Of a DNA stretch of 64,000 nt, positions 1-64,000 are shown one piece after another (the first letter of the stretch is position 1; each line of letters opens with the position of its first letter). Where the stretch lies: positions 1,641,551-1,705,550 of the forward strand of contig NZ_CP013126.1 in NCBI RefSeq assembly GCF_001441165.1, given 5' to 3'. Below the pieces are notes generated by a model that was not told the origin of the DNA, did not search any database, and worked only from the letters and a program-made list of their open reading frames with translations. This DNA comes from Acidipropionibacterium acidipropionici (lineage in GTDB: Bacteria > Actinomycetota > Actinomycetes > Propionibacteriales > Propionibacteriaceae). The translations under genes were made by a program, and so were the position numbers.

Positions 1-786
1 ACCCTGAACTCCTGGGGCTGGCGCATCCCGTTCTGGGTGGCACTGCCGCTGGGTCTGATCGGCGTCTACCTGCGGATGAAGCTCGAGGACACTCCGGAGT
101 TCCGCGCCGCCCAGGAGGGCGGCGAGGTGACCGACTCTCCGCTGCGAGACTCCTTCAAGGTGGCGTGGAAGGCACTGCTGTTCTGCGTCGGGTTCGTCGT
201 GGTCAAGGCCGTGGGGCACTGGCTGTTGCAGACCTTCATGCCCTCGTATCTGAAGACCGATCTCAAGTACAACCAGACGCAGAGTTTCGAGGTGACGGTG
301 ATCGGCTTCCTCGTCATCGTGGTCCTCGTGCCGTTCTTCGGCTGGCTGAGCGACACAGTGGGGCGCAAGCCGTTGATGATCGGCGGCTGCATCGGCTTCG
401 TCGTGCTGAGCTATCCGACGCTGATGCTGATGGGCAGTGGCCACTTCTGGGCCGCCGTTGCGGCGATGGCCATTCTGGGAGCCTTCATGGCCGCCATCGA
501 CGGGGCGATCAACGCCGCCATGCCGGAGCTCTTCCCGACCAACATCCGCTACGGGTCGATGTCCATCTCCTACAACGTCGCGGTCTCGGTCTTCGGCGGA
601 GTGACGCCCTACGTGGCCACCGGGCTCATCGCCTGGACCGGCAACAACTACTCGCCGGCCTTCTTCATCGGTGCGGCGGCGCTCATCAGCATGATCACCA
701 TCTTCCTGGCCCCGGAGACCGCGCACCGCAACCTCGTCGCCCGGGCCGGAGACCAGACGCAACTCACGACAGCTCACAACCACTGA
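1..786 (+). CDS. MHS-family MFS transporter, 3' part
   Basis: The reading frame is open from the first base, so the 5' part lies outside the window. About 261 codons remain, covering roughly the C-terminal half of a 12-helix major facilitator. The sequence has the loop typical of the metabolite:H+ symporter group (ProP/KgtP/ShiA relatives): a W-R-I-P-F near residue 8, Y-L-R-x-K-L-E-D-T-P-E-F at the central cytoplasmic loop, and the second-half signature W-L-S-D-x-x-G-R-K-P-L near residue 115. At least five hydrophobic segments follow. It should be a proton-coupled importer of a small organic acid or osmolyte; the substrate cannot be read. The gene ends 18 bases before the broken secreted-protein gene, so both may once have formed an uptake/degradation operon (inference). 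Confidence 0.85.
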   Translation, partial: TLNSWGWRIPFWVALPLGLIGVYLRMKLEDTPEFRAAQEGGEVTDSPLRDSFKVAWKALLFCVGFVVVKAVGHWLLQTFMPSYLKTDLKYNQTQSFEVTVIGFLVIVVLVPFFGWLSDTVGRKPLMIGGCIGFVVLSYPTLMLMGSGHFWAAVAAMAILGAFMAAIDGAINAAMPELFPTNIRYGSMSISYNVAVSVFGGVTPYVATGLIAWTGNNYSPAFFIGAAALISMITIFLAPETAHRNLVARAGDQTQLTTAHNH

Positions 787-804
787 CCGGCGAGGGGGCC
801 GACC

Positions 805-2704
805 ATGGGCACCAGTATTCAACGACGAGATTTGCTTACACTCTCGGCCGCAACGGCGGGGGCTGTGGGTCTGGACACGGCGTTCCCGTCGACGGCCCGG
901 GCATCGAGCCCGAGCTCGGGCGTCATCCAGCTCACCGACCATGACACGACGCTGCGCTGGGGCCACGACGCCCAGGGCTGGAGACTGACCGAGGTCTCCA
1001 CGAACAGGGGTCACGCGAGAAGGAGTGCGGCCTCACCGTCGGGGCTGCACAGTCTCTGGTACGTGCCCGAAGGCGACGCCCCGGCGGCCGACACGATCCG
1101 ACGGGTGTCCGCCGGACGGCGCCTAAGCTTCAGACCCACTCGAGCTGAACACTCGGGCCGCTCGATCAGACTCAGCGCGTCGACGGAGGCCGGATCAGTG
1201 ACGTCCACGTGGTGGTTGTCGGGCGGCCAGGTGCTGGTGCAGGTGAGTGTCACGGCGTCCCGGGCGGGCTGGTTCGGACTGCCCTCGCCGTCCCTGGTGA
1301 CCGTCGCGGACCGTGACCTCGCCTGGGGGGTCGTACCCGGCTACTGGGCGTCGTCGAGGACAGAGAAGAACGACGAGCTCACATACAACTACCAGTTCGG
1401 GGCTCCCACCGTGCCTCTTGTGACGAACGAGGTCACGACCACGAGCCTGGTGTCGATTCTCCAGAGTCGTCGCGACGGACTGAGCGTGGCCGCCTTGGCC
1501 GAGCCACGCCTTGCCCGCGATCCCTGGGAGTCTGACGCCACCACCCTGTCGACCTGGCACGTCGGAGCCTCCTTGAGAGCCCTGTCAGGCCCGTTGTCGC
1601 CGACTCTCGTGTACCCGGTTCCGGGCCAGGAGGGCTCGCACCTGGATGCCGGCCAGACGGTCACCGCCAGCTACCGCTACATCGTCGCCCCGGGGTCGTG
1701 GGAGCAGATCGCGGCCACGACGATGACCGACCCGTACGGCGTCCACCGCTACCTGCAGCTCGCCCGCGCCGAGGACTCCCTGTCCCACCGGATTCACCGG
1801 ATGCACGACTTCATCGTCCTTCCCGTCTCGAAGTGGCACACCTGGGAGTTCCAGGGCAAGACCCTCGGCGCCGAGAGCGGCAAGCCGTCCGACGTCGGGG
1901 CGATGTGGATGATGGCGAAACTCACCGACGACCCGATCATCATCAACGATCGGCTGCCGTACGTCCGCAACTACAAGCTGGCCCAGCAGGATTCGACATC
2001 CGGGCCGTTCGCGGGTGCGGCGCTGGGCGAGTACTTCAAGGACGACGCCTTTGTCAGCGAGATCGTATGGGCGGGCGAGTCCGGCAAGGACTACGTCTCG
2101 CCGATCTTCACGACCTTCTACACGCTCGCGGACGTCGGCAACATTCTGCTCTTCGACTCCGATGACGCAGAACTGAAGACCCGACTGCGGGCGGCGGCCG
2201 AGAAGCTCGCCTCCTGGCAGCATGCCGACGGCAGCTTCGACGTCGGATATGTCCGCGATGACCCGAAAACCGTGCGATACCCGGAGCTCAAGGACTACCG
2301 GGCGACCTGGTACGGACTCCTGTGCGCCTACCGCGTGCTCGGAGACTCGAAATACCTCACGGCGGCGAGGCGAGGGGCCGACTGGTTCATCGACAATGCG
2401 GTGGCCGACGGAAACTATCTCGGAGTCTGCGACGACACCCATCTGGTGAGGGACTTCGCCGTGATCTTCGCCGCCCAGGCGCTGCTCGACCTCTACGACG
2501 CCACCCACGAGTCGAGGTACAGGAGCGCCGCCGTCACAGTGGCGAGACAGTACCTCCTCCATATCATATCTACGACCACCCCACTCCGACCACGAAGACG
2601 AAAACCTTCCACGGCACCGAGATGCCCGACTGGAAGACCAGTCAGGTGGGGCTGAACTTCGAGCACGCCGGATACGACGGGTCGGCAAACCGGGTCAAGT
2701 CCCT
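805..2704 (+). pseudogene. Tat-secreted helical-barrel enzyme, frameshifted and IS-truncated
   Basis: The start at 805 is followed by a twin-arginine signal (R-R-D-L-L-T near residue 8, then a hydrophobic stretch and an A-R-A type cleavage site near residue 32). The C-terminal half, with repeated helical W-Y-G-L/A-D-W-F-I-D segments, resembles six-hairpin (alpha/alpha) glycosidase-like proteins. I cannot name the family. Frame 1 runs to a stop at 2655, but from about 2565 its product turns to arginine/proline-rich nonsense, while frame 3 continues with sensible sequence (H-I-Y-D-H-P-T-P). The cause is visible: CATAT is tandemly duplicated near 2558-2567, a +5 shift. The resumed frame then runs into an IS256-family element near 2706, so the 3' end is lost. 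Two independent lesions make it very likely non-functional. Confidence 0.7.
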
Positions 2705-2705
2705 G

Positions 2706-4127
2706 GTAGTGGTGTATCCGTTTCGTGATCTTTCGATACGGGGTCAGGCTGCCAGTTCGGGTGGGATGGGGTCTGCTCCTTCCAGGCGGGTCTGGTCCGG
2801 GCCGTCGGGGTTGTGAGTGCCTCGTGAGCGTTCCAGGACCTCCAGGCCCAGGTAGCGCCGGCCCTCGGCCCACTCATCGGTCTGCTCGGCCAGCACGGCC
2901 CCGACGAGCCGGATGACGGCCTCCCTGTTGGGAAAGATCCCCACGGCATCGGTACGCCTCCGGATCTCCTTGTTCAGCCGCTCCTGGGGATTGTTCGACC
3001 AGATCTGGCGCCACACGTCGACCGGGAAACTCGTGAACGCCAACAGGTCGGCCCGCGCGGCGTCCAGGTGGGCATGGACCTGGGGAAGCTTGGCCTCCAC
3101 ATAGTCCAGCAGCCGGTCGAACTGGGCGTCGACGGCGGCCGCGGAGGGCTGGTCGTAGACCGAGTGGAGCATGGCCTTGACCGCCGGCCACAGGCTCTTG
3201 GGGCACACGCTCATCAGATTGGCCGCGTAGTGGGTCCTGCACCGCTGCCAGGCAGCCCCGGGCAGGTTCGCCGCGATCGCCTCCCTCAGCCCGGCATGGG
3301 CATCAGAAGTGACCAGCCGCACCCCGGACAGGCCCCGGGCCACCAGATCGGCGAAGAACGTGTTCCAGGCCGGCCCGGTCTCAGCGGTGGCGACCTGGAG
3401 GCCCAGGACCTCCCGGTGGCCGTCAGCGTTGACCCCGGTCGCGGTCAGCACGACCGCGTTGATGACCCGTCCGGCCTCCCGGACCTTCATCGTCAGGGCG
3501 TCAGCGGCCACGAACGTGAACGGGCCCGCCTCGCCCAGCGGTCGGTGGCGGAAGGCCTCGACCTGGGCGTCGAGGTCGGCGGCCATCCGCGAGACCTGGG
3601 ACTTCGACAGGGAGTCGATACCCAGGCTCTTGACGAGCTTGTCCATCCGGCGGGTGGAGACCCCGGCCAGGTAGGCGTCGGCGACCACGGTGATCATCGC
3701 CGACTCGGCGCGCTTGCGCCGCTCCAGCAGCCACTCGGGGAAGTAGCTGCCCTGGCGGAGCTTGGGGATCGCCACGTCCACGGTGCCGACCCGGGTGTCC
3801 AGGTCGCGGTGACGGTAGCCGTTGCGCTGGACGAGGCGGTCGGGGTCGGGGCGGCCGTACTCCGCGCCGGCGACCTGGTCGGCGTCGGCTGACAGGAGCA
3901 TGTTGATCATCGTGGCCAGCAGTGAGCGCAACAGGTCCGGGGAGGCCTGGCCCAGGGCTTGGTCCAGGACCCGGGCAGGGTCGACAATATGGGCAGCGGT
4001 CATCGTGGTTGTTCCTTTCGAGTGAGAAGTAGAGAGCTTTCTCGAAGGATCACACGGTGACCGCGCTGCCGTCCACCACGAAGTCGCGGAGGCCGACGGG
4101 CTGGTCACCAGCGGGTTACACCACCAT
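2706..4127. mobile_element. IS256-family (mutator type) insertion sequence
   Basis: The element carries one transposase gene read leftwards. Both ends share an inverted GTGGTGTA core: 2709-2716 at the left and the complement at 4117-4124 at the right, with partial similarity on both sides (GGTA.. and TATG.. outwards, TCCG/ACCCG inwards). The exact outer ends are uncertain by a few bases. I could not find the 8-9 bp direct repeat usual for this family, so the insertion is old or a flank has rearranged. It interrupts the secreted-protein gene at 805. Confidence 0.7.
2744..4003 (-). CDS. IS256-family transposase
   Basis: This 419-residue mutator-type DDE transposase cuts and pastes its own element. 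The start is M-T-A-A-H-I at 4003, preceded by a good GAAAGGAAC ribosome-binding site; an upstream in-frame ATG at 4108 would lie almost in the terminal repeat and gives arginine/serine-rich filler. Family hallmarks: the N-terminal N-G-Y-R-x-R-x-L-D-T-R-V-G near residue 65, S-R-M-x-x-x-L-D near residue 145, the catalytic-core V-T-S-D-A-H-x-G-L around 235, and W-Q-R-C-R-T-H-Y-x-x-N-L near 260, followed by W-S-N-N-P-Q-E-R-L-N-K-E-I-R-R-R-T near 340. Length is normal and no frameshift is visible, so it may still be active. Confidence 0.93.
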   Translation of the reverse strand: MTAAHIVDPARVLDQALGQASPDLLRSLLATMINMLLSADADQVAGAEYGRPDPDRLVQRNGYRHRDLDTRVGTVDVAIPKLRQGSYFPEWLLERRKRAESAMITVVADAYLAGVSTRRMDKLVKSLGIDSLSKSQVSRMAADLDAQVEAFRHRPLGEAGPFTFVAADALTMKVREAGRVINAVVLTATGVNADGHREVLGLQVATAETGPAWNTFFADLVARGLSGVRLVTSDAHAGLREAIAANLPGAAWQRCRTHYAANLMSVCPKSLWPAVKAMLHSVYDQPSAAAVDAQFDRLLDYVEAKLPQVHAHLDAARADLLAFTSFPVDVWRQIWSNNPQERLNKEIRRRTDAVGIFPNREAVIRLVGAVLAEQTDEWAEGRRYLGLEVLERSRGTHNPDGPDQTRLEGADPIPPELAA

Positions 4128-4357
4128 AAGGGGCACTACTGCCTGCCCATCGACCATCAGGCACTGTCCGGGTCAACCATGCGGGCTGGCCAACCGTGAT
4201 GTCTGGCCACTTTCACGCCGTTGGCGCAGGCCTGTGAAGCGTCATCCCATGACGCGGAACCGCGACGTCCCCCGTCTGGGTGACGAATGTCGATTTGTAC
4301 CGCTATCTGCCCGGATCGGCGGAGGGACACCTTGGATCTCCTTGAGATACTGAGCGA
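4128..4357. other. Non-coding stretch between IS256 element and next gene
   Basis: About 230 bases beyond the right end of the IS. One short frame (4129-4199) reads into the element edge but I cannot match it to the interrupted gene at 805, so the original continuation of that gene is not recognisable here. Just upstream of the next gene, GATACT at 4346-4351 sits 6 bases before the ATG at 4358 and could be the -10 box of a leaderless promoter (inference). Confidence 0.4.
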
Positions 4358-5008
4358 ATGGCAGGAAATCTCAGGGGCGATGCCCGAGCGACCATCGCGG
4401 CCGGGCTCGACAGTGCACTCGACAAGCAGCGCCCCGTCGCGGTCGCCAATGTGGCGCGGCTGCGCCAACTCCATCCCGACAAGATGGCCGAAGAGCTCGT
4501 CGCCTACTTCGAGAACTGGTACCTGGGCACCGTCTCATCCGGCGACATCGCGGTGGACAGGACCGTATCGGGCCCCGACGGCGTCGTGGAGATGCCCGCC
4601 GCCCTGGGGGATTTCCTCGCCTACGTGGACGCCTCTGTGCTGTTCATCCTGGAGGCCGCGGAGGTGCAGGGTCTGGTTCCCGAGGATCACGACCGTCGCA
4701 AGCTGCTCGTCCTGTCGGCGCTGGTCGGGGACGCGGACGGCAAGGCTCTCGAACCTCTCATCGGCGAGGTCGGCCCCCTGTGGGGTCCGAAGATCGTCGA
4801 CGGGATCCCGTTGGAGGCCGTCGTCGCCGCCAACGAGACGCTCGGGTCCCGGATCGACACCACATGGGGAGACACCGGTGCGCCGGTGCCCGGCAGGCAT
4901 GCCGCTGTGAAGGTGACGGTGGATGCGGATGGCGACGGCGACGGTCTGTTCGGCTGGCGTGCGGTGACCTCGGCCCGCAAGATCCTGGGGCCGGCCCGGG
5001 CGCAGTGA
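4358..5008 (+). CDS. Conserved actinobacterial hypothetical protein
   Basis: This 216-residue protein is predicted soluble, with no signal peptide. Residues about 30-45 (L-H-P-D-K-M-A-E-E-L) and 85-125 (F-I-L-E-A-A-E-V-Q-G-L-V-P-E-D, then R-R-K-L-L-V-L-S-A-L-V-G-D) resemble a segment found in poorly characterised actinobacterial membrane-associated proteins related to EcsC; I base that on memory of the pattern only. There is no convincing Shine-Dalgarno sequence before the ATG, but a possible -10 box lies 6 bases upstream, which would suggest a leaderless message. The C terminus carries a short D-A-D-G-D-G-D-G acidic run. Function unknown. Confidence 0.6.
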   Translation: MAGNLRGDARATIAAGLDSALDKQRPVAVANVARLRQLHPDKMAEELVAYFENWYLGTVSSGDIAVDRTVSGPDGVVEMPAALGDFLAYVDASVLFILEAAEVQGLVPEDHDRRKLLVLSALVGDADGKALEPLIGEVGPLWGPKIVDGIPLEAVVAANETLGSRIDTTWGDTGAPVPGRHAAVKVTVDADGDGDGLFGWRAVTSARKILGPARAQ

Positions 5009-5148
5009 CGCCGCTCCCCGCATCGGCGCCCAGATCGCACCCCGTATCGGCGTCCCGGTCCAGAAAGCGCAGTTGGGCAGTTGCGCAGTTAGGCAGTTCG
5101 GCCGGTGAGGGGGCACCCTTGCCCTGTCGCCCAGGGAAGGGGATCCAC

Positions 5149-6216
5149 ATGACCATCGCCATCAAGTACGGCTTCCTCGAGGAGGACCCGGTCGTCGACG
5201 ACCACGGCCGATTCATCGCCCGCGGCGCCGGCGCGGTCTTCGTCCAACGACTCTTCGAGATCTATCCCGACGCCGTCCTCGTCGGTGATCAGGACAGGCA
5301 CTGCGACAGCTTCGAGATGCGCAGCCTCACCAGTCTCGACGCCGAATCCGACCTGGTGATCAACCTCGACGTCCTGGACTCGGTCAGCGTCTTCCAGACG
5401 ATGCACCGCCACGGCGCCGAGCCCCGCATCCTCAACCTCCAGTGGCTCCACCCCTCCCGCTACCACCACAAGGTGAACTTCGCCGCGATGGCGCTGTCCT
5501 TCGCCCTGTTCCCGACGCTGTGCTCCGGTGAGCGCACCGCCGCCGAGGTCTCCGAGATCGTGCGCCGCTGGACCATCCACCCCTTGGCCCATCAGGCGCG
5601 CATCGGCTGGTTCCAGCCCGGCATCCACGACGACCTCGTCCAGCCCCACACCGACCCGGAGGTCCCGGTCGTCCTCTACCCGGCCATCCACCTCACCGAG
5701 GCCAAGCAGCCCAAGACCTTCCTCGCCATCGTCAAGGAGGTCGCCGGGCGCACCCCGCTGCGGATGGAGGCCCGGCTGGCCGAGCGCGACCTGGCCAGCG
5801 TCCTGGCGATGCGGATGTCCTCGCCGCGCTGGGCCCAGGTGACGCCGCTGTTCGGACGCACCGACGAGTACTGGGAGTCCCTGGCGCACACGACGGCCTT
5901 CCTGGCCACCGCCCGCGAGGAGGCCTACGGCCTCGAGTACCTGGAGGCCCTGCTCGCCGGTGCAGTGGGCGTCCTGCCCGCCGTCTCCTGGGCCCAGGGG
6001 CTCGTCCCGGCGACCTATCCCTACCTCTACGCCGACAACGATCAGGCCGCCGATATGCTCGCCGAGGTCCTGGGCGACCCGCAGGCCGCCCGCAAGGCCG
6101 CCGACGACTCCGCCGGAGGTTCGCTGAGCGGATGGATCACGCAGAACCATGTCGGATCGGTCGGCGACGAGGCGCTGCGCGACCAGATCGCCGACTGGTT
6201 CCCCGAGGCGCTCTGA
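5149..6216 (+). CDS. GT-B type glycosyltransferase-like protein
   Basis: This 355-residue protein starts at the ATG at 5149, which has AAGGGG about 10 bases upstream. The longer open frame before it is only read-through of the preceding region. The layout suggests two Rossmann-like halves. The second half has the hallmark of GT4-like retaining glycosyltransferases: T-A-R-E-E-A-Y-G-L-E-Y-L-E-A-L-L-A-G near residue 265, which matches the E-x7-E nucleotide-sugar motif, then a conserved G-x-x-x-V-x-P strand. There is no signal peptide or membrane helix, so a cytoplasmic role in glycan or glycolipid synthesis is likely. Donor and acceptor are not readable. The gene converges on kdpE with only 13 bases between stops. 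Confidence 0.6.
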   Translation: MTIAIKYGFLEEDPVVDDHGRFIARGAGAVFVQRLFEIYPDAVLVGDQDRHCDSFEMRSLTSLDAESDLVINLDVLDSVSVFQTMHRHGAEPRILNLQWLHPSRYHHKVNFAAMALSFALFPTLCSGERTAAEVSEIVRRWTIHPLAHQARIGWFQPGIHDDLVQPHTDPEVPVVLYPAIHLTEAKQPKTFLAIVKEVAGRTPLRMEARLAERDLASVLAMRMSSPRWAQVTPLFGRTDEYWESLAHTTAFLATAREEAYGLEYLEALLAGAVGVLPAVSWAQGLVPATYPYLYADNDQAADMLAEVLGDPQAARKAADDSAGGSLSGWITQNHVGSVGDEALRDQIADWFPEAL

Positions 6217-6229
6217 TCCCGCGCCGTCG

Positions 6230-6919
6230 TCAGTCGGTCACCAGCCGATACCCCATCCCCGGCTCCGTGAGGAGGTATCTGGGGGATGACGGGTCGGGCT
6301 CCAGCTTCCTGCGCAGCTGGGAGAGGTACAGGCGCAGATAGCCGGTGTCGGTCACATGGTCGCTGCCCCAGATGTGGAGCAGCATTGTCCGCCTGGTGAC
6401 CAGCGCCCCAGGGTTGCGGGCGAGCAGCTCCAGGACCTTCCACTCGGTGGGCGTCATCCGGATGTATCGCGTCGCCCCGTCGACGGTGCGCGTGAGGGCC
6501 TGGGCGGCCAGGTCCACGGTGACGTCGCCGAAATGGACGGCCGGCGCCCCCTGCTCCTGGGGCAGACGCCGGTTCATCGCCCGGATCCTGGCCAGCAGCT
6601 CGTCGATCGAGAACGGCTTGGTGACGTAGTCGTCGGCTCCCACGTCCAGAGCCCGCACCTTCTCGGCGTCGGTGGTGCGTCCCGAGATCACCAGGATGGG
6701 CGCCTGCGACCAGCCCCGCACCGCCTCGATGAGCGCGACGCCGTCCAGCCGGGGCATCCCCAGGTCGATGATGAGGATGTCGGGGCGGGCCGAAATGGCG
6801 GCCTCCAGCGCCTCCTGCCCGTCGGCGGCCGTGACCACCTGATACCCCTTCGACGACAGGATGATCCTCAGCGCCCGCAGGATCTGCGGGTCGTCGTCGG
6901 CGATGAGCAGCCTGGTCAT
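6230..6919 (-). CDS. kdpE: KdpE response regulator (OmpR/PhoB type)
   Basis: This 229-residue two-domain regulator has a receiver at residues 1-115 with the acidic pocket D-D-D near 8-10, phospho-acceptor Asp in I-I-D-L-G-M-P near 53 and Lys in V-T-K-P-F near 103. A winged-helix DNA-binding domain follows (residues about 130-225, with Y-I-R-M-T-P-T-E-W-K-V-L-E-L-L and T-D-T-G-Y-L-R-L-Y-L-S-Q-L-R-R-K-L-E, the KdpE-type recognition region). I chose M-T-R-L-L-I-A-D at 6919 because it overlaps the kdpD stop in an ATGA arrangement, indicating translational coupling. It is the last gene of a kup-kdpD-kdpE unit, so kup is the obvious local target (inference). Confidence 0.93.
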   Translation of the reverse strand: MTRLLIADDDPQILRALRIILSSKGYQVVTAADGQEALEAAISARPDILIIDLGMPRLDGVALIEAVRGWSQAPILVISGRTTDAEKVRALDVGADDYVTKPFSIDELLARIRAMNRRLPQEQGAPAVHFGDVTVDLAAQALTRTVDGATRYIRMTPTEWKVLELLARNPGALVTRRTMLLHIWGSDHVTDTGYLRLYLSQLRRKLEPDPSSPRYLLTEPGMGYRLVTD

Positions 6920-9402
6920 CCGTCCTCCCCGGGCCACCGGTGCAGCGAGACCACCATCGTCAGGCCGCCGCCGGGAGTGTCCTCGGGCTCCAGCGTCCCG
7001 CCCATCCCCTCGACGAACCCCTTCGACAGCGCCAGGCCCAGCCCGAGGCCGGTGGTGTTGTCGTCGTCGCCCAGGCGCTGGAACGGCATGAAGATCTCGG
7101 CCCGGCGGCCCGGATCGATGCCCGGCCCGTGATCGGCCACCGACAGCTCCACGACGTCGCCCACGTCCTCACCCTCACCCTCGCCCACAACTCGGGTGCC
7201 GCCCGCCCGCCGCGCCGACAGCTCGACGCCCCCGGGGCTGTGGCGCAGGGCATTGATCAGCAGATTCACCAGCACCCGCCGCAGCAGGGCGGCGTCGGCC
7301 CCCAGCACCGGCAGATCGGGCTCCACGTCCAGACTGACCTGATCGGGCCCGGCGCCCGCCTCGTCCAGCGCATCGCCGATCACATCCTCGACATCCACCG
7401 CAGCCATCGTCACCGCCAGGGCGCCGGTCTCCAGACGCCGCACATCCACCAGATCCTCGATGAGGCCGCTCAGCGCCGACAGGCTCTCAGCGGCGGTCTC
7501 AAGCAGCTCGGCACGGTCAGTTCCGGTCAGCTCCCCGGCGACCGACCTCAGCCCCGTGACCGCGGCGGTGGCCGAGGCCAGAGGCCGTCGCAGATCGTGA
7601 CCCAGAGCCGACAGCAGTGCCGTGCGCACCTTGCCGGACGCCGCCGCCCGCGACAGGTCGGCCCGGTCCAGCGCCGTCGCCAGCTGGGCGGTGATCACCG
7701 GCAGCAGCCTCTGCCCGCTCGCATCCAGGGCGGGGCCGTCGAGCTCCAGGCGCGCCCCCTCGCCGACCGGCAGGCTGCTCCGCCGCCACTGGCCCGCCCT
7801 CGCCCGCCCGGACGCTGTACCCGCGAGCGCGGCAGAACTCGACGCCACCTCCTCGCCGTCGCGGATCAGCCGGGCCCGAGCCATCCCGAAGGACTCCCGG
7901 ATCTGATCGACCAGGGCCCTCACGGCGTCCTGCCCGCCCAGCACGCGGCCCGAGGCCGACTGCAGCAGCTGCGACTCCGCGGCCGAGCGGCGCGCCGCGC
8001 GGGTCTGGCGGGCGGCGCGGTCGACGATGAGGCTCACCAGCGCCGCGATGGCGACGCTCAGCACGACGGTGATCAGATGCGACGCCGAGTGGATCGAGAA
8101 GGTGTGGAGCGGGGGAGTGAAGAAGTAGTCGAGGGCGACGCCCAGGCCCACGGCCGAACACAGTGCCGGCCAGATACCTCCGACCAGGGCGACCACCACC
8201 ACCAGCAGCTGGAAGGCCAGGGCGACGACGGCCACCGAGCTCGCGGCGGGTCCCGCCACCAGCAGCCAGGTGAGCAGCGGCCCCGCCACGATCGCCAGAG
8301 CGAATCCGGCGAGCCGGCGCACCCCGCCCAGCGCCCCGGTGGGGCGGGGAAGCGGCCCCGTGGCCTCGCCAGATCCGGTGACCAGATGGACGTCGATCCC
8401 GCTCGCGCGACGCGCCACCTGCTCCCCGACACCGGGTCTCAGGACTCTGCCCACCGGGCCCCTGCCTGCCGTGGCGACCACGATCTGGGTGGCGTCCACC
8501 GAGCGGGCGAAGTCGATGATGGCGCCCGGCACATCATCGCCGACGACCTCGTGGAGGGAGCCGCCGAGCCGCTCGGCGAGCCTCCGAAGCGCCGGAGGGT
8601 CCTCGAGGGGCCGGTTGCGCTGCCCCGACACGTGGACGCCGATGGGCCCGGCACCCGCGGAGCCCGAGACCAGCCGGGCCGCCCGGCGCAGCAGGCTCGG
8701 AGCCGACCCCTCGTCCCCCAGGGCGACCACCACCCGCTCGCGTATCTGCCGGCTGCGCGCGGCCCCGTGCCGGTCGCGGTAGCGCCTCAGCTCCTGGTCG
8801 GCGTCATCGGCGACCCACATCAGGGTGAGCTCCCGAAGCGCGATGAGGCTGTCCAGCTGGAAGGCGCGCCCGCCGGAGCGCGGATCCCCGATCAGCCCGG
8901 CCGCCAGCCTGGCCTGCAGAGCCGCGGGGGCCAGATCGACGACCTCCACGGCGTCGGCGGCCCTCAGCACGGCGTCCGGGACGGTGCCGCCGGGCGGGAC
9001 GCCGGTGATCGCCCAGGCGACCTCGCTGAGCGACTCGACGCGGTCGATCGTGAGGGTCGAGATGACGTCGACGCCCCCGGCCAGCAGGTCCTCGACGTCC
9101 TCCCACCGCCTCAGATGCCGGGACCCGGGAGGATCGGCGGCAGCCAGCTCGTCGACCAGGGCGACGTCGGGGCGCCGGGCCAGCACGGCATCGGTGTCGA
9201 GGCGTCCCGCGGTCTCGGGCACGACGTCCAGCCCCCAGGCGCCCGGATCGGTCGCCGACCGGCTGTGGGCCTGCGCCGCCGCGATGACGACGTCGCGCCC
9301 CTCGTCACGCAGCCGACGGCCCTCCTCGAGCATCGCACAGGTGGTGCCGACGCCGTGGGCCGCCCCGAGCAGCACCCTCAACCGGCCGCGTGCGGTCATC
9401 AT
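6916..9402 (-). CDS. kdpD: KdpD osmosensitive K+ sensor histidine kinase
   Basis: This kinase of about 828 residues has the full KdpD architecture: N-terminal KdpD domain (residues 5-205), a universal-stress-like domain (about 230-350), four membrane helices of DUF4118 (about 370-480), a GAF-like linker, the HisKA box with L-G-H-D-L-R-R-P-L near residue 610, and HATPase motifs N-x-x-N (L-L-I-N-A-L) and D-H-G-P-G-I-D near the C terminus. The start at 9402 follows GAGGGG with good spacing. Odd: the KdpD-domain P-loop, normally G-A-A-P-G-V-G-K-T, reads G-A-A-H-G-V-G-T-T, so the Walker lysine is missing. The kinase core looks intact. No kdpFABC is present; the gene follows kup by 51 bases. Confidence 0.93.
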   Translation of the reverse strand: MMTARGRLRVLLGAAHGVGTTCAMLEEGRRLRDEGRDVVIAAAQAHSRSATDPGAWGLDVVPETAGRLDTDAVLARRPDVALVDELAAADPPGSRHLRRWEDVEDLLAGGVDVISTLTIDRVESLSEVAWAITGVPPGGTVPDAVLRAADAVEVVDLAPAALQARLAAGLIGDPRSGGRAFQLDSLIALRELTLMWVADDADQELRRYRDRHGAARSRQIRERVVVALGDEGSAPSLLRRAARLVSGSAGAGPIGVHVSGQRNRPLEDPPALRRLAERLGGSLHEVVGDDVPGAIIDFARSVDATQIVVATAGRGPVGRVLRPGVGEQVARRASGIDVHLVTGSGEATGPLPRPTGALGGVRRLAGFALAIVAGPLLTWLLVAGPAASSVAVVALAFQLLVVVVALVGGIWPALCSAVGLGVALDYFFTPPLHTFSIHSASHLITVVLSVAIAALVSLIVDRAARQTRAARRSAAESQLLQSASGRVLGGQDAVRALVDQIRESFGMARARLIRDGEEVASSSAALAGTASGRARAGQWRRSSLPVGEGARLELDGPALDASGQRLLPVITAQLATALDRADLSRAAASGKVRTALLSALGHDLRRPLASATAAVTGLRSVAGELTGTDRAELLETAAESLSALSGLIEDLVDVRRLETGALAVTMAAVDVEDVIGDALDEAGAGPDQVSLDVEPDLPVLGADAALLRRVLVNLLINALRHSPGGVELSARRAGGTRVVGEGEGEDVGDVVELSVADHGPGIDPGRRAEIFMPFQRLGDDDNTTGLGLGLALSKGFVEGMGGTLEPEDTPGGGLTMVVSLHRWPGEDG

Positions 9403-9453
9403 CACACCCCTCGCAGAGATCAGGAGCAAGACTAATCGCCGCCCATCGTCGCC

Positions 9454-11436
9454 TCAGATCGTGATGACGTCGCCGATCACCACCGAGCGGCTCTTGGGCA
9501 CCCGGAAGACCCTCGTCCGGTCGGCCTGGTTGCGCGACAGGGCCACGTACAGCCCCTTGCGCCACGACATCATCGAGCTGCGGGAGACCGGGGAGGCCGG
9601 GTCGGACCTGTCACCGCGGCGCACATCGGCCACCGACAGGAAGTAGATCGCCTCCGCCGGGTCGATCTCCAGTTCGGGCAGCGCGCCGATCGCCAGGTTC
9701 AGGGCCTTCGGGATGTCCTGGGAGTCGGCGAAGCCCACGTGGCACTCGACGTAGGAGATGCCGTCGCACGGATCCCCCAGGTCGGTGGCCCGGACCCGGT
9801 CGGCATGGCGGATATGGGGGACGTTCTCGTTGATGATGGAGACGATGACGTTGTGCTCGTGGAGCACATGGTTGAAGGTGAGGTTGTTGCGCATCGCCAG
9901 CGGTGTCGTCACCCGGTCCGGATGCGGATAGACGGCCAGCCCGGGAACCCGCGCCGGAGCATCCTTCCTGATGCGGGTCAGGAACTCCTCGAGCGGTCCC
10001 TCAGCCGCAGCCCGCTCGGTGAACACGAAGGCCGTGCCCTTGCGCCAGGTGCTCATCACCAGGATCACCGCCCCGGCGATCACCAGGGGGATCCATCCCC
10101 CCGATGCGATCTTGAGCACATTCGCGCAGAACAGCGTGAACTCCAGTCCGCCGATCACCACGGCGATGAGGACAACCCGCCACACCGGCCAGTGCCACAC
10201 CAGGCGAGCCAGGGTGAGGAACAGGCAGGTGGTGAGCAGCAGAGTGCCGGTGACCGCCAGGCCGTAGGCCGACGACAGCCGCGACGAGGACTGGAAGACG
10301 ACGATGAGCACCAGGACGCCGACGAACAGGATCCAGTTCACCTCGGGGATGTAGATCTGTCCGCCCTCCTGACGCGAGGTGTGATGGATCGACAGCCGGG
10401 GCATGATCCCCAGCCTCGATGCCTGGGAGGACATCGAGAAGGCCCCGGAGATGACGGCCTGGGAGGCGATGACGGTGGCCATGGTGGCCACCACCACCAG
10501 CGGCACCGTCGCCCAGCTCGGGGCCAGCCGGTAGAAGGGATTGTCGATCCACGAGGGGTGCGCCAGGATCATGGCTCCCTGGCCCAGGTAGTTCAGGGTG
10601 AGGGCCGGCAGCACCACCCAGAACCAGGAGACGCGGATCGGACGGGACCCGAAGTGCCCCATGTCGGCGTACAGGGCCTCGGCGCCGGTGACGGTCAGCA
10701 CCACGGCACCCATCGCCGCGAATGCGGGCCACGGGTCCTGGATCAGGAAGATGACCGCCCAGTGCGGCGACAGCGCCGTGAGGATCTCGGGACGGCGCAG
10801 GATCCACGGCACCCCCAGGACGGCCAGGCAGGTGAACCAGAGCGCCATGATCGGGCCGAAGGCCCGGCCGATGAAGGAGGGGCCGCGACGCTGCACGAGG
10901 AACAGGGCGCCCAGGATGACGATCGAGGCCGGAAGCACGACGTCGGCGAGCGCGGGATCGATGACCGCGACTCCCTCGATGGCGCTCATCACCGAGATCG
11001 CCGGGGTGATCACCGAGTCGCCGTAGAACAGCGCCGCACCGACCACCGCCAGCCCCAGGACGACAGGGGCCAGCCGGCCGTGGGCCGGCAGATGGCGTCT
11101 CAGCAGGGCCATGAGCGCCAGGATCCCGCCCTCGCCCTCGTTGTCGGCGCGCATCACCAGGGCCACGTACTTGACGCAGACGATGAGGAGGATCGCCCAG
11201 AACATCAGGGAGACGATGCCCATCACCTCGATGCGCCCCGGAGTCACCGCGTGGTGATCGATCGAGAAGACCGTCTGCATGGAGTACAGCGGCGAGGTGC
11301 CGATATCGCCGAAGACGACGCCCAGGGCGGCCAGGGCTAGCGGGCCCTTCCGCCTGGGCGAGCGCGGCTCCTCAGCAGTGCGGGGCGGGTGCGGATCCTC
11401 AGGGGCACGGGGGGAGAGCCACCGACGATCAATCAC
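9454..11436 (-). CDS. kup: Kup-type potassium uptake permease
   Basis: This KUP/HAK/KT K+:H+ symporter has about 12 membrane helices over residues 40-460 and a cytoplasmic C-terminal domain. The first helix carries the family signature G-V-V-F-G-D-I-G-T-S-P-L-Y; later landmarks are F-Y-G-D-S-V-I-T-P-A-I-S and A-L-Y-A-D-M-G-H-F-G. I chose GTG at 11436 because TGGAG lies 5 bases upstream. An in-frame ATG at 11550 has no ribosome-binding site, gives a basic low-complexity extension, and would leave only 36 bases to the divergent gene. Kup normally works without KdpDE; here it heads the same transcription unit as kdpD and kdpE. Confidence 0.92.
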   Translation of the reverse strand: MIDRRWLSPRAPEDPHPPRTAEEPRSPRRKGPLALAALGVVFGDIGTSPLYSMQTVFSIDHHAVTPGRIEVMGIVSLMFWAILLIVCVKYVALVMRADNEGEGGILALMALLRRHLPAHGRLAPVVLGLAVVGAALFYGDSVITPAISVMSAIEGVAVIDPALADVVLPASIVILGALFLVQRRGPSFIGRAFGPIMALWFTCLAVLGVPWILRRPEILTALSPHWAVIFLIQDPWPAFAAMGAVVLTVTGAEALYADMGHFGSRPIRVSWFWVVLPALTLNYLGQGAMILAHPSWIDNPFYRLAPSWATVPLVVVATMATVIASQAVISGAFSMSSQASRLGIMPRLSIHHTSRQEGGQIYIPEVNWILFVGVLVLIVVFQSSSRLSSAYGLAVTGTLLLTTCLFLTLARLVWHWPVWRVVLIAVVIGGLEFTLFCANVLKIASGGWIPLVIAGAVILVMSTWRKGTAFVFTERAAAEGPLEEFLTRIRKDAPARVPGLAVYPHPDRVTTPLAMRNNLTFNHVLHEHNVIVSIINENVPHIRHADRVRATDLGDPCDGISYVECHVGFADSQDIPKALNLAIGALPELEIDPAEAIYFLSVADVRRGDRSDPASPVSRSSMMSWRKGLYVALSRNQADRTRVFRVPKSRSVVIGDVITI

Positions 11437-11586
11437 AGGAACTCCAGACGACGAGGTCACCGGCGTCGGGCGCCGGGACGCCCGGACGGGCGCGAGGAAC
11501 CATGCAACCCGCCGGACCGGGGGTCTCTTTACCGTCCTTACGGAATCCATACGGCACGGGGGCGCTTCCGCACACTCCCCATACGG
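11437..11586. promoter_or_regulatory. Divergent promoter region, kup / DUF4118 gene
   Basis: These 150 bases separate the start codons of two divergent potassium-related genes. Short repeats of CCATACGG occur at the right edge (11548-11555 and 11579-11586) and CCTTACGGAATCC lies just before. They are plausible KdpE operator pieces only because of their position; no known KdpE site was matched. Confidence 0.35.
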
Positions 11587-12408
11587 ATGACGCCGCCGCC
11601 CGCGAGTTCCATGGATGCCATGAGTGAGAATTCGTCGGGCGGTCCTGTCTCGAACAGCACTGTCTCGAACAGCTCAGGCTCGAACAGCTCAGGCTCGAAC
11701 ACCTCAGGCTCGAACAGCTCAGGCTCGAACACCTCAGGCTCGAGCGGCTCAGTGCTGGCGGTCGCGGTCGGCGCGCCGATTCTCGTCGCCGCCCTGCTCG
11801 GCGCGATCGCCCCGGCTCTCGACCCGGCCGCGAGCGCACTGCTGCTCGTTCTGGTGATCGTGGCCGTCACCCTTCGCGGCGACTGGCTGGCCGATCTCCT
11901 GGCGGTCCTCGCATCGGCGGCCGGGTTCGACTTCTTCCTCACCGCCCCGGTCCACAGCCTCAAGATCGGCAGCGTCCCCGAGATCGAGGTGACCGTCGCC
12001 ATGCTGCTGGTGGGCGCAGCGATCGGGGCGTTGTCGATGTGGGCGCGCTCCCGTGACGCCGCCGCCATCCAGCGCAGCGACTACCTCGCGGAGATCTCCC
12101 GCGCCGCGTCGTCGCACCCCTCGGCGGCCTCGGTCGCCGCCGCCCTGGCGAAGGTCCTCGGCGCCGACGACGGCGAGTGGATCGAAGGGACGCCGCCGCC
12201 CGGCGACGCGCTGGTGAGCGCTCCCGACACGATGGTGATCTCCGGTGCCCGCAGCGACCCGTCGCGCACCGGCCTGCCCACCGACAGGTTCATCTGCTTC
12301 CCGGCGGGCACCGGATATGTGAGGGTCTCGGCCGGCTCGAAGGTGGTGATCCCCGCCCCGGACCAGCTGCGGGCGGCCTGCCTGATGGCGTCGCGCATCG
12401 TCGGTTGA
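11587..12408 (+). CDS. DUF4118 membrane protein, KdpD-like sensor module without kinase
   Basis: The protein is about 273 residues. After a low-complexity Ser/Asn/Gly tract (residues about 20-56) come four closely spaced membrane helices (about 57-150) with F-D-F-F-L-T-A-P-V-H-S-L-K-I near residue 120, the DUF4118 signature of KdpD's membrane domain. A soluble part of about 120 residues follows, with no HisKA or ATPase motif. It is divergent from kup-kdpDE, so it may modulate or titrate KdpD, or report membrane state through its own soluble domain (inference). Several in-frame ATGs (11587, 11611, 11620) are possible starts; I kept the first. The repeat tract is described separately. Confidence 0.75.
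   Translation: MTPPPASSMDAMSENSSGGPVSNSTVSNSSGSNSSGSNTSGSNSSGSNTSGSSGSVLAVAVGAPILVAALLGAIAPALDPAASALLLVLVIVAVTLRGDWLADLLAVLASAAGFDFFLTAPVHSLKIGSVPEIEVTVAMLLVGAAIGALSMWARSRDAAAIQRSDYLAEISRAASSHPSAASVAAALAKVLGADDGEWIEGTPPPGDALVSAPDTMVISGARSDPSRTGLPTDRFICFPAGTGYVRVSAGSKVVIPAPDQLRAACLMASRIVG
11650..11754 (+). repeat. 15-bp coding minisatellite, 7 units
   Basis: Seven tandem 15-base units, consensus TCGAACAGCTCAGGC with CAC/CAG alternation in the middle and diverged first and last units. Each encodes S-N-(S/T)-S-G. The unit is a multiple of three, so copy-number change would alter the length of the N-terminal tail without breaking the frame. Confidence 0.95.
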
Positions 12409-12515
12409 CGCCGCCGGCCCGGCGACGACCGGGGGGCGTTGTCGTGGCCAGGGGAGTGGGGCTCGTCCCGGAGGGGGCCGTGGTCCGGTCCGGGACGCAG
12501 ACCCCCGGGCGTAGA

Positions 12516-13925
12516 ATGTCAGCACATATGTCACATCTGAATACGGGCGCGTCATCCCGAGTCCGGGAAGGTCTGCCGAGCGCCTCCATGCCGTCATCGC
12601 CGCTGCCATCGCCGTCCTCAGACCGGGGCGCCCCCTCGGCCGCCCGGCGCGCCGTCATCCCTGCCGTCACGTTCCTGGTCTTCGTCTCCCTGTTGCGCTC
12701 CCCGATCACCGCGATTCCGCCGCTGCTCGGGCGGATGGGCGCCGATCTCGGCATGAGCGCCGGCCAGATGGGGGCCCTCACCTCGATCCCGGTGTTCTGC
12801 TTCGGTGTCCTCACCCCGGTCGCCTCGGTGGTGCTGCGGAGCCTCGAGGTGAACGTCGCCGCGCTGTGGACACTCGGGATCATCATCGTCGGCGCCCTCG
12901 TGCGTTCCTCGGGATCGGTGTGGGCCGCATTCGGGGGCACGGCCGTGATCGCCGCCGGGATGACGATGGGCAATCTCATCGCCCCGATGGTGATCGCCCG
13001 CGACTTCCGCAGCCGCACGGCTCTGATGACGGCCTCCTACTCCGCGTCGATCAATGTCGCGGTCACCCTCTCGACGGCCCTGGCGGTTCCGCTGGCCCTG
13101 GTGATCGGGTGGCAGGGGTCCTCGGCCGCCTGGGCTCTGGTGCCCGGCATCGTGGCGGCCGTCATCTGGTGGAAGGTGTTTCCTCCCCACGGCCGGGGCT
13201 CGGAGGCCGCCCTCGTCGCGGAGCGACGGTCCCGCAACACGGTCGCGGAGCGACGGTCCCGCAGCGCTGTCGCGGAGCGACGGTCCCGCAGGTCCGGGGT
13301 CAGGGCGTCCGGGGTGCGGATCGCCTCCTGGCCGCTGGCCTGGATCATGGCCGCGGCCTTCGCCGGCCACAACTTCTCCTACTACTCGGTGGTCGCCTGG
13401 CTGCCCACCGCGCTGCGCGAGACGGCCGGGATGGGGGAGTCGGGAGCCGGAGTGGCCTCCAGCGTCTTCCAGATCACCGCCGTCATCGGGCCGCTGATGG
13501 TCCCGGTCATGATGAATCGGCTCGGCTGGCCGATGACGCGAATCATCGGCGTCATCTGCTGCGCATGGCTTGCCCTGCCCTTCGGGATGCTGCTGGCACC
13601 CGGTGTCTGGTTCGTCTGGTGCGTCCTGGGAGGCATGGCCCAGGGGGCCTTCTTCAGCGCCCTGTTCACCGTCGTCATCCAGCGCACCGCAACCCCTGAC
13701 GAGAACCGCCGGCTCACCGCTCTCATCCAGACCACCGGATACATCGTCGCCGCCCTCGGGCCGGTGCTCGTCGGTCAGGTGCATGCCGCCGTCGGCGGAT
13801 GGTCGCTGCCCTTCGGGATCATCGGTACCGGCACCGTCATCATGACGATCTGCGCTGTCATCGCCGTGCGCGATCGGTCCACACCGCCCGGGCGCATCGA
13901 GATCACCGCTACCCAGGGCAGGTAG
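12516..13925 (+). CDS. CynX/NimT-family MFS transporter
   Basis: This is a 469-residue major facilitator with 12 predicted helices. It resembles cyanate/2-nitroimidazole transporters: L-R-S-P-I-T-A-I-P-P-L-L near residue 60, Q-M-G-A-L-T-S-I-P-V-F-C-F-G near 85, and G-A-F-F-S-A-L-F-T-V near 380. Substrate is unknown; this family includes exporters and importers of small anions and drugs. Starts at 12516 or 12528 are both possible. TAGAAT at 12512-12517 could be a -10 box placing the transcript start next to the second ATG, so the message may be nearly leaderless (inference). The cytoplasmic loop between the two six-helix halves contains three copies of V-A-E-R-R-S-R. Confidence 0.82.
   Translation: MSAHMSHLNTGASSRVREGLPSASMPSSPLPSPSSDRGAPSAARRAVIPAVTFLVFVSLLRSPITAIPPLLGRMGADLGMSAGQMGALTSIPVFCFGVLTPVASVVLRSLEVNVAALWTLGIIIVGALVRSSGSVWAAFGGTAVIAAGMTMGNLIAPMVIARDFRSRTALMTASYSASINVAVTLSTALAVPLALVIGWQGSSAAWALVPGIVAAVIWWKVFPPHGRGSEAALVAERRSRNTVAERRSRSAVAERRSRRSGVRASGVRIASWPLAWIMAAAFAGHNFSYYSVVAWLPTALRETAGMGESGAGVASSVFQITAVIGPLMVPVMMNRLGWPMTRIIGVICCAWLALPFGMLLAPGVWFVWCVLGGMAQGAFFSALFTVVIQRTATPDENRRLTALIQTTGYIVAALGPVLVGQVHAAVGGWSLPFGIIGTGTVIMTICAVIAVRDRSTPPGRIEITATQGR
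13215..13290 (+). repeat. 27-bp coding tandem repeat, 3 units
   Basis: GTCGCGGAGCGACGGTCCCG recurs at 13215, 13242 and 13269, an exact 27-base period. It encodes a nine-residue repeat, V-A-E-R-R-S-R-x-x, forming a positively charged cytoplasmic loop in the CynX-like transporter. Confidence 0.95.
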
Positions 13926-13932
13926 GGCTGTC

Positions 13933-13989
13933 CAGCGAGATACCGGGGGTCTCGGACAGAAACACCACGCGGGCCGCCATGTCTCGCTG
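13933..13989. terminator. Imperfect hairpin between convergent genes
   Basis: CAGCGAGA at 13933-13940 pairs with TCTCGCTG at 13982-13989, with a long GC-rich interior. It lies between the 3' ends of the CynX-like transporter and the convergent aldo/keto reductase. Its left half resembles the left arm of the much better hairpin at 58918 (CAGCGAGA, GGGGGT, GGACA in the same order), so both may be copies of one dispersed element. Confidence 0.5.
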
Positions 13990-14010
13990 AAATGCCCGGA
14001 AGGCTGGACG

Positions 14011-15090
14011 TCAGAGCTGGGCAGCGGTGGTGGCGATGATGTCCCGATCGGCCTCGCTGAGGCGATCCGAGGCCAGATCGGCCTGGTGCCAGAACGGGTA
14101 CCGGACCGGCGGCGGGCTCACCCGGGAGATCGCCGCCACATCGTCATCGTCGAGCCTGAGGCTCAAGGACTCCAGGGAGGCCTTCAGCTGCTCGGTGTTC
14201 CGGGCGCCGACAACAACGTTGGTGACGCCGGGGCGGGTCAGCAGCCATGCCAGATCGACGGCGGGAACCGGGACGCCGTGCCTGCGGGCGATCTCGTCGA
14301 GGACGTCGACCATGGTGTACAAATTCTCCCAGTCCTGGATGCGCACGTCGCTGCCGTCGCCATCGCTCATCCGGGTACCCTGCTGGGGCCGGCTGCCCCG
14401 CCGGTACTTGCCGGTGAGCAGGCCCATCGCCATCGGGCTCCACACCTGGGTGCCGATCCCCTGGTCTATGGCCGCCGGGATCATCTCGTACTCGGCCTCG
14501 CGGGCCTGCGGCGTGTAGTAGATCTGCTGGCTGACCGGGCGGATGAAGCCGTGACGGTCGCACACCATCAGAGCCTTCATGAACTGCCATGAGGTGAAGT
14601 TGGAGACGCCGTAGTAGCGGATCTTCCCCGAACGCACCAAGGAGTCCATCGTGCCCAGCGACTCCTCCAGCGGCGTCTGCCCGTCCCACTCGTGAAGGTG
14701 GTAGAGGTCGAGATGGTCGCGGCCCAGTCTCCTCAGCGACTTGTCGACTTGGTCGAGGATGTGCCAGCGCGACTGGCCTCCGTCATTGGGGCCGGGGCCC
14801 ACCACCATGCGCACCTTCGACGTCACCATCAGCGAATCGAACTCCCGGGAACTGCTCAGAGCCTGTCCGAGGATCTCCTCGGCGTCTCCGGTGGAGTAGT
14901 AGTTCGCGACGTCGACCATGGTGATGCCCGCCTCCTGGGCGGTGGCGAGCAGGTCCGCCGCCTCGGGGGCCTGCACGTGGCCGAAGTGCTCCATGCCGTG
15001 GGACCCGCCCAGGGTGATCGCCCCGAGCGTCAGCGGGCTGACACGCAGCCCGCAGGTGGGTGCGAGTTGCCGGTAGAGATCTGTGGTCAT
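14011..15090 (-). CDS. Aldo/keto reductase
   Basis: This 359-residue (alpha/beta)8-barrel NADPH-dependent oxidoreductase belongs to the YghZ/AKR14-like or Kv-beta-like group. The catalytic tetrad can be placed: Asp in M-V-D-V-A near residue 60, Tyr in N-Y-Y-S about 65, Lys in V-T-S-K-V about 91, His in L-Y-H-L-H-E-W-D about 130. The NADP-binding end is also present (V-V-V-G-A-R-N-T-E-Q-L near 300). Substrate is probably small carbonyls or methylglyoxal-type aldehydes (family knowledge). It is transcribed leftwards, just downstream of chaB and probably with it (62-base gap). Confidence 0.9.
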   Translation of the reverse strand: MTTDLYRQLAPTCGLRVSPLTLGAITLGGSHGMEHFGHVQAPEAADLLATAQEAGITMVDVANYYSTGDAEEILGQALSSSREFDSLMVTSKVRMVVGPGPNDGGQSRWHILDQVDKSLRRLGRDHLDLYHLHEWDGQTPLEESLGTMDSLVRSGKIRYYGVSNFTSWQFMKALMVCDRHGFIRPVSQQIYYTPQAREAEYEMIPAAIDQGIGTQVWSPMAMGLLTGKYRRGSRPQQGTRMSDGDGSDVRIQDWENLYTMVDVLDEIARRHGVPVPAVDLAWLLTRPGVTNVVVGARNTEQLKASLESLSLRLDDDDVAAISRVSPPPVRYPFWHQADLASDRLSEADRDIIATTAAQL

Positions 15091-15152
15091 GGTTGTCCTC
15101 CCACCTCAATGGTTCTCCGGTGCCGGCTGTTCACGGGACCGCGAGAGCGGCC

Positions 15153-15380
15153 TCAGCGGCGGTGCCACTTCCCGTCCTCGCCCTTGGAGTAGGACTCCTT
15201 GACGGCGGCCCAGGCCACCTTGTGTGCTGCGGCCTCCCGATCCTCGTTGCCCCGGCGCTCCGACGGATCCTTGTACTGGTCGAAGGCGCTGTTGTAGGCC
15301 TCCTTGTAGATGTCCTGGGCGTGCATGGGAAGCACCCGCTGCACCGATTCGGGCAGGTCATTGGTGTCTGTGTACGGCAT
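15153..15380 (-). CDS. chaB: ChaB family protein
   Basis: This 75-residue basic/acidic soluble protein matches the ChaB family along its whole length: L-P-E-S-V-Q-R-V-L-P near residue 9, A-Q-D-I-Y-K-E-A-Y-N-S-A about 22, A-H-K-V-A-W-A-A-V-K about 52. ChaB is annotated as a cation transport regulator, but no ChaA antiporter is next to it, so the name is only a family label. In actinobacteria similar proteins often sit among stress genes, as here. Length is typical. Confidence 0.88.
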   Translation of the reverse strand: MPYTDTNDLPESVQRVLPMHAQDIYKEAYNSAFDQYKDPSERRGNEDREAAAHKVAWAAVKESYSKGEDGKWHRR

Positions 15381-15832
15381 CTCCGCTCCTTCTCGTCCAA
15401 CGTCTTCTTCTCGTCTGACGGGGGGACCCAGATCGGGCCGTAATGCTGGAAAAGCCTTCGACGGCTGTCCACCGCCATTACGGGAGGTCCTTTTCTGAGG
15501 CTGTTCCCATCACTGCTGCATGCTCCGGACGGTACCCCGGGATGCCGTCATATCAAAGGTGCTGCGCAGACTTTCCATGAGGTCTTTCGGGCGGGTCGTT
15601 CCGTGGAGCTGGTCGTGGTCGGCAACGGATGGTATCCGCCCGCGGAGCCGGTGTCCTCACCCTTGAGGATGTGCTGGTCGGCCACTGGGGCAGCACCGGG
15701 GCGGTCTCTGTGGGAACTGCCGGAGTGAGGACTGGATATCTCGGGAAAAATTCCGTCACGCCTTGTGTCGAACGTGGGCTGCGTCATCGTGGGCGATGGA
15801 AGGAGAACCTCTATTCCTGAAAGGAGTGGACC
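15381..15832. other. Intergenic region, about 450 bases
   Basis: No frame in this stretch shows a domain, a good ribosome-binding site or actinobacterial codon use. A moderately A/T-rich segment (15735-15760) precedes the next gene, which has a GAAAGGAG ribosome-binding site ending 7 bases before its ATG. It should hold divergent promoters for chaB and the small gene at 15833. Confidence 0.5.
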
Positions 15833-16081
15833 ATGACCGACACGATCGAATTCGAGGAGACCGGTCAGGTCACCGGCATCAGGGACAAGAACTACAACCT
15901 CACGTGGTTCCTCCAGTCCTGCCTGGAGAACGCCCTCCGCCTGCAGACGTACATCGCCGACGCAGAAGCCTCCGGCGACACCCAGCTCGTCGAGCTGTTC
16001 ACGAAGGCCCAGGCCAACTCGCAGAAGGGGGCCGAGCTGGCCAAGCCGCTGCTGGCCTCCCGTCTCGTCCGGGAGGAGTGA
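15833..16081 (+). CDS. Small helical hypothetical protein
   Basis: This 82-residue soluble protein is mostly helical, acidic at the start. It is preceded by a strong GAAAGGAG ribosome-binding site. Landmarks are N-Y-N-L-T-W-F-L-Q-S-C-L near residue 22 and A-Q-A-N-S-Q-K-G-A-E near 61. I do not recognise a named family, though the pattern recalls short proteins seen beside stress genes in other actinobacteria. It is followed after 3 bases by a Cys-rich gene, so the two are almost certainly co-transcribed and probably act together. Confidence 0.7.
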   Translation: MTDTIEFEETGQVTGIRDKNYNLTWFLQSCLENALRLQTYIADAEASGDTQLVELFTKAQANSQKGAELAKPLLASRLVREE

Positions 16082-16084
16082 ATC

Positions 16085-16321
16085 ATGGCCGTCTGTCAGG
16101 TGTGCGGCAATGAGTACGACAGGCCGTTGGCGGTGACCCAGGACAACCGAACCGGGGTCTACGACAGCTTCGAGTGCGCCATCCATGACATGGCTCCGCG
16201 ATGTATGCACTGCGGTTGTCAGATCCTCGGCCACGGCGTCCAGGTGGATTCGGAGATCTTCTGCTGCGCGCACTGCGCCTCCAGTGCGACGGGGGACACC
16301 GCCGTCACCGACCGGTCCTGA
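16085..16321 (+). CDS. Small Cys-rich, probably zinc-binding protein
   Basis: This 78-residue protein has cysteine pairs C-Q-V-C near residue 4, C-M-H-C-G-C near 39 and C-C-A-H-C near 59, plus histidines that could complete two zinc sites. It is reminiscent of short prokaryotic metallothionein/zinc-ribbon proteins, but I cannot assign a family. It may store or buffer metal, or bind nucleic acid. It sits 3 bases after the gene at 15833 and upstream of the fur-katG pair, which fits a metal/oxidative-stress context. Confidence 0.7.
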   Translation: MAVCQVCGNEYDRPLAVTQDNRTGVYDSFECAIHDMAPRCMHCGCQILGHGVQVDSEIFCCAHCASSATGDTAVTDRS

Positions 16322-16379
16322 TCCCGCCGAGCCGGCCGGCGCCCGCGGGCCGCACCGTGGGCGTCGGCACACGCAGGAG

Positions 16380-16439
16380 CCACTCCCAACACGCCGTCCC
16401 CGGTCCCTGGCGGGCGCCACGACGGCATGTTGGGAGTGG
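16380..16439. terminator. 19-bp inverted repeat upstream of fur
   Basis: CCACTCCCAACACGCCGTC at 16380-16398 pairs with GACGGCATGTTGGGAGTGG at 16421-16439 with one mismatch (a G-U pair if read from the minus strand) around a 22-base loop. It could end the small-gene transcript or act as a regulatory structure. No T-run follows. Confidence 0.7.
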
Positions 16440-16465
16440 CCATTCCATGTGTATCCAGGGAACAT

Positions 16466-16498
16466 TTGCAAGACTAAAAACAGTGCTAGGGTCAAAAC
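16466..16498 (+). promoter_or_regulatory. Probable leaderless fur promoter
   Basis: TTGCAA at 16466-16471 and TAGGGT at 16487-16492 are separated by 15 bases, within an A/T-rich patch. The fur ATG begins 6 bases after the -10 candidate and no Shine-Dalgarno sequence is present, so the message is likely leaderless. Mycobacterial furA is known to be leaderless and autoregulated at an A/T-rich site over its promoter; this resembles that arrangement. Confidence 0.55.
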
Positions 16499-17047
16499 AT
16501 GACCACGACATCGCGACCCAGCAGCGCCCCCGCCCGCGCCACCGTCGGCGCCGGAGCACCGGACTGGTCGGAGGAGCTGCGGGAGTCCGGCCTGCGCATC
16601 ACCTCCGGTCGCATCGCCGCGCTGGAGTACCTCAGCGAGCACCCCCACAGCACGGTCGCCGAGATCCTGCGCGCCCTGCGCAAGAATCACCCCAGCCTGT
16701 CCACCCAGTCGGTCGGCAATATCGTGCGGGACCTCGCCCGTTACGGGATGATCCGTCGCATCGACCTGCCCGATTCGGGTGCCGCCCGCTACGAGACCCG
16801 GGTCGGCGACAACCACCACCACATCCAGTGCATCATCTGCGGACGGATCAAGGACGTCGACTGTGTCGTCGGCCACGCCCCCTGCCTGACCCCGTCCAAC
16901 ACCCAGGGCATGCGCATCCTCGAGGCCGACGTCACCTTCCGCGGCGTCTGCGCCGAGTGCGAGCGCAAGAACCCGAACTTCCCGGCGCTGCGCACCCGCG
17001 CCGCCAGGCGGAGGCCGATGAGGCGCAGACCGCCCCTGCGGGGCTGA
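16499..17047 (+). CDS. furA: Fur-family metalloregulator (FurA/PerR-like)
   Basis: The 182-residue protein has a winged helix in the N-terminal half (residues about 20-100: L-R-E-S-G-L-R-I-T-S-G-R, then T-V-A-E-I, S-T-Q-S-V-G-N-I-V-R-D-L). The dimer/metal domain has the H-H-H-H-I-Q-C-I-I-C-G motif near residue 101 and the second pair C-A-E-C near 157. At 182 residues it is longer than the usual 140-150; an unstructured N terminus and an arginine-rich tail account for this. It lies 81 bases upstream of katG in the same direction, the classic actinobacterial furA-katG pair, so it probably represses katG and itself until peroxide inactivates it. Confidence 0.92.
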   Translation: MTTTSRPSSAPARATVGAGAPDWSEELRESGLRITSGRIAALEYLSEHPHSTVAEILRALRKNHPSLSTQSVGNIVRDLARYGMIRRIDLPDSGAARYETRVGDNHHHIQCIICGRIKDVDCVVGHAPCLTPSNTQGMRILEADVTFRGVCAECERKNPNFPALRTRAARRRPMRRRPPLRG

Positions 17048-17128
17048 CCTCCAAGGGCCGACGACCCCCAAGAACTCCCGGAGCCCCGATCAGGGCCCCG
17101 GGCCCGAACGAAGAAAGGAACTGCCTGT

Positions 17129-19399
17129 ATGAGCGACCTGGTACCCGGCTGCCCTGTACCCCACTCCTCTGGAACTCACTCCTCAGGACCCCACATGTCA
17201 GGTCAGGGAGGCGATCCCGCCGACTCCTGCGAGCCTCGTCTGCCGCACCCGACCCAGGGACAGGCCAACCACGAGCACTGGCCGAACAAGCTCAACCTGA
17301 AGCTTCTCAGCGAGAACGCCGACGTCATCAACCCGCTGGACCCGGGCTTCGACTACAAACACGAGTTCGAGAGCCTCGACTACGACGCTCTCAAGTCCGA
17401 CATCCGGGAGCTCCTCACCACATCCCAGGACTGGTGGCCCGCCGACTTCGGCAACTACGGCCCGATGATCATCCGGGTGGCCTGGCACTCCGCCGGCACC
17501 TACCGCAAGTGGGACGGCCGTGGCGGCGCCGGCACCGGCCAGCAGCGCTTCGCCCCGCTGAACTCCTGGCCCGACAACGGCAACACCGACAAGGGCCGCC
17601 GGCTGCTGTGGCCGGTCAAGAAGAAGTACGGCAAGAAGATCTCCTGGGCCGACCTGATGATCCTGGCCGGCAACGTCGCCCTGGAGGAGATGGGCTTCAA
17701 GCCGCTGGGCTTCGGCGGCGGGCGTGTCGACGCCTGGGAGCCCGAGGACGTCTACTACGGCACCGAGCCCGAGTTCAAGCAGACCCAGGACCGGATGAGC
17801 GGCGAGGGCACCGACCGTGAGCTGGAGAAGCCCCTGGCCGCCACCGTCCAGGGGCTGATCTACGTCGATCCCGAGGGACCCGAGGGCCAGCCCGATCCGC
17901 TGGTCTCGGCACGCGATATCCGGCTGACCTTCGGCGGCATGGGCATGGAGGACGACGAGATCGTCGCCCTGATCGCCGGCGGCCACACCTTCGGTAAGTC
18001 CCACGGTGCTGCTTCTGACGACAAGTACGTCGGCCCCGCACCCGAGGCCGCCCCGATCGAGCAGCAGGGCCTGGGCTGGAAGAACTCGTACGGCACCGGC
18101 AAGGGCGACGACACCATCGTCTCGGGCCTGGAGGTGACCTGGACCTACCACCCCACCCGCTGGGACGACGAGTTCCTGCACATCCTGTTCGCCTATGAGT
18201 GGGAGCCGGTCAAGGGCGAGGGCGGCCACTGGCACTGGCGCCCCAAGGACGGCGCCGGCCAGGACATGGTGCCGATGGCCCACTCCGACGCCAAGCGCGA
18301 GCCCCGCATGTTCACCTCCGACATCGCGCTGCGCGCCGACCCCGGCTTCGAGAAGATCGCCCGCCGGTTCCACCTGGACCAGGGCGCCTTCGCGGACGCC
18401 TTCGCGAAGGCCTGGTTCAAGCTGACCCACCGCGACATGGGCCCCAAGTCCCGTTACCTGGGCCCCGAGGTGCCCGATGAGGACTTCATCTGGCAGGACC
18501 CGCTGCCCGCCCGCGACTACGAGCTCCTCGACGACGCCGACGTGGCGTCGCTGAAGACGACGATCCTGGCCTCGGGGCTGAGTGTCTCCCAGCTCGTCAA
18601 GGCGGCCTGGGCGTCGGCGTCGACCTTCCGCAAGGGCGACAAGCGCGGCGGCGCCAACGGCGGGCGGATCCGCCTGGAACCTCAGCGCGGCTGGGAGGTC
18701 AACGAGCCCGGAGAGCTGTCGAAGGTGCTCAACGTCTACGAGACCATCAAGCGGAGCTTCGACGAGGAGAACGCCCCGAAGAAGGTGTCCATCGCCGACC
18801 TCGTCGTCCTCGGCGGGGCCGCCGCGATCGAGAAGGCCGCGGCCGACGCCGGCACCCCGGTCGAGGTGCCCTTCGCACCCGGCCGCGTCGACGCCACTCA
18901 GGAGCAGACCGATCCCGACGCCTTCAACCTGCTGGAGCCCACCGCCGACGGATTCCGCAACTACTGGCGTCCCGGCCACCGGCTGCCCGCCGAGAACCTG
19001 CTCGTCGACCGCGCCGCCCAGTTGAGCCTCACCCCGCCCGAGATGACCGTGCTGGTCGGCGGCCTGCGCGCCCTGGGCGCCACCTACCAGGACTCGCCGC
19101 TGGGTGTCCTCACCGATCGGCCCGGCGTGCTCGGCAACGACTTCTTCGTCAACCTGCTGGAGCTCGGCAACGAGTGGAAACCCCTCGACAAGGGCGGGAA
19201 CGCTTTCCAGTCCTTCGACGAGGTGACCGGCGAGAAGAAGTGGACCGGCACCCGAAACGACCTGCTGTTCGCCTCGAATGCCGAGCTGCGAGCCATCGCC
19301 GAGTTCTACGGTTCCGACGACGCCCAGGAGAAGTTCGTCCGCGACTTCGTGGCGGCCTGGGTCAAGGTCTCGAACCTGGACCGTTTCGACCTGCGCTGA
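17129..19399 (+). CDS. katG: Catalase-peroxidase KatG
   Basis: This 756-residue bifunctional haem enzyme decomposes H2O2 and oxidises organic peroxidase substrates. The distal triad is in I-I-R-V-A-W-H-S-A near residue 113 (Arg, Trp, His). The Met-Tyr-Trp adduct partners are visible as Tyr in L-I-Y-V-D-P-E-G-P and Met in G-G-M-G-M-E-D-D. The proximal haem His is in A-G-G-H-T-F-G-K near 290. A degenerate C-terminal peroxidase-like domain follows, as usual. The N terminus has an extra Ser/His/Gly-rich segment of about 40 residues before the conserved H-W-P-N-K-L. Start chosen by the AGAAAGGAACTG upstream. Confidence 0.97.
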
Positions 19400-19426
19400 T
19401 CCCTTTCCGGGCCCGCCGTAGGTGGC

Positions 19427-19452
19427 GGATTCCCCGGCAGATCGGGGTTCCC
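19427..19452 (-). repeat. Short dispersed element, copy 1
   Basis: A 26-base near-palindrome (arms GGATTCCCCG and CGGGGTTCC around GCAGAT). Its reverse complement recurs with few changes at 23007-23031. Each copy lies close to one end of an IS5-family element: copy 1 is 6 bases before the remnant, copy 2 is 22 bases after the intact element. Confidence 0.7.
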
Positions 19453-19458
19453 AGTGCG

Positions 19459-19645
19459 TTATTCATGGCTGATTACCAGCCGATGAATAACACCCTCAGT
19501 AGATGCTACACAATCAAGCACTCCCCTGGTCGAGGTGTTCGGTGGGCTGGAAGATCTGATGCATCTCGGCAGCGCGCATCTGGACCATGTCCTGCCGCAG
19601 GAGGATCAAGGTGAGTCCGACCTGGCGGTACAGGCCCGGCCGTCG
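19459..19645. mobile_element. Decayed IS5-family remnant
   Basis: The terminus TTATTCATGGCTGATTACC at 19459-19477 is identical to the left end of the intact element at 22078. About 70 bases further, 19538-19640 matches the transposase coding region near 22668-22770 (shared G-C-A-T-C-T-G-G-A-C-C-A-T-G-T-C-C-T-G and following bases) with scattered substitutions. The rest is deleted. Odd: 19459-19490 forms a near-perfect palindrome because a second, inverted TTATTCATCGGCTG abuts the first. Confidence 0.8.
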
Positions 19646-19696
19646 TTCAGATCGATGCCCTGTCAGTGGGGCCAGGAGGCGACTGCGAACGGCGCT

Positions 19697-19714
19697 CCAC
19701 CCTTAAGGGGGTGG
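19697..19714. promoter_or_regulatory. Candidate operator palindrome CCACCC-N-GGGTGG
   Basis: CCACCCTTAAGGGGGTGG lies about 80 bases upstream of the holin-like operon. Similar palindromes occur upstream of other stress genes at 27018, 29869 and 38959. Chance matches are possible at this G+C; treat as a hypothesis. Confidence 0.4.
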
Positions 19715-19795
19715 CAGGTGTGCAGAGCGCGGCCTAATCTGCCAGAGGCGAATAGGTGCCGTGCGATCTGGACGACGTGAAGGGCGGGTCTACCT

Positions 19796-20194
19796 ATGAA
19801 CAGTTCTGAAGAATCAGTCCCGGAGATTCTGACCAGACTCCCGGGACAGCTTACAGACTTGATGCGCAGCGAGTTCAAACTCGCTCGGGCGGAAATGACC
19901 GAGAACGCCAAGCAGAGTGGTCAGGCCGCTGGATTTATGGGTGCCGGGGGTTTCTTGGCGGCGTTCGGGTTCGCTGGCCTTCTGACGACTCTGATCCTCC
20001 TCCTCGCTCTGGTCGTCCCGGCGTGGGCCGCGGCGGGGATCGTCACCCTGGCGCTGTTCGCCGCCGCGGGGATCGCGGTGGTGGTCGGCAGAAGCCGGAT
20101 CAAGCACGTTTCCCCCACGCCCGAGACGACAGTGTCCAACGTCAAGCAGGATGTCGAGCAGATCAAGGAAGGCGCACACCATGACAACCCCTGA
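19796..20194 (+). CDS. Holin-like membrane protein (phage holin superfamily 3_6/DUF1469)
   Basis: The 132-residue protein has an amphipathic helix (residues 10-40: L-P-G-Q-L-T-D-L-M-R-S-E-F-K-L-A-R-A-E-M), two membrane helices (about 48-70 and 75-98) and a basic/acidic tail. That is the actinobacterial putative holin-X/DUF1469 pattern. Despite the name there are no phage genes nearby; in actinobacteria it is usually a stress- or envelope-associated gene next to DUF3618. The reading overlaps the next gene by 14 bases, indicating coupled translation. Confidence 0.82.
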   Translation: MNSSEESVPEILTRLPGQLTDLMRSEFKLARAEMTENAKQSGQAAGFMGAGGFLAAFGFAGLLTTLILLLALVVPAWAAAGIVTLALFAAAGIAVVVGRSRIKHVSPTPETTVSNVKQDVEQIKEGAHHDNP

Positions 20195-20567
20195 TCCCCA
20201 CGAACCCCTCGTGGATCGACCCACCGTCGACGGCGGTGGGGAACGAGTTCACGATCCCTCCGAGAGTGTCGGCGCCGCAGAGGATGAGGTGAGGCGTTCC
20301 CGACGTGAACTGTTGGACAGTGTGGAGGCGTTGGCCGACAGACTGGATATCAAGAACAGGACCCGTCACCGCTTCGAGGAGACGAAGCAGCGTGTCGCAG
20401 ACGGGGCCCGCCGGTTGCGCGAGCAACCTGCCGACGCTTTCACCCATCCCGACGACCCGAACAAGAAACCGGGCGCACCGACCACCTCCGGCTGGATCGC
20501 GATAGCATTGGTGGCATCAGCTACCGTGATTGTCCTGACCGTGGCGATCCGCGCGGCGCGCCGGTGA
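20181..20567 (+). CDS. DUF3618 membrane protein
   Basis: This 128-residue protein has the DUF3618 core at residues about 30-75 (E-D-E-V-R-R-S-R-R-E-L, then D-S-V-E-A-L-A-D-R-L-D-I-K-N-R). A linker and one C-terminal membrane helix (about 103-124) follow. It is a typical partner of the preceding holin-like protein and of DUF4235 proteins, presumably an envelope-associated complex of unknown role. Start at 20181 lies inside the upstream gene (14-base overlap). Confidence 0.82.
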   Translation: MTTPDPHEPLVDRPTVDGGGERVHDPSESVGAAEDEVRRSRRELLDSVEALADRLDIKNRTRHRFEETKQRVADGARRLREQPADAFTHPDDPNKKPGAPTTSGWIAIALVASATVIVLTVAIRAARR

Positions 20568-20602
20568 GCCTGCTCGTCTGTGAAACTTGAGGAGAATCCA
20601 GG

Positions 20603-20896
20603 ATGGCGAAGAAGAACGGCAGTACGTCGGCGAAGATCCTCTACCGCCCGGTCGGCATGGTGGGCAGCGTCGTCAGCGGCCTGCTCGCCGGTGCCGTGTT
20701 CAAGCAGGTCTGGAAGAAGGCCTCCCGCACTGGTTCGAAGGACACCCCGAAGGCGCTGGAGTCCGAGTTCGGGCTGGGACAGGTGCTGGCGGCCGCCGCA
20801 GTACAGGGGGCGATCTACGCAGCCGTCAAGGCGCTGGTGGACCGTGGTGGCGCCAGAATGTTCCAGCGGGCGACTGGAGAATGGCCGGGCAACTGA
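20603..20896 (+). CDS. DUF4235 membrane protein
   Basis: This 97-residue protein has a first membrane segment (G-M-V-G-S-V-V-S-G-L-L-A-G near residue 18) and a second around 60-80 (A-A-A-A-V-Q-G-A-I-Y-A-A-V). That matches DUF4235, a small actinobacterial family often found with DUF3618. A GAGGAGA ribosome-binding site precedes the ATG. Third gene of the operon; function unknown. Confidence 0.85.
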   Translation: MAKKNGSTSAKILYRPVGMVGSVVSGLLAGAVFKQVWKKASRTGSKDTPKALESEFGLGQVLAAAAVQGAIYAAVKALVDRGGARMFQRATGEWPGN

Positions 20897-20945
20897 GCCC
20901 GTTGTCCGCCTCACAATTTCACCGACGAAAGGACAAGGCACCACG

Positions 20946-22031
20946 ATGAGCCGCCGCTCCCCCCGTCGAGGTCGCCCGAGCGATGAAGGTACCCCCGACG
21001 CCGATGACGCCAGAAAACCCCAATCCCCCACCCAGATCGAACGACCATCATGGCGTTTCACGGCACGAGCCGCCATCGCCCAGTTCTCCTCGGACGCGTG
21101 CACCGATCTCGCCGCCGGGCTGACGTATCGGACCGTGATGTCGATGTTCCCGGGTCTGATTGCTCTGGTGTCGATCCTCAGCCTGTTCGGTCAGAGCGGT
21201 CAGACGGTGACCAGTCTGCTGGACCAGCTCAGAAGCGCCGTGCCCTCCAGCACCTGGGACTCAGTGCGACCGGCGCTCGACGCCGTGCTCGCCGCCCCGG
21301 CCCCCGGCATCGGCCTTATCGTGGGCCTGATCACCGCCCTGTGGTCGGCATCGGGCTACGTGAAGGCCTTCGGGCGCGCGATGAACCGGATATACGAGGT
21401 GCCCGAGGGTCGAGGAGCCATCAAACTCAACGCACAGATGTACGGCTTGACGGCCCTCATCCTCGTCCTGGGCGCAGCCGGACTGCTGACCCTCGTGGTC
21501 TCGGGACCGGTCACCGAGGCGATCGGAACCCTCCTGGGCATCGGTCCAACGGTGATGATGATCTGGGACGTCCTCAAGTGGTTCGTCCTGGCCTTCATCG
21601 TCGTGCTCGTCATCGCGCTGCTCTACTACGCGACTCCCAACGTCAAGCAACCGAAGTTCCGCTGGGTCAGCGTCGGCGCCGTGATCGCGATCCTCGTCGC
21701 CGTGGCCGCATCGGCCGGGTTCTTCTTCTACGTGTCGAACTTCGGGAAGTACAACGCCACCTACGGCGCCCTAGCCGGGGTCATCATCCTGCTGCTGTGG
21801 CTCTACATCATCAACGCCATCCTGCTCCTCGGCGCCGAGATAGACTCCGAACTCGAACGGGCCCGTGAACTTCAAGCCGACATCGCCGCGGAATCCGTTC
21901 TTCAGCTGCCGGCCCGCGACACCCGCGTCAGTGACAAGCGCGCCCGCAAGCGCGCCGAGCAGATCGATCGCGCACGCTCACTCCGGCCAACGCCCACGCC
22001 CGAGGACGACGACGCCGAGAACACCCGATAG
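20946..22031 (+). CDS. YihY/BrkB-family membrane protein
   Basis: This 361-residue protein has six predicted membrane helices. The family core begins at about residue 55 (D-L-A-A-G-L-T-Y-R-T-V-M-S-M-F-P-G-L-I-A-L), and the second half has Y-Y-A-T-P-N-V-K and the late N-A-T-Y-G-A-L-A-G-V-I-I-L-L-L-W-L-Y signature. The C-terminal cytoplasmic tail is charged. The family was once called ribonuclease BN by mistake; the real role is unresolved, probably in envelope transport. It ends the operon starting at 19796; start chosen for the AGGACAAGGCACC upstream. Confidence 0.88.
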   Translation: MSRRSPRRGRPSDEGTPDADDARKPQSPTQIERPSWRFTARAAIAQFSSDACTDLAAGLTYRTVMSMFPGLIALVSILSLFGQSGQTVTSLLDQLRSAVPSSTWDSVRPALDAVLAAPAPGIGLIVGLITALWSASGYVKAFGRAMNRIYEVPEGRGAIKLNAQMYGLTALILVLGAAGLLTLVVSGPVTEAIGTLLGIGPTVMMIWDVLKWFVLAFIVVLVIALLYYATPNVKQPKFRWVSVGAVIAILVAVAASAGFFFYVSNFGKYNATYGALAGVIILLLWLYIINAILLLGAEIDSELERARELQADIAAESVLQLPARDTRVSDKRARKRAEQIDRARSLRPTPTPEDDDAENTR

Positions 22032-22077
22032 TCCTTCTCGCGGCGGTGTTCGGGGCAACGCGCGGCTAGTGTGGGCG

Positions 22078-22984
22078 TTATTCATGGCTGATTACCATCC
22101 GATTCTGCAGAGTTCGAGTCGGGTGACGATCCTGATGATTGTGGGGAGTTCCGCGAGGCGGCCGCGGTATCCTTTTGAGAGGATCTTCCAGTTCTTGAGG
22201 TGTCCGATGATGTGTTCAATGGCGGAACGGAGACTGGAGACAGCGTGATTGAACTGCTTCTCCCATTCCAGCTTGTCGCGTCCGGGGGTCTTCTTGATGG
22301 GGGTGATCGCCCCGGTGGCGATGTAGGCGGTGTCGGCGATCCAGGAGACCTTGGCGTCCTGCAGGATCTGGGTCCAGCCGCACATCTGGATCGCCGCGGA
22401 GTCGTGGCGGGACCCGGTCACGGGCTGCGAGGTGGCGATCAGCTGTCCGTCGAGGGTGCCGGCAACCTGAATGTTGAGGCGCTGCAGGTGGTGCTTGCCG
22501 GAGTAGCTGGCGCTGCCCTGACCGCTGGCGGGCCGGTTGCCGGTGGGAATGAAGGTCCCATCGATCAGGATCGGTTCGCCCTGGGCCGCGGCCTCGGCAA
22601 GGCTGATGCCGTCCAACGCCAGGACCTCGTCCACGAGCGGCAGGATGCGCCGCCAGATGCGGGAGACGGTGGGCTGGGAGACTCTGTACAGGTCGGCGGC
22701 GCACATCTGGACCATGTCCTGGCGCAGGAGGATCAAGGTGAGTCCGATCTGGCGGTACAGGCCTGGCCGGTACCCTTTCAGGCTCATGGCCCGGCAGGCG
22801 AGGACCTCGTGGATTCTGGCGACGAGTTCAGTCATGTCATCGGGGTCGAGTCCTGTAGTAGTCTGGTAGCGCATCGGTCGCCTTCAAATATATTGTTTAC
22901 GGTTGGTAACCTCATTATATTTGAAGGGGCCGATGCTCTTGTCTGAAACACGATGAGAATGTCAAAACAACTCGCCGTGAATAA
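22078..22984. mobile_element. IS5-family insertion sequence, intact copy
   Basis: The 907-base element is bounded by TTATTCATGGC at 22078-22088 and the complementary GCCGTGAATAA at 22974-22984 (one mismatch in 11). It contains a single uninterrupted transposase gene. The A/T-rich segment 22890-22960 before the gene contrasts with the genome. I could not define the target duplication. A decayed relative lies 2.6 kb upstream. Confidence 0.85.
22092..22874 (-). CDS. IS5-family transposase
   Basis: The 260-residue protein has an N-terminal helix-turn-helix (residues about 40-80: A-D-L-Y-R-V-S-Q-P-T-V-S-R-I-W-R-R) and the DDE_Tnp_4 core. Catalytic Asp candidates are in I-L-I-D-G-T-F-I-P near 106 and W-I-A-D-T-A-Y near 177; the last acidic residue is in S-A-I-E-H-I-I-G-H-L-K-N-W near 225. 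Full length and undisturbed, so probably able to move the element and possibly the decayed copy. Confidence 0.92.
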   Translation of the reverse strand: MRYQTTTGLDPDDMTELVARIHEVLACRAMSLKGYRPGLYRQIGLTLILLRQDMVQMCAADLYRVSQPTVSRIWRRILPLVDEVLALDGISLAEAAAQGEPILIDGTFIPTGNRPASGQGSASYSGKHHLQRLNIQVAGTLDGQLIATSQPVTGSRHDSAAIQMCGWTQILQDAKVSWIADTAYIATGAITPIKKTPGRDKLEWEKQFNHAVSSLRSAIEHIIGHLKNWKILSKGYRGRLAELPTIIRIVTRLELCRIGW

Positions 22985-23006
22985 TACCATCAGCCTGGAT
23001 GGGTCC

Positions 23007-23031
23007 GGAACCCTGATCTGCCGGGGGATCC
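23007..23031 (+). repeat. Short dispersed element, copy 2
   Basis: GGAACCCTGATCTGCCGGGG and following bases match the reverse complement of 19427-19452. The 160 bases from here to the next gene contain no other recognisable feature. Confidence 0.65.
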
Positions 23032-23193
23032 GGCTCCTTTCACGTGTGCCACCGGTGACCATTCTTGGGCCGGAGGTTTTTCCGCTGAGCACCATGCCGG
23101 GCGCAGATTTCAAGAGGGCTGACTTGAACGAGCTGGCGATCGCGTAAGTCTGGTTTCAGAGGACCTTCGAAAGCTGTTGAGAGGAAGAGGATC

Positions 23194-23994
23194 ATGGACC
23201 TCGGCATTGCGGGAAGAACGGCACTGGTCACCGGAGCCGATTCGGGGATCGGATGGCATACCGCCAAGGAGCTGCTCGGCGAGGGCGCCCGGGTCGTGCT
23301 CACCGATCTGGAGGAGGAGCCGCTGCGCGAGGCTGCCCAGCAGCTCGACGCTGCGCCGGGGCGCTGCATGTGGTACCCCGCCGATATCACCAGCACCGAA
23401 TCGCTCGAGGCGCTCCGCCATTTCGTGGAGACCTCCTTCGGCGATATCGACATCCTCGTCCAGAGCGCCGGCATCACCGGCGCCCAAGGACGGTTCCACG
23501 AGATCTCAGACCAGGGCTGGGTCGACACTCTCACAACCGACCTCCTGGGGCCGGTGCGCGTCCTGCGGCAATTCCTGCCCGCACTGCGCCGGGGCGGGTG
23601 GGGGCGCGTCGTCCTGCTGGCCTCCGAGGACGCCGTCCAGCCCTACGACGACGAGCTGCCCTACTGCACGGCGAAGGCCGGCATCCTGGCACTGGCGAAG
23701 GGACTGTCACGCAGCTACGCCCGCGAGGGCCTGTTGGTCAACGCCGTCTCTCCGGCCTTCATCCACACGCCGATGACCGATGCCATGATGGAGCGCCGCG
23801 CCGCTCAGCTGGAAGTGACGCGCGACGAGGCCGTCGAGTCCTTCCTCGATGAGGAACGTCCCTTCATGGAGCTCAAGCGGCGCGGAACCCCGGAAGAGGT
23901 CGCCGCCGTCATCGCATTCCTGTGCTCGGACCGCGCCTCCTTCGTCAACGGATCGAACTACCGGGTGGACTCCGGATCAGTCGCCACCATCTGA
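23194..23994 (+). CDS. Short-chain dehydrogenase/reductase
   Basis: This 266-residue classical SDR has the cofactor loop T-G-A-D-S-G-I-G near residue 13 and an Asp after beta-2 (V-L-T-D-L near 38) that favours NAD(H). Active-site residues are Ser in L-L-A-S-E-D and Y-C-T-A-K near 157-161. The C-terminal N-G-S-N-Y-R-V-D-S-G-S is typical of the 3-oxoacyl-ACP-reductase-like group. A GAGAGGAAGAGG ribosome-binding site precedes the ATG. Substrate unknown; it stands between an IS and dps, inside the stress island. Confidence 0.88.
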   Translation: MDLGIAGRTALVTGADSGIGWHTAKELLGEGARVVLTDLEEEPLREAAQQLDAAPGRCMWYPADITSTESLEALRHFVETSFGDIDILVQSAGITGAQGRFHEISDQGWVDTLTTDLLGPVRVLRQFLPALRRGGWGRVVLLASEDAVQPYDDELPYCTAKAGILALAKGLSRSYAREGLLVNAVSPAFIHTPMTDAMMERRAAQLEVTRDEAVESFLDEERPFMELKRRGTPEEVAAVIAFLCSDRASFVNGSNYRVDSGSVATI

Positions 23995-24042
23995 CGGCTG
24001 ACTCACGGAGTCGGTCCCGGCTCGAGCCTGAGGTTCCGGGCC

Positions 24043-24579
24043 TCAGGCGCGCTCGGGCGTCCGGGTCTCGGCGCTGATGAACCATGCCTGCTGCTCCAGT
24101 GCCGCGATGTGGTCGTGGAGCAGATCGGCGGTTGTCGGATCCTCGGCGTCGACGTCGTCATGGACGGCTCGCATCGTCCCCACCGCGGCCTCGATGGCCT
24201 CGACCACTAGGTCGATCGCCTCATGGGTCGTCACCTCTCCTTGGGGGAGGTCGGGCAGCGTCGTCGTGCCGGCCACCACGCTCGGGCGGCCATCAGGGGT
24301 GGCATGCAGTGCCCTCATCCGTTCCGCGATGACATCGGAGGCGCCGCGGGCCGCGTCGACCACCTCGTCGAGGTTGAGGTGAAGGTCCCGGAAATTCGGC
24401 CCGACGATGTTCCAGTGGGCCTGCTTGCCCACAAGATGCAGCGCGATGAGATCCACCAGGACCCGCTGCAGGTTGCCGGCCAGCCCGGCAGACGCGGTGA
24501 CACCATGTTCCGCGTTCTCCCTGGCGGTTTCGGTTGCCCCGGTCGGCCGGGGGACGTTGATCTGAAGTCGGTCAGACAT
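24043..24579 (-). CDS. dps: Dps family ferritin-like protein
   Basis: This 178-residue four-helix protein has the ferroxidase ligands of the Dps intersubunit site: His in Q-A-H-W-N near residue 59, and D-L-H-L-N-L-D-E-V-V-D near 70-80. These sites oxidise Fe(II) with H2O2, store iron and protect DNA. The N-terminal tail of about 30 residues is polar rather than Lys-rich, so direct DNA binding is uncertain. Start at 24579 is preceded by a GAAAGAGGAGAA ribosome-binding site. It fits the peroxide-defence theme with KatG, KatE and FurA. Confidence 0.92.
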   Translation of the reverse strand: MSDRLQINVPRPTGATETARENAEHGVTASAGLAGNLQRVLVDLIALHLVGKQAHWNIVGPNFRDLHLNLDEVVDAARGASDVIAERMRALHATPDGRPSVVAGTTTLPDLPQGEVTTHEAIDLVVEAIEAAVGTMRAVHDDVDAEDPTTADLLHDHIAALEQQAWFISAETRTPERA

Positions 24580-24624
24580 CGTGTTCTCCTCTTTCTGTTG
24601 TCATGTCTGTGATCAGTGGTCGGA

Positions 24625-25806
24625 TCACCGGATGCTCCGGGCGATCTCCTCACGATCGGTCGGACGGTGGGCCAGCAGCATGCGAGCGGCATCCAACCTG
24701 CCCTCGGCCTGCCATAACAGGACGCCGACAGGTTCACCGGCGCTGTTGAGGTAGATGACCACCGGCTTCCCGTCTCCGGTCCGGGTCTCCAGCACCTCCA
24801 GACTCGGGTCCAAGGTGCCGACGGCCTGCCAGCTCACGCCCAGGACCACCGAGTAGAAATACGGCGTGTACGCGTAGGGCTCGGGGTCTCCCGCCATCGA
24901 ACGGCCCACGGCGTGCCCCATCTTCCGCGCGCTGTCCACGTGTTCCACCCGGGTGCGTCCCAGGATCGTGTCCGGGTAGGAGGCAACATCTCCAGCAGCC
25001 CAGATCGAGCGGTCCGAGGTTCTCAGCCTGGCGTCGACCACGATTCCGTCGTCGACCTCCAGGTCGGCCGACTCGGCGAGCCCGCAGGCGGGGACGGTGC
25101 CCAGCCCGGCGATCACCGCGTCGGCTTCCAAGGCGTTGCCGTCATCAAGGGTCACGACCGTCACCCGGCCGTCCCTGCCGACGGCGGAGGCCTGCCTGCC
25201 CGGCAGGATCTGTACTCCAGCGTCGGTGAACAGTCTCTGATAACCCGACGCGATACCGGAGGGGAACATCGAGGCCCCGAGAGTCTTCTCGGGGAACACG
25301 AGGGTCACCTCGCACTCCTGACCGATGAGTGCCGCGGCCAGCTCGGAGCCGATATAGCCCCCGCCCACGATGACGAACCGGCGTCCAGGGGTCGCCAGGC
25401 GGCGCACCCGGTGGTAGTCCGCGGCACTCCGGAAGTAGATGACGGCGTCGTCCTGGGCATTGTCCAGCTGCCGGGGATGGACGCCGGTGGCCAGGAGCAG
25501 TCGCTCATAACCGACGGTCTGTCCCTCTGCTGACCGCACCTGATGCTTCTTACGGTCGATCGAAGTCACCTCGGTCTCCAGGTCGAGATCAGCGCCGGTC
25601 GCCAGCGGGGTGCCCAGCGGCACCTGGTCCCATCCGAAGCTCGGATCGGTCCACAGCTTCTTGGTGAGGGCCGGCCGGGTGTACGGCGGGTCGACGTCGG
25701 CGCTGAGAATCCCGATACTTCCGTCGGGATCCAGCTCCCGGATGCCCCGTGCCGCCCCGTCGGCGACCATGCCGCCTCCGATGATCAAATACTCGTAGTT
25801 CCTCAT
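24625..25806 (-). CDS. FAD-dependent NAD(P)H reductase (ferredoxin/rubredoxin reductase-like)
   Basis: This 393-residue flavoprotein has an N-terminal FAD loop (I-I-G-G-G-M-V-A-D-G-A near residue 6), an NAD(P) loop (I-V-G-G-G-Y-I-G-S-E-L near 145) and a second FAD motif (I-W-A-A-G-D-V-A near 270). The start at 25806 has AGGAGG spaced 6 bases upstream; a longer reading frame lacks one. Related enzymes pass electrons from NADH to ferredoxin or rubredoxin. It lies 43 bases downstream of an SDR gene and near a P450, but the P450 looks like a peroxygenase that would not need it. Confidence 0.88.
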   Translation of the reverse strand: MRNYEYLIIGGGMVADGAARGIRELDPDGSIGILSADVDPPYTRPALTKKLWTDPSFGWDQVPLGTPLATGADLDLETEVTSIDRKKHQVRSAEGQTVGYERLLLATGVHPRQLDNAQDDAVIYFRSAADYHRVRRLATPGRRFVIVGGGYIGSELAAALIGQECEVTLVFPEKTLGASMFPSGIASGYQRLFTDAGVQILPGRQASAVGRDGRVTVVTLDDGNALEADAVIAGLGTVPACGLAESADLEVDDGIVVDARLRTSDRSIWAAGDVASYPDTILGRTRVEHVDSARKMGHAVGRSMAGDPEPYAYTPYFYSVVLGVSWQAVGTLDPSLEVLETRTGDGKPVVIYLNSAGEPVGVLLWQAEGRLDAARMLLAHRPTDREEIARSIR

Positions 25807-25849
25807 CTGGCCTCCTGGAATCGTTGCCTGCGGACCGGATACCCCCCGT

Positions 25850-26749
25850 TCAGGGCGTGGGTCGTCCGCCATTGACGTTGAGCGTCTCGCCGATCACATA
25901 GCTGGATTCCGAAGAGGTGAGGAAGACGTAGGCCGGGGCCACCTCGGTGGGCTGGCCCGCTCGGCCCAAGGGGGTGTTCTTCCCGAAATTGGGCAGCTTC
26001 TCCTTCGGTTGCCCCTGCGACACCTGAAGGGGTGTCCAGATGGGGCCGGGGGCCACCGCGTTGACTCGGATGCCGCGTGGTGCGAGCTGCTGGGCGAGGC
26101 CCTTGGTGAAGGTGTTGATCGCACCCTTGGTGGAGGCGTAGTCCAGCAGGGTCGGGTTCGGCTGATAGGCCTCGATGGAGGTGGTGTTGACGATCGTCGA
26201 ACCCGGGGGCAGGACCGGCGCGGCGGCCCGCGAGATCCGGAACTGAGCCAGGATGTTCACCTCGAAGGTGCCGATCAGCTGCTCGTCGGATATGTCCTCG
26301 ATCGATTCGCTGAAGATCTGGCGTCCGGCATTGTTCACCAGCGCGTCCAAGCCCTCCAGGCCGTTTCTGGCGTCCTCGACGACACGCCTGCAGAACTCGG
26401 GGTCGGCGACATCCCCGGGCAGCGCGATGACGCGGCGACCGGCCCGCTCGATGAGTTCTGCGACGTCCTGGGCGTCCTGCTGCTCCTCGGGAAGGTAGGA
26501 CAGCGCGACGTCGGCCCCCTCACGAGCGAAGGCGATCGCGGTGGCCGCGCCGATGCCCGAGTCCGCCCCGGTGATGAGGGCCTTGCGGCCCTGGAGGCGT
26601 CCGGTCCCGACATAGCTGTCCTCGCCGCGATCGGTCCGGGGTATCAGCTCTGCGTCAAGACCTGGTTCGGGCTGATCCTGCTTCGGCGGTGTGATGACGG
26701 GGTAGCGGGTCACGGGGTCCTGGAAGGTGAGTTGTGAAATGTCCGGCAT
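25850..26749 (-). CDS. Short-chain dehydrogenase, general-stress (GSP39/YhdF) type
   Basis: This 299-residue SDR has the longer N terminus typical of the general-stress SDR group: about 50 residues with Y-P-V-I-T-P-P-K-Q-D-Q-P-x-P-G. It then has G-A-D-S-G-I-G near residue 62, N-N-A-G-R near 138 and the active-site Y-A-S-T-K near 205. The start at 26749 has a GGGAGGAATCACC ribosome-binding site. It is 43 bases upstream of the FAD reductase, so the pair is probably an operon. Confidence 0.9.
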   Translation of the reverse strand: MPDISQLTFQDPVTRYPVITPPKQDQPEPGLDAELIPRTDRGEDSYVGTGRLQGRKALITGADSGIGAATAIAFAREGADVALSYLPEEQQDAQDVAELIERAGRRVIALPGDVADPEFCRRVVEDARNGLEGLDALVNNAGRQIFSESIEDISDEQLIGTFEVNILAQFRISRAAAPVLPPGSTIVNTTSIEAYQPNPTLLDYASTKGAINTFTKGLAQQLAPRGIRVNAVAPGPIWTPLQVSQGQPKEKLPNFGKNTPLGRAGQPTEVAPAYVFLTSSESSYVIGETLNVNGGRPTP

Positions 26750-27279
26750 GGTGATTCCTCCCTTTTCACACGGTCCCTGATGATTCGTATCATTCATTGT
26801 GTTCTTGTACGCCTCGGATTGCAGGATCCAGTGACTTCGGATCCCATATAGCACTGACGCTACTGCGGGCGCACGAGGACTCAACCTTATCGGGATATTT
26901 TCCAAAACGTCCTTGGATGGCGTCATGGCGCGGCGCGAAGCGCATGATGTCTGCTGCTCCACGCGAAGCAGTGCATGCGCCGCAACCCATTCAACGCGAT
27001 GATGCGACAGCGCGTCACACCCCAAGGGGTGAGTCCTCGGCTTCCATCCCTGCGGGTGCTGCTCACGACAACTGCGAAGGCGTTCCACGGGGCCACTCAC
27101 CAAAATATGTTCAGCAGCTCTGTGGCCTTGACCAACAGGAGTGCCAAGGTAAAGTGAGGCAAATTCCGAGTCCGGTGTTGATGGCCCCGGGGGTGGGCAC
27201 AGGACCGGCGTGGCATTCAGTGCAGTGAAACGCCGAGGGATGACATGACAAGCCGACATGACACGCGTGGGGAGAACCG
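26750..27279. other. Divergent intergenic region, 530 bases
   Basis: This separates the SDR/reductase operon from the P450. It is less G+C-rich near 26770-26900. No frame carries a domain. It contains the palindrome at 27018 and short inverted repeats around 26930-26990, so it is probably regulatory for both directions. Confidence 0.5.
27018..27031. promoter_or_regulatory. Candidate operator CACCCCAAGGGGTG
   Basis: A palindrome with arms CACCCC and GGGGTG around AA, lying between the divergent SDR and P450 genes. It resembles the palindromes at 19697, 29869 and 38959. Confidence 0.4.
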
Positions 27280-28509
27280 ATGACGCCTCGACCGTTCGAC
27301 AGCACGATCCCACTTCTTCATGAGGGATATCCCTTCGTGTCCTCGCGATGCGACGAGCTGGGCACTGACCTGTTCACCACCAGGATCGCTCTGCAGCGCG
27401 CGACCATCATGCGAGGAGCAGCAGCCGCGGAGCTGTTCTACTCCAGCGGTCACTTCACCCGCCGTGGTGCTGTGCCTCTGACGGTCCAGCACCTTCTGCA
27501 GGACGAGGGATCGGTGCAGGGTCTGGAAGGGACGGCTCATCGGCATCGCAAGCAGGCGTTCCTGGACGTGATGGCTCCCGACACGATGCCCGCGCTCGGG
27601 GAGCTGTTCGAGGAGGAGTGGCGCCAGGCGATGAGCCGCCACGAGGTCGACCGCAGGATCGTCCTGGCCGACGTCGCCGAGGAGGTCCTGGCAGGGACGG
27701 CCTGCCGTTGGTGCGGCATACCGCTGGAGAAGGCGGATCTGCCGCGTCTCACCAGGGAGCTGAGTCTCATGGTCCGGTGGGCCGGCAGCCAGGGGCCCGG
27801 CAACTGGTACGCCCAGTGGCGCCGGCGCGGCACCGAGCAGTGGGCGGCCGGCCTCGTGGAGCAGGTGAGGGACGGCCGGCTCGATGCGGGCCCGGCCACG
27901 ACGCTGCGCGTCTTCGCCGAACTCACCGATGAGAACGGTGAGCGGCTGCCGGCGCGGATCGCCGCGGTGGAGATCCTCAACGTCCTGCGGCCCATGGTGG
28001 CGATCGCCCGGTTCATCACGTTCGCCGCGGTGGCCCTTGCCGAGCACCCTCGGTGGCGCGAGCGCTTCGCCTCGGGCGACGTCGAGGGCCTCGAGCCCTT
28101 CGCCCAGGAGGTCCGCCGCTACTACCCCTTCTTCCCGGTGGTGCCCGGGCGCAGCGTGGACGCCTTCACCTGGCAGGGTCACCGGTTCGGCCAGGGCGAG
28201 TGGGTCATCCTCGACCTCTACGGCACCTGCCACGACCCCCGGCTGTGGCACGATCCCCACGCATTCGTCCCCGAGCGCTTCGAGGGCTGGAGCTGGGACG
28301 ATGACCCGTATTCGATGATCGCTCAGGGGGCCGGGGAGCATGCCCGGACACATCGGTGCCCGGGCGAGTGGAGCACGGTCGAAGTGCTGCGTCGCGCTCT
28401 GGTGCTGCTGGCCACCGATGACCGGACCCTTCCGGCGCAGGATCTCACAGTGCCCCTGAACAGGTTCCCGACAATGCCGCGCAGCGGGGTGATTCTGGAA
28501 AAGGGCTGA
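27280..28509 (+). CDS. CYP152-type cytochrome P450 (fatty acid peroxygenase)
   Basis: This 409-residue P450 has the haem Cys in H-R-C-P-G-E-W near residue 366. The I-helix lacks the usual acid-alcohol pair and instead has L-R-P-M-V-A-I-A-R near 237, the Arg-Pro signature of H2O2-using CYP152 enzymes (P450-BSbeta, SPalpha, OleT). Such enzymes use peroxide directly to hydroxylate or decarboxylate fatty acids. At the position that decides the outcome in that family (His in OleT, Gln in hydroxylases) the sequence reads V-Q-G-L-E-G, so I predict hydroxylation. No redox partner is needed. It fits a peroxide-rich stress setting. Confidence 0.9.
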   Translation: MTPRPFDSTIPLLHEGYPFVSSRCDELGTDLFTTRIALQRATIMRGAAAAELFYSSGHFTRRGAVPLTVQHLLQDEGSVQGLEGTAHRHRKQAFLDVMAPDTMPALGELFEEEWRQAMSRHEVDRRIVLADVAEEVLAGTACRWCGIPLEKADLPRLTRELSLMVRWAGSQGPGNWYAQWRRRGTEQWAAGLVEQVRDGRLDAGPATTLRVFAELTDENGERLPARIAAVEILNVLRPMVAIARFITFAAVALAEHPRWRERFASGDVEGLEPFAQEVRRYYPFFPVVPGRSVDAFTWQGHRFGQGEWVILDLYGTCHDPRLWHDPHAFVPERFEGWSWDDDPYSMIAQGAGEHARTHRCPGEWSTVEVLRRALVLLATDDRTLPAQDLTVPLNRFPTMPRSGVILEKG

Positions 28510-28569
28510 TTCCGGATCCGGGGGGACGCCCCGTCAATCGGCAACGACCACTACACAGAGGAGGACGTC

Positions 28570-29583
28570 ATGGCCGCAGAATCGGACACCGACACTTCGG
28601 ACCACCATGAGCCCTTGCTGGAGGAGGGACCGAAGTCCAGGACCGTCGAGGTCGACGGCCACCGGCTCAAGCTGACTCATCTGGACAAGGTGATGTACCC
28701 GCAGACCGGGACCACCAAGCGCGACGTCATCAATTTCTACTGGCAGGTGGCTCCGCGGCTCATCGAGCACGCCCACGACAGACCGGTCACCCGGAAGCGC
28801 TGGGTGGACGGCGTCGGCACCTCGGACGAGCCGGGGGAGTCCTTCTTCCAGAAGAATGCCGGCCGGGACACGCCGGACTGGGTGCCCCGGGTCAGCATCG
28901 AATACGTGCGCAAGACCAATGAGCATCCGCTCGTCAACGAGCCGGCTGTGCTCGTCTGGCTCGGGCAGACCGCGACCCTGGAGATCCACACCCCGCAGTG
29001 GCGCGCCTACAGCACGGGCCGGCGTCACCGGCCGGACCGGCTGGTCCTGGATCTGGATCCTGGCGAGGGGGTCGAACTGACCGGCTGTGCGCAGGTCGCG
29101 CTCCAGGCCCGTGAGGTGCTCGCCGACATTGGGCTGGACGCAGTCCCGGTCACCAGCGGCTCCAAGGGCATCCACATCTATGCTCCGCTTGACGGGTCGT
29201 GGACCTGGAAGAAGGCCAGCGAGTCCGCGCACCGGCTCGCCCAGTCGCTGGAGAAGGAGCACGCCGACCAGGTGACCACCAGCATGGACCGGGCGGAGCG
29301 GGCCGGGAAGGTCTTCATCGACTGGAGCCAGAACAACACGAACAAGACGACGGTGGCGCCGTGGTCATTTCGCGGCCGACTGCGCCCCACGGTGGCGGTG
29401 CCCCGGCTCTGGGAGGAGATCGAGGATTCGCAGCTTCGCCAGTTGGATCACAGCGAGGCACTGGAGCGCCTGAACGAGCCTGATCCGCTCAGTGGGGCGA
29501 TCGGCCGGCTGAAGCGCGGCTGCGAGCCGGTGCCGGCGGGGGCGTCGTCCGCCGACCAGCTGAACACGATCACCGTCGTGTAG
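28570..29583 (+). CDS. LigD-type polymerase/primase domain protein
   Basis: This 337-residue stand-alone LigD polymerase domain (archaeo-eukaryotic primase fold) belongs to non-homologous end joining. It has the catalytic acidic pair in L-V-L-D-L-D-P-G near residue 160, T-S-G-S-K-G-I-H-I-Y near 195 and Q-N-N-T-N-K-T-T-V-A-P-W-S-F-R near 258-270. There is no ligase or nuclease domain and no Ku gene nearby, so partners must be elsewhere. The last dozen residues overlap, antisense, a decayed response-regulator fragment, and the tail may have been altered by that junction. A GAGGAGG ribosome-binding site precedes the ATG. Confidence 0.92.
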   Translation: MAAESDTDTSDHHEPLLEEGPKSRTVEVDGHRLKLTHLDKVMYPQTGTTKRDVINFYWQVAPRLIEHAHDRPVTRKRWVDGVGTSDEPGESFFQKNAGRDTPDWVPRVSIEYVRKTNEHPLVNEPAVLVWLGQTATLEIHTPQWRAYSTGRRHRPDRLVLDLDPGEGVELTGCAQVALQAREVLADIGLDAVPVTSGSKGIHIYAPLDGSWTWKKASESAHRLAQSLEKEHADQVTTSMDRAERAGKVFIDWSQNNTNKTTVAPWSFRGRLRPTVAVPRLWEEIEDSQLRQLDHSEALERLNEPDPLSGAIGRLKRGCEPVPAGASSADQLNTITVV

Positions 29584-29774
29584 TGGGAGTCCGATGCGAG
29601 TTCGGCGAGCTGTTCGGCCCCGCTGCGATGCGCATGCGGGTCGAACAGGGCCAGATCGGCCCCCGTCGCCGGCGGTGCATTGCCAGCGGCCGCGAAGACA
29701 TGGATGAGGTGATTCATGCTCAACATCTCGACAACTCCATGGACCACCACGGGGGTCTCATCGATGAGGGCTAC
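29553..29774 (-). pseudogene. Receiver-domain remnant of an orphan LuxR-type regulator
   Basis: Read leftwards from 29774, the frame gives V-A-L-I-D-E-T-P-V-V-V-H-G-V then E-M-L-S, ending with V-I-V-F-S-W-S. It aligns with the intact regulator at 33682-34350 (V-S-V-V-N-D-Y-P-V-V-V-H-G-V, N-M-L-S, V-L-F-D, V-L-I-Y-S). A stop lies directly before it and no start codon is present; the C-terminal half with the helix-turn-helix is missing. Its 3' end overlaps the last 31 bases of the LigD-like gene on the other strand. Confidence 0.65.
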
Positions 29775-29868
29775 TTAAATTTCTGGCACGTCTCTCATTA
29801 AGAAAGTATTGCGCTATAAGAGCGTCATTCAAGCGCACTCTCGCAGCTGCCGATAAATCACGAGAGTA

Positions 29869-29884
29869 CACCCCTTGGGGGGTG
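29869..29884. promoter_or_regulatory. Candidate operator CACCCC-N-GGGGTG
   Basis: CACCCCTTGGGGGGTG lies about 95 bases upstream of the lipoprotein/CDF operon. It is the third of four similar palindromes in the stress island. The surrounding 29775-29860 stretch is A/T-rich and probably holds the promoter. Confidence 0.4.
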
Positions 29885-29979
29885 GTGCGGTCCTCGGTCC
29901 GTAAATAGCGTGGTGAGAGTTGTTGATCGGTCACGCCGCACCGACATCCGGGCGACTACTCCGAGCAGGGGAGGGATCC

Positions 29980-30483
29980 ATGGCACGGGCGCATCGGCGG
30001 ACCACGCCGAGGAGGACTCGGACCGCCGTCGGACTCGTGCTGGCCCTTCTGCTCTGCGTGACGACGGGCTGCTCCTGGCCGCGGGACACCAGTGGCAGCC
30101 TCGATGCCGCAAGTGGGGGGACGCTGCGAGTCGGCGTCTCGGTCAACCCGCCCTTCACCACCATGGAGAATGGTGAGGTCGGTGGCAGCGAGTCGACACT
30201 CGTCAGGGGCTATGCCAGGAGCATCGGCGCCGACGTGCGGTGGCGGATCGGGGCCGAGAGCGTACTCGCCGAGGAGATGCGCAATGGTGATCTCGACGTC
30301 GTCATCGGAGGACTTACCTCCACCTCGCCGTGGACCGACAAGATGGCCCTCACCCGCCCCTACCGGACGGTCACAGCTCCTGATGGGAGTCCGGTGAAGA
30401 TGGTCATGGGAGCGCCGCTGGGGGAGAACGCGCTGCTGGTCTCTCTGGAGACGTACTTGAGCGAGCACGGAGCCCAGGGATGA
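29980..30483 (+). CDS. Short lipoprotein with family 3 solute-binding fold
   Basis: This 167-residue protein has a lipoprotein signal (basic start, hydrophobic stretch, lipobox V-T-T-G-C with Cys near residue 28). It then looks like the first lobe of an amino-acid-type periplasmic binding protein: L-R-V-G-V-S-V-N-P-P-F near 48 and D-L-D-V-V-I-G-G-L-T near 105. Complete family 3 proteins are 230-280 residues, so most of the second lobe is absent. The start at 29980 has GGGAGGG upstream. Its stop overlaps the start of the CDF transporter (ATGA), so it may be a ligand- or metal-sensing accessory of that transporter (inference). Confidence 0.75.
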   Translation: MARAHRRTTPRRTRTAVGLVLALLLCVTTGCSWPRDTSGSLDAASGGTLRVGVSVNPPFTTMENGEVGGSESTLVRGYARSIGADVRWRIGAESVLAEEMRNGDLDVVIGGLTSTSPWTDKMALTRPYRTVTAPDGSPVKMVMGAPLGENALLVSLETYLSEHGAQG

Positions 30484-31502
30484 GCAGCGCCTCGATGGAC
30501 GTGCAGTCAGGGGCCGATGAGCGGAGCCTGCCGAATGAACCCAGCCGGGCTCTGCGATCCGCGATCAGGCTCGAGCGGGTGACGATCGTCTCTCAGGTCG
30601 TCATCACCGTGCTGGTGGCCGTGGTCGCCGGGCAGTCCCAGGCGATGAAGGTCGCCTGGATCGACGACATGCTCGCACTGCTGCCGCCGGTTGCCTTTCT
30701 CATCGCTGCCCGCAGGATCCGGCGCCCGCCGGATGTCGATCACCCCTATGGCTACCACCGCTCCATCGGTGTCGCGCACCTGGTGGCGGGTTCCGCACTC
30801 TTCGCCATGGGCGCCTACCTGGCCATCGATTCGGCGATGGCACTGGTCAAGGTCGAGCGGCCGCCGATAGGGATCATGGTGATCGGCGGGTGGCAGATCT
30901 GGGCCGGCTGGGTCATGGTCCTCGTGATCGGCGTGACCAATGTGACCCCGGCGGTCCTGGGCCATTACAAGATGAAACTTGCCGAACCGCTTCATGACAA
31001 GGTGCTCTACGCGGACGCGAAGATGAGCCGCGCCGACTGGACGTCGGCGCTGGCGACGATCGTGGGCGTTCTCGGCGTGGGACTGGGCTGGTGGTGGGCC
31101 GATTCGGCTGCGGCCATCGTGGTGTCCACGTCGATCCTCAGGGACGGCGTCAGCAACATCCGGAGCGCGGTCAGTGGGCTCACCGACCGCCGTGCCCGCA
31201 GCTATGACGACCGGCAGCCCCACCCGCTCATCGAACGCATCGACGCCGAGCTCGCCTCGACGGGCTGGATCGACCATGCCGTGAGCAGGGTGCGTGACGA
31301 GGGCCATCTGTTCCACGTCGAGGCCTTCGTCGTTCCCGCGGAGGGCCGGCCGGTGACCGCCGACCGATGCGCAGACCTCGTCGACCGCCTACGGGCCCTC
31401 GACTGGAAGGTCCACGACGTCGTCATAGCCCCACTACCCGAACTGCCCGCAGGACAGGCCTTCCCGCCCGAGCGGCCGAGCACCACGACGGGAGGTGTAT
31501 GA
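30480..31502 (+). CDS. Cation diffusion facilitator transporter
   Basis: This 340-residue CDF antiporter exports divalent metals such as Zn, Fe or Mn against protons. It has membrane helices at residues about 35-55, 60-78, 100-120, 140-160 and 190-235. The conserved loop D-H-P-Y-G-Y-H-R lies near residue 86 (normally D-H-P-Y-G-H-G-K), and Y-A-D-A-K-M-S-R-A-D-W is the second metal-site helix near 177. A cytoplasmic C-terminal domain follows. It overlaps the preceding lipoprotein by 4 bases. Placed among peroxide defences, iron or manganese homeostasis is a reasonable guess. Confidence 0.88.
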   Translation: MSSASMDVQSGADERSLPNEPSRALRSAIRLERVTIVSQVVITVLVAVVAGQSQAMKVAWIDDMLALLPPVAFLIAARRIRRPPDVDHPYGYHRSIGVAHLVAGSALFAMGAYLAIDSAMALVKVERPPIGIMVIGGWQIWAGWVMVLVIGVTNVTPAVLGHYKMKLAEPLHDKVLYADAKMSRADWTSALATIVGVLGVGLGWWWADSAAAIVVSTSILRDGVSNIRSAVSGLTDRRARSYDDRQPHPLIERIDAELASTGWIDHAVSRVRDEGHLFHVEAFVVPAEGRPVTADRCADLVDRLRALDWKVHDVVIAPLPELPAGQAFPPERPSTTTGGV

Positions 31503-31573
31503 GCCTCAGCGCAGACACGACCTGAACGCCGCACACGATCGAACACCCGGATCGCATCCGTGATGGAGGAGTC

Positions 31574-33667
31574 ATGACAGACCAGAACCGCCCGAACGAC
31601 GACACGCACGACGAGGAAGGAGATGCGAGGGGCCGGCAGGGCCGGTATCTCACCACTGCGCAGGGGGCGAGGGTGCGCGACACGGACCATTCCCTCAAGG
31701 CCGGGCGCCGCGGCCCGATCCTGCTGCAGGATCATCACCTTCGCGAGAAGATCACCCATTTCGATCACGAGCGCATCCCCGAGCGCGTCGTCCACGCCCG
31801 CGGGGCGGCCGCCCACGGCGTCTTCGAGAGTTACGGGACGGCGTCCTCGGTGACTCGCGCCGCCTTTCTCCAGCACGGCGCGGTGACGCCGACCTTCACC
31901 CGCTTCTCGACTGTGCTGGGGTCCCGTGGATCCGCCGACACGGTGCGCGACACCCGAGGATTCGCCACCAAGTTCTACACGGGGGAGGGGACCTTCGATC
32001 TGGTGGGTAACAACATTCCGGTGTTCTTCATCCAGGACGGGATCAAGTTCCCCGACGTCATTCACGCCGCGAAGCCCCATCCTGATCGGGAGATACCGCA
32101 GGCGCAGTCGGCCCATGACACATTCTGGGATTTCGTCTCACTGCACACCGAGGCCCAGCACCACACCTTGTGGAATATGTCGGACCGTGGAATTCCTCGA
32201 TCCTTCAGAATGATGGAGGGTTTCGGCATCCACACCTTCCGGATGGAGAACGCCGAAGGTGAGATGACGATGGTGAAGTTCCACTGGAAGCCGGTCCTCG
32301 GTGTGCACTCCCTCACCTGGGAGGAGGCTCAGATGGTCTCCGGGGCGGATCCCGACTTCCACCGCCGCGACCTGGCCGACGCCATCGAGGCCGGCACCTA
32401 TCCTCAGTGGGAACTCGGCATTCAGGTTCTCGGCGACAACGAGGACCAGACCTTCGCGGGGATCGACCTGCTCGATCCCACCAAGATCGTGCCCGAGGAG
32501 CTGGCCGCGGTACAGCCCATCGGCAGGCTCACGCTCACCAGGAATCCGGACAACTACTTCGCCGAGACCGAGCAGGTGGCCTTTCATCCGGGCAATCAGC
32601 CTCCCGGCATCGATGTCACCGACGACCCGCTGCTGCAGGTGCGGCTGTTCTCCTATCAGGACACCCAGCTCACCCGGCTCGGTGGGCCCAACTGGAATCA
32701 GCTGCCCATCAACCGGTCCCACGCCCCGGTCAACGACATGCTGCGCGACGGCTACGGGCAGCAGGACGATCATGTGGGGAAAGCCCCTTACCAGCCCAAC
32801 AGCATCGCGGGCGGCTGTCCCTTCACCGCCGGAAATGCCGAACACGCGTTCACAGATCTGCCGGTGAAGGTGCCCGAATCTGTGAGGAACCGCGAGCTCC
32901 CGTCGAGTTTCGAGGACCATTTCAGCCAGCCCCGGATGTTCTGGAAGAGCATGACCGCCCCGGAGCAGCGGCACATCATCGCCGCCTACTCATTCGAGCT
33001 CGGCAAGTGCCGGGAACAGGCCATCAGGGAACGCCAGCTGGCATGCCTGGCGCAGATCGACCCGGTTCTCTGCCAGAAGGTGGCCGAGGCTCTGGGGCTG
33101 GAGGCTCCCGAGCCCGCCGAGCCCCTGGACGATCGGCTCGAGCCGAGCCCGGCGCTGTCCCAGCTGGGACGCAGCTGGCCGGTGGACGGCCGCAAGGTCG
33201 CGGTCATCGTCGATCCCGACGAGGACGACCAGGACCTGCCGAGGCTACTGAAAGCGATCACAGAGGCGTCGATGACGCCGGTACTGGTCGCCCCCCGCGG
33301 CGGAGCGATCGCCGGGCGGACGATCGACGAGACCTTCGCCACCGCGCGTTCGGTGGAGTTCGACGCAATCGTGGTGAGTGGCAATCCCACGCCTGCCGAT
33401 GACGCCACCCCCAGCCTGGACCAGAAGGCCGGCGCACCGGCCGCACCGGGCATCGATCCGCGCCTGACCCTCATGATCCAGGAGTGCTGGCGCCACGCGA
33501 AGGTGATCGGAGCCTGGGGGCGACGGCGAGAGGTCATCGCGGAGACGGGCGTCCAGGCCAGCCCCGGGGTCGTCGAGGATGATCGTCCTGCCACGGTGCT
33601 CGCCAAGGTGACTGAACTCCTCGGGCAACACCGGGTCTGGAAGCGCTTCACCCCGGTGCGGGGCTGA
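31574..33667 (+). CDS. katE: Large-subunit catalase (KatE/HPII type)
   Basis: This 697-residue clade 2 catalase has the active-site His in E-R-V-V-H-A-R-G near residue 74, Asn in V-G-N-N-I-P-V-F-F near 145, and the haem Tyr in R-L-F-S-Y-Q-D-T-Q near 360. A C-terminal flavodoxin/GATase-like domain (about 545-690) distinguishes the large-subunit form. It is the second peroxide-scavenging enzyme of the region beside KatG. The ATG at 31574 has GGAGGAG about 6 bases upstream. It is not visibly coupled to the CDF gene (71-base gap). Confidence 0.95.
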   Translation: MTDQNRPNDDTHDEEGDARGRQGRYLTTAQGARVRDTDHSLKAGRRGPILLQDHHLREKITHFDHERIPERVVHARGAAAHGVFESYGTASSVTRAAFLQHGAVTPTFTRFSTVLGSRGSADTVRDTRGFATKFYTGEGTFDLVGNNIPVFFIQDGIKFPDVIHAAKPHPDREIPQAQSAHDTFWDFVSLHTEAQHHTLWNMSDRGIPRSFRMMEGFGIHTFRMENAEGEMTMVKFHWKPVLGVHSLTWEEAQMVSGADPDFHRRDLADAIEAGTYPQWELGIQVLGDNEDQTFAGIDLLDPTKIVPEELAAVQPIGRLTLTRNPDNYFAETEQVAFHPGNQPPGIDVTDDPLLQVRLFSYQDTQLTRLGGPNWNQLPINRSHAPVNDMLRDGYGQQDDHVGKAPYQPNSIAGGCPFTAGNAEHAFTDLPVKVPESVRNRELPSSFEDHFSQPRMFWKSMTAPEQRHIIAAYSFELGKCREQAIRERQLACLAQIDPVLCQKVAEALGLEAPEPAEPLDDRLEPSPALSQLGRSWPVDGRKVAVIVDPDEDDQDLPRLLKAITEASMTPVLVAPRGGAIAGRTIDETFATARSVEFDAIVVSGNPTPADDATPSLDQKAGAPAAPGIDPRLTLMIQECWRHAKVIGAWGRRREVIAETGVQASPGVVEDDRPATVLAKVTELLGQHRVWKRFTPVRG

Positions 33668-33681
33668 GCGTGGCGGCGCGG

Positions 33682-34350
33682 TCAGCCGAGGGCCTGCGGG
33701 CTATGCGAGTCGTCAACCTCCACCGCGGCCGTGGTGGGCACCATGCCATGAGTGATGCCCCAGAGCACGGCCTGGCTGCGCCTCGTCACCCCGATCTTGC
33801 GGTAGGCGGACCGGATGTAGGACTTCACCGAGTTGATGCTGAGGAAGCAGGTGGCAGCGATGTCCTGGTTCGTGGTGCCCTGGGTGATGAGTGCGATCAT
33901 CTCGGCCTCCCGCTCCGAGAGGCCGGCCAGGCGTCCCGGCCAGTCCCCGTTGGTGACGTCGCAGGTACCGGTGGCCAGCTTCGTGACGGACTCGCCGCGG
34001 TGGACCTGGACGATGGCGTCGGCCAGGTCATCGGAATCGACGGTCTTCGAGACATAGCCGGCGACCCCCATACCGAAGAACGAGGTGAGTTGCCGGGGAT
34101 CGACGGTGTCGCTGTAGATGAGGACTCTCCCGTACCGGGGGTCCGCCACCATGGTCGCCAGGGCATCCTCCCGGTCGATCTTGGCGAAGGCGTCGAAGAG
34201 CACCACGTCCACCGGATTGTCAGGAGTGGTCGATGTGGCAACCTCGATCACCTCGAAGCGCGGATCCGAGCTGAGCATGTTGTGGACGCCGTGCACGACG
34301 ACGGGATAGTCGTTGACAACGCTGACCGTGATGGCCCTGGTACCCGTCAT
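33682..34350 (-). CDS. Orphan LuxR/NarL-type response regulator
   Basis: The 222-residue protein has an N-terminal receiver (residues 1-120), with the expected phospho-acceptor in V-V-L-F-D near 56. The C-terminal LuxR helix-turn-helix (about 150-210) has L-S-E-R-E-A-E-M-I-A-L-I-T-Q-G, then I-A-A-T-C-F-L-S-I-N-S-V-K-S-Y-I-R. The usual paired acidic residues after beta-1 are replaced by N-D, and no kinase gene adjoins, so control may be atypical. It is a good candidate for the master regulator of the stress island; a related receiver fragment survives at 29553. Start at 34350; a longer frame lacks a ribosome-binding site. Confidence 0.85.
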   Translation of the reverse strand: MTGTRAITVSVVNDYPVVVHGVHNMLSSDPRFEVIEVATSTTPDNPVDVVLFDAFAKIDREDALATMVADPRYGRVLIYSDTVDPRQLTSFFGMGVAGYVSKTVDSDDLADAIVQVHRGESVTKLATGTCDVTNGDWPGRLAGLSEREAEMIALITQGTTNQDIAATCFLSINSVKSYIRSAYRKIGVTRRSQAVLWGITHGMVPTTAAVEVDDSHSPQALG

Positions 34351-34511
34351 GGCGGACCGACTCCTTTGATTGCACAATTGGCCGAATTGGCTGTGACAAG
34401 AGTAGCTCATACTTACAATTCTCACGAAGTGACAGATGTTGCTCTCGTGGCGTCACAAATAGAAACAAGCGACCGCTCAGAGATGGACAGCTTCAGGTTG
34501 ATGGAGGAGAG

Positions 34512-34769
34512 ATGACGCACAGAATAACGGTTAGCATGGGTGGAGGCCGGTTCATGATCGGCGGGACCAAGAAGGAGATCCAGGAGATTGCCGCCGGGAT
34601 CGCCAAGGGATTCGCATGCGGGCCCGGGGCGTGGCTGACTCATGGGGATCGCACGATGTGGATCCCGGCCACGTCCCAGATCAAGATCGACCTCCCCGGT
34701 TCCGAGTTGCCGGAACTCGACGCCACCAGGGTGGGGATCATGAAGAACTGCGTCGCTCCGATGCACTGA
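34512..34769 (+). CDS. Small hypothetical protein
   Basis: An 85-residue soluble protein with GGAGGAG just upstream of the ATG. It has a glycine-rich start (M-G-G-G-R-F-M-I-G-G-T) and P-G-A-W-L-T-H-G-D-R-T-M-W-I-P near residue 38. I recognise no family. It is divergent from the orphan regulator and 27 bases upstream of nhaA, so it may be co-transcribed with nhaA. Confidence 0.65.
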   Translation: MTHRITVSMGGGRFMIGGTKKEIQEIAAGIAKGFACGPGAWLTHGDRTMWIPATSQIKIDLPGSELPELDATRVGIMKNCVAPMH

Positions 34770-34796
34770 GCGGCGGCCGAGAACTGAGTAGGAGGC

Positions 34797-36440
34797 ATGA
34801 TGCCCGAGGGCCGACCGGTGGCCGAGGAGACCGTGAGTTCCGAGTTCCGTGGTTTCCGCCGCGGGGTGAGAGCCCAACGTCTGCTGAGCAGTGAGACTCC
34901 TGCCGCGCTGGCGTTGGGGCTGGCGACCCTCTTGGCGGTGGTCTGGGCCAACATCGGATCCAGTTATGAGTCCGTCTGGACCAGTGAGTTCGGTCTGAAG
35001 CTGGGCACGATCGAGTTCCAGCGGACTCTTCGGGAGTGGACCGACGAAGGCATCATGTCGGTGTTCTTCTTCATGGTCGGGCTGGATGTGCGCCGCGAGC
35101 TGACTCTGGGCGAATTGCGTTCGGGGCGCCGAGCGGTGCTGCCGTTGGCGGCGGCTCTGGGCGGCCTGGTGGTGCCTGCGCTGATCTTCCTCGCAATCGC
35201 CGGCGGCGGCGAGTACGGCAACGCCTGGGGAACGGTGATCTCCACAGACACCGCCTTCGCACTGGGGCTGCTCGCCGTGGTGGCTCCGCGCAATGCGCCG
35301 CGGCTACGGGTCTTCCTGCTGGCTCTGGCCGTGGTGGATGACATCGCCGCCCTGGCGGTCATCGCCTTCGTCTACACCGATGAGGTGACCTTCCCGGCGC
35401 TCGGTCTCGCGGCGCTGGGCCTTCTGGCGGTGTGGGGGCTCGAGCGCCTCAACGTGTGGCGGCCCCTTCCCTATGCCCTGATCGGGGTCTACACGTGGTT
35501 CTGCTTCCAGGCCTCCGGCGTGCACGCCACGCTCGCCGGCGTCCTCATCGCCCTGCTGATGCCGGTCTACCCGCTGCGCGGCCGTGACCTGAGACTGGCC
35601 TCCCGGGTCTTCAACCTCTTCCATCAGGCGCCACGACCCGACATGGCGCGCCGGGTCCATGACGCCGTCTCCTACTCGGTACCGCTGAATCAGCGCTTGT
35701 CCTCGCTTCTGACGCCCTACGTCAACTATCTGGTGGTGCCGCTCTTCGCGATCGCCAACGCAGGGGTCCTCCTCAACGGTGAGACGATCAGTGGCGCTGC
35801 GACCTCGTCGCTGACCTGGGGCATCGTCGCCGGGCTGGTGGTCGGCAAGGCGGTCGGCATCACGCTCGCCGCCACCCTGGTCATCGGACTCCTCCCCTCC
35901 TCGCGGCTGCCGGGCCTCGACGTGCCGCGCATCGCCGGCGCCGGCGCGCTCTCCGGCATGGGATTCACCATCTCGCTGCTGGTGATCGGGATGGCCGTCG
36001 ACGACTCGGAGGCCGCCGACGAGGCCCGCGTCGGCGTCCTGGTCGCCTCGCTGCTGGCCCTGGTCCTGGCCTGGGCGGTGTTCAGCATCGGTGAGAGGCT
36101 GCGCCCGTTGGATCCGCCCGCCGGTCAGCTCCTGGATCGGGAGGTCGACACCGAGAGCGACCACATCTGGGGCGATCAGGATGCACCGGCGACTCTCGTC
36201 GTCTACGCCGGGATGAACCCGGCCTACCGACAGCACACCGCCCGGGCGTTGCGGGAGGCAGCTGAGGCGCTGGGGCCCGATCGGGTACGGATCGTGTGGC
36301 GCCACCACGCCATCACCGAGGAGACCCGGACCGCCGCCTTCGCACTGGAGGCGGCGTCGGCCCAGCCTCGGCGTTTCATCGGTGAGTGCCGGAGGTGTGG
36401 TCGCCGGGTAGGCGAAAGTGCTCCTGACTTGGCAGGATAG
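34797..36440 (+). CDS. nhaA: NhaA Na+/H+ antiporter with DsbA-like tail, truncated by IS
   Basis: Residues about 20-430 form a complete NhaA: V-W-A-N-I near 40, V-G-L-D-V-R-R-E near 92, the ion-binding D-D in V-V-D-D-I-A near 181 and late F-T-I-S-L-L. A cytoplasmic thioredoxin/DsbA-like domain begins after about 445 (D-T-E-S-D-H-I-W-G-D-Q-D-A-P-A-T-L), a known actinobacterial NhaA extension. At codon 523 (base 36365) an IS1380-family element cuts in; the frame then reads 25 foreign codons to 36440. The antiporter part could still work. Without the element the gene would run to 38319 as a 611-residue protein. Confidence 0.9.
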   Translation: MMPEGRPVAEETVSSEFRGFRRGVRAQRLLSSETPAALALGLATLLAVVWANIGSSYESVWTSEFGLKLGTIEFQRTLREWTDEGIMSVFFFMVGLDVRRELTLGELRSGRRAVLPLAAALGGLVVPALIFLAIAGGGEYGNAWGTVISTDTAFALGLLAVVAPRNAPRLRVFLLALAVVDDIAALAVIAFVYTDEVTFPALGLAALGLLAVWGLERLNVWRPLPYALIGVYTWFCFQASGVHATLAGVLIALLMPVYPLRGRDLRLASRVFNLFHQAPRPDMARRVHDAVSYSVPLNQRLSSLLTPYVNYLVVPLFAIANAGVLLNGETISGAATSSLTWGIVAGLVVGKAVGITLAATLVIGLLPSSRLPGLDVPRIAGAGALSGMGFTISLLVIGMAVDDSEAADEARVGVLVASLLALVLAWAVFSIGERLRPLDPPAGQLLDREVDTESDHIWGDQDAPATLVVYAGMNPAYRQHTARALREAAEALGPDRVRIVWRHHAITEETRTAAFALEAASAQPRRFIGECRRCGRRVGESAPDLAG

Positions 36441-38048
36441 GGCTTGTCTAGAGTCCGAATCCGTCAAGGTCGAGGAGCACTCCCAAGGTGAAGGCTACCG
36501 GGTCGTATCCGCGTGTTCATGTCGATGCCGCGCCCGTGGCCGCAGCGGGTCAGGCCGGTGGGGTGCTGCTGGTCGAGACGATCCGCGCCTCCGGGTTGGA
36601 CCGGGAACTGAGCAGGGCCCTGGCCCGGTGGGCCACACCGTTGACCGTCCATGACCCGGGCAAGATCCTGTGCGATCTGGCCCTGTCCCTGGCTGTGGGC
36701 GGTGACTGTCTGTCCGACCTGGCCGAGATCCGCGCCGAACCCGGGGTCTATGGCCCGGTGGCCTCCGATCCCACGGTCTCACGGCTGATCGGGCTGCTGG
36801 GCGCCGATGCCGATGCCGCGGAGAAGGCCATCTCGAGAGCCCGGAAGACGGCCCGGGCCCGGGTGTGGGCTCTGGGCGGTGATCACGCGCCGGATGCGGG
36901 GATCAGCCCGGCGGATCCGTTGGTCATCGATGTGGATGCGACCCTGGTGACCGCCCACAGCGAGAAGGAGCAGGCCGCGCCCACGTTCAAGAAGGGGTAC
37001 GGCCATCATCCGTTGTGCGCGTTCATCGACCACGGCGCCCAGGGATCCGGGGAGTGTGCGGTGATCATGCTGCGCCCCGGGAATGCCGGATCGAATACGG
37101 CCGCCGACCACACCACAGTGATCCGGGCCGCCCTGGACCAGGCCGGAGTGGGCGGGCGGCCCGGCAGGCGGGTCCTGATCCGCATCGACGGCGCCGGATC
37201 GACCCACCAGACTCTCGCCGAACTGGTCCGCCGGCGGGTCTCCTACTCAGTCGGGTTCACCCTGCCCGCCGAGACTCCCGAGCTGTACGCCATGATCCCC
37301 GAGTCGGTGTGGACACCGGCCTACAACAGCAACGGCGAGGTCCGTGACGGCGCTGATGTGGCCGAGTTCACCGGGCTGCTGGACCTGGACGGATGGCCGG
37401 CCGGGATGCGGGTCATCGTGCGGCGGGAACGACCTCATCCCGGCGCCCAGTTGCGCTTCGATGATGTGGACGGATACCGGTTGACCGCCTTCGCCACGAA
37501 CACGAAGACAGGTCAGTTGGCCGATCTGGAGGTTCGGCATCGCCGCCGGGCCCGCTGCGAGGACCGGATTCGCAATGCGAAGGACACCGGGCTGGTCAAC
37601 CTCCCGCTCCACGGGTTCGGGGCCAACCGGATCTGGTGCCAGATCGTCGCCCTGGCCTGTGATCTGCTCGCCTGGATGGGACTCCTGGCCCACCCCCAGG
37701 CCCAGGCCCGGCGGTGGGAGCCCAAGAAGCTGCGCCATCGCCTGTTCGCCATCCCCGCCACCCTCGCCCGGAGCGGCCGGCGCGTCATCCTGCACGTCTC
37801 GGATCGCCAACCATGGGTCGACACCGTGGTCGCCGCAGTCGGCGTGCTGCGGGGCCTGCCCGCCCCCGCGGGATAGCCCCCGGTATGCACCTTGACCGCC
37901 CACCATCTGAAAGAACCCCACGGCCCGGACAGCCCGACCCCCGCAGCGACATGCGGCGAACCGTCGCACCCGCCTGCCAGAATCAATGCTCAGTTCGACG
38001 ACACAGCCGCCGAACCCCCACCCAGCAGCCACCCATGAAAAATCGAGG
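36366..38048. mobile_element. IS1380-family insertion sequence with CCAG target duplication
   Basis: The 1683-base element has imperfect inverted ends. CCTCGGCGTTTCATCGGTGA at 36366 matches the complement of the right end at 38048 (CCTCG, TTTCAT, GGTG shared in register). It is flanked by the 4-base direct repeat CCAG at 36362-36365 and 38049-38052. Removing the element and one CCAG rejoins the nhaA frame exactly. Confidence 0.95.
36488..37876 (+). CDS. IS1380-family transposase
   Basis: The 462-residue DDE transposase carries the family landmarks D-P-G-K-I-L-C-D-L-A near residue 56, catalytic D-V-D-A-T-L-V-T-A-H-S-E-K-E near 145, F-K-K-G-Y-G-H-H-P-L near 165, and R-I-D-G-A-G-S near 235. The C-terminal motif R-R-R-A-R-C-E-D-R-I-R-N-A-K-D-T-G holds the final acidic residue. 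It is uninterrupted and of normal length, consistent with a recent insertion. Confidence 0.95.
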   Translation: MKATGSYPRVHVDAAPVAAAGQAGGVLLVETIRASGLDRELSRALARWATPLTVHDPGKILCDLALSLAVGGDCLSDLAEIRAEPGVYGPVASDPTVSRLIGLLGADADAAEKAISRARKTARARVWALGGDHAPDAGISPADPLVIDVDATLVTAHSEKEQAAPTFKKGYGHHPLCAFIDHGAQGSGECAVIMLRPGNAGSNTAADHTTVIRAALDQAGVGGRPGRRVLIRIDGAGSTHQTLAELVRRRVSYSVGFTLPAETPELYAMIPESVWTPAYNSNGEVRDGADVAEFTGLLDLDGWPAGMRVIVRRERPHPGAQLRFDDVDGYRLTAFATNTKTGQLADLEVRHRRRARCEDRIRNAKDTGLVNLPLHGFGANRIWCQIVALACDLLAWMGLLAHPQAQARRWEPKKLRHRLFAIPATLARSGRRVILHVSDRQPWVDTVVAAVGVLRGLPAPAG

Positions 38049-38052
38049 CCAG

Positions 38053-38319
38053 GGGCAGTTCTGGCGGATGCACGACGAACTGGTGGGCACCGACAAGGCG
38101 GTCGACAATGACACCATGCGCGAGGCCGCCGAACGCATCGGGCTCGACCTCGACGCCTTCGAGAGGCGGAGGTCGCGCCAGAGCGACCGGGAGCGCATCG
38201 AGAATGACAACCTCGATCTTGAGGGGTCGGAGGCGACCGAGAAGCCGTTGCTGTACCTGAACGGTGAGCATTTCACCGATCCGGTGAACAGTTTCAACCT
38301 GCAATCGGCCCTTGAATAA
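38053..38319 (+). pseudogene. Severed 3' end of nhaA (DsbA-like domain)
   Basis: From base 38053 the frame reads G-Q-F-W-R-M-H-D-E-L-V-G and later T-E-K-P-L-L-Y-L-N-G-E-H-F, ending in a stop at 38319. F-W-x-M-H-D-x-L is the hallmark of the C-terminal part of DsbA-like domains, including a T-P-T-L/Y-x-N-G-like segment. It joins in frame to codon 523 of nhaA across the IS1380 element. It has no start of its own and is not expected to be translated. Confidence 0.92.
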
Positions 38320-38624
38320 AGTCAAGCGGAACAGCTCTTGGGCGTATGCCGAGGCGTACTACCGTCCAGATGTATCAGAATAATAAGTATTCAGGTCACC
38401 CGGCAGTGTGCATGGCGACGTCGGGACCCGGAGTGATCCACCTGCTCAACGGGCTGGTCCGGGCCTCGAGAGCCGCCGGGCGATGAAGAGCGTCGGCCAG
38501 AGTGGTCTGGGCATCCTCCCGGGCACTGCGGGCCAGCCGGGTCGGCAGGCCCGGGTCCGCGAGCAGCAACACCCTGGTCGACGCATCCTCGTTGTCTTCC
38601 ATCAATCGTCAGGCAGTGCGGCCC
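38320..38624. other. Intergenic region with possible gene fragment
   Basis: An A/T-rich segment (38340-38400) is followed by a minus-strand frame at 38396-38605 of 69 residues (T-R-V-L-L-L-A-D-P-G-L-P-T-R near its start). It reads like the beginning of a larger actinobacterial protein rather than a complete one. There is no clear ribosome-binding site. I would treat it as a probable remnant. Confidence 0.35.
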
Positions 38625-38891
38625 CTACGCCCGAGCGCGTCGGCCGGCGAGCGCGCCGTAGATGAACAGCACGATAAGAGAACCGACGATCGCGAGGAGC
38701 CATGTCTGAAGACTCCAGAAGTCCTCGAGTCCCACGCCGAACATGGCGCTTCCGAGCCATCCGCCCAGGGCGGCACCGATAATGCCGACAATGAGAGAAC
38801 CCAGCCATCCGCCCGGGGCCCGGTCCTTGAGAATGATTTTCGCGATACCTCCGGTGATGAGTCCCAGAATGATCCATCCGATGATTCCCAT
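38625..38891 (-). CDS. GlsB/YeaQ/YmgE transglycosylase-associated membrane protein
   Basis: This 88-residue protein has three glycine-rich membrane helices: G-W-I-I-L-G-L-I-T-G-G-I-A-K near the start, G-G-W-L-G-S-L-I-V-G-I-I-G-A-A-L-G-G-W-L-G near residue 27, and a C-terminal hydrophobic helix. This is the small stress-response family often induced by osmotic, acid or stationary-phase stress. The start at 38891 has GGAGAC upstream. A candidate operator palindrome lies about 70 bases upstream. Confidence 0.9.
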   Translation of the reverse strand: MGIIGWIILGLITGGIAKIILKDRAPGGWLGSLIVGIIGAALGGWLGSAMFGVGLEDFWSLQTWLLAIVGSLIVLFIYGALAGRRARA

Positions 38892-38958
38892 TTTGTCTCC
38901 TGTCCCGTGATCGTTTTCCTTGAAATTCCATTGTGACACGGAAGGAGGCCCCCTATCT

Positions 38959-38974
38959 CCACCCGTGGGGGTGG
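38959..38974. promoter_or_regulatory. Candidate operator CCACCC-N-GGGTGG
   Basis: CCACCCGTGGGGGTGG lies about 70 bases upstream of the glsB-like start. It is the fourth of four similar palindromes in front of stress genes. Confidence 0.4.
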
Positions 38975-39019
38975 GATGGGGGGCCTCCGTGCGGCGCGCG
39001 GGATTCCTGCCGTCGCGCG

Positions 39020-39265
39020 CTATTCGTTGCCGGCCTCCTCGGCCCTGCGCTCCTGGTCGGCCCAGCGCTCCTTGTCAGCTTTGTGGCCCTCGACGGCCTC
39101 CTTCAGGGGAGAACGCCCCTGGCCTCGCGGGCCATAGCTCTTGGGCGGGCCCTGCGGGATGTGCCCGGTGTCCTCGGCGGGAGGGATGCCCTCGTCGGTG
39201 GCGGTGGTGTCCTCGTCCTCGGGCCGGGCCATCCGGGTGGTCTCGGAAACCTGGTCATCATTCAT
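39020..39265 (-). CDS. Small hydrophilic hypothetical protein
   Basis: An 81-residue, highly charged and probably disordered protein without hydrophobic segments. It begins M-N-D-D-Q-V-S-E and is acidic in the first half and basic/acidic in the second (K-A-D-K-E-R-W-A-D-Q-E-R-R). GAAGGAGGAG precedes the ATG. No family recognised. It resembles the hydrophilic stress-induced small proteins that accompany glsB-like genes. Confidence 0.65.
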   Translation of the reverse strand: MNDDQVSETTRMARPEDEDTTATDEGIPPAEDTGHIPQGPPKSYGPRGQGRSPLKEAVEGHKADKERWADQERRAEEAGNE

Positions 39266-39338
39266 GGCTGCTCCTCCTTCTGCGGTTGCCTGTGGACAGG
39301 TGACGGGCGTAGCTCGTCGGCACGCCGTCCGGTCCGAC

Positions 39339-39557
39339 TCATTCCCCGTCCGACCCCCGGCCGTCGTCGTCGAACTCGGCGCGCCTCTCGTCATCGGGCC
39401 CGAACCTGTCCAGGGCGTCGGCGACCAGCTCGCTCTGCGCCCGGGCCAGATCGTCGGGCTCGTTGGTCACCGCCTCCTCACGGGGCTCCTGGGTTCCCGC
39501 GGCGGTGGTGTCGATCTCGGTCTCATCACTGACATCGGTCAGGTCGGTATCGACCAT
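39339..39557 (-). CDS. Small acidic hypothetical protein
   Basis: A 72-residue, very acidic protein (many Asp/Glu, only a handful of basic residues) with a strong AAGGAGG ribosome-binding site 7 bases before the ATG at 39557. It is predicted disordered, with a short amphipathic helix around D-L-A-R-A-Q-S-E-L-V-A-D-A-L-D-R-F. No family recognised. It is read in the same direction as the previous small gene, 73 bases upstream of it. Confidence 0.6.
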   Translation of the reverse strand: MVDTDLTDVSDETEIDTTAAGTQEPREEAVTNEPDDLARAQSELVADALDRFGPDDERRAEFDDDGRGSDGE

Positions 39558-39829
39558 CTCTGGCCTCCTTCGATCGGTGGTCCTTCGATGGTCGCGCGCC
39601 GCGGGCCCGGACCCAAGTGGTTTTCGACGCGGATTGCCGCCCCGGTGCCCGGGCCACCCCGGCACGATGGGCCGAGTCTCCCGGCCAACGGGGGTTCTCG
39701 GCCGTCCGGCGACCGGAATCCCCGGTGAGCGGGAAATCCGTCGCGAGGTGGGGCCCAGATGTCCCGCGACCGCCAGGACATGCGACGTCATGGGGGGATC
39801 GCGGGCAGCCGGGGCAATAGCCTGGGAGC
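39558..39829. other. Intergenic region with hairpin-forming repeats
   Basis: The 270 bases hold several short inverted repeats, e.g. GCCGAG (39671) with CTCGGC (39695), and motifs of the type GGAATCCCCGGTGAGCGGG (39715-39733) that resemble the arms of the hairpin at 45182. No coding frame is convincing. Confidence 0.5.
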
Positions 39830-41155
39830 ATGACCTCTCGCGCCACACCCCGCCCCACCGGCCCCTCCTCATCGGGCAGCGCGCCGGAGCCCGCCCCGGC
39901 CCTCGACGACGCCTGGCGCCGCTTCATCCCGGGGCTCATCACCGACGATGTCCGCCTGGACCTGCCTCTGGTCCACTCCGACCCCGATGATCCTCGAACC
40001 ATCCAGGTCTACGCCCGCATCGTCGCCACCCCTGAGGGCCTCGACAAGCCCTACCTGGTCTTCCTCCAGGGAGGCCCCGGATGCGATTCCCCCCGGCCCA
40101 CCCTCACCGACCCGCAGTTCCCCGGATGGCTGGCCCGAGCCCTCCAGGACTACCGGGTCGTGCTTCTGGACCAGCGCGGCACCGGGCTCTCCTCCCCGGT
40201 CTCCGAACCGGTCGGCAGTGCCGAGGACCAGGCCGAGTACCTCACCCACATGCGCGCCGACGAGATCGTCGAGGACTGCGAGGACATCCGCCGCCATCTC
40301 GGCGTCGAGCACTGGGCGGCACTGGGCCAGTCCTTCGGAGGATTCACCCTCCTGCGATATCTCAGTGCCCACCCCGAGTCCCTGACCGCCGGCTACTTCA
40401 CCGGCGGCCTGTCGGCGGTCGGCCATCACCCCGACTCGGTCTACGCCGTGACCTTCGCCGGCATGGAGCGCAAGTCCCTGGAGTACTACCGCCGCTTCCC
40501 CGAGGACCGCGACAAGGTGCGTGCACTCGTCGATCTGGCCGCCGAGGGCGGGGTCCGCACCCCCTGGGGGGACGTCGTGACGGCCTCGCGGGTCCGCTCC
40601 CTGGGCAACAATCTGGGGGCGTCGGGAGGCGCCGAGAAGCTGCACTATCTGCTGGAGCTGGAACCCAGTTCCCGCGCCTTCCGATACGACCTGGCCGAGA
40701 TGCTGCCCTTCGGCGGTCGCAATCCGCTCTACGCCGTCGTCCACGAGTCCTGCTACGCCGACGGCGCCACCACCGGGTGGTCGGCGGCCCGCACGATGCC
40801 CAAGTCCTTCCAGGACGATCCGACCCTGCTGACCGGCGAGCACCTCTTCCCCGAGTGGTTCGACACCGACTCGGCGCTGCAGCCCTGGAAGGACGTCGCC
40901 CACCTGCTGGCCTACCACCCATGGCCCCGGCTCTACGACACCGATGCGCTGAGGGCCGCACAGGTGCCGTGCGCCGCCGCGGTCTACTACCACGACGCCT
41001 ACGTGCCGCTCCAGTACTCCATGGAGACCGCCGCACTGCTGCCCGACATGCACCCCTGGGTCACCAGCGAGTACGAGCACAACGGCTCCAACGCGTCGGG
41101 CGGGGCCGTGCTGGACCGGCTGATCAGACTGGCGCGCCGCGACCTGGTGCGCTGA
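39830..41155 (+). CDS. S33-family proline iminopeptidase-like hydrolase
   Basis: This 441-residue alpha/beta hydrolase has the oxyanion loop L-Q-G-G-P-G near residue 85 and the nucleophile elbow G-Q-S-F-G-G near 168. Its late D/H residues include H in Y-E-H-N-G near 420, and L-D-Q-R-G-T-G-L-S is present, as in prolyl aminopeptidases. It has no signal peptide, so it should release N-terminal proline or similar residues from peptides in the cytoplasm. The preceding region gives no clear Shine-Dalgarno sequence. It overlaps the next gene by one base. Confidence 0.85.
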   Translation: MTSRATPRPTGPSSSGSAPEPAPALDDAWRRFIPGLITDDVRLDLPLVHSDPDDPRTIQVYARIVATPEGLDKPYLVFLQGGPGCDSPRPTLTDPQFPGWLARALQDYRVVLLDQRGTGLSSPVSEPVGSAEDQAEYLTHMRADEIVEDCEDIRRHLGVEHWAALGQSFGGFTLLRYLSAHPESLTAGYFTGGLSAVGHHPDSVYAVTFAGMERKSLEYYRRFPEDRDKVRALVDLAAEGGVRTPWGDVVTASRVRSLGNNLGASGGAEKLHYLLELEPSSRAFRYDLAEMLPFGGRNPLYAVVHESCYADGATTGWSAARTMPKSFQDDPTLLTGEHLFPEWFDTDSALQPWKDVAHLLAYHPWPRLYDTDALRAAQVPCAAAVYYHDAYVPLQYSMETAALLPDMHPWVTSEYEHNGSNASGGAVLDRLIRLARRDLVR

Positions 41156-41946
41156 TGGACCCTGCGGCCTCCCGGATGAACACCGTCGCCACCCAGGCCG
41201 GGCTCGAGGCGGCGGTAGCCGCGGGCGGCTCATTCCACACAGCCGCTGGCGGCCCGGTGATTCACGTCGACTCCCCGGCCGACGTCGATCTGTGGCTGCC
41301 CCGGCGCGGCGTCTCCCTCTTCGACGGCGGAGCCATGATCCACGTCCACGGCCGCTCCCGGATCGTGCTGTCCGACGGCACAGCGGTGGCCCACGACGAG
41401 GCGACCGTCACCTGCGGGCCCGACGCCGCCCACGACTCCCGGGTGCGGGCCGGGGGCCTGGCCCAGGTGAGGCTGCGCGACGACGCCATGTGCCTGGTCC
41501 GGGGCATGGCCCCCGACGGGGGAGTGCGCGTCACGACCGCCGACGCCGTCTGGGACGCTGAGGAGGGGAGGGTCTACTCGGCCTCGGGCGACATCTCGAG
41601 TCTGACGGACCCGTACACCTGGTGTCGGATGTTCCATGTGGCCACCGCCGGCGGCGTCGCCACCGTCTTCAAGGCCGTCGACGCCTTCTGGACCACCGCC
41701 AGGGCCGCTCAGGCCGGCGTCTTCTACCGCCCCGGAACCATGCCGCAGGCCCCTGACTGGGTCGACGACGACGCCGCCGGCGGTGGCCTGCACTTCTCGC
41801 CGACTCCGTTCCAGGCCCGTGAGGTGGTGCGTTCGTGCGCCCATGTGGTGGCCTGCGGGGTGCTGATCGCCGAACTGCGGCCGGTCAGTGACGACGTCTG
41901 CAAGGCGCCGCGGGTGGTGCGGGGCTGCGAGGTCGTCGACAGCTAG
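41155..41946 (+). CDS. Hypothetical protein with beta-rich repeat-like fold
   Basis: This 263-residue soluble protein is rich in short beta strands, with repeated valine/histidine/aspartate turns over residues 35-130 (I-H-V-H-G-R-S-R-I-V-L, V-R-A-G-G-L-A-Q-V-R-L), suggesting a right-handed beta-helix-like part. The C-terminal half has C-R-M-F-H-V-A and R-P-G-T-M-P. I do not recognise a family. Translation is coupled to the S33 peptidase (TGATG). Confidence 0.6.
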   Translation: MDPAASRMNTVATQAGLEAAVAAGGSFHTAAGGPVIHVDSPADVDLWLPRRGVSLFDGGAMIHVHGRSRIVLSDGTAVAHDEATVTCGPDAAHDSRVRAGGLAQVRLRDDAMCLVRGMAPDGGVRVTTADAVWDAEEGRVYSASGDISSLTDPYTWCRMFHVATAGGVATVFKAVDAFWTTARAAQAGVFYRPGTMPQAPDWVDDDAAGGGLHFSPTPFQAREVVRSCAHVVACGVLIAELRPVSDDVCKAPRVVRGCEVVDS

Positions 41947-42009
41947 CAGCAGCCCAGGGCGGGGGCATGGGGCCCGGTGGGAGCGATGGACCGGGCCCGG
42001 CGGTCGGCG

Positions 42010-42645
42010 TCACACCTCGGGGGAGAGCATCTGCGCTTGCCAGGCCGGATCCAGCAGGGAGCGGGCGGTCCTCAGCAGGGGGCGGACCGGGGCGTACTTG
42101 GCCCGCCACCTGGCCAGTTGCATGGGGTCTCGCAGGTCCTTGTCCGAGGGTGTCAGGTCGGCGGTGTTGTCGAGGTGGTCGCAGATCTTCACCGCCAGGG
42201 CGCCCGGGGATCCATGGGCTGCCAGATCGCGCAGATGATCGAGGTAGGCGTCGCCGGCCCCCTCCTCGGCCAGGGGGTTGGTGACCTCCAGAACCATCCC
42301 GGCCACCCTGTCTCCGAACAGGCCGGCGATGACGTCGGCCGCCGTCTGCCGGATGACAAGGGGATCTGCCGATTTGTCGACATGTCTCGGCGGGGAGGCG
42401 GGCGGGGTCATCGGGGAGATCGAGGCCACCCGCGACGCCTGATCCTCCACGACGTCGTGTAGCCATCCCGCGGCCAGCACCTCCTGGTCCCCGACGCCGC
42501 CGGCGACCAGCAGCCCGACCACCCGGGCCGGGTGCTCGATGTAGTCCCTGGGCCCGGAGGCGGTGAGCCGGTGCTGGCCACGATGCGCCCAACGGGCCAG
42601 GGCCTCGGGGGACAGGCCGTCGCACGAGGGCGCAGTGGTGCTCAT
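42010..42645 (-). CDS. HD-domain hydrolase (RelA/SpoT hydrolase-like)
   Basis: This 211-residue protein has the metal-binding HD signature: His in Y-I-E-H-P-A near residue 38, A-A-G-W-L-H-D-V-V-E-D near 62-70 and K-I-C-D-H-L-D-N-T-A-D near 160. The spacing matches the ppGpp-hydrolase-type HD domains of RelA/SpoT-like and small MESH1-like enzymes. A (p)ppGpp or nucleotide pyrophosphohydrolase role is likely but unproven. The start at 42645 was chosen by homology of length; a longer upstream frame is arginine-rich filler. Confidence 0.8.
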   Translation of the reverse strand: MSTTAPSCDGLSPEALARWAHRGQHRLTASGPRDYIEHPARVVGLLVAGGVGDQEVLAAGWLHDVVEDQASRVASISPMTPPASPPRHVDKSADPLVIRQTAADVIAGLFGDRVAGMVLEVTNPLAEEGAGDAYLDHLRDLAAHGSPGALAVKICDHLDNTADLTPSDKDLRDPMQLARWRAKYAPVRPLLRTARSLLDPAWQAQMLSPEV

Positions 42646-42943
42646 GACGCCATGGTCCCAGACGCCCGGGCGGCCGTGGATGGACGTTCCGTCCTGGGAT
42701 GGCGTCGTGGACGGATCGCCCGTCGGCTTGCGTGGCACTCGGGTCCGGCTGGTAGCGTCTTTCCTGCGCGGATATGCCCCGCACCGGCAACTCACACCTG
42801 GTCGAGATCCGGCCCCGGACAGTCCGCACCCTTCCTCTCACCTCGAGTGAGCCTCACAATTCTGCCCCTCTGCCCGGCGTGCCGTTCCACGGATCCCGGG
42901 CACGGGTCCCCCTGACCACCCACGTCGTAGACGGAATGCGCTC

Positions 42944-44491
42944 GTGACCGAGAACCAGACCCTTCCCACCAGCCCCCAGACCCAACACGCCGACAACCGG
43001 ATCGAGAAGCAGGAGAGCACTCTGCCCGTCCTGCCGGTGGGGGTCGACGACGCCTCGGCGCCCGACCCCGAGCAGGTCGGCGCCCAGGCCCTGGAGAACC
43101 CCGGGGTGCTGCGTCGCAGGATCACCCGGCTGGCCCTGCCGGCGCTGGGGGAGAACGCCCTGGAGAACGCGCTGGACATCGTCAACACCGTGCTGGTCTC
43201 CGCGTTGGGAGCAGCCGCGCTCGCCGGTGCCGGTGCGGCCCTTCAGGTGATGCAGATCGTGCTGTCGGCGCTCACCGCGCTGTCCACCGGCGCCTCCATC
43301 CTGGTGGCCCACGCCGTCGGCGCCGATGAGCCGGCCGAGGGCACCAGGCTGGCCCGCCAGGCCCTCATGTGGAGCCTCATGCTCTCGGTGCCGATCGCCG
43401 TGGCAGGTGTCCTGGGCACCGGCGGCATCGTGTCGATCTTCGGGCTGGCCCCGGAGGCCGCCGGCGTGGCGCGGTCGTACCTGGTGATCGCCATGGCGTC
43501 CATCCCGGTGCTTGCCATGCTCATGATCAGCGGCGGCGTGTTGCGCGGCGCCGGGGACGCCAAAACCCCGATGTACGTGACGATGGGCGCCAACGTCATC
43601 AACATCGGCCTGGCCTACGCGCTGATCCACGGCCACTTCGGCATGCCCCAGCTGGGCGTCGCCGGGGCCGCGATCGCGGGATTCATCGCCCGCACCCTGG
43701 CCCTGGTGGCGATGGTGTGGCTGATGGCCAAGGGCCGCGCCGGAGTGAGCCTGGCCCGGCCGGTCGGCACCGTCCTGGTGTACTGGAAGCCGCGTTGGGA
43801 CGCCGCCCGGGCGATCCTCAAACTCGGCCTTCCGGCGGCCGCCGAACAGCTCGTGATGAGCGGCGCATGGCTGGCCTTCACGATGATCGTCGCCCGGATC
43901 GGCACCGAGGCGATGGCCGCCCAGCGGGTCACCTCCAGCGTCCAGAACGTCGTCTTCCTTCCCGGCCTGGCCCTCATGATCGCCACGACCTCCCTGGTGG
44001 GGCAGGCGCTGGGGGCCAGGCGGCCCCTGCTGGCGCGCCAGGTGGCCGGGCGCACCGAGCGCTGGGCGATGGGCGTCGCCGTGATCCTCGCCGTCGTGGT
44101 GTGGCTGGCCGCCCGCCCGATCATGGCGCTGTTCACCGACGACCCGGCGATCATCACGCTGGGGGCCGCGACCCTGCCGGTGATGATGCTCACCCAGCCC
44201 TTCTGGGCCTGGACCATCCAGAACTCTGGCATGCTGCGCGGCATGCGCGACACCATCAGCCCGCTGGTCATCGAGGCCATCGGCAACTGGTCCGCGGTGG
44301 CGGCGGTGTGGTTCATCGTTCAGAACGGCGGCGGCCTCACCACGGCCTGGTGGGCCTATGTGGCCGTCGCCCCGCTCACCAGCCTCGCCATGACCTGGCG
44401 CAAGCGGGTGCGCGCCCGCAAGCTGGGCGCCTATCTGCCGGGCGAGACCCTGCTGCCGAGGCTGGGGAAGCGGGCCGCGTCGGCGGGGTGA
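42944..44491 (+). CDS. MATE-family efflux transporter
   Basis: This 515-residue DinF-like multidrug/toxin extrusion protein starts at a GTG. After a hydrophilic N terminus of about 60 residues it has 12 membrane helices with two-fold repetition. Landmarks are R-I-T-R-L-A-L-P-A-L near residue 64, G-A-A-L-A-G-A-G-A-A-L, and G-V-L-R-G-A-G-D-A-K-T-P near 200 mirrored by N-S-G-M-L-R-G-M-R-D-T near 430. It should export organic cations or drugs in exchange for Na+ or H+. Confidence 0.9.
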   Translation: MTENQTLPTSPQTQHADNRIEKQESTLPVLPVGVDDASAPDPEQVGAQALENPGVLRRRITRLALPALGENALENALDIVNTVLVSALGAAALAGAGAALQVMQIVLSALTALSTGASILVAHAVGADEPAEGTRLARQALMWSLMLSVPIAVAGVLGTGGIVSIFGLAPEAAGVARSYLVIAMASIPVLAMLMISGGVLRGAGDAKTPMYVTMGANVINIGLAYALIHGHFGMPQLGVAGAAIAGFIARTLALVAMVWLMAKGRAGVSLARPVGTVLVYWKPRWDAARAILKLGLPAAAEQLVMSGAWLAFTMIVARIGTEAMAAQRVTSSVQNVVFLPGLALMIATTSLVGQALGARRPLLARQVAGRTERWAMGVAVILAVVVWLAARPIMALFTDDPAIITLGAATLPVMMLTQPFWAWTIQNSGMLRGMRDTISPLVIEAIGNWSAVAAVWFIVQNGGGLTTAWWAYVAVAPLTSLAMTWRKRVRARKLGAYLPGETLLPRLGKRAASAG

Positions 44492-44512
44492 GGGCGCCGG
44501 GGCGCGTTTCGC

Positions 44513-45091
44513 TCACCGGACAGCGGCTTTCCGAGCCGGCAGGGACATGGCGTCGACCAGCCAGTCGAGGGTGACGTCGGCGTCGGCCATCTCGGCGACC
44601 AGGATCCGGGCGCAGGCCAGGGCGTCGGCGTCCGCCTGGTGGTGGGAGAAGGTCTCGCCGGGGAAGTAGTGGCGGAAGACCTGGTCGAGTTTCATGGTGC
44701 CGCGCGGCCAGCCCAGCAGCCGCTGCGCGGTGCGGTAGGTGCACAGCCGCGGCCCGTCGAGGGTGGGGGTGCCCAGGGTGTCTGCCAGGGCGTTCCAGAC
44801 GCTGAAGTCGAAGGCCATGTTGTGGGCCACCACCGGGCCGTCGCCGATCATCTCCAGGTACTCGCCGACGACCTCCTCCCAGCCCGGGGCGTCGGCCACG
44901 TCGGCGGGGAGAATGCCGTGGATGGAGATATTCATCGGGTGGAAGAGGTCCTTGCCGGCCGGGGGATGGATGAGGTGGGCCTTCTCGCCGATGACCCGGC
45001 CCTCCTCGTCCATGGTCACCGCCGCTATCGAACAGGCCGAGGCGCGCTCCCGGTTGGCGGTCTCGAAGTCGATCGCGGTGAATGTGGTCAT
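44513..45091 (-). CDS. DEDDh 3'-5' exonuclease (DnaQ-like)
   Basis: This 192-residue exonuclease has Exo I A-I-D-F-E-T-A-N near residue 6, Exo II H-N-M-A-F-D near 91, and Exo III H-H-Q-A-D-A-D-A near 150 with the general-base His. It resembles stand-alone proofreading or repair nucleases that trim single-stranded 3' ends of DNA or RNA. Start at 45091, with AGGAGG 5 bases upstream. Confidence 0.9.
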   Translation of the reverse strand: MTTFTAIDFETANRERASACSIAAVTMDEEGRVIGEKAHLIHPPAGKDLFHPMNISIHGILPADVADAPGWEEVVGEYLEMIGDGPVVAHNMAFDFSVWNALADTLGTPTLDGPRLCTYRTAQRLLGWPRGTMKLDQVFRHYFPGETFSHHQADADALACARILVAEMADADVTLDWLVDAMSLPARKAAVR

Positions 45092-45181
45092 GTGGCCTCC
45101 TGGGTGCCCAGTCTGCCCTGAGGACCCGACATCCGCCGCATCGGGTGACGGCGGTGGCAGGGTAAGGCCGGTCTGGGGAGA

Positions 45182-45249
45182 CGAGAATCCCCCTCAACGG
45201 GCCTTTTCGGCCCGGCGGGGAGGCAACGACCCGTTGAGCGGGATTCTCG
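45182..45249. other. Long hairpin between exonuclease and sirtuin genes
   Basis: CGAGAATCCCCCTCAACGGG (45182-45201) pairs with CCCGTTGAGCGGGATTCTCG (45230-45249), one mismatch in 20. A nested GGGCC/GGCCC hairpin sits inside. It lies between divergent start codons, so it is not an ordinary terminator. Confidence 0.85.
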
Positions 45250-45297
45250 GTCGTGGCCAGCACCGTGGACTCGGCGCGGTATGGGAGGATCTGGGCC

Positions 45298-46023
45298 ATG
45301 GATGATCTCGCCTCCGTGCTGGCCGGGGCCCGCAGGGCGGTGTTCTTCGGCGGTGCCGGCGTCTCCACCGAGTCCGGGATCCCCGACTTCCGGTCGGCGG
45401 GAGGGCTGTACACCACCGCCCACGACCTGCCCTACCCGGCCGAGTACATGCTCAGCCATGAGTGCTTCGAGGCCGAGCCGCAGCTCTTCATGGACTTCTA
45501 CCGGCAATACCTCGTCCACCCGGACGCCCGTCCCAACCGCGCCCACCGGGCGCTGGCGGCGATGGAGGGGCAGGGTCGTCTGGAGGCCGTGATCACCCAG
45601 AACATCGACGGGCTCCACCAGGACGCCGGATCGGCCAGGGTCATCGAGCTGCACGGCTCGGTGCACCGCAATCACTGCATGGGATGCGGACGCCACTACG
45701 GCCTGGACGTCATCATGCGGGACGCCGGGATCACGGTGTGCCATGCCTGCGGGCAGATGATCCGCCCCGATGTCGTCCTCTACGGCGAGACCCTGGACAG
45801 GGTTGTGATCGATGACGCCCTGGCCGCCATCCAGGCCGCCGACGTGCTCATCGTCGGCGGCACCTCCCTCAACGTCTACCCGGCCGCCGGCATGATCCGG
45901 TTCTTCCGAGGCACCCACCTGGTGCTCATCAATCTGGAGACGACCCCCTACGACTCCGATGCCGATCTCGTGATCCACGAGCGGATCGGCGAGGCGCTGG
46001 GGGAGGCCCTCGGCGTCGAGTAG
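45298..46023 (+). CDS. cobB: Sir2-family NAD-dependent protein deacylase
   Basis: This 241-residue class III deacylase has the NAD loop G-A-G-V-S-T-E-S-G-I-P-D-F-R near residue 17, the catalytic T-Q-N-I-D-G-L-H near 100, and His in E-L-H-G-S near 118. Zinc ligands are C-M-G-C near 125 and C-H-A-C near 148. It removes acetyl or succinyl groups from lysines. The ATG at 45298 follows GGGAGGATCTGGGCC. Confidence 0.92.
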   Translation: MDDLASVLAGARRAVFFGGAGVSTESGIPDFRSAGGLYTTAHDLPYPAEYMLSHECFEAEPQLFMDFYRQYLVHPDARPNRAHRALAAMEGQGRLEAVITQNIDGLHQDAGSARVIELHGSVHRNHCMGCGRHYGLDVIMRDAGITVCHACGQMIRPDVVLYGETLDRVVIDDALAAIQAADVLIVGGTSLNVYPAAGMIRFFRGTHLVLINLETTPYDSDADLVIHERIGEALGEALGVE

Positions 46024-46052
46024 TGCCGGCGTGCAGGCGTCGAGTTCCCAGG

Positions 46053-46096
46053 CATTGTGATTCTGTGGGGTGAACTCTCCCCAAGCGATCACAATG
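46053..46096. terminator. Bidirectional terminator hairpin
   Basis: CATTGTGAT and ATCACAATG with inner GTGGGG and CCCC form a stem between the convergent sirtuin and NERD-helicase genes. Confidence 0.8.
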
Positions 46097-46129
46097 ATCG
46101 GGAGCTCAGTGATCGGGAGCGGCGGCCCT

Positions 46130-47782
46130 TCAGGCCTCGATCCCGAGCCGCCCGGCCACCTCGGGCCCGCCGGTCGAGGCGATGAGATCCGGGTCTCCCA
46201 CCACGATGAGCAGGTCGGTGGCCCTCGACATGCCCACGTAGAGGCGTTCGGCGGCGCGGTCGCGCGGTTCGGACTCGTTGACGCAGAGCACCACGACCCG
46301 CCGCTCCAGACCCTTGAACCCCAGCACGTGGCCGTAGAAGACGTCGTCCTCGTCCAGGGTGTCCCAGTAGGCGCGGGCGCCCAGCTCCTCCTGTCGCTCC
46401 TTCTGCACGGGGTGGCGGCGGCCGGTCGTGAGCAGGGCGATGTCCCCGGCCTGCCAGCCGTCGTCGAAGAGGGAGTCGACGGCGTCGTCGGCCGCCTCGA
46501 CGGCGTCGCGCCCGGTGGCGGGGATGAACTCGACCTCCGGGCCCTCGCCGCCACGAGCCGACAGCCCGGTGGGTGCCAGCGGCTCGAAGCAACGGGCGAT
46601 CTGGCGGGTGTTGCGCAGGTTGTGGTCCAGCACCAGCGGTACCAGGCGCACCGGCGGGCGGCCGTAGCGGGGGAAGACGCGCTGCTGCTCGTCGGAGTAG
46701 ACGTAGAGGCCGCCGGTCTCCTGGTCGCGCAGGGCCCGCAGGATGGGCGTCCACCAGCTCTCGGCGAAGTCCTGGGCCTCGTCGACGATGATGGCGTCGA
46801 ACTTCTTGCCGTCGGGAAGACCGAGGGCGGCCTCGGCCATCTCCTCGGGGAGGCGGCGCTCCCAGAAGTCGGAGTCGTCGCGGCCGGCGGCCTCGATCCC
46901 CCAGGACTGTCCCAGGTCCTCGAAGGTGCCGACGAAGGCGGGCTGCTTCTTGCGCGGGCCGGTGAGCAGGCTCTTGCGCAGGTGCGCCGCCAGGCCGTAG
47001 GAGTAGCACAGCACGGCGATGCGTTTCGGCTTGTCGTAGCGTCCGGAGGCGAGGTCGCGGGCCTGCCGGACGGCCATCACGGTCTTGCCGGATCCGGCTC
47101 CGCCGCGCACCTCGATGCGGGGGATGAGCCGGGTCACCGACAGCAGTGTCGCCTGCTCCTCGGTGAGGTGGTCGGAGAGACGCCGACGGTCCCCGGCCAG
47201 TGCCCGGACGTCTCTGGCGGGGAGGTTGCGGCCGCACAGGATGGCCTCGATCGCCTGGACGTCGTAGTTGTCGGGGATCGCGGCGTCGGTGGCGTGGAGG
47301 CTGGTGGTGTCCCAGATGCGCCGGCCGAGATCGGCCAAGTCCGCGCGTCCGGAGATCTGCCAGCGGGGGCATTCGGGCAGGGCGAAGTCGTCGTCGAGGT
47401 CGGTGTAGGGCAGGACGACGTGGTGGGAGAACCGCAGCCGGCATCCGGGCCAGCGCGGGTCGGCGGTGAGGAAGCGGCGCAGGGCGTGGTCGGCGAGCAT
47501 CGCCTGGTCGACGGGGTCGATGGCCGACGTCGTGCCGCCGCGGTTGATGTACCAGGAGTCGCCGTCGTGCCAGACGTGGGACCCCTTGACCTCGACGGTG
47601 ACGATGCCGGAGCCCGGCATGAGAACGACCAGATCGGCCTCGTGGTCCTTGTGCTCATCGGAGATCCGCTGGTTGGCGAGGATCACGCAGTCGTCGGAGA
47701 GCTGGCGGGCCAGGCGCTGCCAGACGTCGCGCTCCGAGTCGGTGACGAAGGTGGGTCGGTTCGGGACTGTGCGCGCCGTCAT
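46130..47782 (-). CDS. NERD-nuclease/UvrD-like helicase fusion
   Basis: In this 550-residue protein, residues about 15-125 are a NERD domain, a PD-(D/E)xK nuclease relative, with E-A-D-L-V-V-L near 50 and V-T-V-E-V-K-G near 62 supplying the acidic and lysine residues. A UvrD/Rep-like superfamily 1 helicase core follows: Walker A G-G-A-G-S-G-K-T at 227-234, D-E-A-Q-D-F-A near 310, Y-S-D-E-Q-Q-R-V-F near 345, and V-G-M-S-R-A near 520. It may process DNA ends or foreign DNA. The start at 47782 gives the NERD domain its normal beginning. It is divergently paired with the helicase-sigma fusion 154 bases away. Confidence 0.88.
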   Translation of the reverse strand: MTARTVPNRPTFVTDSERDVWQRLARQLSDDCVILANQRISDEHKDHEADLVVLMPGSGIVTVEVKGSHVWHDGDSWYINRGGTTSAIDPVDQAMLADHALRRFLTADPRWPGCRLRFSHHVVLPYTDLDDDFALPECPRWQISGRADLADLGRRIWDTTSLHATDAAIPDNYDVQAIEAILCGRNLPARDVRALAGDRRRLSDHLTEEQATLLSVTRLIPRIEVRGGAGSGKTVMAVRQARDLASGRYDKPKRIAVLCYSYGLAAHLRKSLLTGPRKKQPAFVGTFEDLGQSWGIEAAGRDDSDFWERRLPEEMAEAALGLPDGKKFDAIIVDEAQDFAESWWTPILRALRDQETGGLYVYSDEQQRVFPRYGRPPVRLVPLVLDHNLRNTRQIARCFEPLAPTGLSARGGEGPEVEFIPATGRDAVEAADDAVDSLFDDGWQAGDIALLTTGRRHPVQKERQEELGARAYWDTLDEDDVFYGHVLGFKGLERRVVVLCVNESEPRDRAAERLYVGMSRATDLLIVVGDPDLIASTGGPEVAGRLGIEA

Positions 47783-47936
47783 GGGGTCACCGTATCGGGA
47801 GGCGGCGGGCGGTGAGGGGTGAATGCCGCTCTGATAAGGCTGTTTCGGGGCTGAGGAGAAACTGTCAGAGGGGTTCTCTAAAGTCATCGATGTCGACGGT
47901 GATGGTCGGCGCGGCGATGGAGCAGGAGGACGGCGG
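47783..47936. promoter_or_regulatory. Shared divergent promoter region of the helicase pair
   Basis: These 154 bases lie between the start codons of the NERD helicase and the helicase-sigma fusion. I see no palindrome strong enough to call an operator. TCTAAAGT at 47876-47883 is a possible -10 region for the fusion gene. AGGAGGA at 47924-47930 is its ribosome-binding site. If the fused sigma factor controls itself, its recognition site should be here. Confidence 0.45.
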
Positions 47937-50900
47937 ATGAGACGCCCGGAGTTGGACAAGATCGGTGGTCTCGGATCGCATCCCCTCGGCAAGGTGCCGA
48001 GCCGGGAACCCATGCTGCCGCTCGGGATCGCCGAGATGAGCGACGATGGCCATGTCGGATCTGCAGCCGCAGCGGAGCAGCCGCAGGTGACGACCACGCC
48101 GACTGTCAATGGTCGAGCGCTGGACGCGGCCCGTGGCTTGGACGCTGCGGCAGGTGTGAGCGAGGTGGCGCAGAGCGCTGATCTCCCCGCCATCGATGAT
48201 CTCGAGTGTGACGCTGAGGTCGATGAACCGGGCGACGAGGACCATCCTGAAGGCGCCCCGGAAGGCGTCACCCGCCTCGCGTCGAGGGCTCTGCCGGACG
48301 ATGGCAGTCCCGACGGCTTCGAGGTCTCTGGCGCCCCCGACCCGCCCGAGGATCCATGGGCGATCAAGCCGGACACCAGATTGTGGGCCTGGCAGCGCGA
48401 CGCGATCGATGCCTGGAACCTCAGTGATCATGTCGGCGTTGTCCAGGCCGTGACCGGTACAGGCAAGACCATGGTCGGCCTTGTCGCGATCGCGCAGGCC
48501 CTGAGGACGGGGCGCCGGTGCGTGGTTCTGGTCCCGAGCGACCAGCTCGTGAAGCAGTGGACCCGTGCCCTGAGGACATTCCTCCCGAATGCGATCCTGG
48601 CGGAGAAGGCCGAGGAGAAGCCGGTCTGGGATGTCCGCGTGTCCACCGTCCAAACCGCGATGAATCATCCCTTCCTGCTGCGCCGCGAGGCGGGCATGGT
48701 GGTCGCTGATGAATGTCACCGCTACGGGGCACCCGGATACGCGATCGCATTGCGGCCCGGATACGACTGGCGCCTCGGGCTGAGCGCCACAGTTGAGAGG
48801 GAGGACGACGGCGACGAGATCCTTCGGCGGTATTTTCACCGCACCTGCTTCGACCTGGACTACCAGAGAGCCGCTGAGGATCATCTCATCGCGCCCTACG
48901 ACATTGCCCTGGTAGGTGTCCCGTTGGAATCCTCGGAGAGCGCCGAGTACCACCGGCTGGCCGATGAGCTGCGTATCAAGGCGACGCAGCTCAAGGACAT
49001 CGCGGGCGTTCCACCCGAGCCGGTCTCGGCCTTTATGTCAGAGGTGAGCGTCCTCGCGAGGGACCGCACATCGGCATGGCAGGGGCTGGCGATCTCGTAC
49101 CTTGCTCGATTCGCGGCGCGCAAGGAGCTTCTCGCGCGCACCGGGATGAAGCAGAAGGCGATTCGGATTCTCGCGCCAGTGGTCCACAGGTCGCAAGGCT
49201 CGTTGATCTTCACCCAGACCAAGGATTCAGCCGAGGCCGCGGCCGAACTTCTGGGCCGGGAGGGGATCTCCTCGGGGGCCGTCCATTCAGGGCAGGACGC
49301 CGAGGAGCGGGAGGAGCGCATGTTCGAGTTCGCAGCCGGCTCCACCAGGGCGCTGGCGGCCCCGAGGATTCTCGATGAAGGCGTCGATGTACCTGACGCC
49401 GACTTCGGCCTGGTGGTGGCCTCGAACAGGTCACGGCGTCAGATGATCCAGAGAATGGGTCGTGTACTGCGTCGCAAGAAGGGCGGCCGTCCGGCCCGGT
49501 TCGTCATCATGTATGCCATCGATACCGTGGAGGATCCGCACCACACCGGGACGATGCCGCCCTTCTTCAAGGAATCGCTTCCGTGGTCCAGACAGTGGGA
49601 TGAGTTCGATCTCGGTGTCGCCGGCGAGTCGGTGAGGCTCCTGGAATTCCTCGGTGTCACCGAGGAACAGCCCGAGTGGGAGTCGGAGCGTGCAGGCCTG
49701 ATCGGTCGTGCCGGTGGCATGGGGCCGGTCCTCCCCCCGACTGTCGAGGTGACGGCTACCGCCGGCGATGAGGATGGGAACGTGAGAGCCGCTGACGGGT
49801 CGCCGCGACCCGTCAGCGAGAACGATGATCCGACGGTCACGGCTCCGGCTGTTGATGACGCTGTCGATTGGGATGCGCTTGACCTGGAGGATCGTGATGA
49901 GATTCTGAGCGAGGTCCGGATCAGCGACGACATCGTCCGGGACTATCTGCGTCAGATCGGTCGGTACCGGCTCCTTCACGGCATGACGGAGGAGGTTGCT
50001 CTGGCAAGGCGCATCGAATGCGGCCTCTATGCTTCGCACCTGCTCGCGACCGGAACCAGGAATGCCGCCGCTACCCGCGAGGAGCTTCAGATCCTGGAGC
50101 GTGAGGGTGCTGCAGCGTTCGAGCAGATGGTGACTGGGAATCTGCGTCTCGTCGTATCGGTCGTGAAGAAGGTGGCAGGCCACGGGATGGAATTCATCGA
50201 CCGTATTCAAGAAGGGAATATCGGCCTCATCCACGCAGTCCAGAAATTCGACTATCGCAAGGGATACAAGCTCTCAACCTATGCGACGTGGTGGATCAAG
50301 CAGGCTGTGACCAGAGCAGTTGCTGACCAAGGCTCAGCGATTCGGATCCCGGTCCACGTCACCGAGAAGATCAACACCGTTCGCAACTGGTTGAGAGTCC
50401 ACGATCTCGAATGGGACGACTGCGCGAGTTCCTGCCCCGATGGCATATCTGAACTCGAGATCTCCAACCGGGATCTGGTGCGTATGAGTCGGATGGCCCG
50501 TCCTCTGACGAGCATTGACTCACTTCGCGATCTCCTCGATGATTCTGTCCGTCTCAGTCCGATCGACGGCGATGGCCCCGTCATACCGGGCGCCGGCGGA
50601 GACCCCAACGCTCCCTTCGCATGGAAGGCGATGGAGGTCCTGCAGTACGAGGATCCGCGAACGGCTCGGATCCTCATGCTCCGGTGGGGATTCGAGACGG
50701 GTGAGTCAGAGACGCTGGATTCGATCGGGCAGGTGATGGGCGTGACCCGTGAGCGGATCCGTCAGCTCGAGAAGCTCGGGATTGAAAGGGTGAAAGAAAT
50801 AGTCCGTGAGGATGCCGAGCGTCAGCTGCTTCCCGAGAATCGGCCCACCCAAGCCGTTCCGCATTCTGTGGCGCCTAAGAAGAAGCGGTCGAAGAAAAAT

Positions 50901-51047
50901 TCCGGGAGGACTCCATCTTCAGGCTCGGCGAGGTTGGTGAGTAAGGGTCGTCCCACGTCTCGGCCTCGATATGAGTCGAAGAGGCCGGAGAAGGTCAACG
51001 CGGATGCTGTCCTGAAGGAGTTGCTCTCGGTTCCGCGTCCACGCTGA
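47937..51047 (+). CDS. XPB-like SF2 helicase fused to sigma-70 factor
   Basis: One uninterrupted frame of 1036 codons with AGGAGGA 6 bases upstream. Residues 1-145 are an acidic low-complexity leader. Residues 149-560 form an SF2 helicase of the XPB/SSL2 type: W-Q-R-D-A-I at 152, Walker A T-G-T-G-K-T at 173-178, D-E-C-H at 258-261, L-S-A-T-V-E-R-E-D-D at 282, and S-R-R-Q-M-I-Q-R-M-G-R-V-L-R around 500. After an acidic linker comes a sigma-70 factor: region 1.2 (D-D-I-V-R-D-Y-L-R-Q-I-G at 664), region 2 (N-L-R-L-V-V-S at 735, S-T-Y-A-T-W-W-I-K-Q-A at 780), and region 4 (helix-turn-helix I-G-Q-V-M-G-V-T-R-E-R-I-R-Q-L-E to 945). A lysine/arginine-rich tail ends it. All key motifs are intact. Sampled G+C is lower than in neighbours, suggesting transfer. 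Confidence 0.93.
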   Translation: MRRPELDKIGGLGSHPLGKVPSREPMLPLGIAEMSDDGHVGSAAAAEQPQVTTTPTVNGRALDAARGLDAAAGVSEVAQSADLPAIDDLECDAEVDEPGDEDHPEGAPEGVTRLASRALPDDGSPDGFEVSGAPDPPEDPWAIKPDTRLWAWQRDAIDAWNLSDHVGVVQAVTGTGKTMVGLVAIAQALRTGRRCVVLVPSDQLVKQWTRALRTFLPNAILAEKAEEKPVWDVRVSTVQTAMNHPFLLRREAGMVVADECHRYGAPGYAIALRPGYDWRLGLSATVEREDDGDEILRRYFHRTCFDLDYQRAAEDHLIAPYDIALVGVPLESSESAEYHRLADELRIKATQLKDIAGVPPEPVSAFMSEVSVLARDRTSAWQGLAISYLARFAARKELLARTGMKQKAIRILAPVVHRSQGSLIFTQTKDSAEAAAELLGREGISSGAVHSGQDAEEREERMFEFAAGSTRALAAPRILDEGVDVPDADFGLVVASNRSRRQMIQRMGRVLRRKKGGRPARFVIMYAIDTVEDPHHTGTMPPFFKESLPWSRQWDEFDLGVAGESVRLLEFLGVTEEQPEWESERAGLIGRAGGMGPVLPPTVEVTATAGDEDGNVRAADGSPRPVSENDDPTVTAPAVDDAVDWDALDLEDRDEILSEVRISDDIVRDYLRQIGRYRLLHGMTEEVALARRIECGLYASHLLATGTRNAAATREELQILEREGAAAFEQMVTGNLRLVVSVVKKVAGHGMEFIDRIQEGNIGLIHAVQKFDYRKGYKLSTYATWWIKQAVTRAVADQGSAIRIPVHVTEKINTVRNWLRVHDLEWDDCASSCPDGISELEISNRDLVRMSRMARPLTSIDSLRDLLDDSVRLSPIDGDGPVIPGAGGDPNAPFAWKAMEVLQYEDPRTARILMLRWGFETGESETLDSIGQVMGVTRERIRQLEKLGIERVKEIVREDAERQLLPENRPTQAVPHSVAPKKKRSKKNSGRTPSSGSARLVSKGRPTSRPRYESKRPEKVNADAVLKELLSVPRPR

Positions 51048-51223
51048 GCGCCCGATGGACGGACCGGCCCTGATGACTCGGCCGGGGCATGGCGCACAAC
51101 ACATCTGGACCCGGCGGGCGGCCCATGAGAAGTGCCGTCTCGCAGATGCCGGTTTGGCTGGACGGTTCCTCTGCTGCGGGCGTCACCTTCATGAGACTGA
51201 GACCCGATCGGGCGGCCGTTTGA

Positions 51224-51841
51224 TCACACCCTCACCACGGCGTCGGCCCTGGATCTGGTGGAGCGGATGAGTGCAGCATTCCGCTCATCCGGCCCTCCCG
51301 CCCAGGCCACCGCGGCGTCGTGGGGCTTGCCGAAATGCTCGTGGCGGGCCACCAGCCGCCGCATCCTCACGTCCTCGTCCACATCGATGTACCAGGTCTC
51401 GGTCATCAGCCCGGGGATGAGATCCCAAGGTTCCGAATCAACCAGCAGGTAGTTCCCCTCGACGATCACCAGCGGCACATCCCGATCCACCGCGATCGCC
51501 CCGGCCACCCCGTTGTGCAGGTCCCGCCGGTATTCCGGCGCGTAGGTCACCGGCTCCTCAGCTGCGGCCAGTCGTCGTACCAGCGCCACGAACCCCCAGG
51601 CGTCGAAGGTGTCGGGGGCGCCCTTGCGGTCCGCCCGCCTCAACTCCTCCAGCCGCGACTGCGCCAGATGAAACCCGTCCATCGGCACCACGGCGGCCCG
51701 GTCCCCGAGAACGGCGCGGATCCTCGCCGACAGCGTGGACTTCCCGGCCCCCGGCTCCCCGGTGATCCCCACCAGACACCGACGTCCGGAGTCCGCGAGA
51801 GATCGCGCTCGGGCGATCGCCTCCTCGGTGGTCAGCTCCAT
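51224..51841 (-). CDS. Uridine-kinase-like P-loop nucleoside/sugar kinase
   Basis: This 205-residue P-loop kinase has G-I-T-G-E-P-G-A-G-K-S-T near residue 24, P-M-D-G-F-H-L near 54 (the uridine kinase/phosphoribulokinase-type Asp), and V-I-V-E-G-N-Y-L-L near 128. A lid segment has R-M-R-R-L-V-A-R-H near 158. The family also holds pantothenate kinase and fructose transport-linked kinases, and the substrate is undetermined. The start at 51841 has GAGGAGGC upstream. It is divergent from an FGGY sugar kinase, which hints at a sugar-related role. Confidence 0.85.
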   Translation of the reverse strand: MELTTEEAIARARSLADSGRRCLVGITGEPGAGKSTLSARIRAVLGDRAAVVPMDGFHLAQSRLEELRRADRKGAPDTFDAWGFVALVRRLAAAEEPVTYAPEYRRDLHNGVAGAIAVDRDVPLVIVEGNYLLVDSEPWDLIPGLMTETWYIDVDEDVRMRRLVARHEHFGKPHDAAVAWAGGPDERNAALIRSTRSRADAVVRV

Positions 51842-52041
51842 GGATGCCTCCTCGTCAATGGTGCACGAGTCAGCCTTGCACAACGACACCGCTCGTCTTG
51901 CCGGCCTGCTGAATCCCCGGTGCCGCCGAGCACCCTGCTAGTACTGTGTCCCCAACCTGTCAGCCGACTTCCCATCGCTGCGAAGCCGAATCCGTGATCG
52001 GCGCCGACCTCTGGCCGATCACTCCTCGAAGGAGAGACGCC

Positions 52042-53604
52042 ATGATTGACGAGGGACCATACCTTCTCGGCATCGACTACGGCACCGAGTCATGCCGGGT
52101 CGCGATCTTCGACCTTCGGGGCCATCCGCTGGCCTTCGCGGCGACCCCCTACAAGACCACTTTCCCGCACCCCGCCTGGGCCGAGCAGGATCCCGACGAG
52201 TGGTGGCTCGCCCTGCAGGCCTCCGCCCACCGGGCCATCGCCAACGCCGGCATCTCCCCGGCCTCCATCGCCGGCATCTCCTACGACGCCACGACCTTCA
52301 CCATGGTCTCGATGGACGCCAAGGGCGAGTCGATCCGCCCGGCCATCATGTGGATGGACAACCGCGCCACCGCCCAGGCCGCCCGCGCCGAGCAGTCCGA
52401 CTCGGTCGCCCGGCTGGTCAACAATGGCGGCAAGGGCGCCGCCCCAGCCGAGGCCTTCCCCTTCAAGGCGGCCTGGCTGAAGGAGAACGAACCGGAGAAC
52501 TACCGTCGCGCCGCCCATCTGGTCGACGCCGCCGACTGGCTCACCTACAAGCTCACCGGCGAGTGGACGATCAACATCCACTCCCACTCCCTGCGCAGCT
52601 ACTACAACCGGGCCCACGGCGGCTGGCCGGTCGACTTCTTCGAGACCGTCGGATGCGGGGATCTGCTCGAGAAGGTGCCCGAGAAGGTCCTCAACGTCGG
52701 TGACCGGGTCGGCACGCTGGCGTCGATCCCCGCCCAGTTGCTGGGTCTGCGACCCGGCATCCCGGTCGCCCAGGGGCTGTGCGACGCCGGTGCCGGCCAG
52801 ATCGGCCTGGGCGTCGTCGCCCCCGGCGACATGGCGCTGATCACCGGCTCCTCCCACGTCCTCTACGGCCAGATGACCGAGGAGATCCACGGCGAAGGAT
52901 TCTGGGGCTCCTACACCGACGCCGTGGTTCCCGGGCAGTACACGGTGGAGGGCTCCGGCGTCTCCACCGGATCGGTGCTCAAGTGGCTCAAGGACAACTT
53001 CGCCGCCGACATCTCGGCGGCCGCCGAGAAGGTCGGGCTCAACCCCTACGACGTCCTCAACGGGCAGTCCGCCGACATCCCGATCGGCTCGGACGGGCTC
53101 ATCGTCAACGAGTTCTTCCAGGGCAACCGCACCCCTTACACGGACTCGAAGGCCCGCGGCATCATGTGGGGCCTGTCGCTGGCCCACACCCCGGCCCACG
53201 TCTACCACGCCATCCAGGAGGCGATCGCCTTCGGCACAGCCAACAGCCTCCTCGCGATGACCGACGCCGGCTTCGGCCCCAAGAAGATGGTCGCCTGCGG
53301 CGGGGCGACCAAGAGCCGCGCCTGGATGCAGATGCACGCCGACGTCTCCGGAGTGCCGATCGCGCTCACCGAGGTGGGTGACGCCGTCGTGCTCGGCACC
53401 TGCATGGTCGCCGCCGTCGGGGCCGGCCTCTACAAGGATCTCGGCGAGGCCGCCGACAACATGGTCCACGAGATCGACGTCCTGGAGCCCGACGCCGGTC
53501 GCCACGTGGAGTACGGCTTCTACCTCGACCGGTACCGCCGCTCCTTCCCGCTCATGCAGTCCCTCATCCACGAGGTCGTCGACCACGAGGCGGCCAAGCA
53601 CTGA
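52042..53604 (+). CDS. FGGY-family carbohydrate kinase (ribulokinase-like)
   Basis: This 520-residue sugar kinase has the N-terminal phosphate loop L-G-I-D-Y-G-T-E-S-C-R near residue 9, D-N-R-A near 110, the catalytic Asp in C-D-A-G-A-G-Q-I-G-L near 252, and the adenosine site A-C-G-G-A-T-K-S near 418. The overall sequence is closest in feel to ribulokinase/ribitol-type kinases. It has GGAGAG upstream of the ATG at 52042 and about 200 bases of divergent promoter shared with the P-loop kinase. Confidence 0.88.
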   Translation: MIDEGPYLLGIDYGTESCRVAIFDLRGHPLAFAATPYKTTFPHPAWAEQDPDEWWLALQASAHRAIANAGISPASIAGISYDATTFTMVSMDAKGESIRPAIMWMDNRATAQAARAEQSDSVARLVNNGGKGAAPAEAFPFKAAWLKENEPENYRRAAHLVDAADWLTYKLTGEWTINIHSHSLRSYYNRAHGGWPVDFFETVGCGDLLEKVPEKVLNVGDRVGTLASIPAQLLGLRPGIPVAQGLCDAGAGQIGLGVVAPGDMALITGSSHVLYGQMTEEIHGEGFWGSYTDAVVPGQYTVEGSGVSTGSVLKWLKDNFAADISAAAEKVGLNPYDVLNGQSADIPIGSDGLIVNEFFQGNRTPYTDSKARGIMWGLSLAHTPAHVYHAIQEAIAFGTANSLLAMTDAGFGPKKMVACGGATKSRAWMQMHADVSGVPIALTEVGDAVVLGTCMVAAVGAGLYKDLGEAADNMVHEIDVLEPDAGRHVEYGFYLDRYRRSFPLMQSLIHEVVDHEAAKH

Positions 53605-53698
53605 GACTCCCTATCACATTGCAAGGCATTCGGTGGTATCGGGGCGACCCTCCCGGACGTGGGACGAGGTGGTGACACAGGGCCGCTACCCTGCCGCC

Positions 53699-54592
53699 AT
53701 GGCAACTTTCGATCCGGCCGATCTGACCCAGGTGCGGGCCGCCGCGGAGGCGGGCAAGCTCGCCCTGGGCCCGGGCCCCGATCTGCCCGTCGTCCTGGAG
53801 ACCGAACTCAGCGAGTTCGACCTGCACCCCGGCGCCCCGATCGTCCGGGTGCGGCTGCTCTCGACCACCCACGAGCCGGACGGCCTGCTCATCTACGTCC
53901 ACGGCGGGGGATGGGTGATGTACTCCATCGATCACTACGACCGGCTCGCCCGCCACCTCGCCGCCGAGACGGGGTGGGCGGTCGCGATGATCGACTACCC
54001 GCTGGCCCCGGAGCATCAGTTCCCAGAACCCTTCGAGTGCACCCGCGAGGCGGTGGCCTGGCTGCTGGGAGACGACGGCGAGGCCTGGCTGGTCAACGCG
54101 ATCCCGCCGCCCACCCGACGGGTGCTGGCCGGCGACTCGGCCGGCGGGAATATCGCCTCGGCATGCGCCCTGCACGGCCGGGAGTGGGACGTCGAACTGG
54201 ACGCCCAGCTGCTCGTCTATCCGGTGCTCGATCACGACCTGGACCGGCCCAGCTACTTCCACGCCCTCTTCCCGGCCGACATCGAGCGCGACGAGATGCG
54301 GGTCTGCTGGGACCTCTACTGCCCTGACAAGGCCCTTCGGGACACGCCGGAGGCCTCGCCGCTGCGAGCGCCGAGCCTGGCGGGCCTGCCGCCGACGATG
54401 CTCGTCACCGCCGAGGGGGACGTCCTCAACAGCGAGATCGAGGCCTACGCCGACCGCCTGCGCCGGGCCGGCGTCACGCTGACCACCGAGCACTTCGCCG
54501 GTATCGGTCACGGATGCCTCAACCTGTGGGGCCACTCGGCGGAGGTCGATCGGGTGATCGGAGAGATTGCGGCGTGGCTCAAGGACGTGTGA
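53699..54592 (+). CDS. HSL-family alpha/beta-hydrolase (esterase)
   Basis: This 297-residue hormone-sensitive-lipase-type carboxylesterase has the oxyanion motif H-G-G-G-W near residue 72, the nucleophile G-D-S-A-G-G near 145, Asp in T-A-E-G-D near 238 and His in G-I-G-H-G near 268. It hydrolyses short acyl esters in the cytoplasm. The start at 53699 leaves 94 bases after the FGGY kinase; no clear ribosome-binding site. Confidence 0.9.
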   Translation: MATFDPADLTQVRAAAEAGKLALGPGPDLPVVLETELSEFDLHPGAPIVRVRLLSTTHEPDGLLIYVHGGGWVMYSIDHYDRLARHLAAETGWAVAMIDYPLAPEHQFPEPFECTREAVAWLLGDDGEAWLVNAIPPPTRRVLAGDSAGGNIASACALHGREWDVELDAQLLVYPVLDHDLDRPSYFHALFPADIERDEMRVCWDLYCPDKALRDTPEASPLRAPSLAGLPPTMLVTAEGDVLNSEIEAYADRLRRAGVTLTTEHFAGIGHGCLNLWGHSAEVDRVIGEIAAWLKDV

Positions 54593-54598
54593 TCGCTG

Positions 54599-54642
54599 CT
54601 GTGTCGAGTTGATGCTGAATGACGGACATCAACTCGACACAG
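54599..54642. terminator. Bidirectional terminator hairpin
   Basis: CTGTGTCGAGTTGATG (54599-54614) and CATCAACTCGACACAG (54627-54642) are a perfect 16-base inverted repeat with a 12-base loop, between convergent esterase and FKBP genes. Confidence 0.92.
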
Positions 54643-54658
54643 CCTGCCGTCTGATCCC

Positions 54659-55024
54659 TCAGATCACGTTGACCAGGTCGCAGACGAAGACGAGGGTCTC
54701 CTTCGGGGCGATAACCCCGGGGATCCCCTGGGCGCCGTAGGCCTGGTCGAAGGGGATGACGAGCTTGCGGCGTCCACCCACCTTCATCCCCTGAACTCCC
54801 TTGTCCCAGCCGGGAATGACCTGGCCGACACCGAGCTGGAAGGTCAGCGGCTCACCGCGGTTGTAGGAGGCGTCGAACTCGCGCCCGTTGCTCAGGGCGA
54901 CGCCGACGTAGTGCACCTCGACGAGGTTTCCGGCCGCCGCCTCGTCGCCGTCGCCGACGGTGAGGTCCTCGATCACCAGGTCGTCGGGGGCGGAATCGGG
55001 CAGGGTCACTTCAGGCTTCTGCAT
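54659..55024 (-). CDS. FKBP-type peptidyl-prolyl isomerase
   Basis: This single-domain 121-residue FKBP has V-E-V-H-Y-V-G near residue 36, F-D-A-S-Y-N-R-G-E-P near 50, V-I-P-G-W-D-K-G-V-Q-G-M near 69 and a C-terminal L-V-F-V-C-D-L. There is no signal peptide, so it is cytoplasmic. It catalyses Xaa-Pro isomerisation in protein folding. Start at 55024. Confidence 0.93.
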   Translation of the reverse strand: MQKPEVTLPDSAPDDLVIEDLTVGDGDEAAAGNLVEVHYVGVALSNGREFDASYNRGEPLTFQLGVGQVIPGWDKGVQGMKVGGRRKLVIPFDQAYGAQGIPGVIAPKETLVFVCDLVNVI

Positions 55025-55074
55025 GGCGACAAGGGTACGGGGTCCGACGACGTCGGCACGACCGCGCACCGGCC

Positions 55075-55893
55075 TCAGCCGAGATTGCGGAAGACCGGCA
55101 CACGGCTGGTCGAGGCCTCGGGGACATACCTGTACCCGCCCTCGTCGAAGCGCTGGATCGCCCGCGCCGAGCGCACCCGCCCGCGCACCAGCCATCCCGC
55201 CATGAGGCCGCGGGCCCGTTTGGCGCTGAAGGAGATCACCTTCCACCGCCCGCTGCGGTCGCGGTCCTCGAAACGGGGGGAGACCACCTTGGCGCCGAGC
55301 CCCGGGATGCTGCGGTTGCTCTCCTCGAAGAGGCGGGACAGCCCGTCGAGGTCCACCGCCGCCGAGTACTCGGCCGAGGCGAGGTCGACGATCACCTTCG
55401 GCCCGGGGGAATCGGCGAGGTCCTCGGCGACAGCCCTGGTCAGACGCGGTTTCCAGAAGGAGTACAGGTCGGGGCCGCGGTCATTGGCGACCCTCACCCC
55501 CATCTCTAGGCGGTAGGGCTGGATGAGATCCAGGGGGCGCAGGATCCCGTAGAGCCCCGACAGGATCCGCAGCGTCTTGCCGGCCTCCGTCCAGTCCCGG
55601 GCGTCGAAGGTGCGCGGCGCCATCGCCTGGTACACCGCACCGTTGAAGGTGAGCCCGGCCGGCCGTGCGTTGCGTGGGGTGAACGGCGTCGAGAAGTCGC
55701 GGTAGCGGTCGGCATTGAGCACCGCCAGCTCCTCGGAGATCCCCATCAGCCCTCGCAGCTCGGCGACCGTCTTCCCCCGCATCACCTCGATGAGCCGCTC
55801 CGACTGGTCCAGGTAGCGGGGGAGGGTGGACCTGCGGATGGTCAGGGGCGAGTCCAGATCAAGCGATTTGGCGGGGGAGACGAGGATCAGCAC
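55075..55893 (-). CDS. yaaA: YaaA-family peroxide-stress protein
   Basis: This DUF328/YaaA protein of about 272 residues starts L-I-L-V-S-P-A-K-S-L-D from a GTG at 55893, the usual beginning of the family. Other landmarks are A-D-R-Y-R-D-F near 60, L-S-G-L-Y-G-I-L-R-P-L-D near 112 and the C-terminal S-F-S-A-K-R-A-R-G-L-M. Escherichia coli YaaA lowers free iron and limits Fenton damage during H2O2 stress, and binds DNA. It lies 50 bases upstream of FKBP in the same direction. Confidence 0.9.
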   Translation of the reverse strand: MLILVSPAKSLDLDSPLTIRRSTLPRYLDQSERLIEVMRGKTVAELRGLMGISEELAVLNADRYRDFSTPFTPRNARPAGLTFNGAVYQAMAPRTFDARDWTEAGKTLRILSGLYGILRPLDLIQPYRLEMGVRVANDRGPDLYSFWKPRLTRAVAEDLADSPGPKVIVDLASAEYSAAVDLDGLSRLFEESNRSIPGLGAKVVSPRFEDRDRSGRWKVISFSAKRARGLMAGWLVRGRVRSARAIQRFDEGGYRYVPEASTSRVPVFRNLG

Positions 55894-55924
55894 TCCCCGA
55901 ACCTTAGCCAAGACCCACCGGCCG

Positions 55925-55969
55925 AACGGCTCCTCCGCCACGGGATCCTCCCGTGGCGGACGAGCCGTT
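55925..55969. terminator. Hairpin after the PAP2 gene
   Basis: AACGGCTCCTCCGCCACGGG... (55925-55945) pairs with 55949-55969, one mismatch in 21 and a 3-base loop. It lies downstream of the leftward PAP2 phosphatase and just before yaaA. Confidence 0.85.
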
Positions 55970-55998
55970 GAGCAGTTGCGGAGAAGTGGAGGAGCCGA

Positions 55999-57603
55999 TC
56001 ACTCCCCGGTGGAGGGGAGCCCCGGCCGGCTCGGGTCCGTGGAGCCGGAGGGGTTGTGCGAGGGCGTGGGCGTCGGGGCGGGGGTGGTGTCCCCGGCCTT
56101 GAGCACCTGGGCCTTCCCTCCCGTCGACAGCACCTTCACCGAGCCGTCGGCGGCGACCTGAACCTTCGCCGAGGTGGCGGCCGCCAGGTTGAGCCGCTGC
56201 CAGGATCCCTTGTCCGACTGGTCCAGAGGGTTGCCCGAGGTGGTCTCGGTGGCCGCCAGGACCTGCCGCCGCTGGGACGCGGTGAGGGTCGGGAAGGCGG
56301 TCAGCAGCAGGTTCTCAGCATTGGTGGGGACCGACGCCGCCCGCTGCGTGGAGGCGGTGGGGGTGAACCCGTAGTTCAGCCGCTCGGTGTACACCTTGAC
56401 CGCCGAGGAGCGGTCGGTGACGATCTGGCTGGTTCCGCCCGGGATCGCCTTGCCGCCGTAGGGATTGTCGGTGTACGCGGTGTCCTTGGCCACGCAGTCG
56501 GCCAGGGTGCCGCCGCACTGGGCCTGGAGGTAGCTCACCAGTTCCTTGCGGGCCGGCTCGAGCACCTTGCTGCGGTAGGTCGCGTCGGACCAGCGGCTGG
56601 TGAGGGCCGCCTCCCCGTCGATGCGCCCGCCCTCGATGTCCAGCGGGTAGTGGACGCCGAGGACGATCCGGTTGTTGCCGGCCTCAGAGGTCCTGGCGAG
56701 GATCTCGGGCGCCAGTTCGGGGAGCAGCGTCGCCAGGGTGATCCCGGCCTGGTAGGCCGTGGTGGTGTGGCCGCTGGGGAAGGCGCCGCCGGTGCAGATG
56801 CCCTCCTGGCCGTACTCGGCGTCGAGCTTGACGTCGGAGGCGGCGAAGTCGTGACTGGCATCGACCGTGGCCGGAACCCGGGTGATCTTGAGCTTGCCGG
56901 TGCGGGTGGCCCAGGAGGTGGCCTTGCGGTTGGCCGTGAGGGAGGAGGCGTTGACCTTGCTCGGATCGCAGGCCTTCTCGTCGCCCTTCACCGCGGTCGA
57001 GGAGGCCGACGGAGCCAGGAAGGGGCGCGGGTAGCTGAAGGTCTTCTTGGCCGCCCCGGTGTCGACATAGGCGCCGGAGGTGCCGTCGGTGCTGTTGATG
57101 AGGGCGTCGACCTTGGGCAGCTTGTTGGTGATCCTGCCCTGGGCGTAGATCTGGCCGAGCTTGGTGCCCAGGCCATCGGCGATCGAGATGGACTGGTCAT
57201 AGCCGGAGCCGTCGTCGCCCTTGTACTCTGCGTTCTGCAGCGCCCGGAACTGCTGCCTCTTGGTGGCGTTCTGGTTGATCCAGCTGGTGAGCCGGTCGTT
57301 CCACTGAAGGGTCTTGGCGTCGCGCACTGTGCCGTGCAGGTCGTTCTTGCCCGTCGACGTCCACAGCGCGTTGTAGCCGCCCAGGGCGGTGAGCAGGTCG
57401 GGCGGATTGTCGTCGCTGGGGTAGCCGGCGGCATGGGCGATGCCGGCCGACGACAGGATCGACGCCGCCGCGGCCAGGGCGGCGACGAATGCGGTGGTGG
57501 CGGTGCGCAGACGTCGTGGCCTGCGGGTGGTGTCAGTGTGGTGATGCTCTGGGTGTTCAGGTTCTGCGAGGTCGGATTCTCTGCGGTCGGCGGAATCGGT
57601 CAT
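55999..57603 (-). CDS. Secreted PAP2-family acid phosphatase ending in LPSTGE
   Basis: This 534-residue protein has a signal peptide (basic R-R-P-R-R-L-R near 28, hydrophobic stretch, cleavage after A-H-A near 58). Its acid-phosphatase motifs are K-K-T-F-S-Y-P-R-P near 168, F-P-S-G-H-T near 275 and N-R-I-V-L-G-V-H-Y-P-L-D near 312, the three conserved PAP2/class A signatures. A Pro/Thr-rich linker ends in L-P-S-T-G-E and the gene stops there. A sortase signal would need a membrane helix and basic tail after L-P-x-T-G; none is present, so wall anchoring is doubtful. Confidence 0.88.
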   Translation of the reverse strand: MTDSADRRESDLAEPEHPEHHHTDTTRRPRRLRTATTAFVAALAAAASILSSAGIAHAAGYPSDDNPPDLLTALGGYNALWTSTGKNDLHGTVRDAKTLQWNDRLTSWINQNATKRQQFRALQNAEYKGDDGSGYDQSISIADGLGTKLGQIYAQGRITNKLPKVDALINSTDGTSGAYVDTGAAKKTFSYPRPFLAPSASSTAVKGDEKACDPSKVNASSLTANRKATSWATRTGKLKITRVPATVDASHDFAASDVKLDAEYGQEGICTGGAFPSGHTTTAYQAGITLATLLPELAPEILARTSEAGNNRIVLGVHYPLDIEGGRIDGEAALTSRWSDATYRSKVLEPARKELVSYLQAQCGGTLADCVAKDTAYTDNPYGGKAIPGGTSQIVTDRSSAVKVYTERLNYGFTPTASTQRAASVPTNAENLLLTAFPTLTASQRRQVLAATETTSGNPLDQSDKGSWQRLNLAAATSAKVQVAADGSVKVLSTGGKAQVLKAGDTTPAPTPTPSHNPSGSTDPSRPGLPSTGE

Positions 57604-57823
57604 TCCTCGGGTCCCTCCAAGGATTCTGGGGTCCCTGTCTGGGACCCATCCCGCTGGACGCTAGTGACTGTGAACGCACCTTCGGTGACCTGCAGGTGAC
57701 CTGAGGGTGACAAGGTGCGACACCTTGCCGGTGAGGCGTGTTGCCTCAATGGAGGGATGGGCCTTGGACCGATCCCGGGTGTTTCTGCGCACGGCTGCCA
57801 CCAGATACCTCTACCGTCGTGTC

Positions 57824-58888
57824 ATGCCCCGTCTCATCGCCAAGCCGTTGCGGCTGCTCCTCGCCATGTTGCTCGTCGCCACGGCCCTGGGAGCGGCGCC
57901 GACGTCGACGGCGGTGGCCTGCGCCTGCGGCGGCATCGCCACCGATCCGGGTTCGAATGCGAAGGTCTATGACGAGGCGGCCGTCATCTGGACCGACGGG
58001 CGAAGCGAGCGCATCGACATGACCCTGTCCATGACCGGGGACCCGTCGTCGGCCGCCTGGCTGATGCCCGCTCCCGCCGGCGCGAAGCTGTCGTCGGGCG
58101 CCAGCGGGGTGATGTCCCGGCTCGACGCCGCAGCGGCGCCGAAGATCGTCACGAAGAAGAAGTACCGCCTGAGCATGGGTTTCGGCGAGTCCGGAAACCG
58201 GGGGGTCAGCCAGGCTCCGGGCGGTGCCCACGTGGAGTCCCACGTCCGGATCGGGCCCTTCGACGTCACCACCCTCTCGGGGACCAGCGCCACCGGTGTC
58301 AACGACTGGCTGGTCGCCAACGGTTTCGGGGCGCGCAACGAGCTGCTGCCGATGTTCCAGAGCTATCTGGACCAGCACTGGCGGATCAACGCCGTCAAGC
58401 TCGTACCCGAGCAGGCCAGTACCCTCGGCCGGACCCTTCCGCCGCTGCGCATGGCCTTCCCGACCCGAAAAGTGGTCTACCCGATGAAACTGTCGGGGGC
58501 CGCCACCGTGGCGCAGCAGGTGCGCATCCACCTGCTGGCGGCCCGGCGGATGGAGATCGGCACCCAGGCCGCTCCGAGCAAGCCCCTGCGACTCGACTTC
58601 TCAGGCGCGATCCCGGCGTCGACCGCCGGTCTGGATCACGGTCTGGTGCCGGGACACGGAGACCAGGTGTGGCTGACGTCCTGGTCGGGGGCGCTGCCGC
58701 CGCGCACCATCACCGACGACTACGACTTCAAGGCCTCCGCCACCTCCTCCGGGTACCGGCGTCAGATCACCCGCACCGAGTACGTCGACGTCCCCGTTCT
58801 CGGCATCATGCTCGCCCTGATACCGGTCGGGCTGCTTATCGCCCTGGGCCTGGCGCTGCTCTACTCCCGGCAGAAGAAGAGGCTCTGA
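57824..58888 (+). CDS. DUF2330 secreted/membrane protein
   Basis: This 354-residue protein has an N-terminal signal peptide ending near the C-A-C-G-G motif (residues about 30-35), the start typical of DUF2330. A large extracytoplasmic domain follows, then one C-terminal membrane helix (about 322-345) and a basic R-Q-K-K-R-L tail, i.e. a type I topology. The cysteine pair at the mature N terminus could be structural or lipid-modified. Function unknown. ATG chosen at 57824 because it starts the signal peptide cleanly. Confidence 0.82.
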   Translation: MPRLIAKPLRLLLAMLLVATALGAAPTSTAVACACGGIATDPGSNAKVYDEAAVIWTDGRSERIDMTLSMTGDPSSAAWLMPAPAGAKLSSGASGVMSRLDAAAAPKIVTKKKYRLSMGFGESGNRGVSQAPGGAHVESHVRIGPFDVTTLSGTSATGVNDWLVANGFGARNELLPMFQSYLDQHWRINAVKLVPEQASTLGRTLPPLRMAFPTRKVVYPMKLSGAATVAQQVRIHLLAARRMEIGTQAAPSKPLRLDFSGAIPASTAGLDHGLVPGHGDQVWLTSWSGALPPRTITDDYDFKASATSSGYRRQITRTEYVDVPVLGIMLALIPVGLLIALGLALLYSRQKKRL

Positions 58889-58917
58889 GCCCAGTACCCG
58901 GAACTACACGGGCATTT

Positions 58918-58975
58918 CAGCGAGACGTGGGGGGTCCGGGACAAGAATCTGTCCCGAACCCCCCACGTCTCGCTG
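58918..58975. terminator. 26-bp near-perfect hairpin
   Basis: CAGCGAGACGTGGGGGGTCC... (58918-58943) pairs with 58950-58975, one mismatch in 26, 6-base loop. It lies between the convergent DUF2330 and oppF genes. Confidence 0.92.
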
Positions 58976-59002
58976 ATTAGCACGGTCTCGCTGATTAGCA
59001 CG
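58967..59002. repeat. 18-bp tandem duplication
   Basis: GTCTCGCTGATTAGCACG occurs twice in direct succession (58967-58984 and 58985-59002), beginning inside the right arm of the hairpin. Confidence 0.95.
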
Positions 59003-59048
59003 GATCAGCAGAGGTACCGGTCAAGGACCGGTCCTGCTACCGGCCCGA

Positions 59049-60170
59049 TCAGCCCAGGTGGTCGGCCTCGGTGATCTCATCGGCGGCCTGCGAGAACAGC
59101 TCGGCGAAGATGCAGGCCGAGTCGTGGCCCCCGGCTCCGTCGTCACGGCGGATCAGCTCCGGATCGGTCGTGGAGCACTCGGGCTGGGCCCGCCAGCACC
59201 GGGTGTGGAACCGGCACCCCGACGGCGGATTGGCCGGCGAGGGCACGTCTCCGTGCAGGACGATGAGCTCGCGCTTGTCGCGGGCCGACGGGTCGGGCAC
59301 CGGTACCGCCGACATGAGCGCCTGGGTGTAGGGGTGGGTGGACCTGTCGTAGATCTGATCCTCGTCGCCCATCTCCATGAACTTGCCCAGGTACATCACG
59401 CCCACCCGGTCGGAAATGTGGCGCACCACCGAGAGGTCGTGGGCGATGAACACGTAGGCCAGGTCCAGCTCCTGCTGGAGCTTGACCAGCAGGTTCACGA
59501 CCTGCGCCTGCACCGACACGTCGAGGGCCGAGACCGGCTCGTCGCACACCAGCACCTTCGGGTTCAGCGCGATGCCCCGGGCGATGCCGATGCGCTGGCG
59601 CTGGCCGCCGGAGAACTCGTGCGGATAGCGGTTGATGTGCTCGGGGTTGAGGCCCACCAGATCCAGCAGCTCCTTGACCCGCTCCCGGCGCTTGCCGGCC
59701 GGCACGACGTCAGGATGGATCTTGAACGGCTCGGCGATGATGTCGCCGACCGTCTTGCGGGGATCCAGTGAGGTGTAGGGGTCCTGGAAGACGATCTGGA
59801 TGTCGCGGCGCAGTTTGCGCAGCGCCGACCCCTTGAGGTCGGTGACCTCCTGGCCCTGGAACCTGATCGACCCGGAGGTCGGCGGCTCCAGGCGCACCAG
59901 CAGTCGCCCCAGCGTCGACTTTCCGCAGCCCGACTCGCCGACGATGCCCAGCGTCTCGCCGGGGAAGAGGTCGAAGGAGACCCCGTCCACGGCCTTGACA
60001 TGGCCCACCGTGTGCCGGATCACCCCGCTGGTCAGCGGGTAGTACTTCGTGACGTCGCGCACCGACAGGATCGGGTCGATCCCCTCGTGACGGGAGGCCC
60101 TGGTGGGGCCCTCCTCGATGGCGGTTCCGTTCAGGCCCGACGCGGCCGGCATCTGATCAGACTCGCTCAC
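59049..60170 (-). CDS. oppF: Oligopeptide ABC transporter ATPase OppF/DppF
   Basis: This 373-residue ABC ATPase has Walker A G-E-S-G-C-G-K-S-T near residue 80, signature S-G-G-Q-R-Q-R near 184, Walker B V-L-V-C-D-E-P-V-S-A-L-D near 206 and the H-loop A-H-D-L. The C-terminal oligopeptide-type extension carries the C-x-x-x..C cysteines (H-T-R-C-W). It pairs with OppD. It overlaps oppD by 14 bases and is the last gene of the operon. Confidence 0.95.
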   Translation of the reverse strand: MSESDQMPAASGLNGTAIEEGPTRASRHEGIDPILSVRDVTKYYPLTSGVIRHTVGHVKAVDGVSFDLFPGETLGIVGESGCGKSTLGRLLVRLEPPTSGSIRFQGQEVTDLKGSALRKLRRDIQIVFQDPYTSLDPRKTVGDIIAEPFKIHPDVVPAGKRRERVKELLDLVGLNPEHINRYPHEFSGGQRQRIGIARGIALNPKVLVCDEPVSALDVSVQAQVVNLLVKLQQELDLAYVFIAHDLSVVRHISDRVGVMYLGKFMEMGDEDQIYDRSTHPYTQALMSAVPVPDPSARDKRELIVLHGDVPSPANPPSGCRFHTRCWRAQPECSTTDPELIRRDDGAGGHDSACIFAELFSQAADEITEADHLG

Positions 60171-61188
60171 GGTTGAGCACCTCCTGGGCGTGGTAGCAGG
60201 CGGCGTAGCGGCCGTCCTCCACCTCGATGAACGGGGGAGCGCCGTTGACGCGGCACTCCTCGGTGGCGAACCGGCAGCGCGGGTTGAAGGAGCACCCGGC
60301 GGGCAGGTCCGTCAGGGAGGGCGGCAGCCCGCCGATGGCGTAGAGCTGCTCCCCCTTCTGGTCGAGCCGGGGGATCGAGTCGATGAGGCCCACGGTGTAG
60401 GGGTGCGCCGGATTGGCGTAGAGCCGGTGGACGTCGCAGTGCTCCACGAAACGGCCGCAGTACATCACCGCGATGTCGTCGGCGACGTCGGCCACCACCC
60501 CGAGGTCGTGGGTGATGAGGATCAGCCCCATCCCCGACTCCTCCTGGAGCTCCTTGAGAAGGGTCATGATCTGCGCCTGGACGGTGACGTCCAGGGCCGT
60601 CGTCGGCTCGTCGGCGATGAGCACCCACGGGTTGAGGGCGATGGCCATGGCGATCATGATGCGCTGGCGCATGCCGCCGGAGAACTGGTGCGGGTAGTTG
60701 CCCGCCCGTTCCTTGGCGGCGGGGATGCGCACCCGCTCCATGAGCTTGACGGCCTCGGCCTGGGCGTCCGAGCGGTTCATCCCGCGGTGCTGGCGGAACA
60801 TCTCGGCGATCTGCCAGCCGACCGGGAAGACCGGGTTGAGCGAGCTCAGGGCGTCCTGGAAGATCATCGCGATGTGATCCCCGCGAACCTTGCGCATATC
60901 CCTTTCTGGCATTTTGAGCAGGTCGACCCCGCAGTACTTCACCTCGCCCCCGGTGACGTAGGCCGGCGGGGTGTCCAGGATGCCCATGATCGCCTGGGCG
61001 GTCACCGACTTGCCGGATCCGGACTCGCCGAGGATGGCCAGCGTCTCGCGCTCCGAGAGGGAGAAGTTGACGCCGTTGATGGCCTTGGCGACGCCGTCGC
61101 GGGTGCGGAACTCGACGTGGAGGTCGCTGACCTCCAGCAGCTTGCCGTCGATCGGCTTGAGGTCGAGACGTCTTGTCTTTTGTGACAT
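60157..61188 (-). CDS. oppD: Oligopeptide ABC transporter ATPase OppD/DppD
   Basis: This 343-residue ABC ATPase has Walker A G-E-S-G-S-G-K-S near residue 55, signature S-G-G-M-R-Q-R near 169, and Walker [13 protein letters not shown] near 190. The C-terminal cysteine-rich segment C-S-F-N-P-R-C may hold an iron-sulfur cluster, as in some Dpp ATPases. It is 17 bases after oppC. Confidence 0.95.
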
Positions 61189-61205
61189 TCGCGCAGTCCT
61201 TCCGA

Positions 61206-62210
61206 TCAGTGGCGCTTGGGGTCGAAGGCGCTCTGTGCCGCCTCACCCAGGAAGATGAAGGCCAGCACCGCCAGCGACAGGAACAGGGACGGGAAGAGCA
61301 GCATGAATGGTGCCGACATCACGTAACCCAGGCCGGAGGCGTCCGAGATGGACACGCCCCACGAGATGGCCGGTTCCTGCAGCCCGATGCCCAGATAGCT
61401 CAGCGTCGCCTCGATGGCGATGTAGGTGCCCAGGTTGATGGTGGCGACCACCAGCACCGGGGCCATCGCATTCGGCAGCACGTGGTTGAGGATGATCCGC
61501 CCCGGCTTGGCACCCAGGGCGCGGGCGGCCTGGATGTAGTCGTGGGGGACCACCTGGAGCACTGAGGAGCGCATCAGCCGGGCGATCGACGGCCAGCCCA
61601 GCACCGCCAGGGCGCCCACCACCTTGAGCACGATCACGATGTAGGGGGTGTTCGTGTCATTGGGGAAGGTGTACAGGATGATGATGCCGCCGAGCAGCAG
61701 CGGAATGGCGTAGAAGACGTCGCCGATCCGGCTGAGCAGGGCGTCGAGCCAGCCGCCGCGGAAACCGGCGATGAGGCCGATGATCGATCCGACGACGGTG
61801 GTGGCGGTGGTGGCCAGCAGGCCGACCAGGATGGAGGAGCGCGCGCCGTAGATGGTGCGGGCGTAGACGTCGCAGCCCTGGATGTCGGTGCCGAACCAGT
61901 GCACATTCGAGGGGATGTGCCGGGCCGAGGCCAGGTCGCAGCTGCTGGGATCCTTGCTCGTGAACAGCCCCGGGGCGACGGCCATCGCGATGAAGATGAG
62001 GATCAGCACCCCGGAGATCCAGAACAGCGGGTTGCGGCGCAGGTCGAACCAGGCGTCGCTCCACAGGGACCGCGGCTTCGTGCCGGTCACCGGGCCGCCG
62101 GTGGTGGCGTCGACGCCGGTGAGATCCTCGGCGACCGCCGCTCCGGACAGCTCTCCTCCGGAGGCGCCGACGACGTCGGGCTCCGGGCGGTTCTTCGTGG
62201 TGTCAGTCAT
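61206..62210 (-). CDS. oppC: Oligopeptide ABC transporter permease OppC/DppC
   Basis: This 334-residue permease has six membrane helices and the EAA-like loop A-A-R-A-L-G-A-K-P-G-R-I-I-L-N-H-V-L-P-N near residue 230. The first 50 residues are hydrophilic. It overlaps oppB by 8 bases. Confidence 0.93.
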   Translation of the reverse strand: MTDTTKNRPEPDVVGASGGELSGAAVAEDLTGVDATTGGPVTGTKPRSLWSDAWFDLRRNPLFWISGVLILIFIAMAVAPGLFTSKDPSSCDLASARHIPSNVHWFGTDIQGCDVYARTIYGARSSILVGLLATTATTVVGSIIGLIAGFRGGWLDALLSRIGDVFYAIPLLLGGIIILYTFPNDTNTPYIVIVLKVVGALAVLGWPSIARLMRSSVLQVVPHDYIQAARALGAKPGRIILNHVLPNAMAPVLVVATINLGTYIAIEATLSYLGIGLQEPAISWGVSISDASGLGYVMSAPFMLLFPSLFLSLAVLAFIFLGEAAQSAFDPKRH

Positions 62211-63126
62211 GGCTGATCCTCGGGTCGAGCACCCCGTACAGCAGGTCGACGAGGAGGTTGGCGAGCAGATACACCAGCACCAGGCAGGTCACCGCACCGA
62301 CCACCGAGACGCCGTCGCGCTGGTTGATGGATCGGAAGATGAAGTTGCCGATGCCGTTGATGTTGAAGATGCGCTCGGTGACGATCGCCCCGCCCATCAG
62401 GGATCCGAAGTCGTAGCCGATGTAGGTGATCACCGGGATGAGGGAGTTGCGCAGCGTGTGCACGGTCACCGTCCGGAACCCGGACAGGCCCTTGGCCTTG
62501 GCGGTGCGGACGTAGTCGGCGCGCTGGTTCTCGATGAGGTTCGAGCGGGTGAGCCGGGCCACATAGGCCACCGACAGGGACCCGAGCACGAACCCTGGTA
62601 AGAGTAACTGCCCCCACGAGCCGTCTCCGGATGTGACCGGGAACCAGTGCAGCTTGAGGCCGAAGGTCAGCTGCGCCAGGGAGCCGATGACGAAGGTCGG
62701 GATAGAGATGATCACCAGCGAGGAGACGAGGATGAGGTAGTCGAGGAAACGGCCGTGGGTGACGCCGGCGATGACTCCGGCGATGATGCCGACGATGATC
62801 TCGACGAGCAGGGCGATGACGGCCAGCTTGACGGTGGTCGGGTAGCGCGCCGCGAGTTCGCTGACGACGGTGTTGTCGTAGAAGTTGGTGCCCAGATCGC
62901 CGCGCAGCAGCTTGCCCAGGTAGAGGGCGTACTGCACGAGAAGCGGATCGTCGAGGTGGTACTCGGCGCGGAAGGCCGCGACGTAGGCCGGGGGGCAGGG
63001 CCGCTCACCGCAGCGGCCGGCGGTGGGGTCGCCCGGCAGGGCGAAGACGAGGCAGAAGAGGATGAAGGTCGCACCGAGGACGACCGGGATCATCTGCAAC
63101 AGGCGTCTGATGATGTATTTCAGCAA
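62203..63126 (-). CDS. oppB: Oligopeptide ABC transporter permease OppB/DppB
   Basis: This 307-residue permease has six helices. The EAA loop is T-A-K-A-K-G-L-S-G-F-R-T-V-T-V-H-T-L-R-N near residue 200. It starts with the usual L-K-Y-I-I-R-R-L-L-Q. A hairpin separates it from the binding-protein gene upstream, which would lower transporter expression relative to the binding protein. Confidence 0.93.
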   Translation of the reverse strand: MLKYIIRRLLQMIPVVLGATFILFCLVFALPGDPTAGRCGERPCPPAYVAAFRAEYHLDDPLLVQYALYLGKLLRGDLGTNFYDNTVVSELAARYPTTVKLAVIALLVEIIVGIIAGVIAGVTHGRFLDYLILVSSLVIISIPTFVIGSLAQLTFGLKLHWFPVTSGDGSWGQLLLPGFVLGSLSVAYVARLTRSNLIENQRADYVRTAKAKGLSGFRTVTVHTLRNSLIPVITYIGYDFGSLMGGAIVTERIFNINGIGNFIFRSINQRDGVSVVGAVTCLVLVYLLANLLVDLLYGVLDPRISHD

Positions 63127-63147
63127 TGGAGGCTCCTCACAACCACA

Positions 63148-63181
63148 GACGGTCCGCCGGACGTGAGTCCGGCGGACCGTC
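63148..63181. terminator. Attenuating hairpin between binding protein and oppB
   Basis: GACGGTCCGCCGGAC and GTCCGGCGGACCGTC form a perfect 15-base stem with a GTGA loop, within the leftward operon. No T-run follows. It may be a partial terminator or an mRNA-stabilising end for the binding-protein message. Confidence 0.9.
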
Positions 63182-63213
63182 CATTGGTCACGCCAGGCGG
63201 CGCTGTCGTGAAA

Positions 63214-64000
63214 TCACTTGACGCTGATCGCGCTCAGGTCGATCGTGCCGAATGGGGTGAGCTTGACGTTCGTCACCTTGTCGGACCATCCGAACGGGGT
63301 GGAGGAGGTCCACAGCGGGATGACGGGCATGTCGGTGGCGAGGACCTTCTCGGCCTCCTGGTACAGCTTGTTGGCCTCCTCGTCGGAGGTGGCCGCGGCG
63401 GCCGCCTTCAGCTTGGCGTCGAACTGCTTGTTCGAGTAGTCGCCGTCATTGGAGGAGGCGCCGGTGGCGTAGAGCGGGGTGAGGAAGTTCTCGATGGACG
63501 GGTAGTCCATCTGCCAGCCGGTGCGGAAGAAGCCGGACAGCTCGCGCTTGGTCACCTGATCGCGTAGGGTCTTGAAGTCCGGGGTCACCTTGAGCTGGCA
63601 GTTGAGGCCGAGGTCCTTCTTCCAGCCGTTGCACACGGCCTGCGACCAGCCCTTGTGGTCGCCGTCACCGTTCACCGCGATGGTGAGGGTGCCCTTGTAG
63701 CCGCCGGCCTTGTCGTAGAGGGCCTTGGCCTTGGTCTTGTCGTACTTGCACCACTCGCCGCACTGGTCCTTCTTGTAGCCGTCGACGACGGGGGAGACCC
63801 AGCCGTCGGAGGGGGCGCGGGAACCGGCGAAGATCTGCTTGGTGATCGTGGCCCGGTCGATGTCCATGGCGAGGGCCTTGCGCAGGTCGACGTTCTTGAG
63901 CTGTGCGTCCTTGGTGCCGGGTGTGATCGTCTGGGTGATACCGGACTGGCGGATTCCCCAGCGGTTGGGCAGCGACTGCTTCCACTGGTCGTTGGTGAGC
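63214..64000 (-). CDS. oppA: Family 5 peptide-binding protein, 3' part
   Basis: The frame is open to the window edge, so the 5' part is missing; about 262 C-terminal residues are present. It has D-L-R-K-A-L-A-M-D-I-D-R near the left of the visible part, a classic SBP_bac_5 motif, and ends with a compact domain and S-A-I-S-V-K. It should be the extracellular lipoprotein delivering peptides to OppBCDF. Confidence 0.92.
   Translation of the reverse strand, partial: LTNDQWKQSLPNRWGIRQSGITQTITPGTKDAQLKNVDLRKALAMDIDRATITKQIFAGSRAPSDGWVSPVVDGYKKDQCGEWCKYDKTKAKALYDKAGGYKGTLTIAVNGDGDHKGWSQAVCNGWKKDLGLNCQLKVTPDFKTLRDQVTKRELSGFFRTGWQMDYPSIENFLTPLYATGASSNDGDYSNKQFDAKLKAAAAATSDEEANKLYQEAEKVLATDMPVIPLWTSSTPFGWSDKVTNVKLTPFGTIDLSAISVK

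Follow-up and report, generated by a model that had tools for sequence, protein, structure and literature searches.

Orphan response regulators of the NarL/FixJ type in Propionibacteriales, bacterial pseudogenes produced by a nonsense codon and truncation, and proteins consisting of a LigD polymerase domain alone (PolDom / Prim-PolC type; PMC5663958) are the systems that lie closest to the locus considered here. The locus is a short minus-strand stretch in a window of 64,000 nucleotides (the whole stretch of DNA that was analysed) from Acidipropionibacterium acidipropionici. With the orphan regulators of the family represented by the window's intact gene at 33682 it shares the N-terminal half of the receiver, the phospho-acceptor Asp and the spacing of the start; it differs from them by a stop at codon 8 and by the missing later receiver and LuxR-type helix-turn-helix (HTH). 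Both kinds of lesion that characterize the pseudogenes are present; a difference is that the broken end is common to the lengthened 3' end of the neighbour on the opposite strand. That neighbour is likewise a lone LigD_Prim-Pol domain, distinguished from the stand-alone type by a 20-residue tail absent in its Acidipropionibacterium thoenii orthologue. We regard the stretch as very probably a pseudogene, corresponding to codons 1-86 of an orphan NarL-type response regulator from the 33682 family. The partly accessible literature that we searched yielded no account of the locus, which we do not equate with its absence from print.

Homology and kinship of the regulator remnant

The initial annotation had aligned the frame at 29553-29774 (minus strand) with the receiver domain encoded at 33682, and this alignment holds: the pairwise comparison gives 25/72 identical residues (35%, E 1e-12), and a search of the organism's own genome with the 33682 regulator recovers the site at E 1.8e-8, the match containing a single TAA. 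A family profile from which the window's own copies were excluded gives the frame 53.6 bits (E 9.4e-16); the highest score among 20,560 shuffled frames is 6.3 bits. The profile comprises 53 rows from related genomes. Collapsing repeated copies of one regulator left 55 rows, from which L119_7626 (HTH-only) and L129 (a family locus wrongly cut by our script) were dropped; the C12 regulator of A. thoenii is represented by the near-identical one of G004. The match spans 29541-29774, equivalent to positions 15-94 of the 223-position profile, and homology ends at 29541, so that the later receiver and the LuxR-type HTH are absent. Since the profile matches only the remnant and 33682 among 1028 window frames of at least 30 aa, the missing DNA-binding half is not to be found at another place in the window. 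Pfam assigns no family to the 74-aa frame, Response_reg falling short of it, and the remnant is therefore revealed only by direct comparison and the family profile. On the strength of these sequence comparisons, the remnant is real and belongs to the NarL-type family of the intact gene.

That intact gene (33682..34425, minus strand) encodes a GerE HTH and a weakly matching receiver, with a likely ATG start inside the listed frame (MTGTRAI...). Regulators of its family were matched at E 2.1e-28 or better in 29 of 97 genomes searched within the taxonomic family, 11 of the 29 having two among the matches listed. With the remnant as query, matches were obtained in 32/198 family genomes at E 0.01 and in 61/391 order genomes at E 0.001, the own genome included in both counts. 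The top match by E-value outside the own genome (G289) is 39% identical over 76 residues and one order-genome row reaches 42% over 55 residues, no member being closer than about 40%. No intact close orthologue of the remnant was found in the 198 family or the 391 order genomes, and a pattern scan of genome contigs for such an orthologue matched 214 stretches and confirmed none. Other arrangements of the family were also seen. In G072 (L046 / L122) two family regulators stand in tandem, about 100 bases apart. A. thoenii (L119:7623-7928) and G004 (L120:6099-6428) carry, near an intact regulator, a gene for an HTH-only LuxR-type protein of 101 aa, 64% identical to the 33682 HTH; upstream of it in A. 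thoenii no receiver remnant was found, the best scores being negative.

Is the remnant a true duplicate of 33682 that arose within the island, a sister regulator that died and diverged fast once constraint was lost? We consider this possible, although the lesser prospect. The two genes belong to one family and share one neighbourhood, and 11 of the 29 matched genomes carry two family regulators. The distances point the other way. In the same columns the remnant is 33% identical to 33682, compared with 73% for the G001 orthologue from the same genus; 34 of 61 other rows exceed the remnant, which is no closer to 33682 than to the regulators of other genera. It retains 7/10 family-wide conserved positions and 9/22 of those specific to the 33682 clade. 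In the free tree the remnant is placed elsewhere than with 33682, with weak support. AU tests nonetheless reject neither a grouping with the genus clade (p 0.65) nor one confined to 33682 (p 0.52); trees constrained to these groupings have the higher scores. With the backbone fixed, a direct sister relationship with 33682 comes out as borderline (p-AU 0.049, rank 37/117), while attachment to the stem of the 33682 and G001 pair is permitted (p 0.30). The free, constrained and fixed-backbone trees were all built without one outgroup row (from L007). Neither G001 nor A. thoenii has a second regulator at the site. The suggestion that the island once held two paralogous regulators thus survives in part: a dead second member of the 33682 family is present, while its ancestral duplication within the island is not borne out by the identities or the clade-specific positions. 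A recent duplication of 33682 finds no support in 33% identity, even though the tree tests do not reject the grouping. Taken together, identity, tree tests and conserved positions suggest an old paralogue or an incomer that has decayed, rather than a recent copy.

Start codon, lesions and state of decay

The frame had been thought to lack a start. Read further upstream, it shows an ATG at 29798 that six codons separate from a TAA at codon 8 (29775..29777, read on the minus strand as 29777-29775, and seen in both the own-genome search and the frame itself), and then the frame at 29553-29774; the earlier reading had begun just past the TAA. The putative pseudogene accordingly extends over 29541..29798 (minus strand), 86 codons from the ATG to the end of homology, and begins MRDVPEI*VALIDETPVVVHG... 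with the profile match following. From the ATG to the conserved Pro there are 16 codons, a spacing that 33682 (MTGTRAITVSVVNDYP) and the G001 and G004 regulators share and that varies among family members of other genera. The genus spacing indicates that the start is present and that the frame was stopped early; the TAA was read in one assembly of one strain.

A functional NarL-type regulator has an uninterrupted frame and a LuxR-type DNA-binding domain, and the remnant has neither, the frame being broken at codon 8. Significant homology combined with disabling lesions is what marks a pseudogene in the 33682 family, and this combination was found here. Decay appears incomplete, given a coding-like composition (GC by codon position.69/.43/.78, against.61/.46/.89 in the 33682 gene) and the retention of 7 of the 10 positions conserved throughout the family; among those kept is the phospho-acceptor Asp, invariant in 53/53 family rows.

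Could the remnant still be in use, as a 100-aa receiver-like protein started at GTG 29750 or as a transcript antisense to the 3' end of the LigD-like gene? The open frame at 29448-29750 and the retained Asp would suit the former, but a protein begun at the GTG would lack the receiver's first acidic residues, and the later receiver is gone together with the HTH. At 29500-30050 a search for a sigma-70-like promoter or a terminator found neither, although such a search says little in this organism. We judge continued use very improbable. A chance pattern opposite the LigD-like gene, as the shortness of the frame and its want of a Pfam family might suggest, is practically ruled out by the independent profile score set against the shuffled control, and most of the frame lies beyond that gene.

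The junction, the LigD-like neighbour and the locus in relatives

The neighbour at 28570..29583 (plus strand; 337 codons and TAG) matches PF21686 (LigD_Prim-Pol) at residues 49-303 of 337, with no ligase family listed by Pfam, and is thus a stand-alone polymerase domain. Its nearest relative, in A. thoenii DSM 20276 (G002), is 87% identical. The 317 shared codons differ at 22, 23 and 71 sites by codon position, and this excess at the third position suggests that the body of the gene is constrained. The A. thoenii orthologue ends at a TGA after 317 residues, where the window has TGC and continues to 337. The additional 20 residues are encoded at 29521..29583 (plus strand), partly opposite the remnant, under which the final 14 codons (stop included) lie. 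Past the TGC/TGA position the similarity between the window and A. thoenii soon fades, the blast similarity ending at 29526, and the single-domain LigD relatives L019, L022 and L024 terminate in other tails. The remnant's homology begins at 29541, with the last firm match at about 29553, which places the junction at approximately 29527..29553. The initial annotation's view that the edge of the remnant, then put at 29553, overlaps the last codons of the LigD-like gene is upheld, with the coding sequence ending at 29583 and homology reaching 29541; the comparison of tails that it proposed likewise shows a tail altered at the junction. A 15-nt inverted repeat (29541-29555 / 29994-30008, 93% complementary) has one arm at this junction and may be due to chance.

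The relatives differ in what occupies this position. The G001 island reads NAD reductase, SDR, KGG-type gene, solute-binding protein, cation efflux, catalase, regulator and NhaA, and its interval between SDR and solute-binding protein holds no LigD, P450 or regulator remnant; in A. thoenii SDR is followed by LigD and then by an acetyltransferase-like frame. SDR, NAD reductase, KGG and acetyltransferase are names given from the sequences; the remaining ones are Pfam assignments of the window's genes. The P450 gene that precedes LigD in the window (27280-28509) has its G001 relative beyond NhaA (L118:13420-14646), and this different place shows that the island has undergone rearrangement. An intact regulator at the position of the remnant, for which it had been proposed to search, is present neither in G001, where the remnant as query listed the 33682 orthologue alone, nor in A. 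thoenii, nor at the LigD end of the 80 LigD loci scanned (kept out of 573 confirmed relatives). The family profile gave two candidate matches in these 80 loci (0.80 Mb), neither at the LigD end: one of 91.8 bits in L218, about 2.5 kb before the match to the locus, and one to the HTH part only in L207, about 4 kb after it. A search of the window for the KGG-type gene of G001 produced nothing beyond weak matches of low complexity (24% identity and E 0.001 for the best), and no plasmid matched 28400-30500. Near-identical copies of a transposase-like gene at 36488-37876 occur elsewhere in the own genome, and G002 and G004 have fragments of it at contig ends.

The intergenic regions of the island contain a further recurrent element. 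A CACCCC..GGGGTG palindrome is conserved in divergent intergenic regions of this stress island, and its copy between the remnant and the solute-binding-protein gene, CACCCCTTGGGGGGTG at 29869..29884, is a close variant of CACCCYWWRGGGTG. Of five genomes from the genus, three (the organism's own, G001 and G003) contain the latter once each, a control pattern being absent from all five; it lies at 27018-27031 in the window, between SDR and P450, and upstream of the solute-binding-protein gene in G001 (L118:4355). In A. thoenii a variant (L119:3503) is located between the KGG-type gene and that for the solute-binding protein. When 2 mismatches at most are allowed, 6 matches are present in the window where 1.15 would be expected; the copy at 27018 enters this count on both strands. 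The palindrome may be a candidate operator of the island, possibly for the 33682 regulator.

Origin of the remnant and of the lengthened tail

What could have produced this arrangement? We propose that the lost regulator, either an old paralogue of 33682 or an arrival with the P450-LigD block, acquired the two lesions visible today, the stop at codon 8 and the loss of everything past the middle of the receiver. A deletion or rearrangement would have joined the truncated gene tail-to-tail with the LigD-like gene's 3' end. That gene would have lost its stop, the direction of the change (TGA to TGC) resting on one close orthologue, and its frame would thereby have grown by 20 residues, partly on the opposite strand of the remnant. 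An old paralogue or incomer truncated by rearrangement fits the evidence best. The remnant would yield no working regulator, and the 20-residue tail is presumably expressed. The C terminus of the LigD-like protein is probably recent. It is a long shot that the polymerase has thereby gained a working C-terminal tail, the last residues of which were born opposite a dead regulator gene.

The immediate outcome is a correction of the annotation, in which the stretch becomes a dead regulator whose start codon is present and whose frame stops early. The loss of a stop codon into an antisense pseudogene would illustrate on a small scale how protein tails originate, and on present evidence it carries no wider consequence. 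We see the locus as ordinary gene decay that left an ordinary pseudogene, of mild interest for its side effect on the tail of its neighbour.
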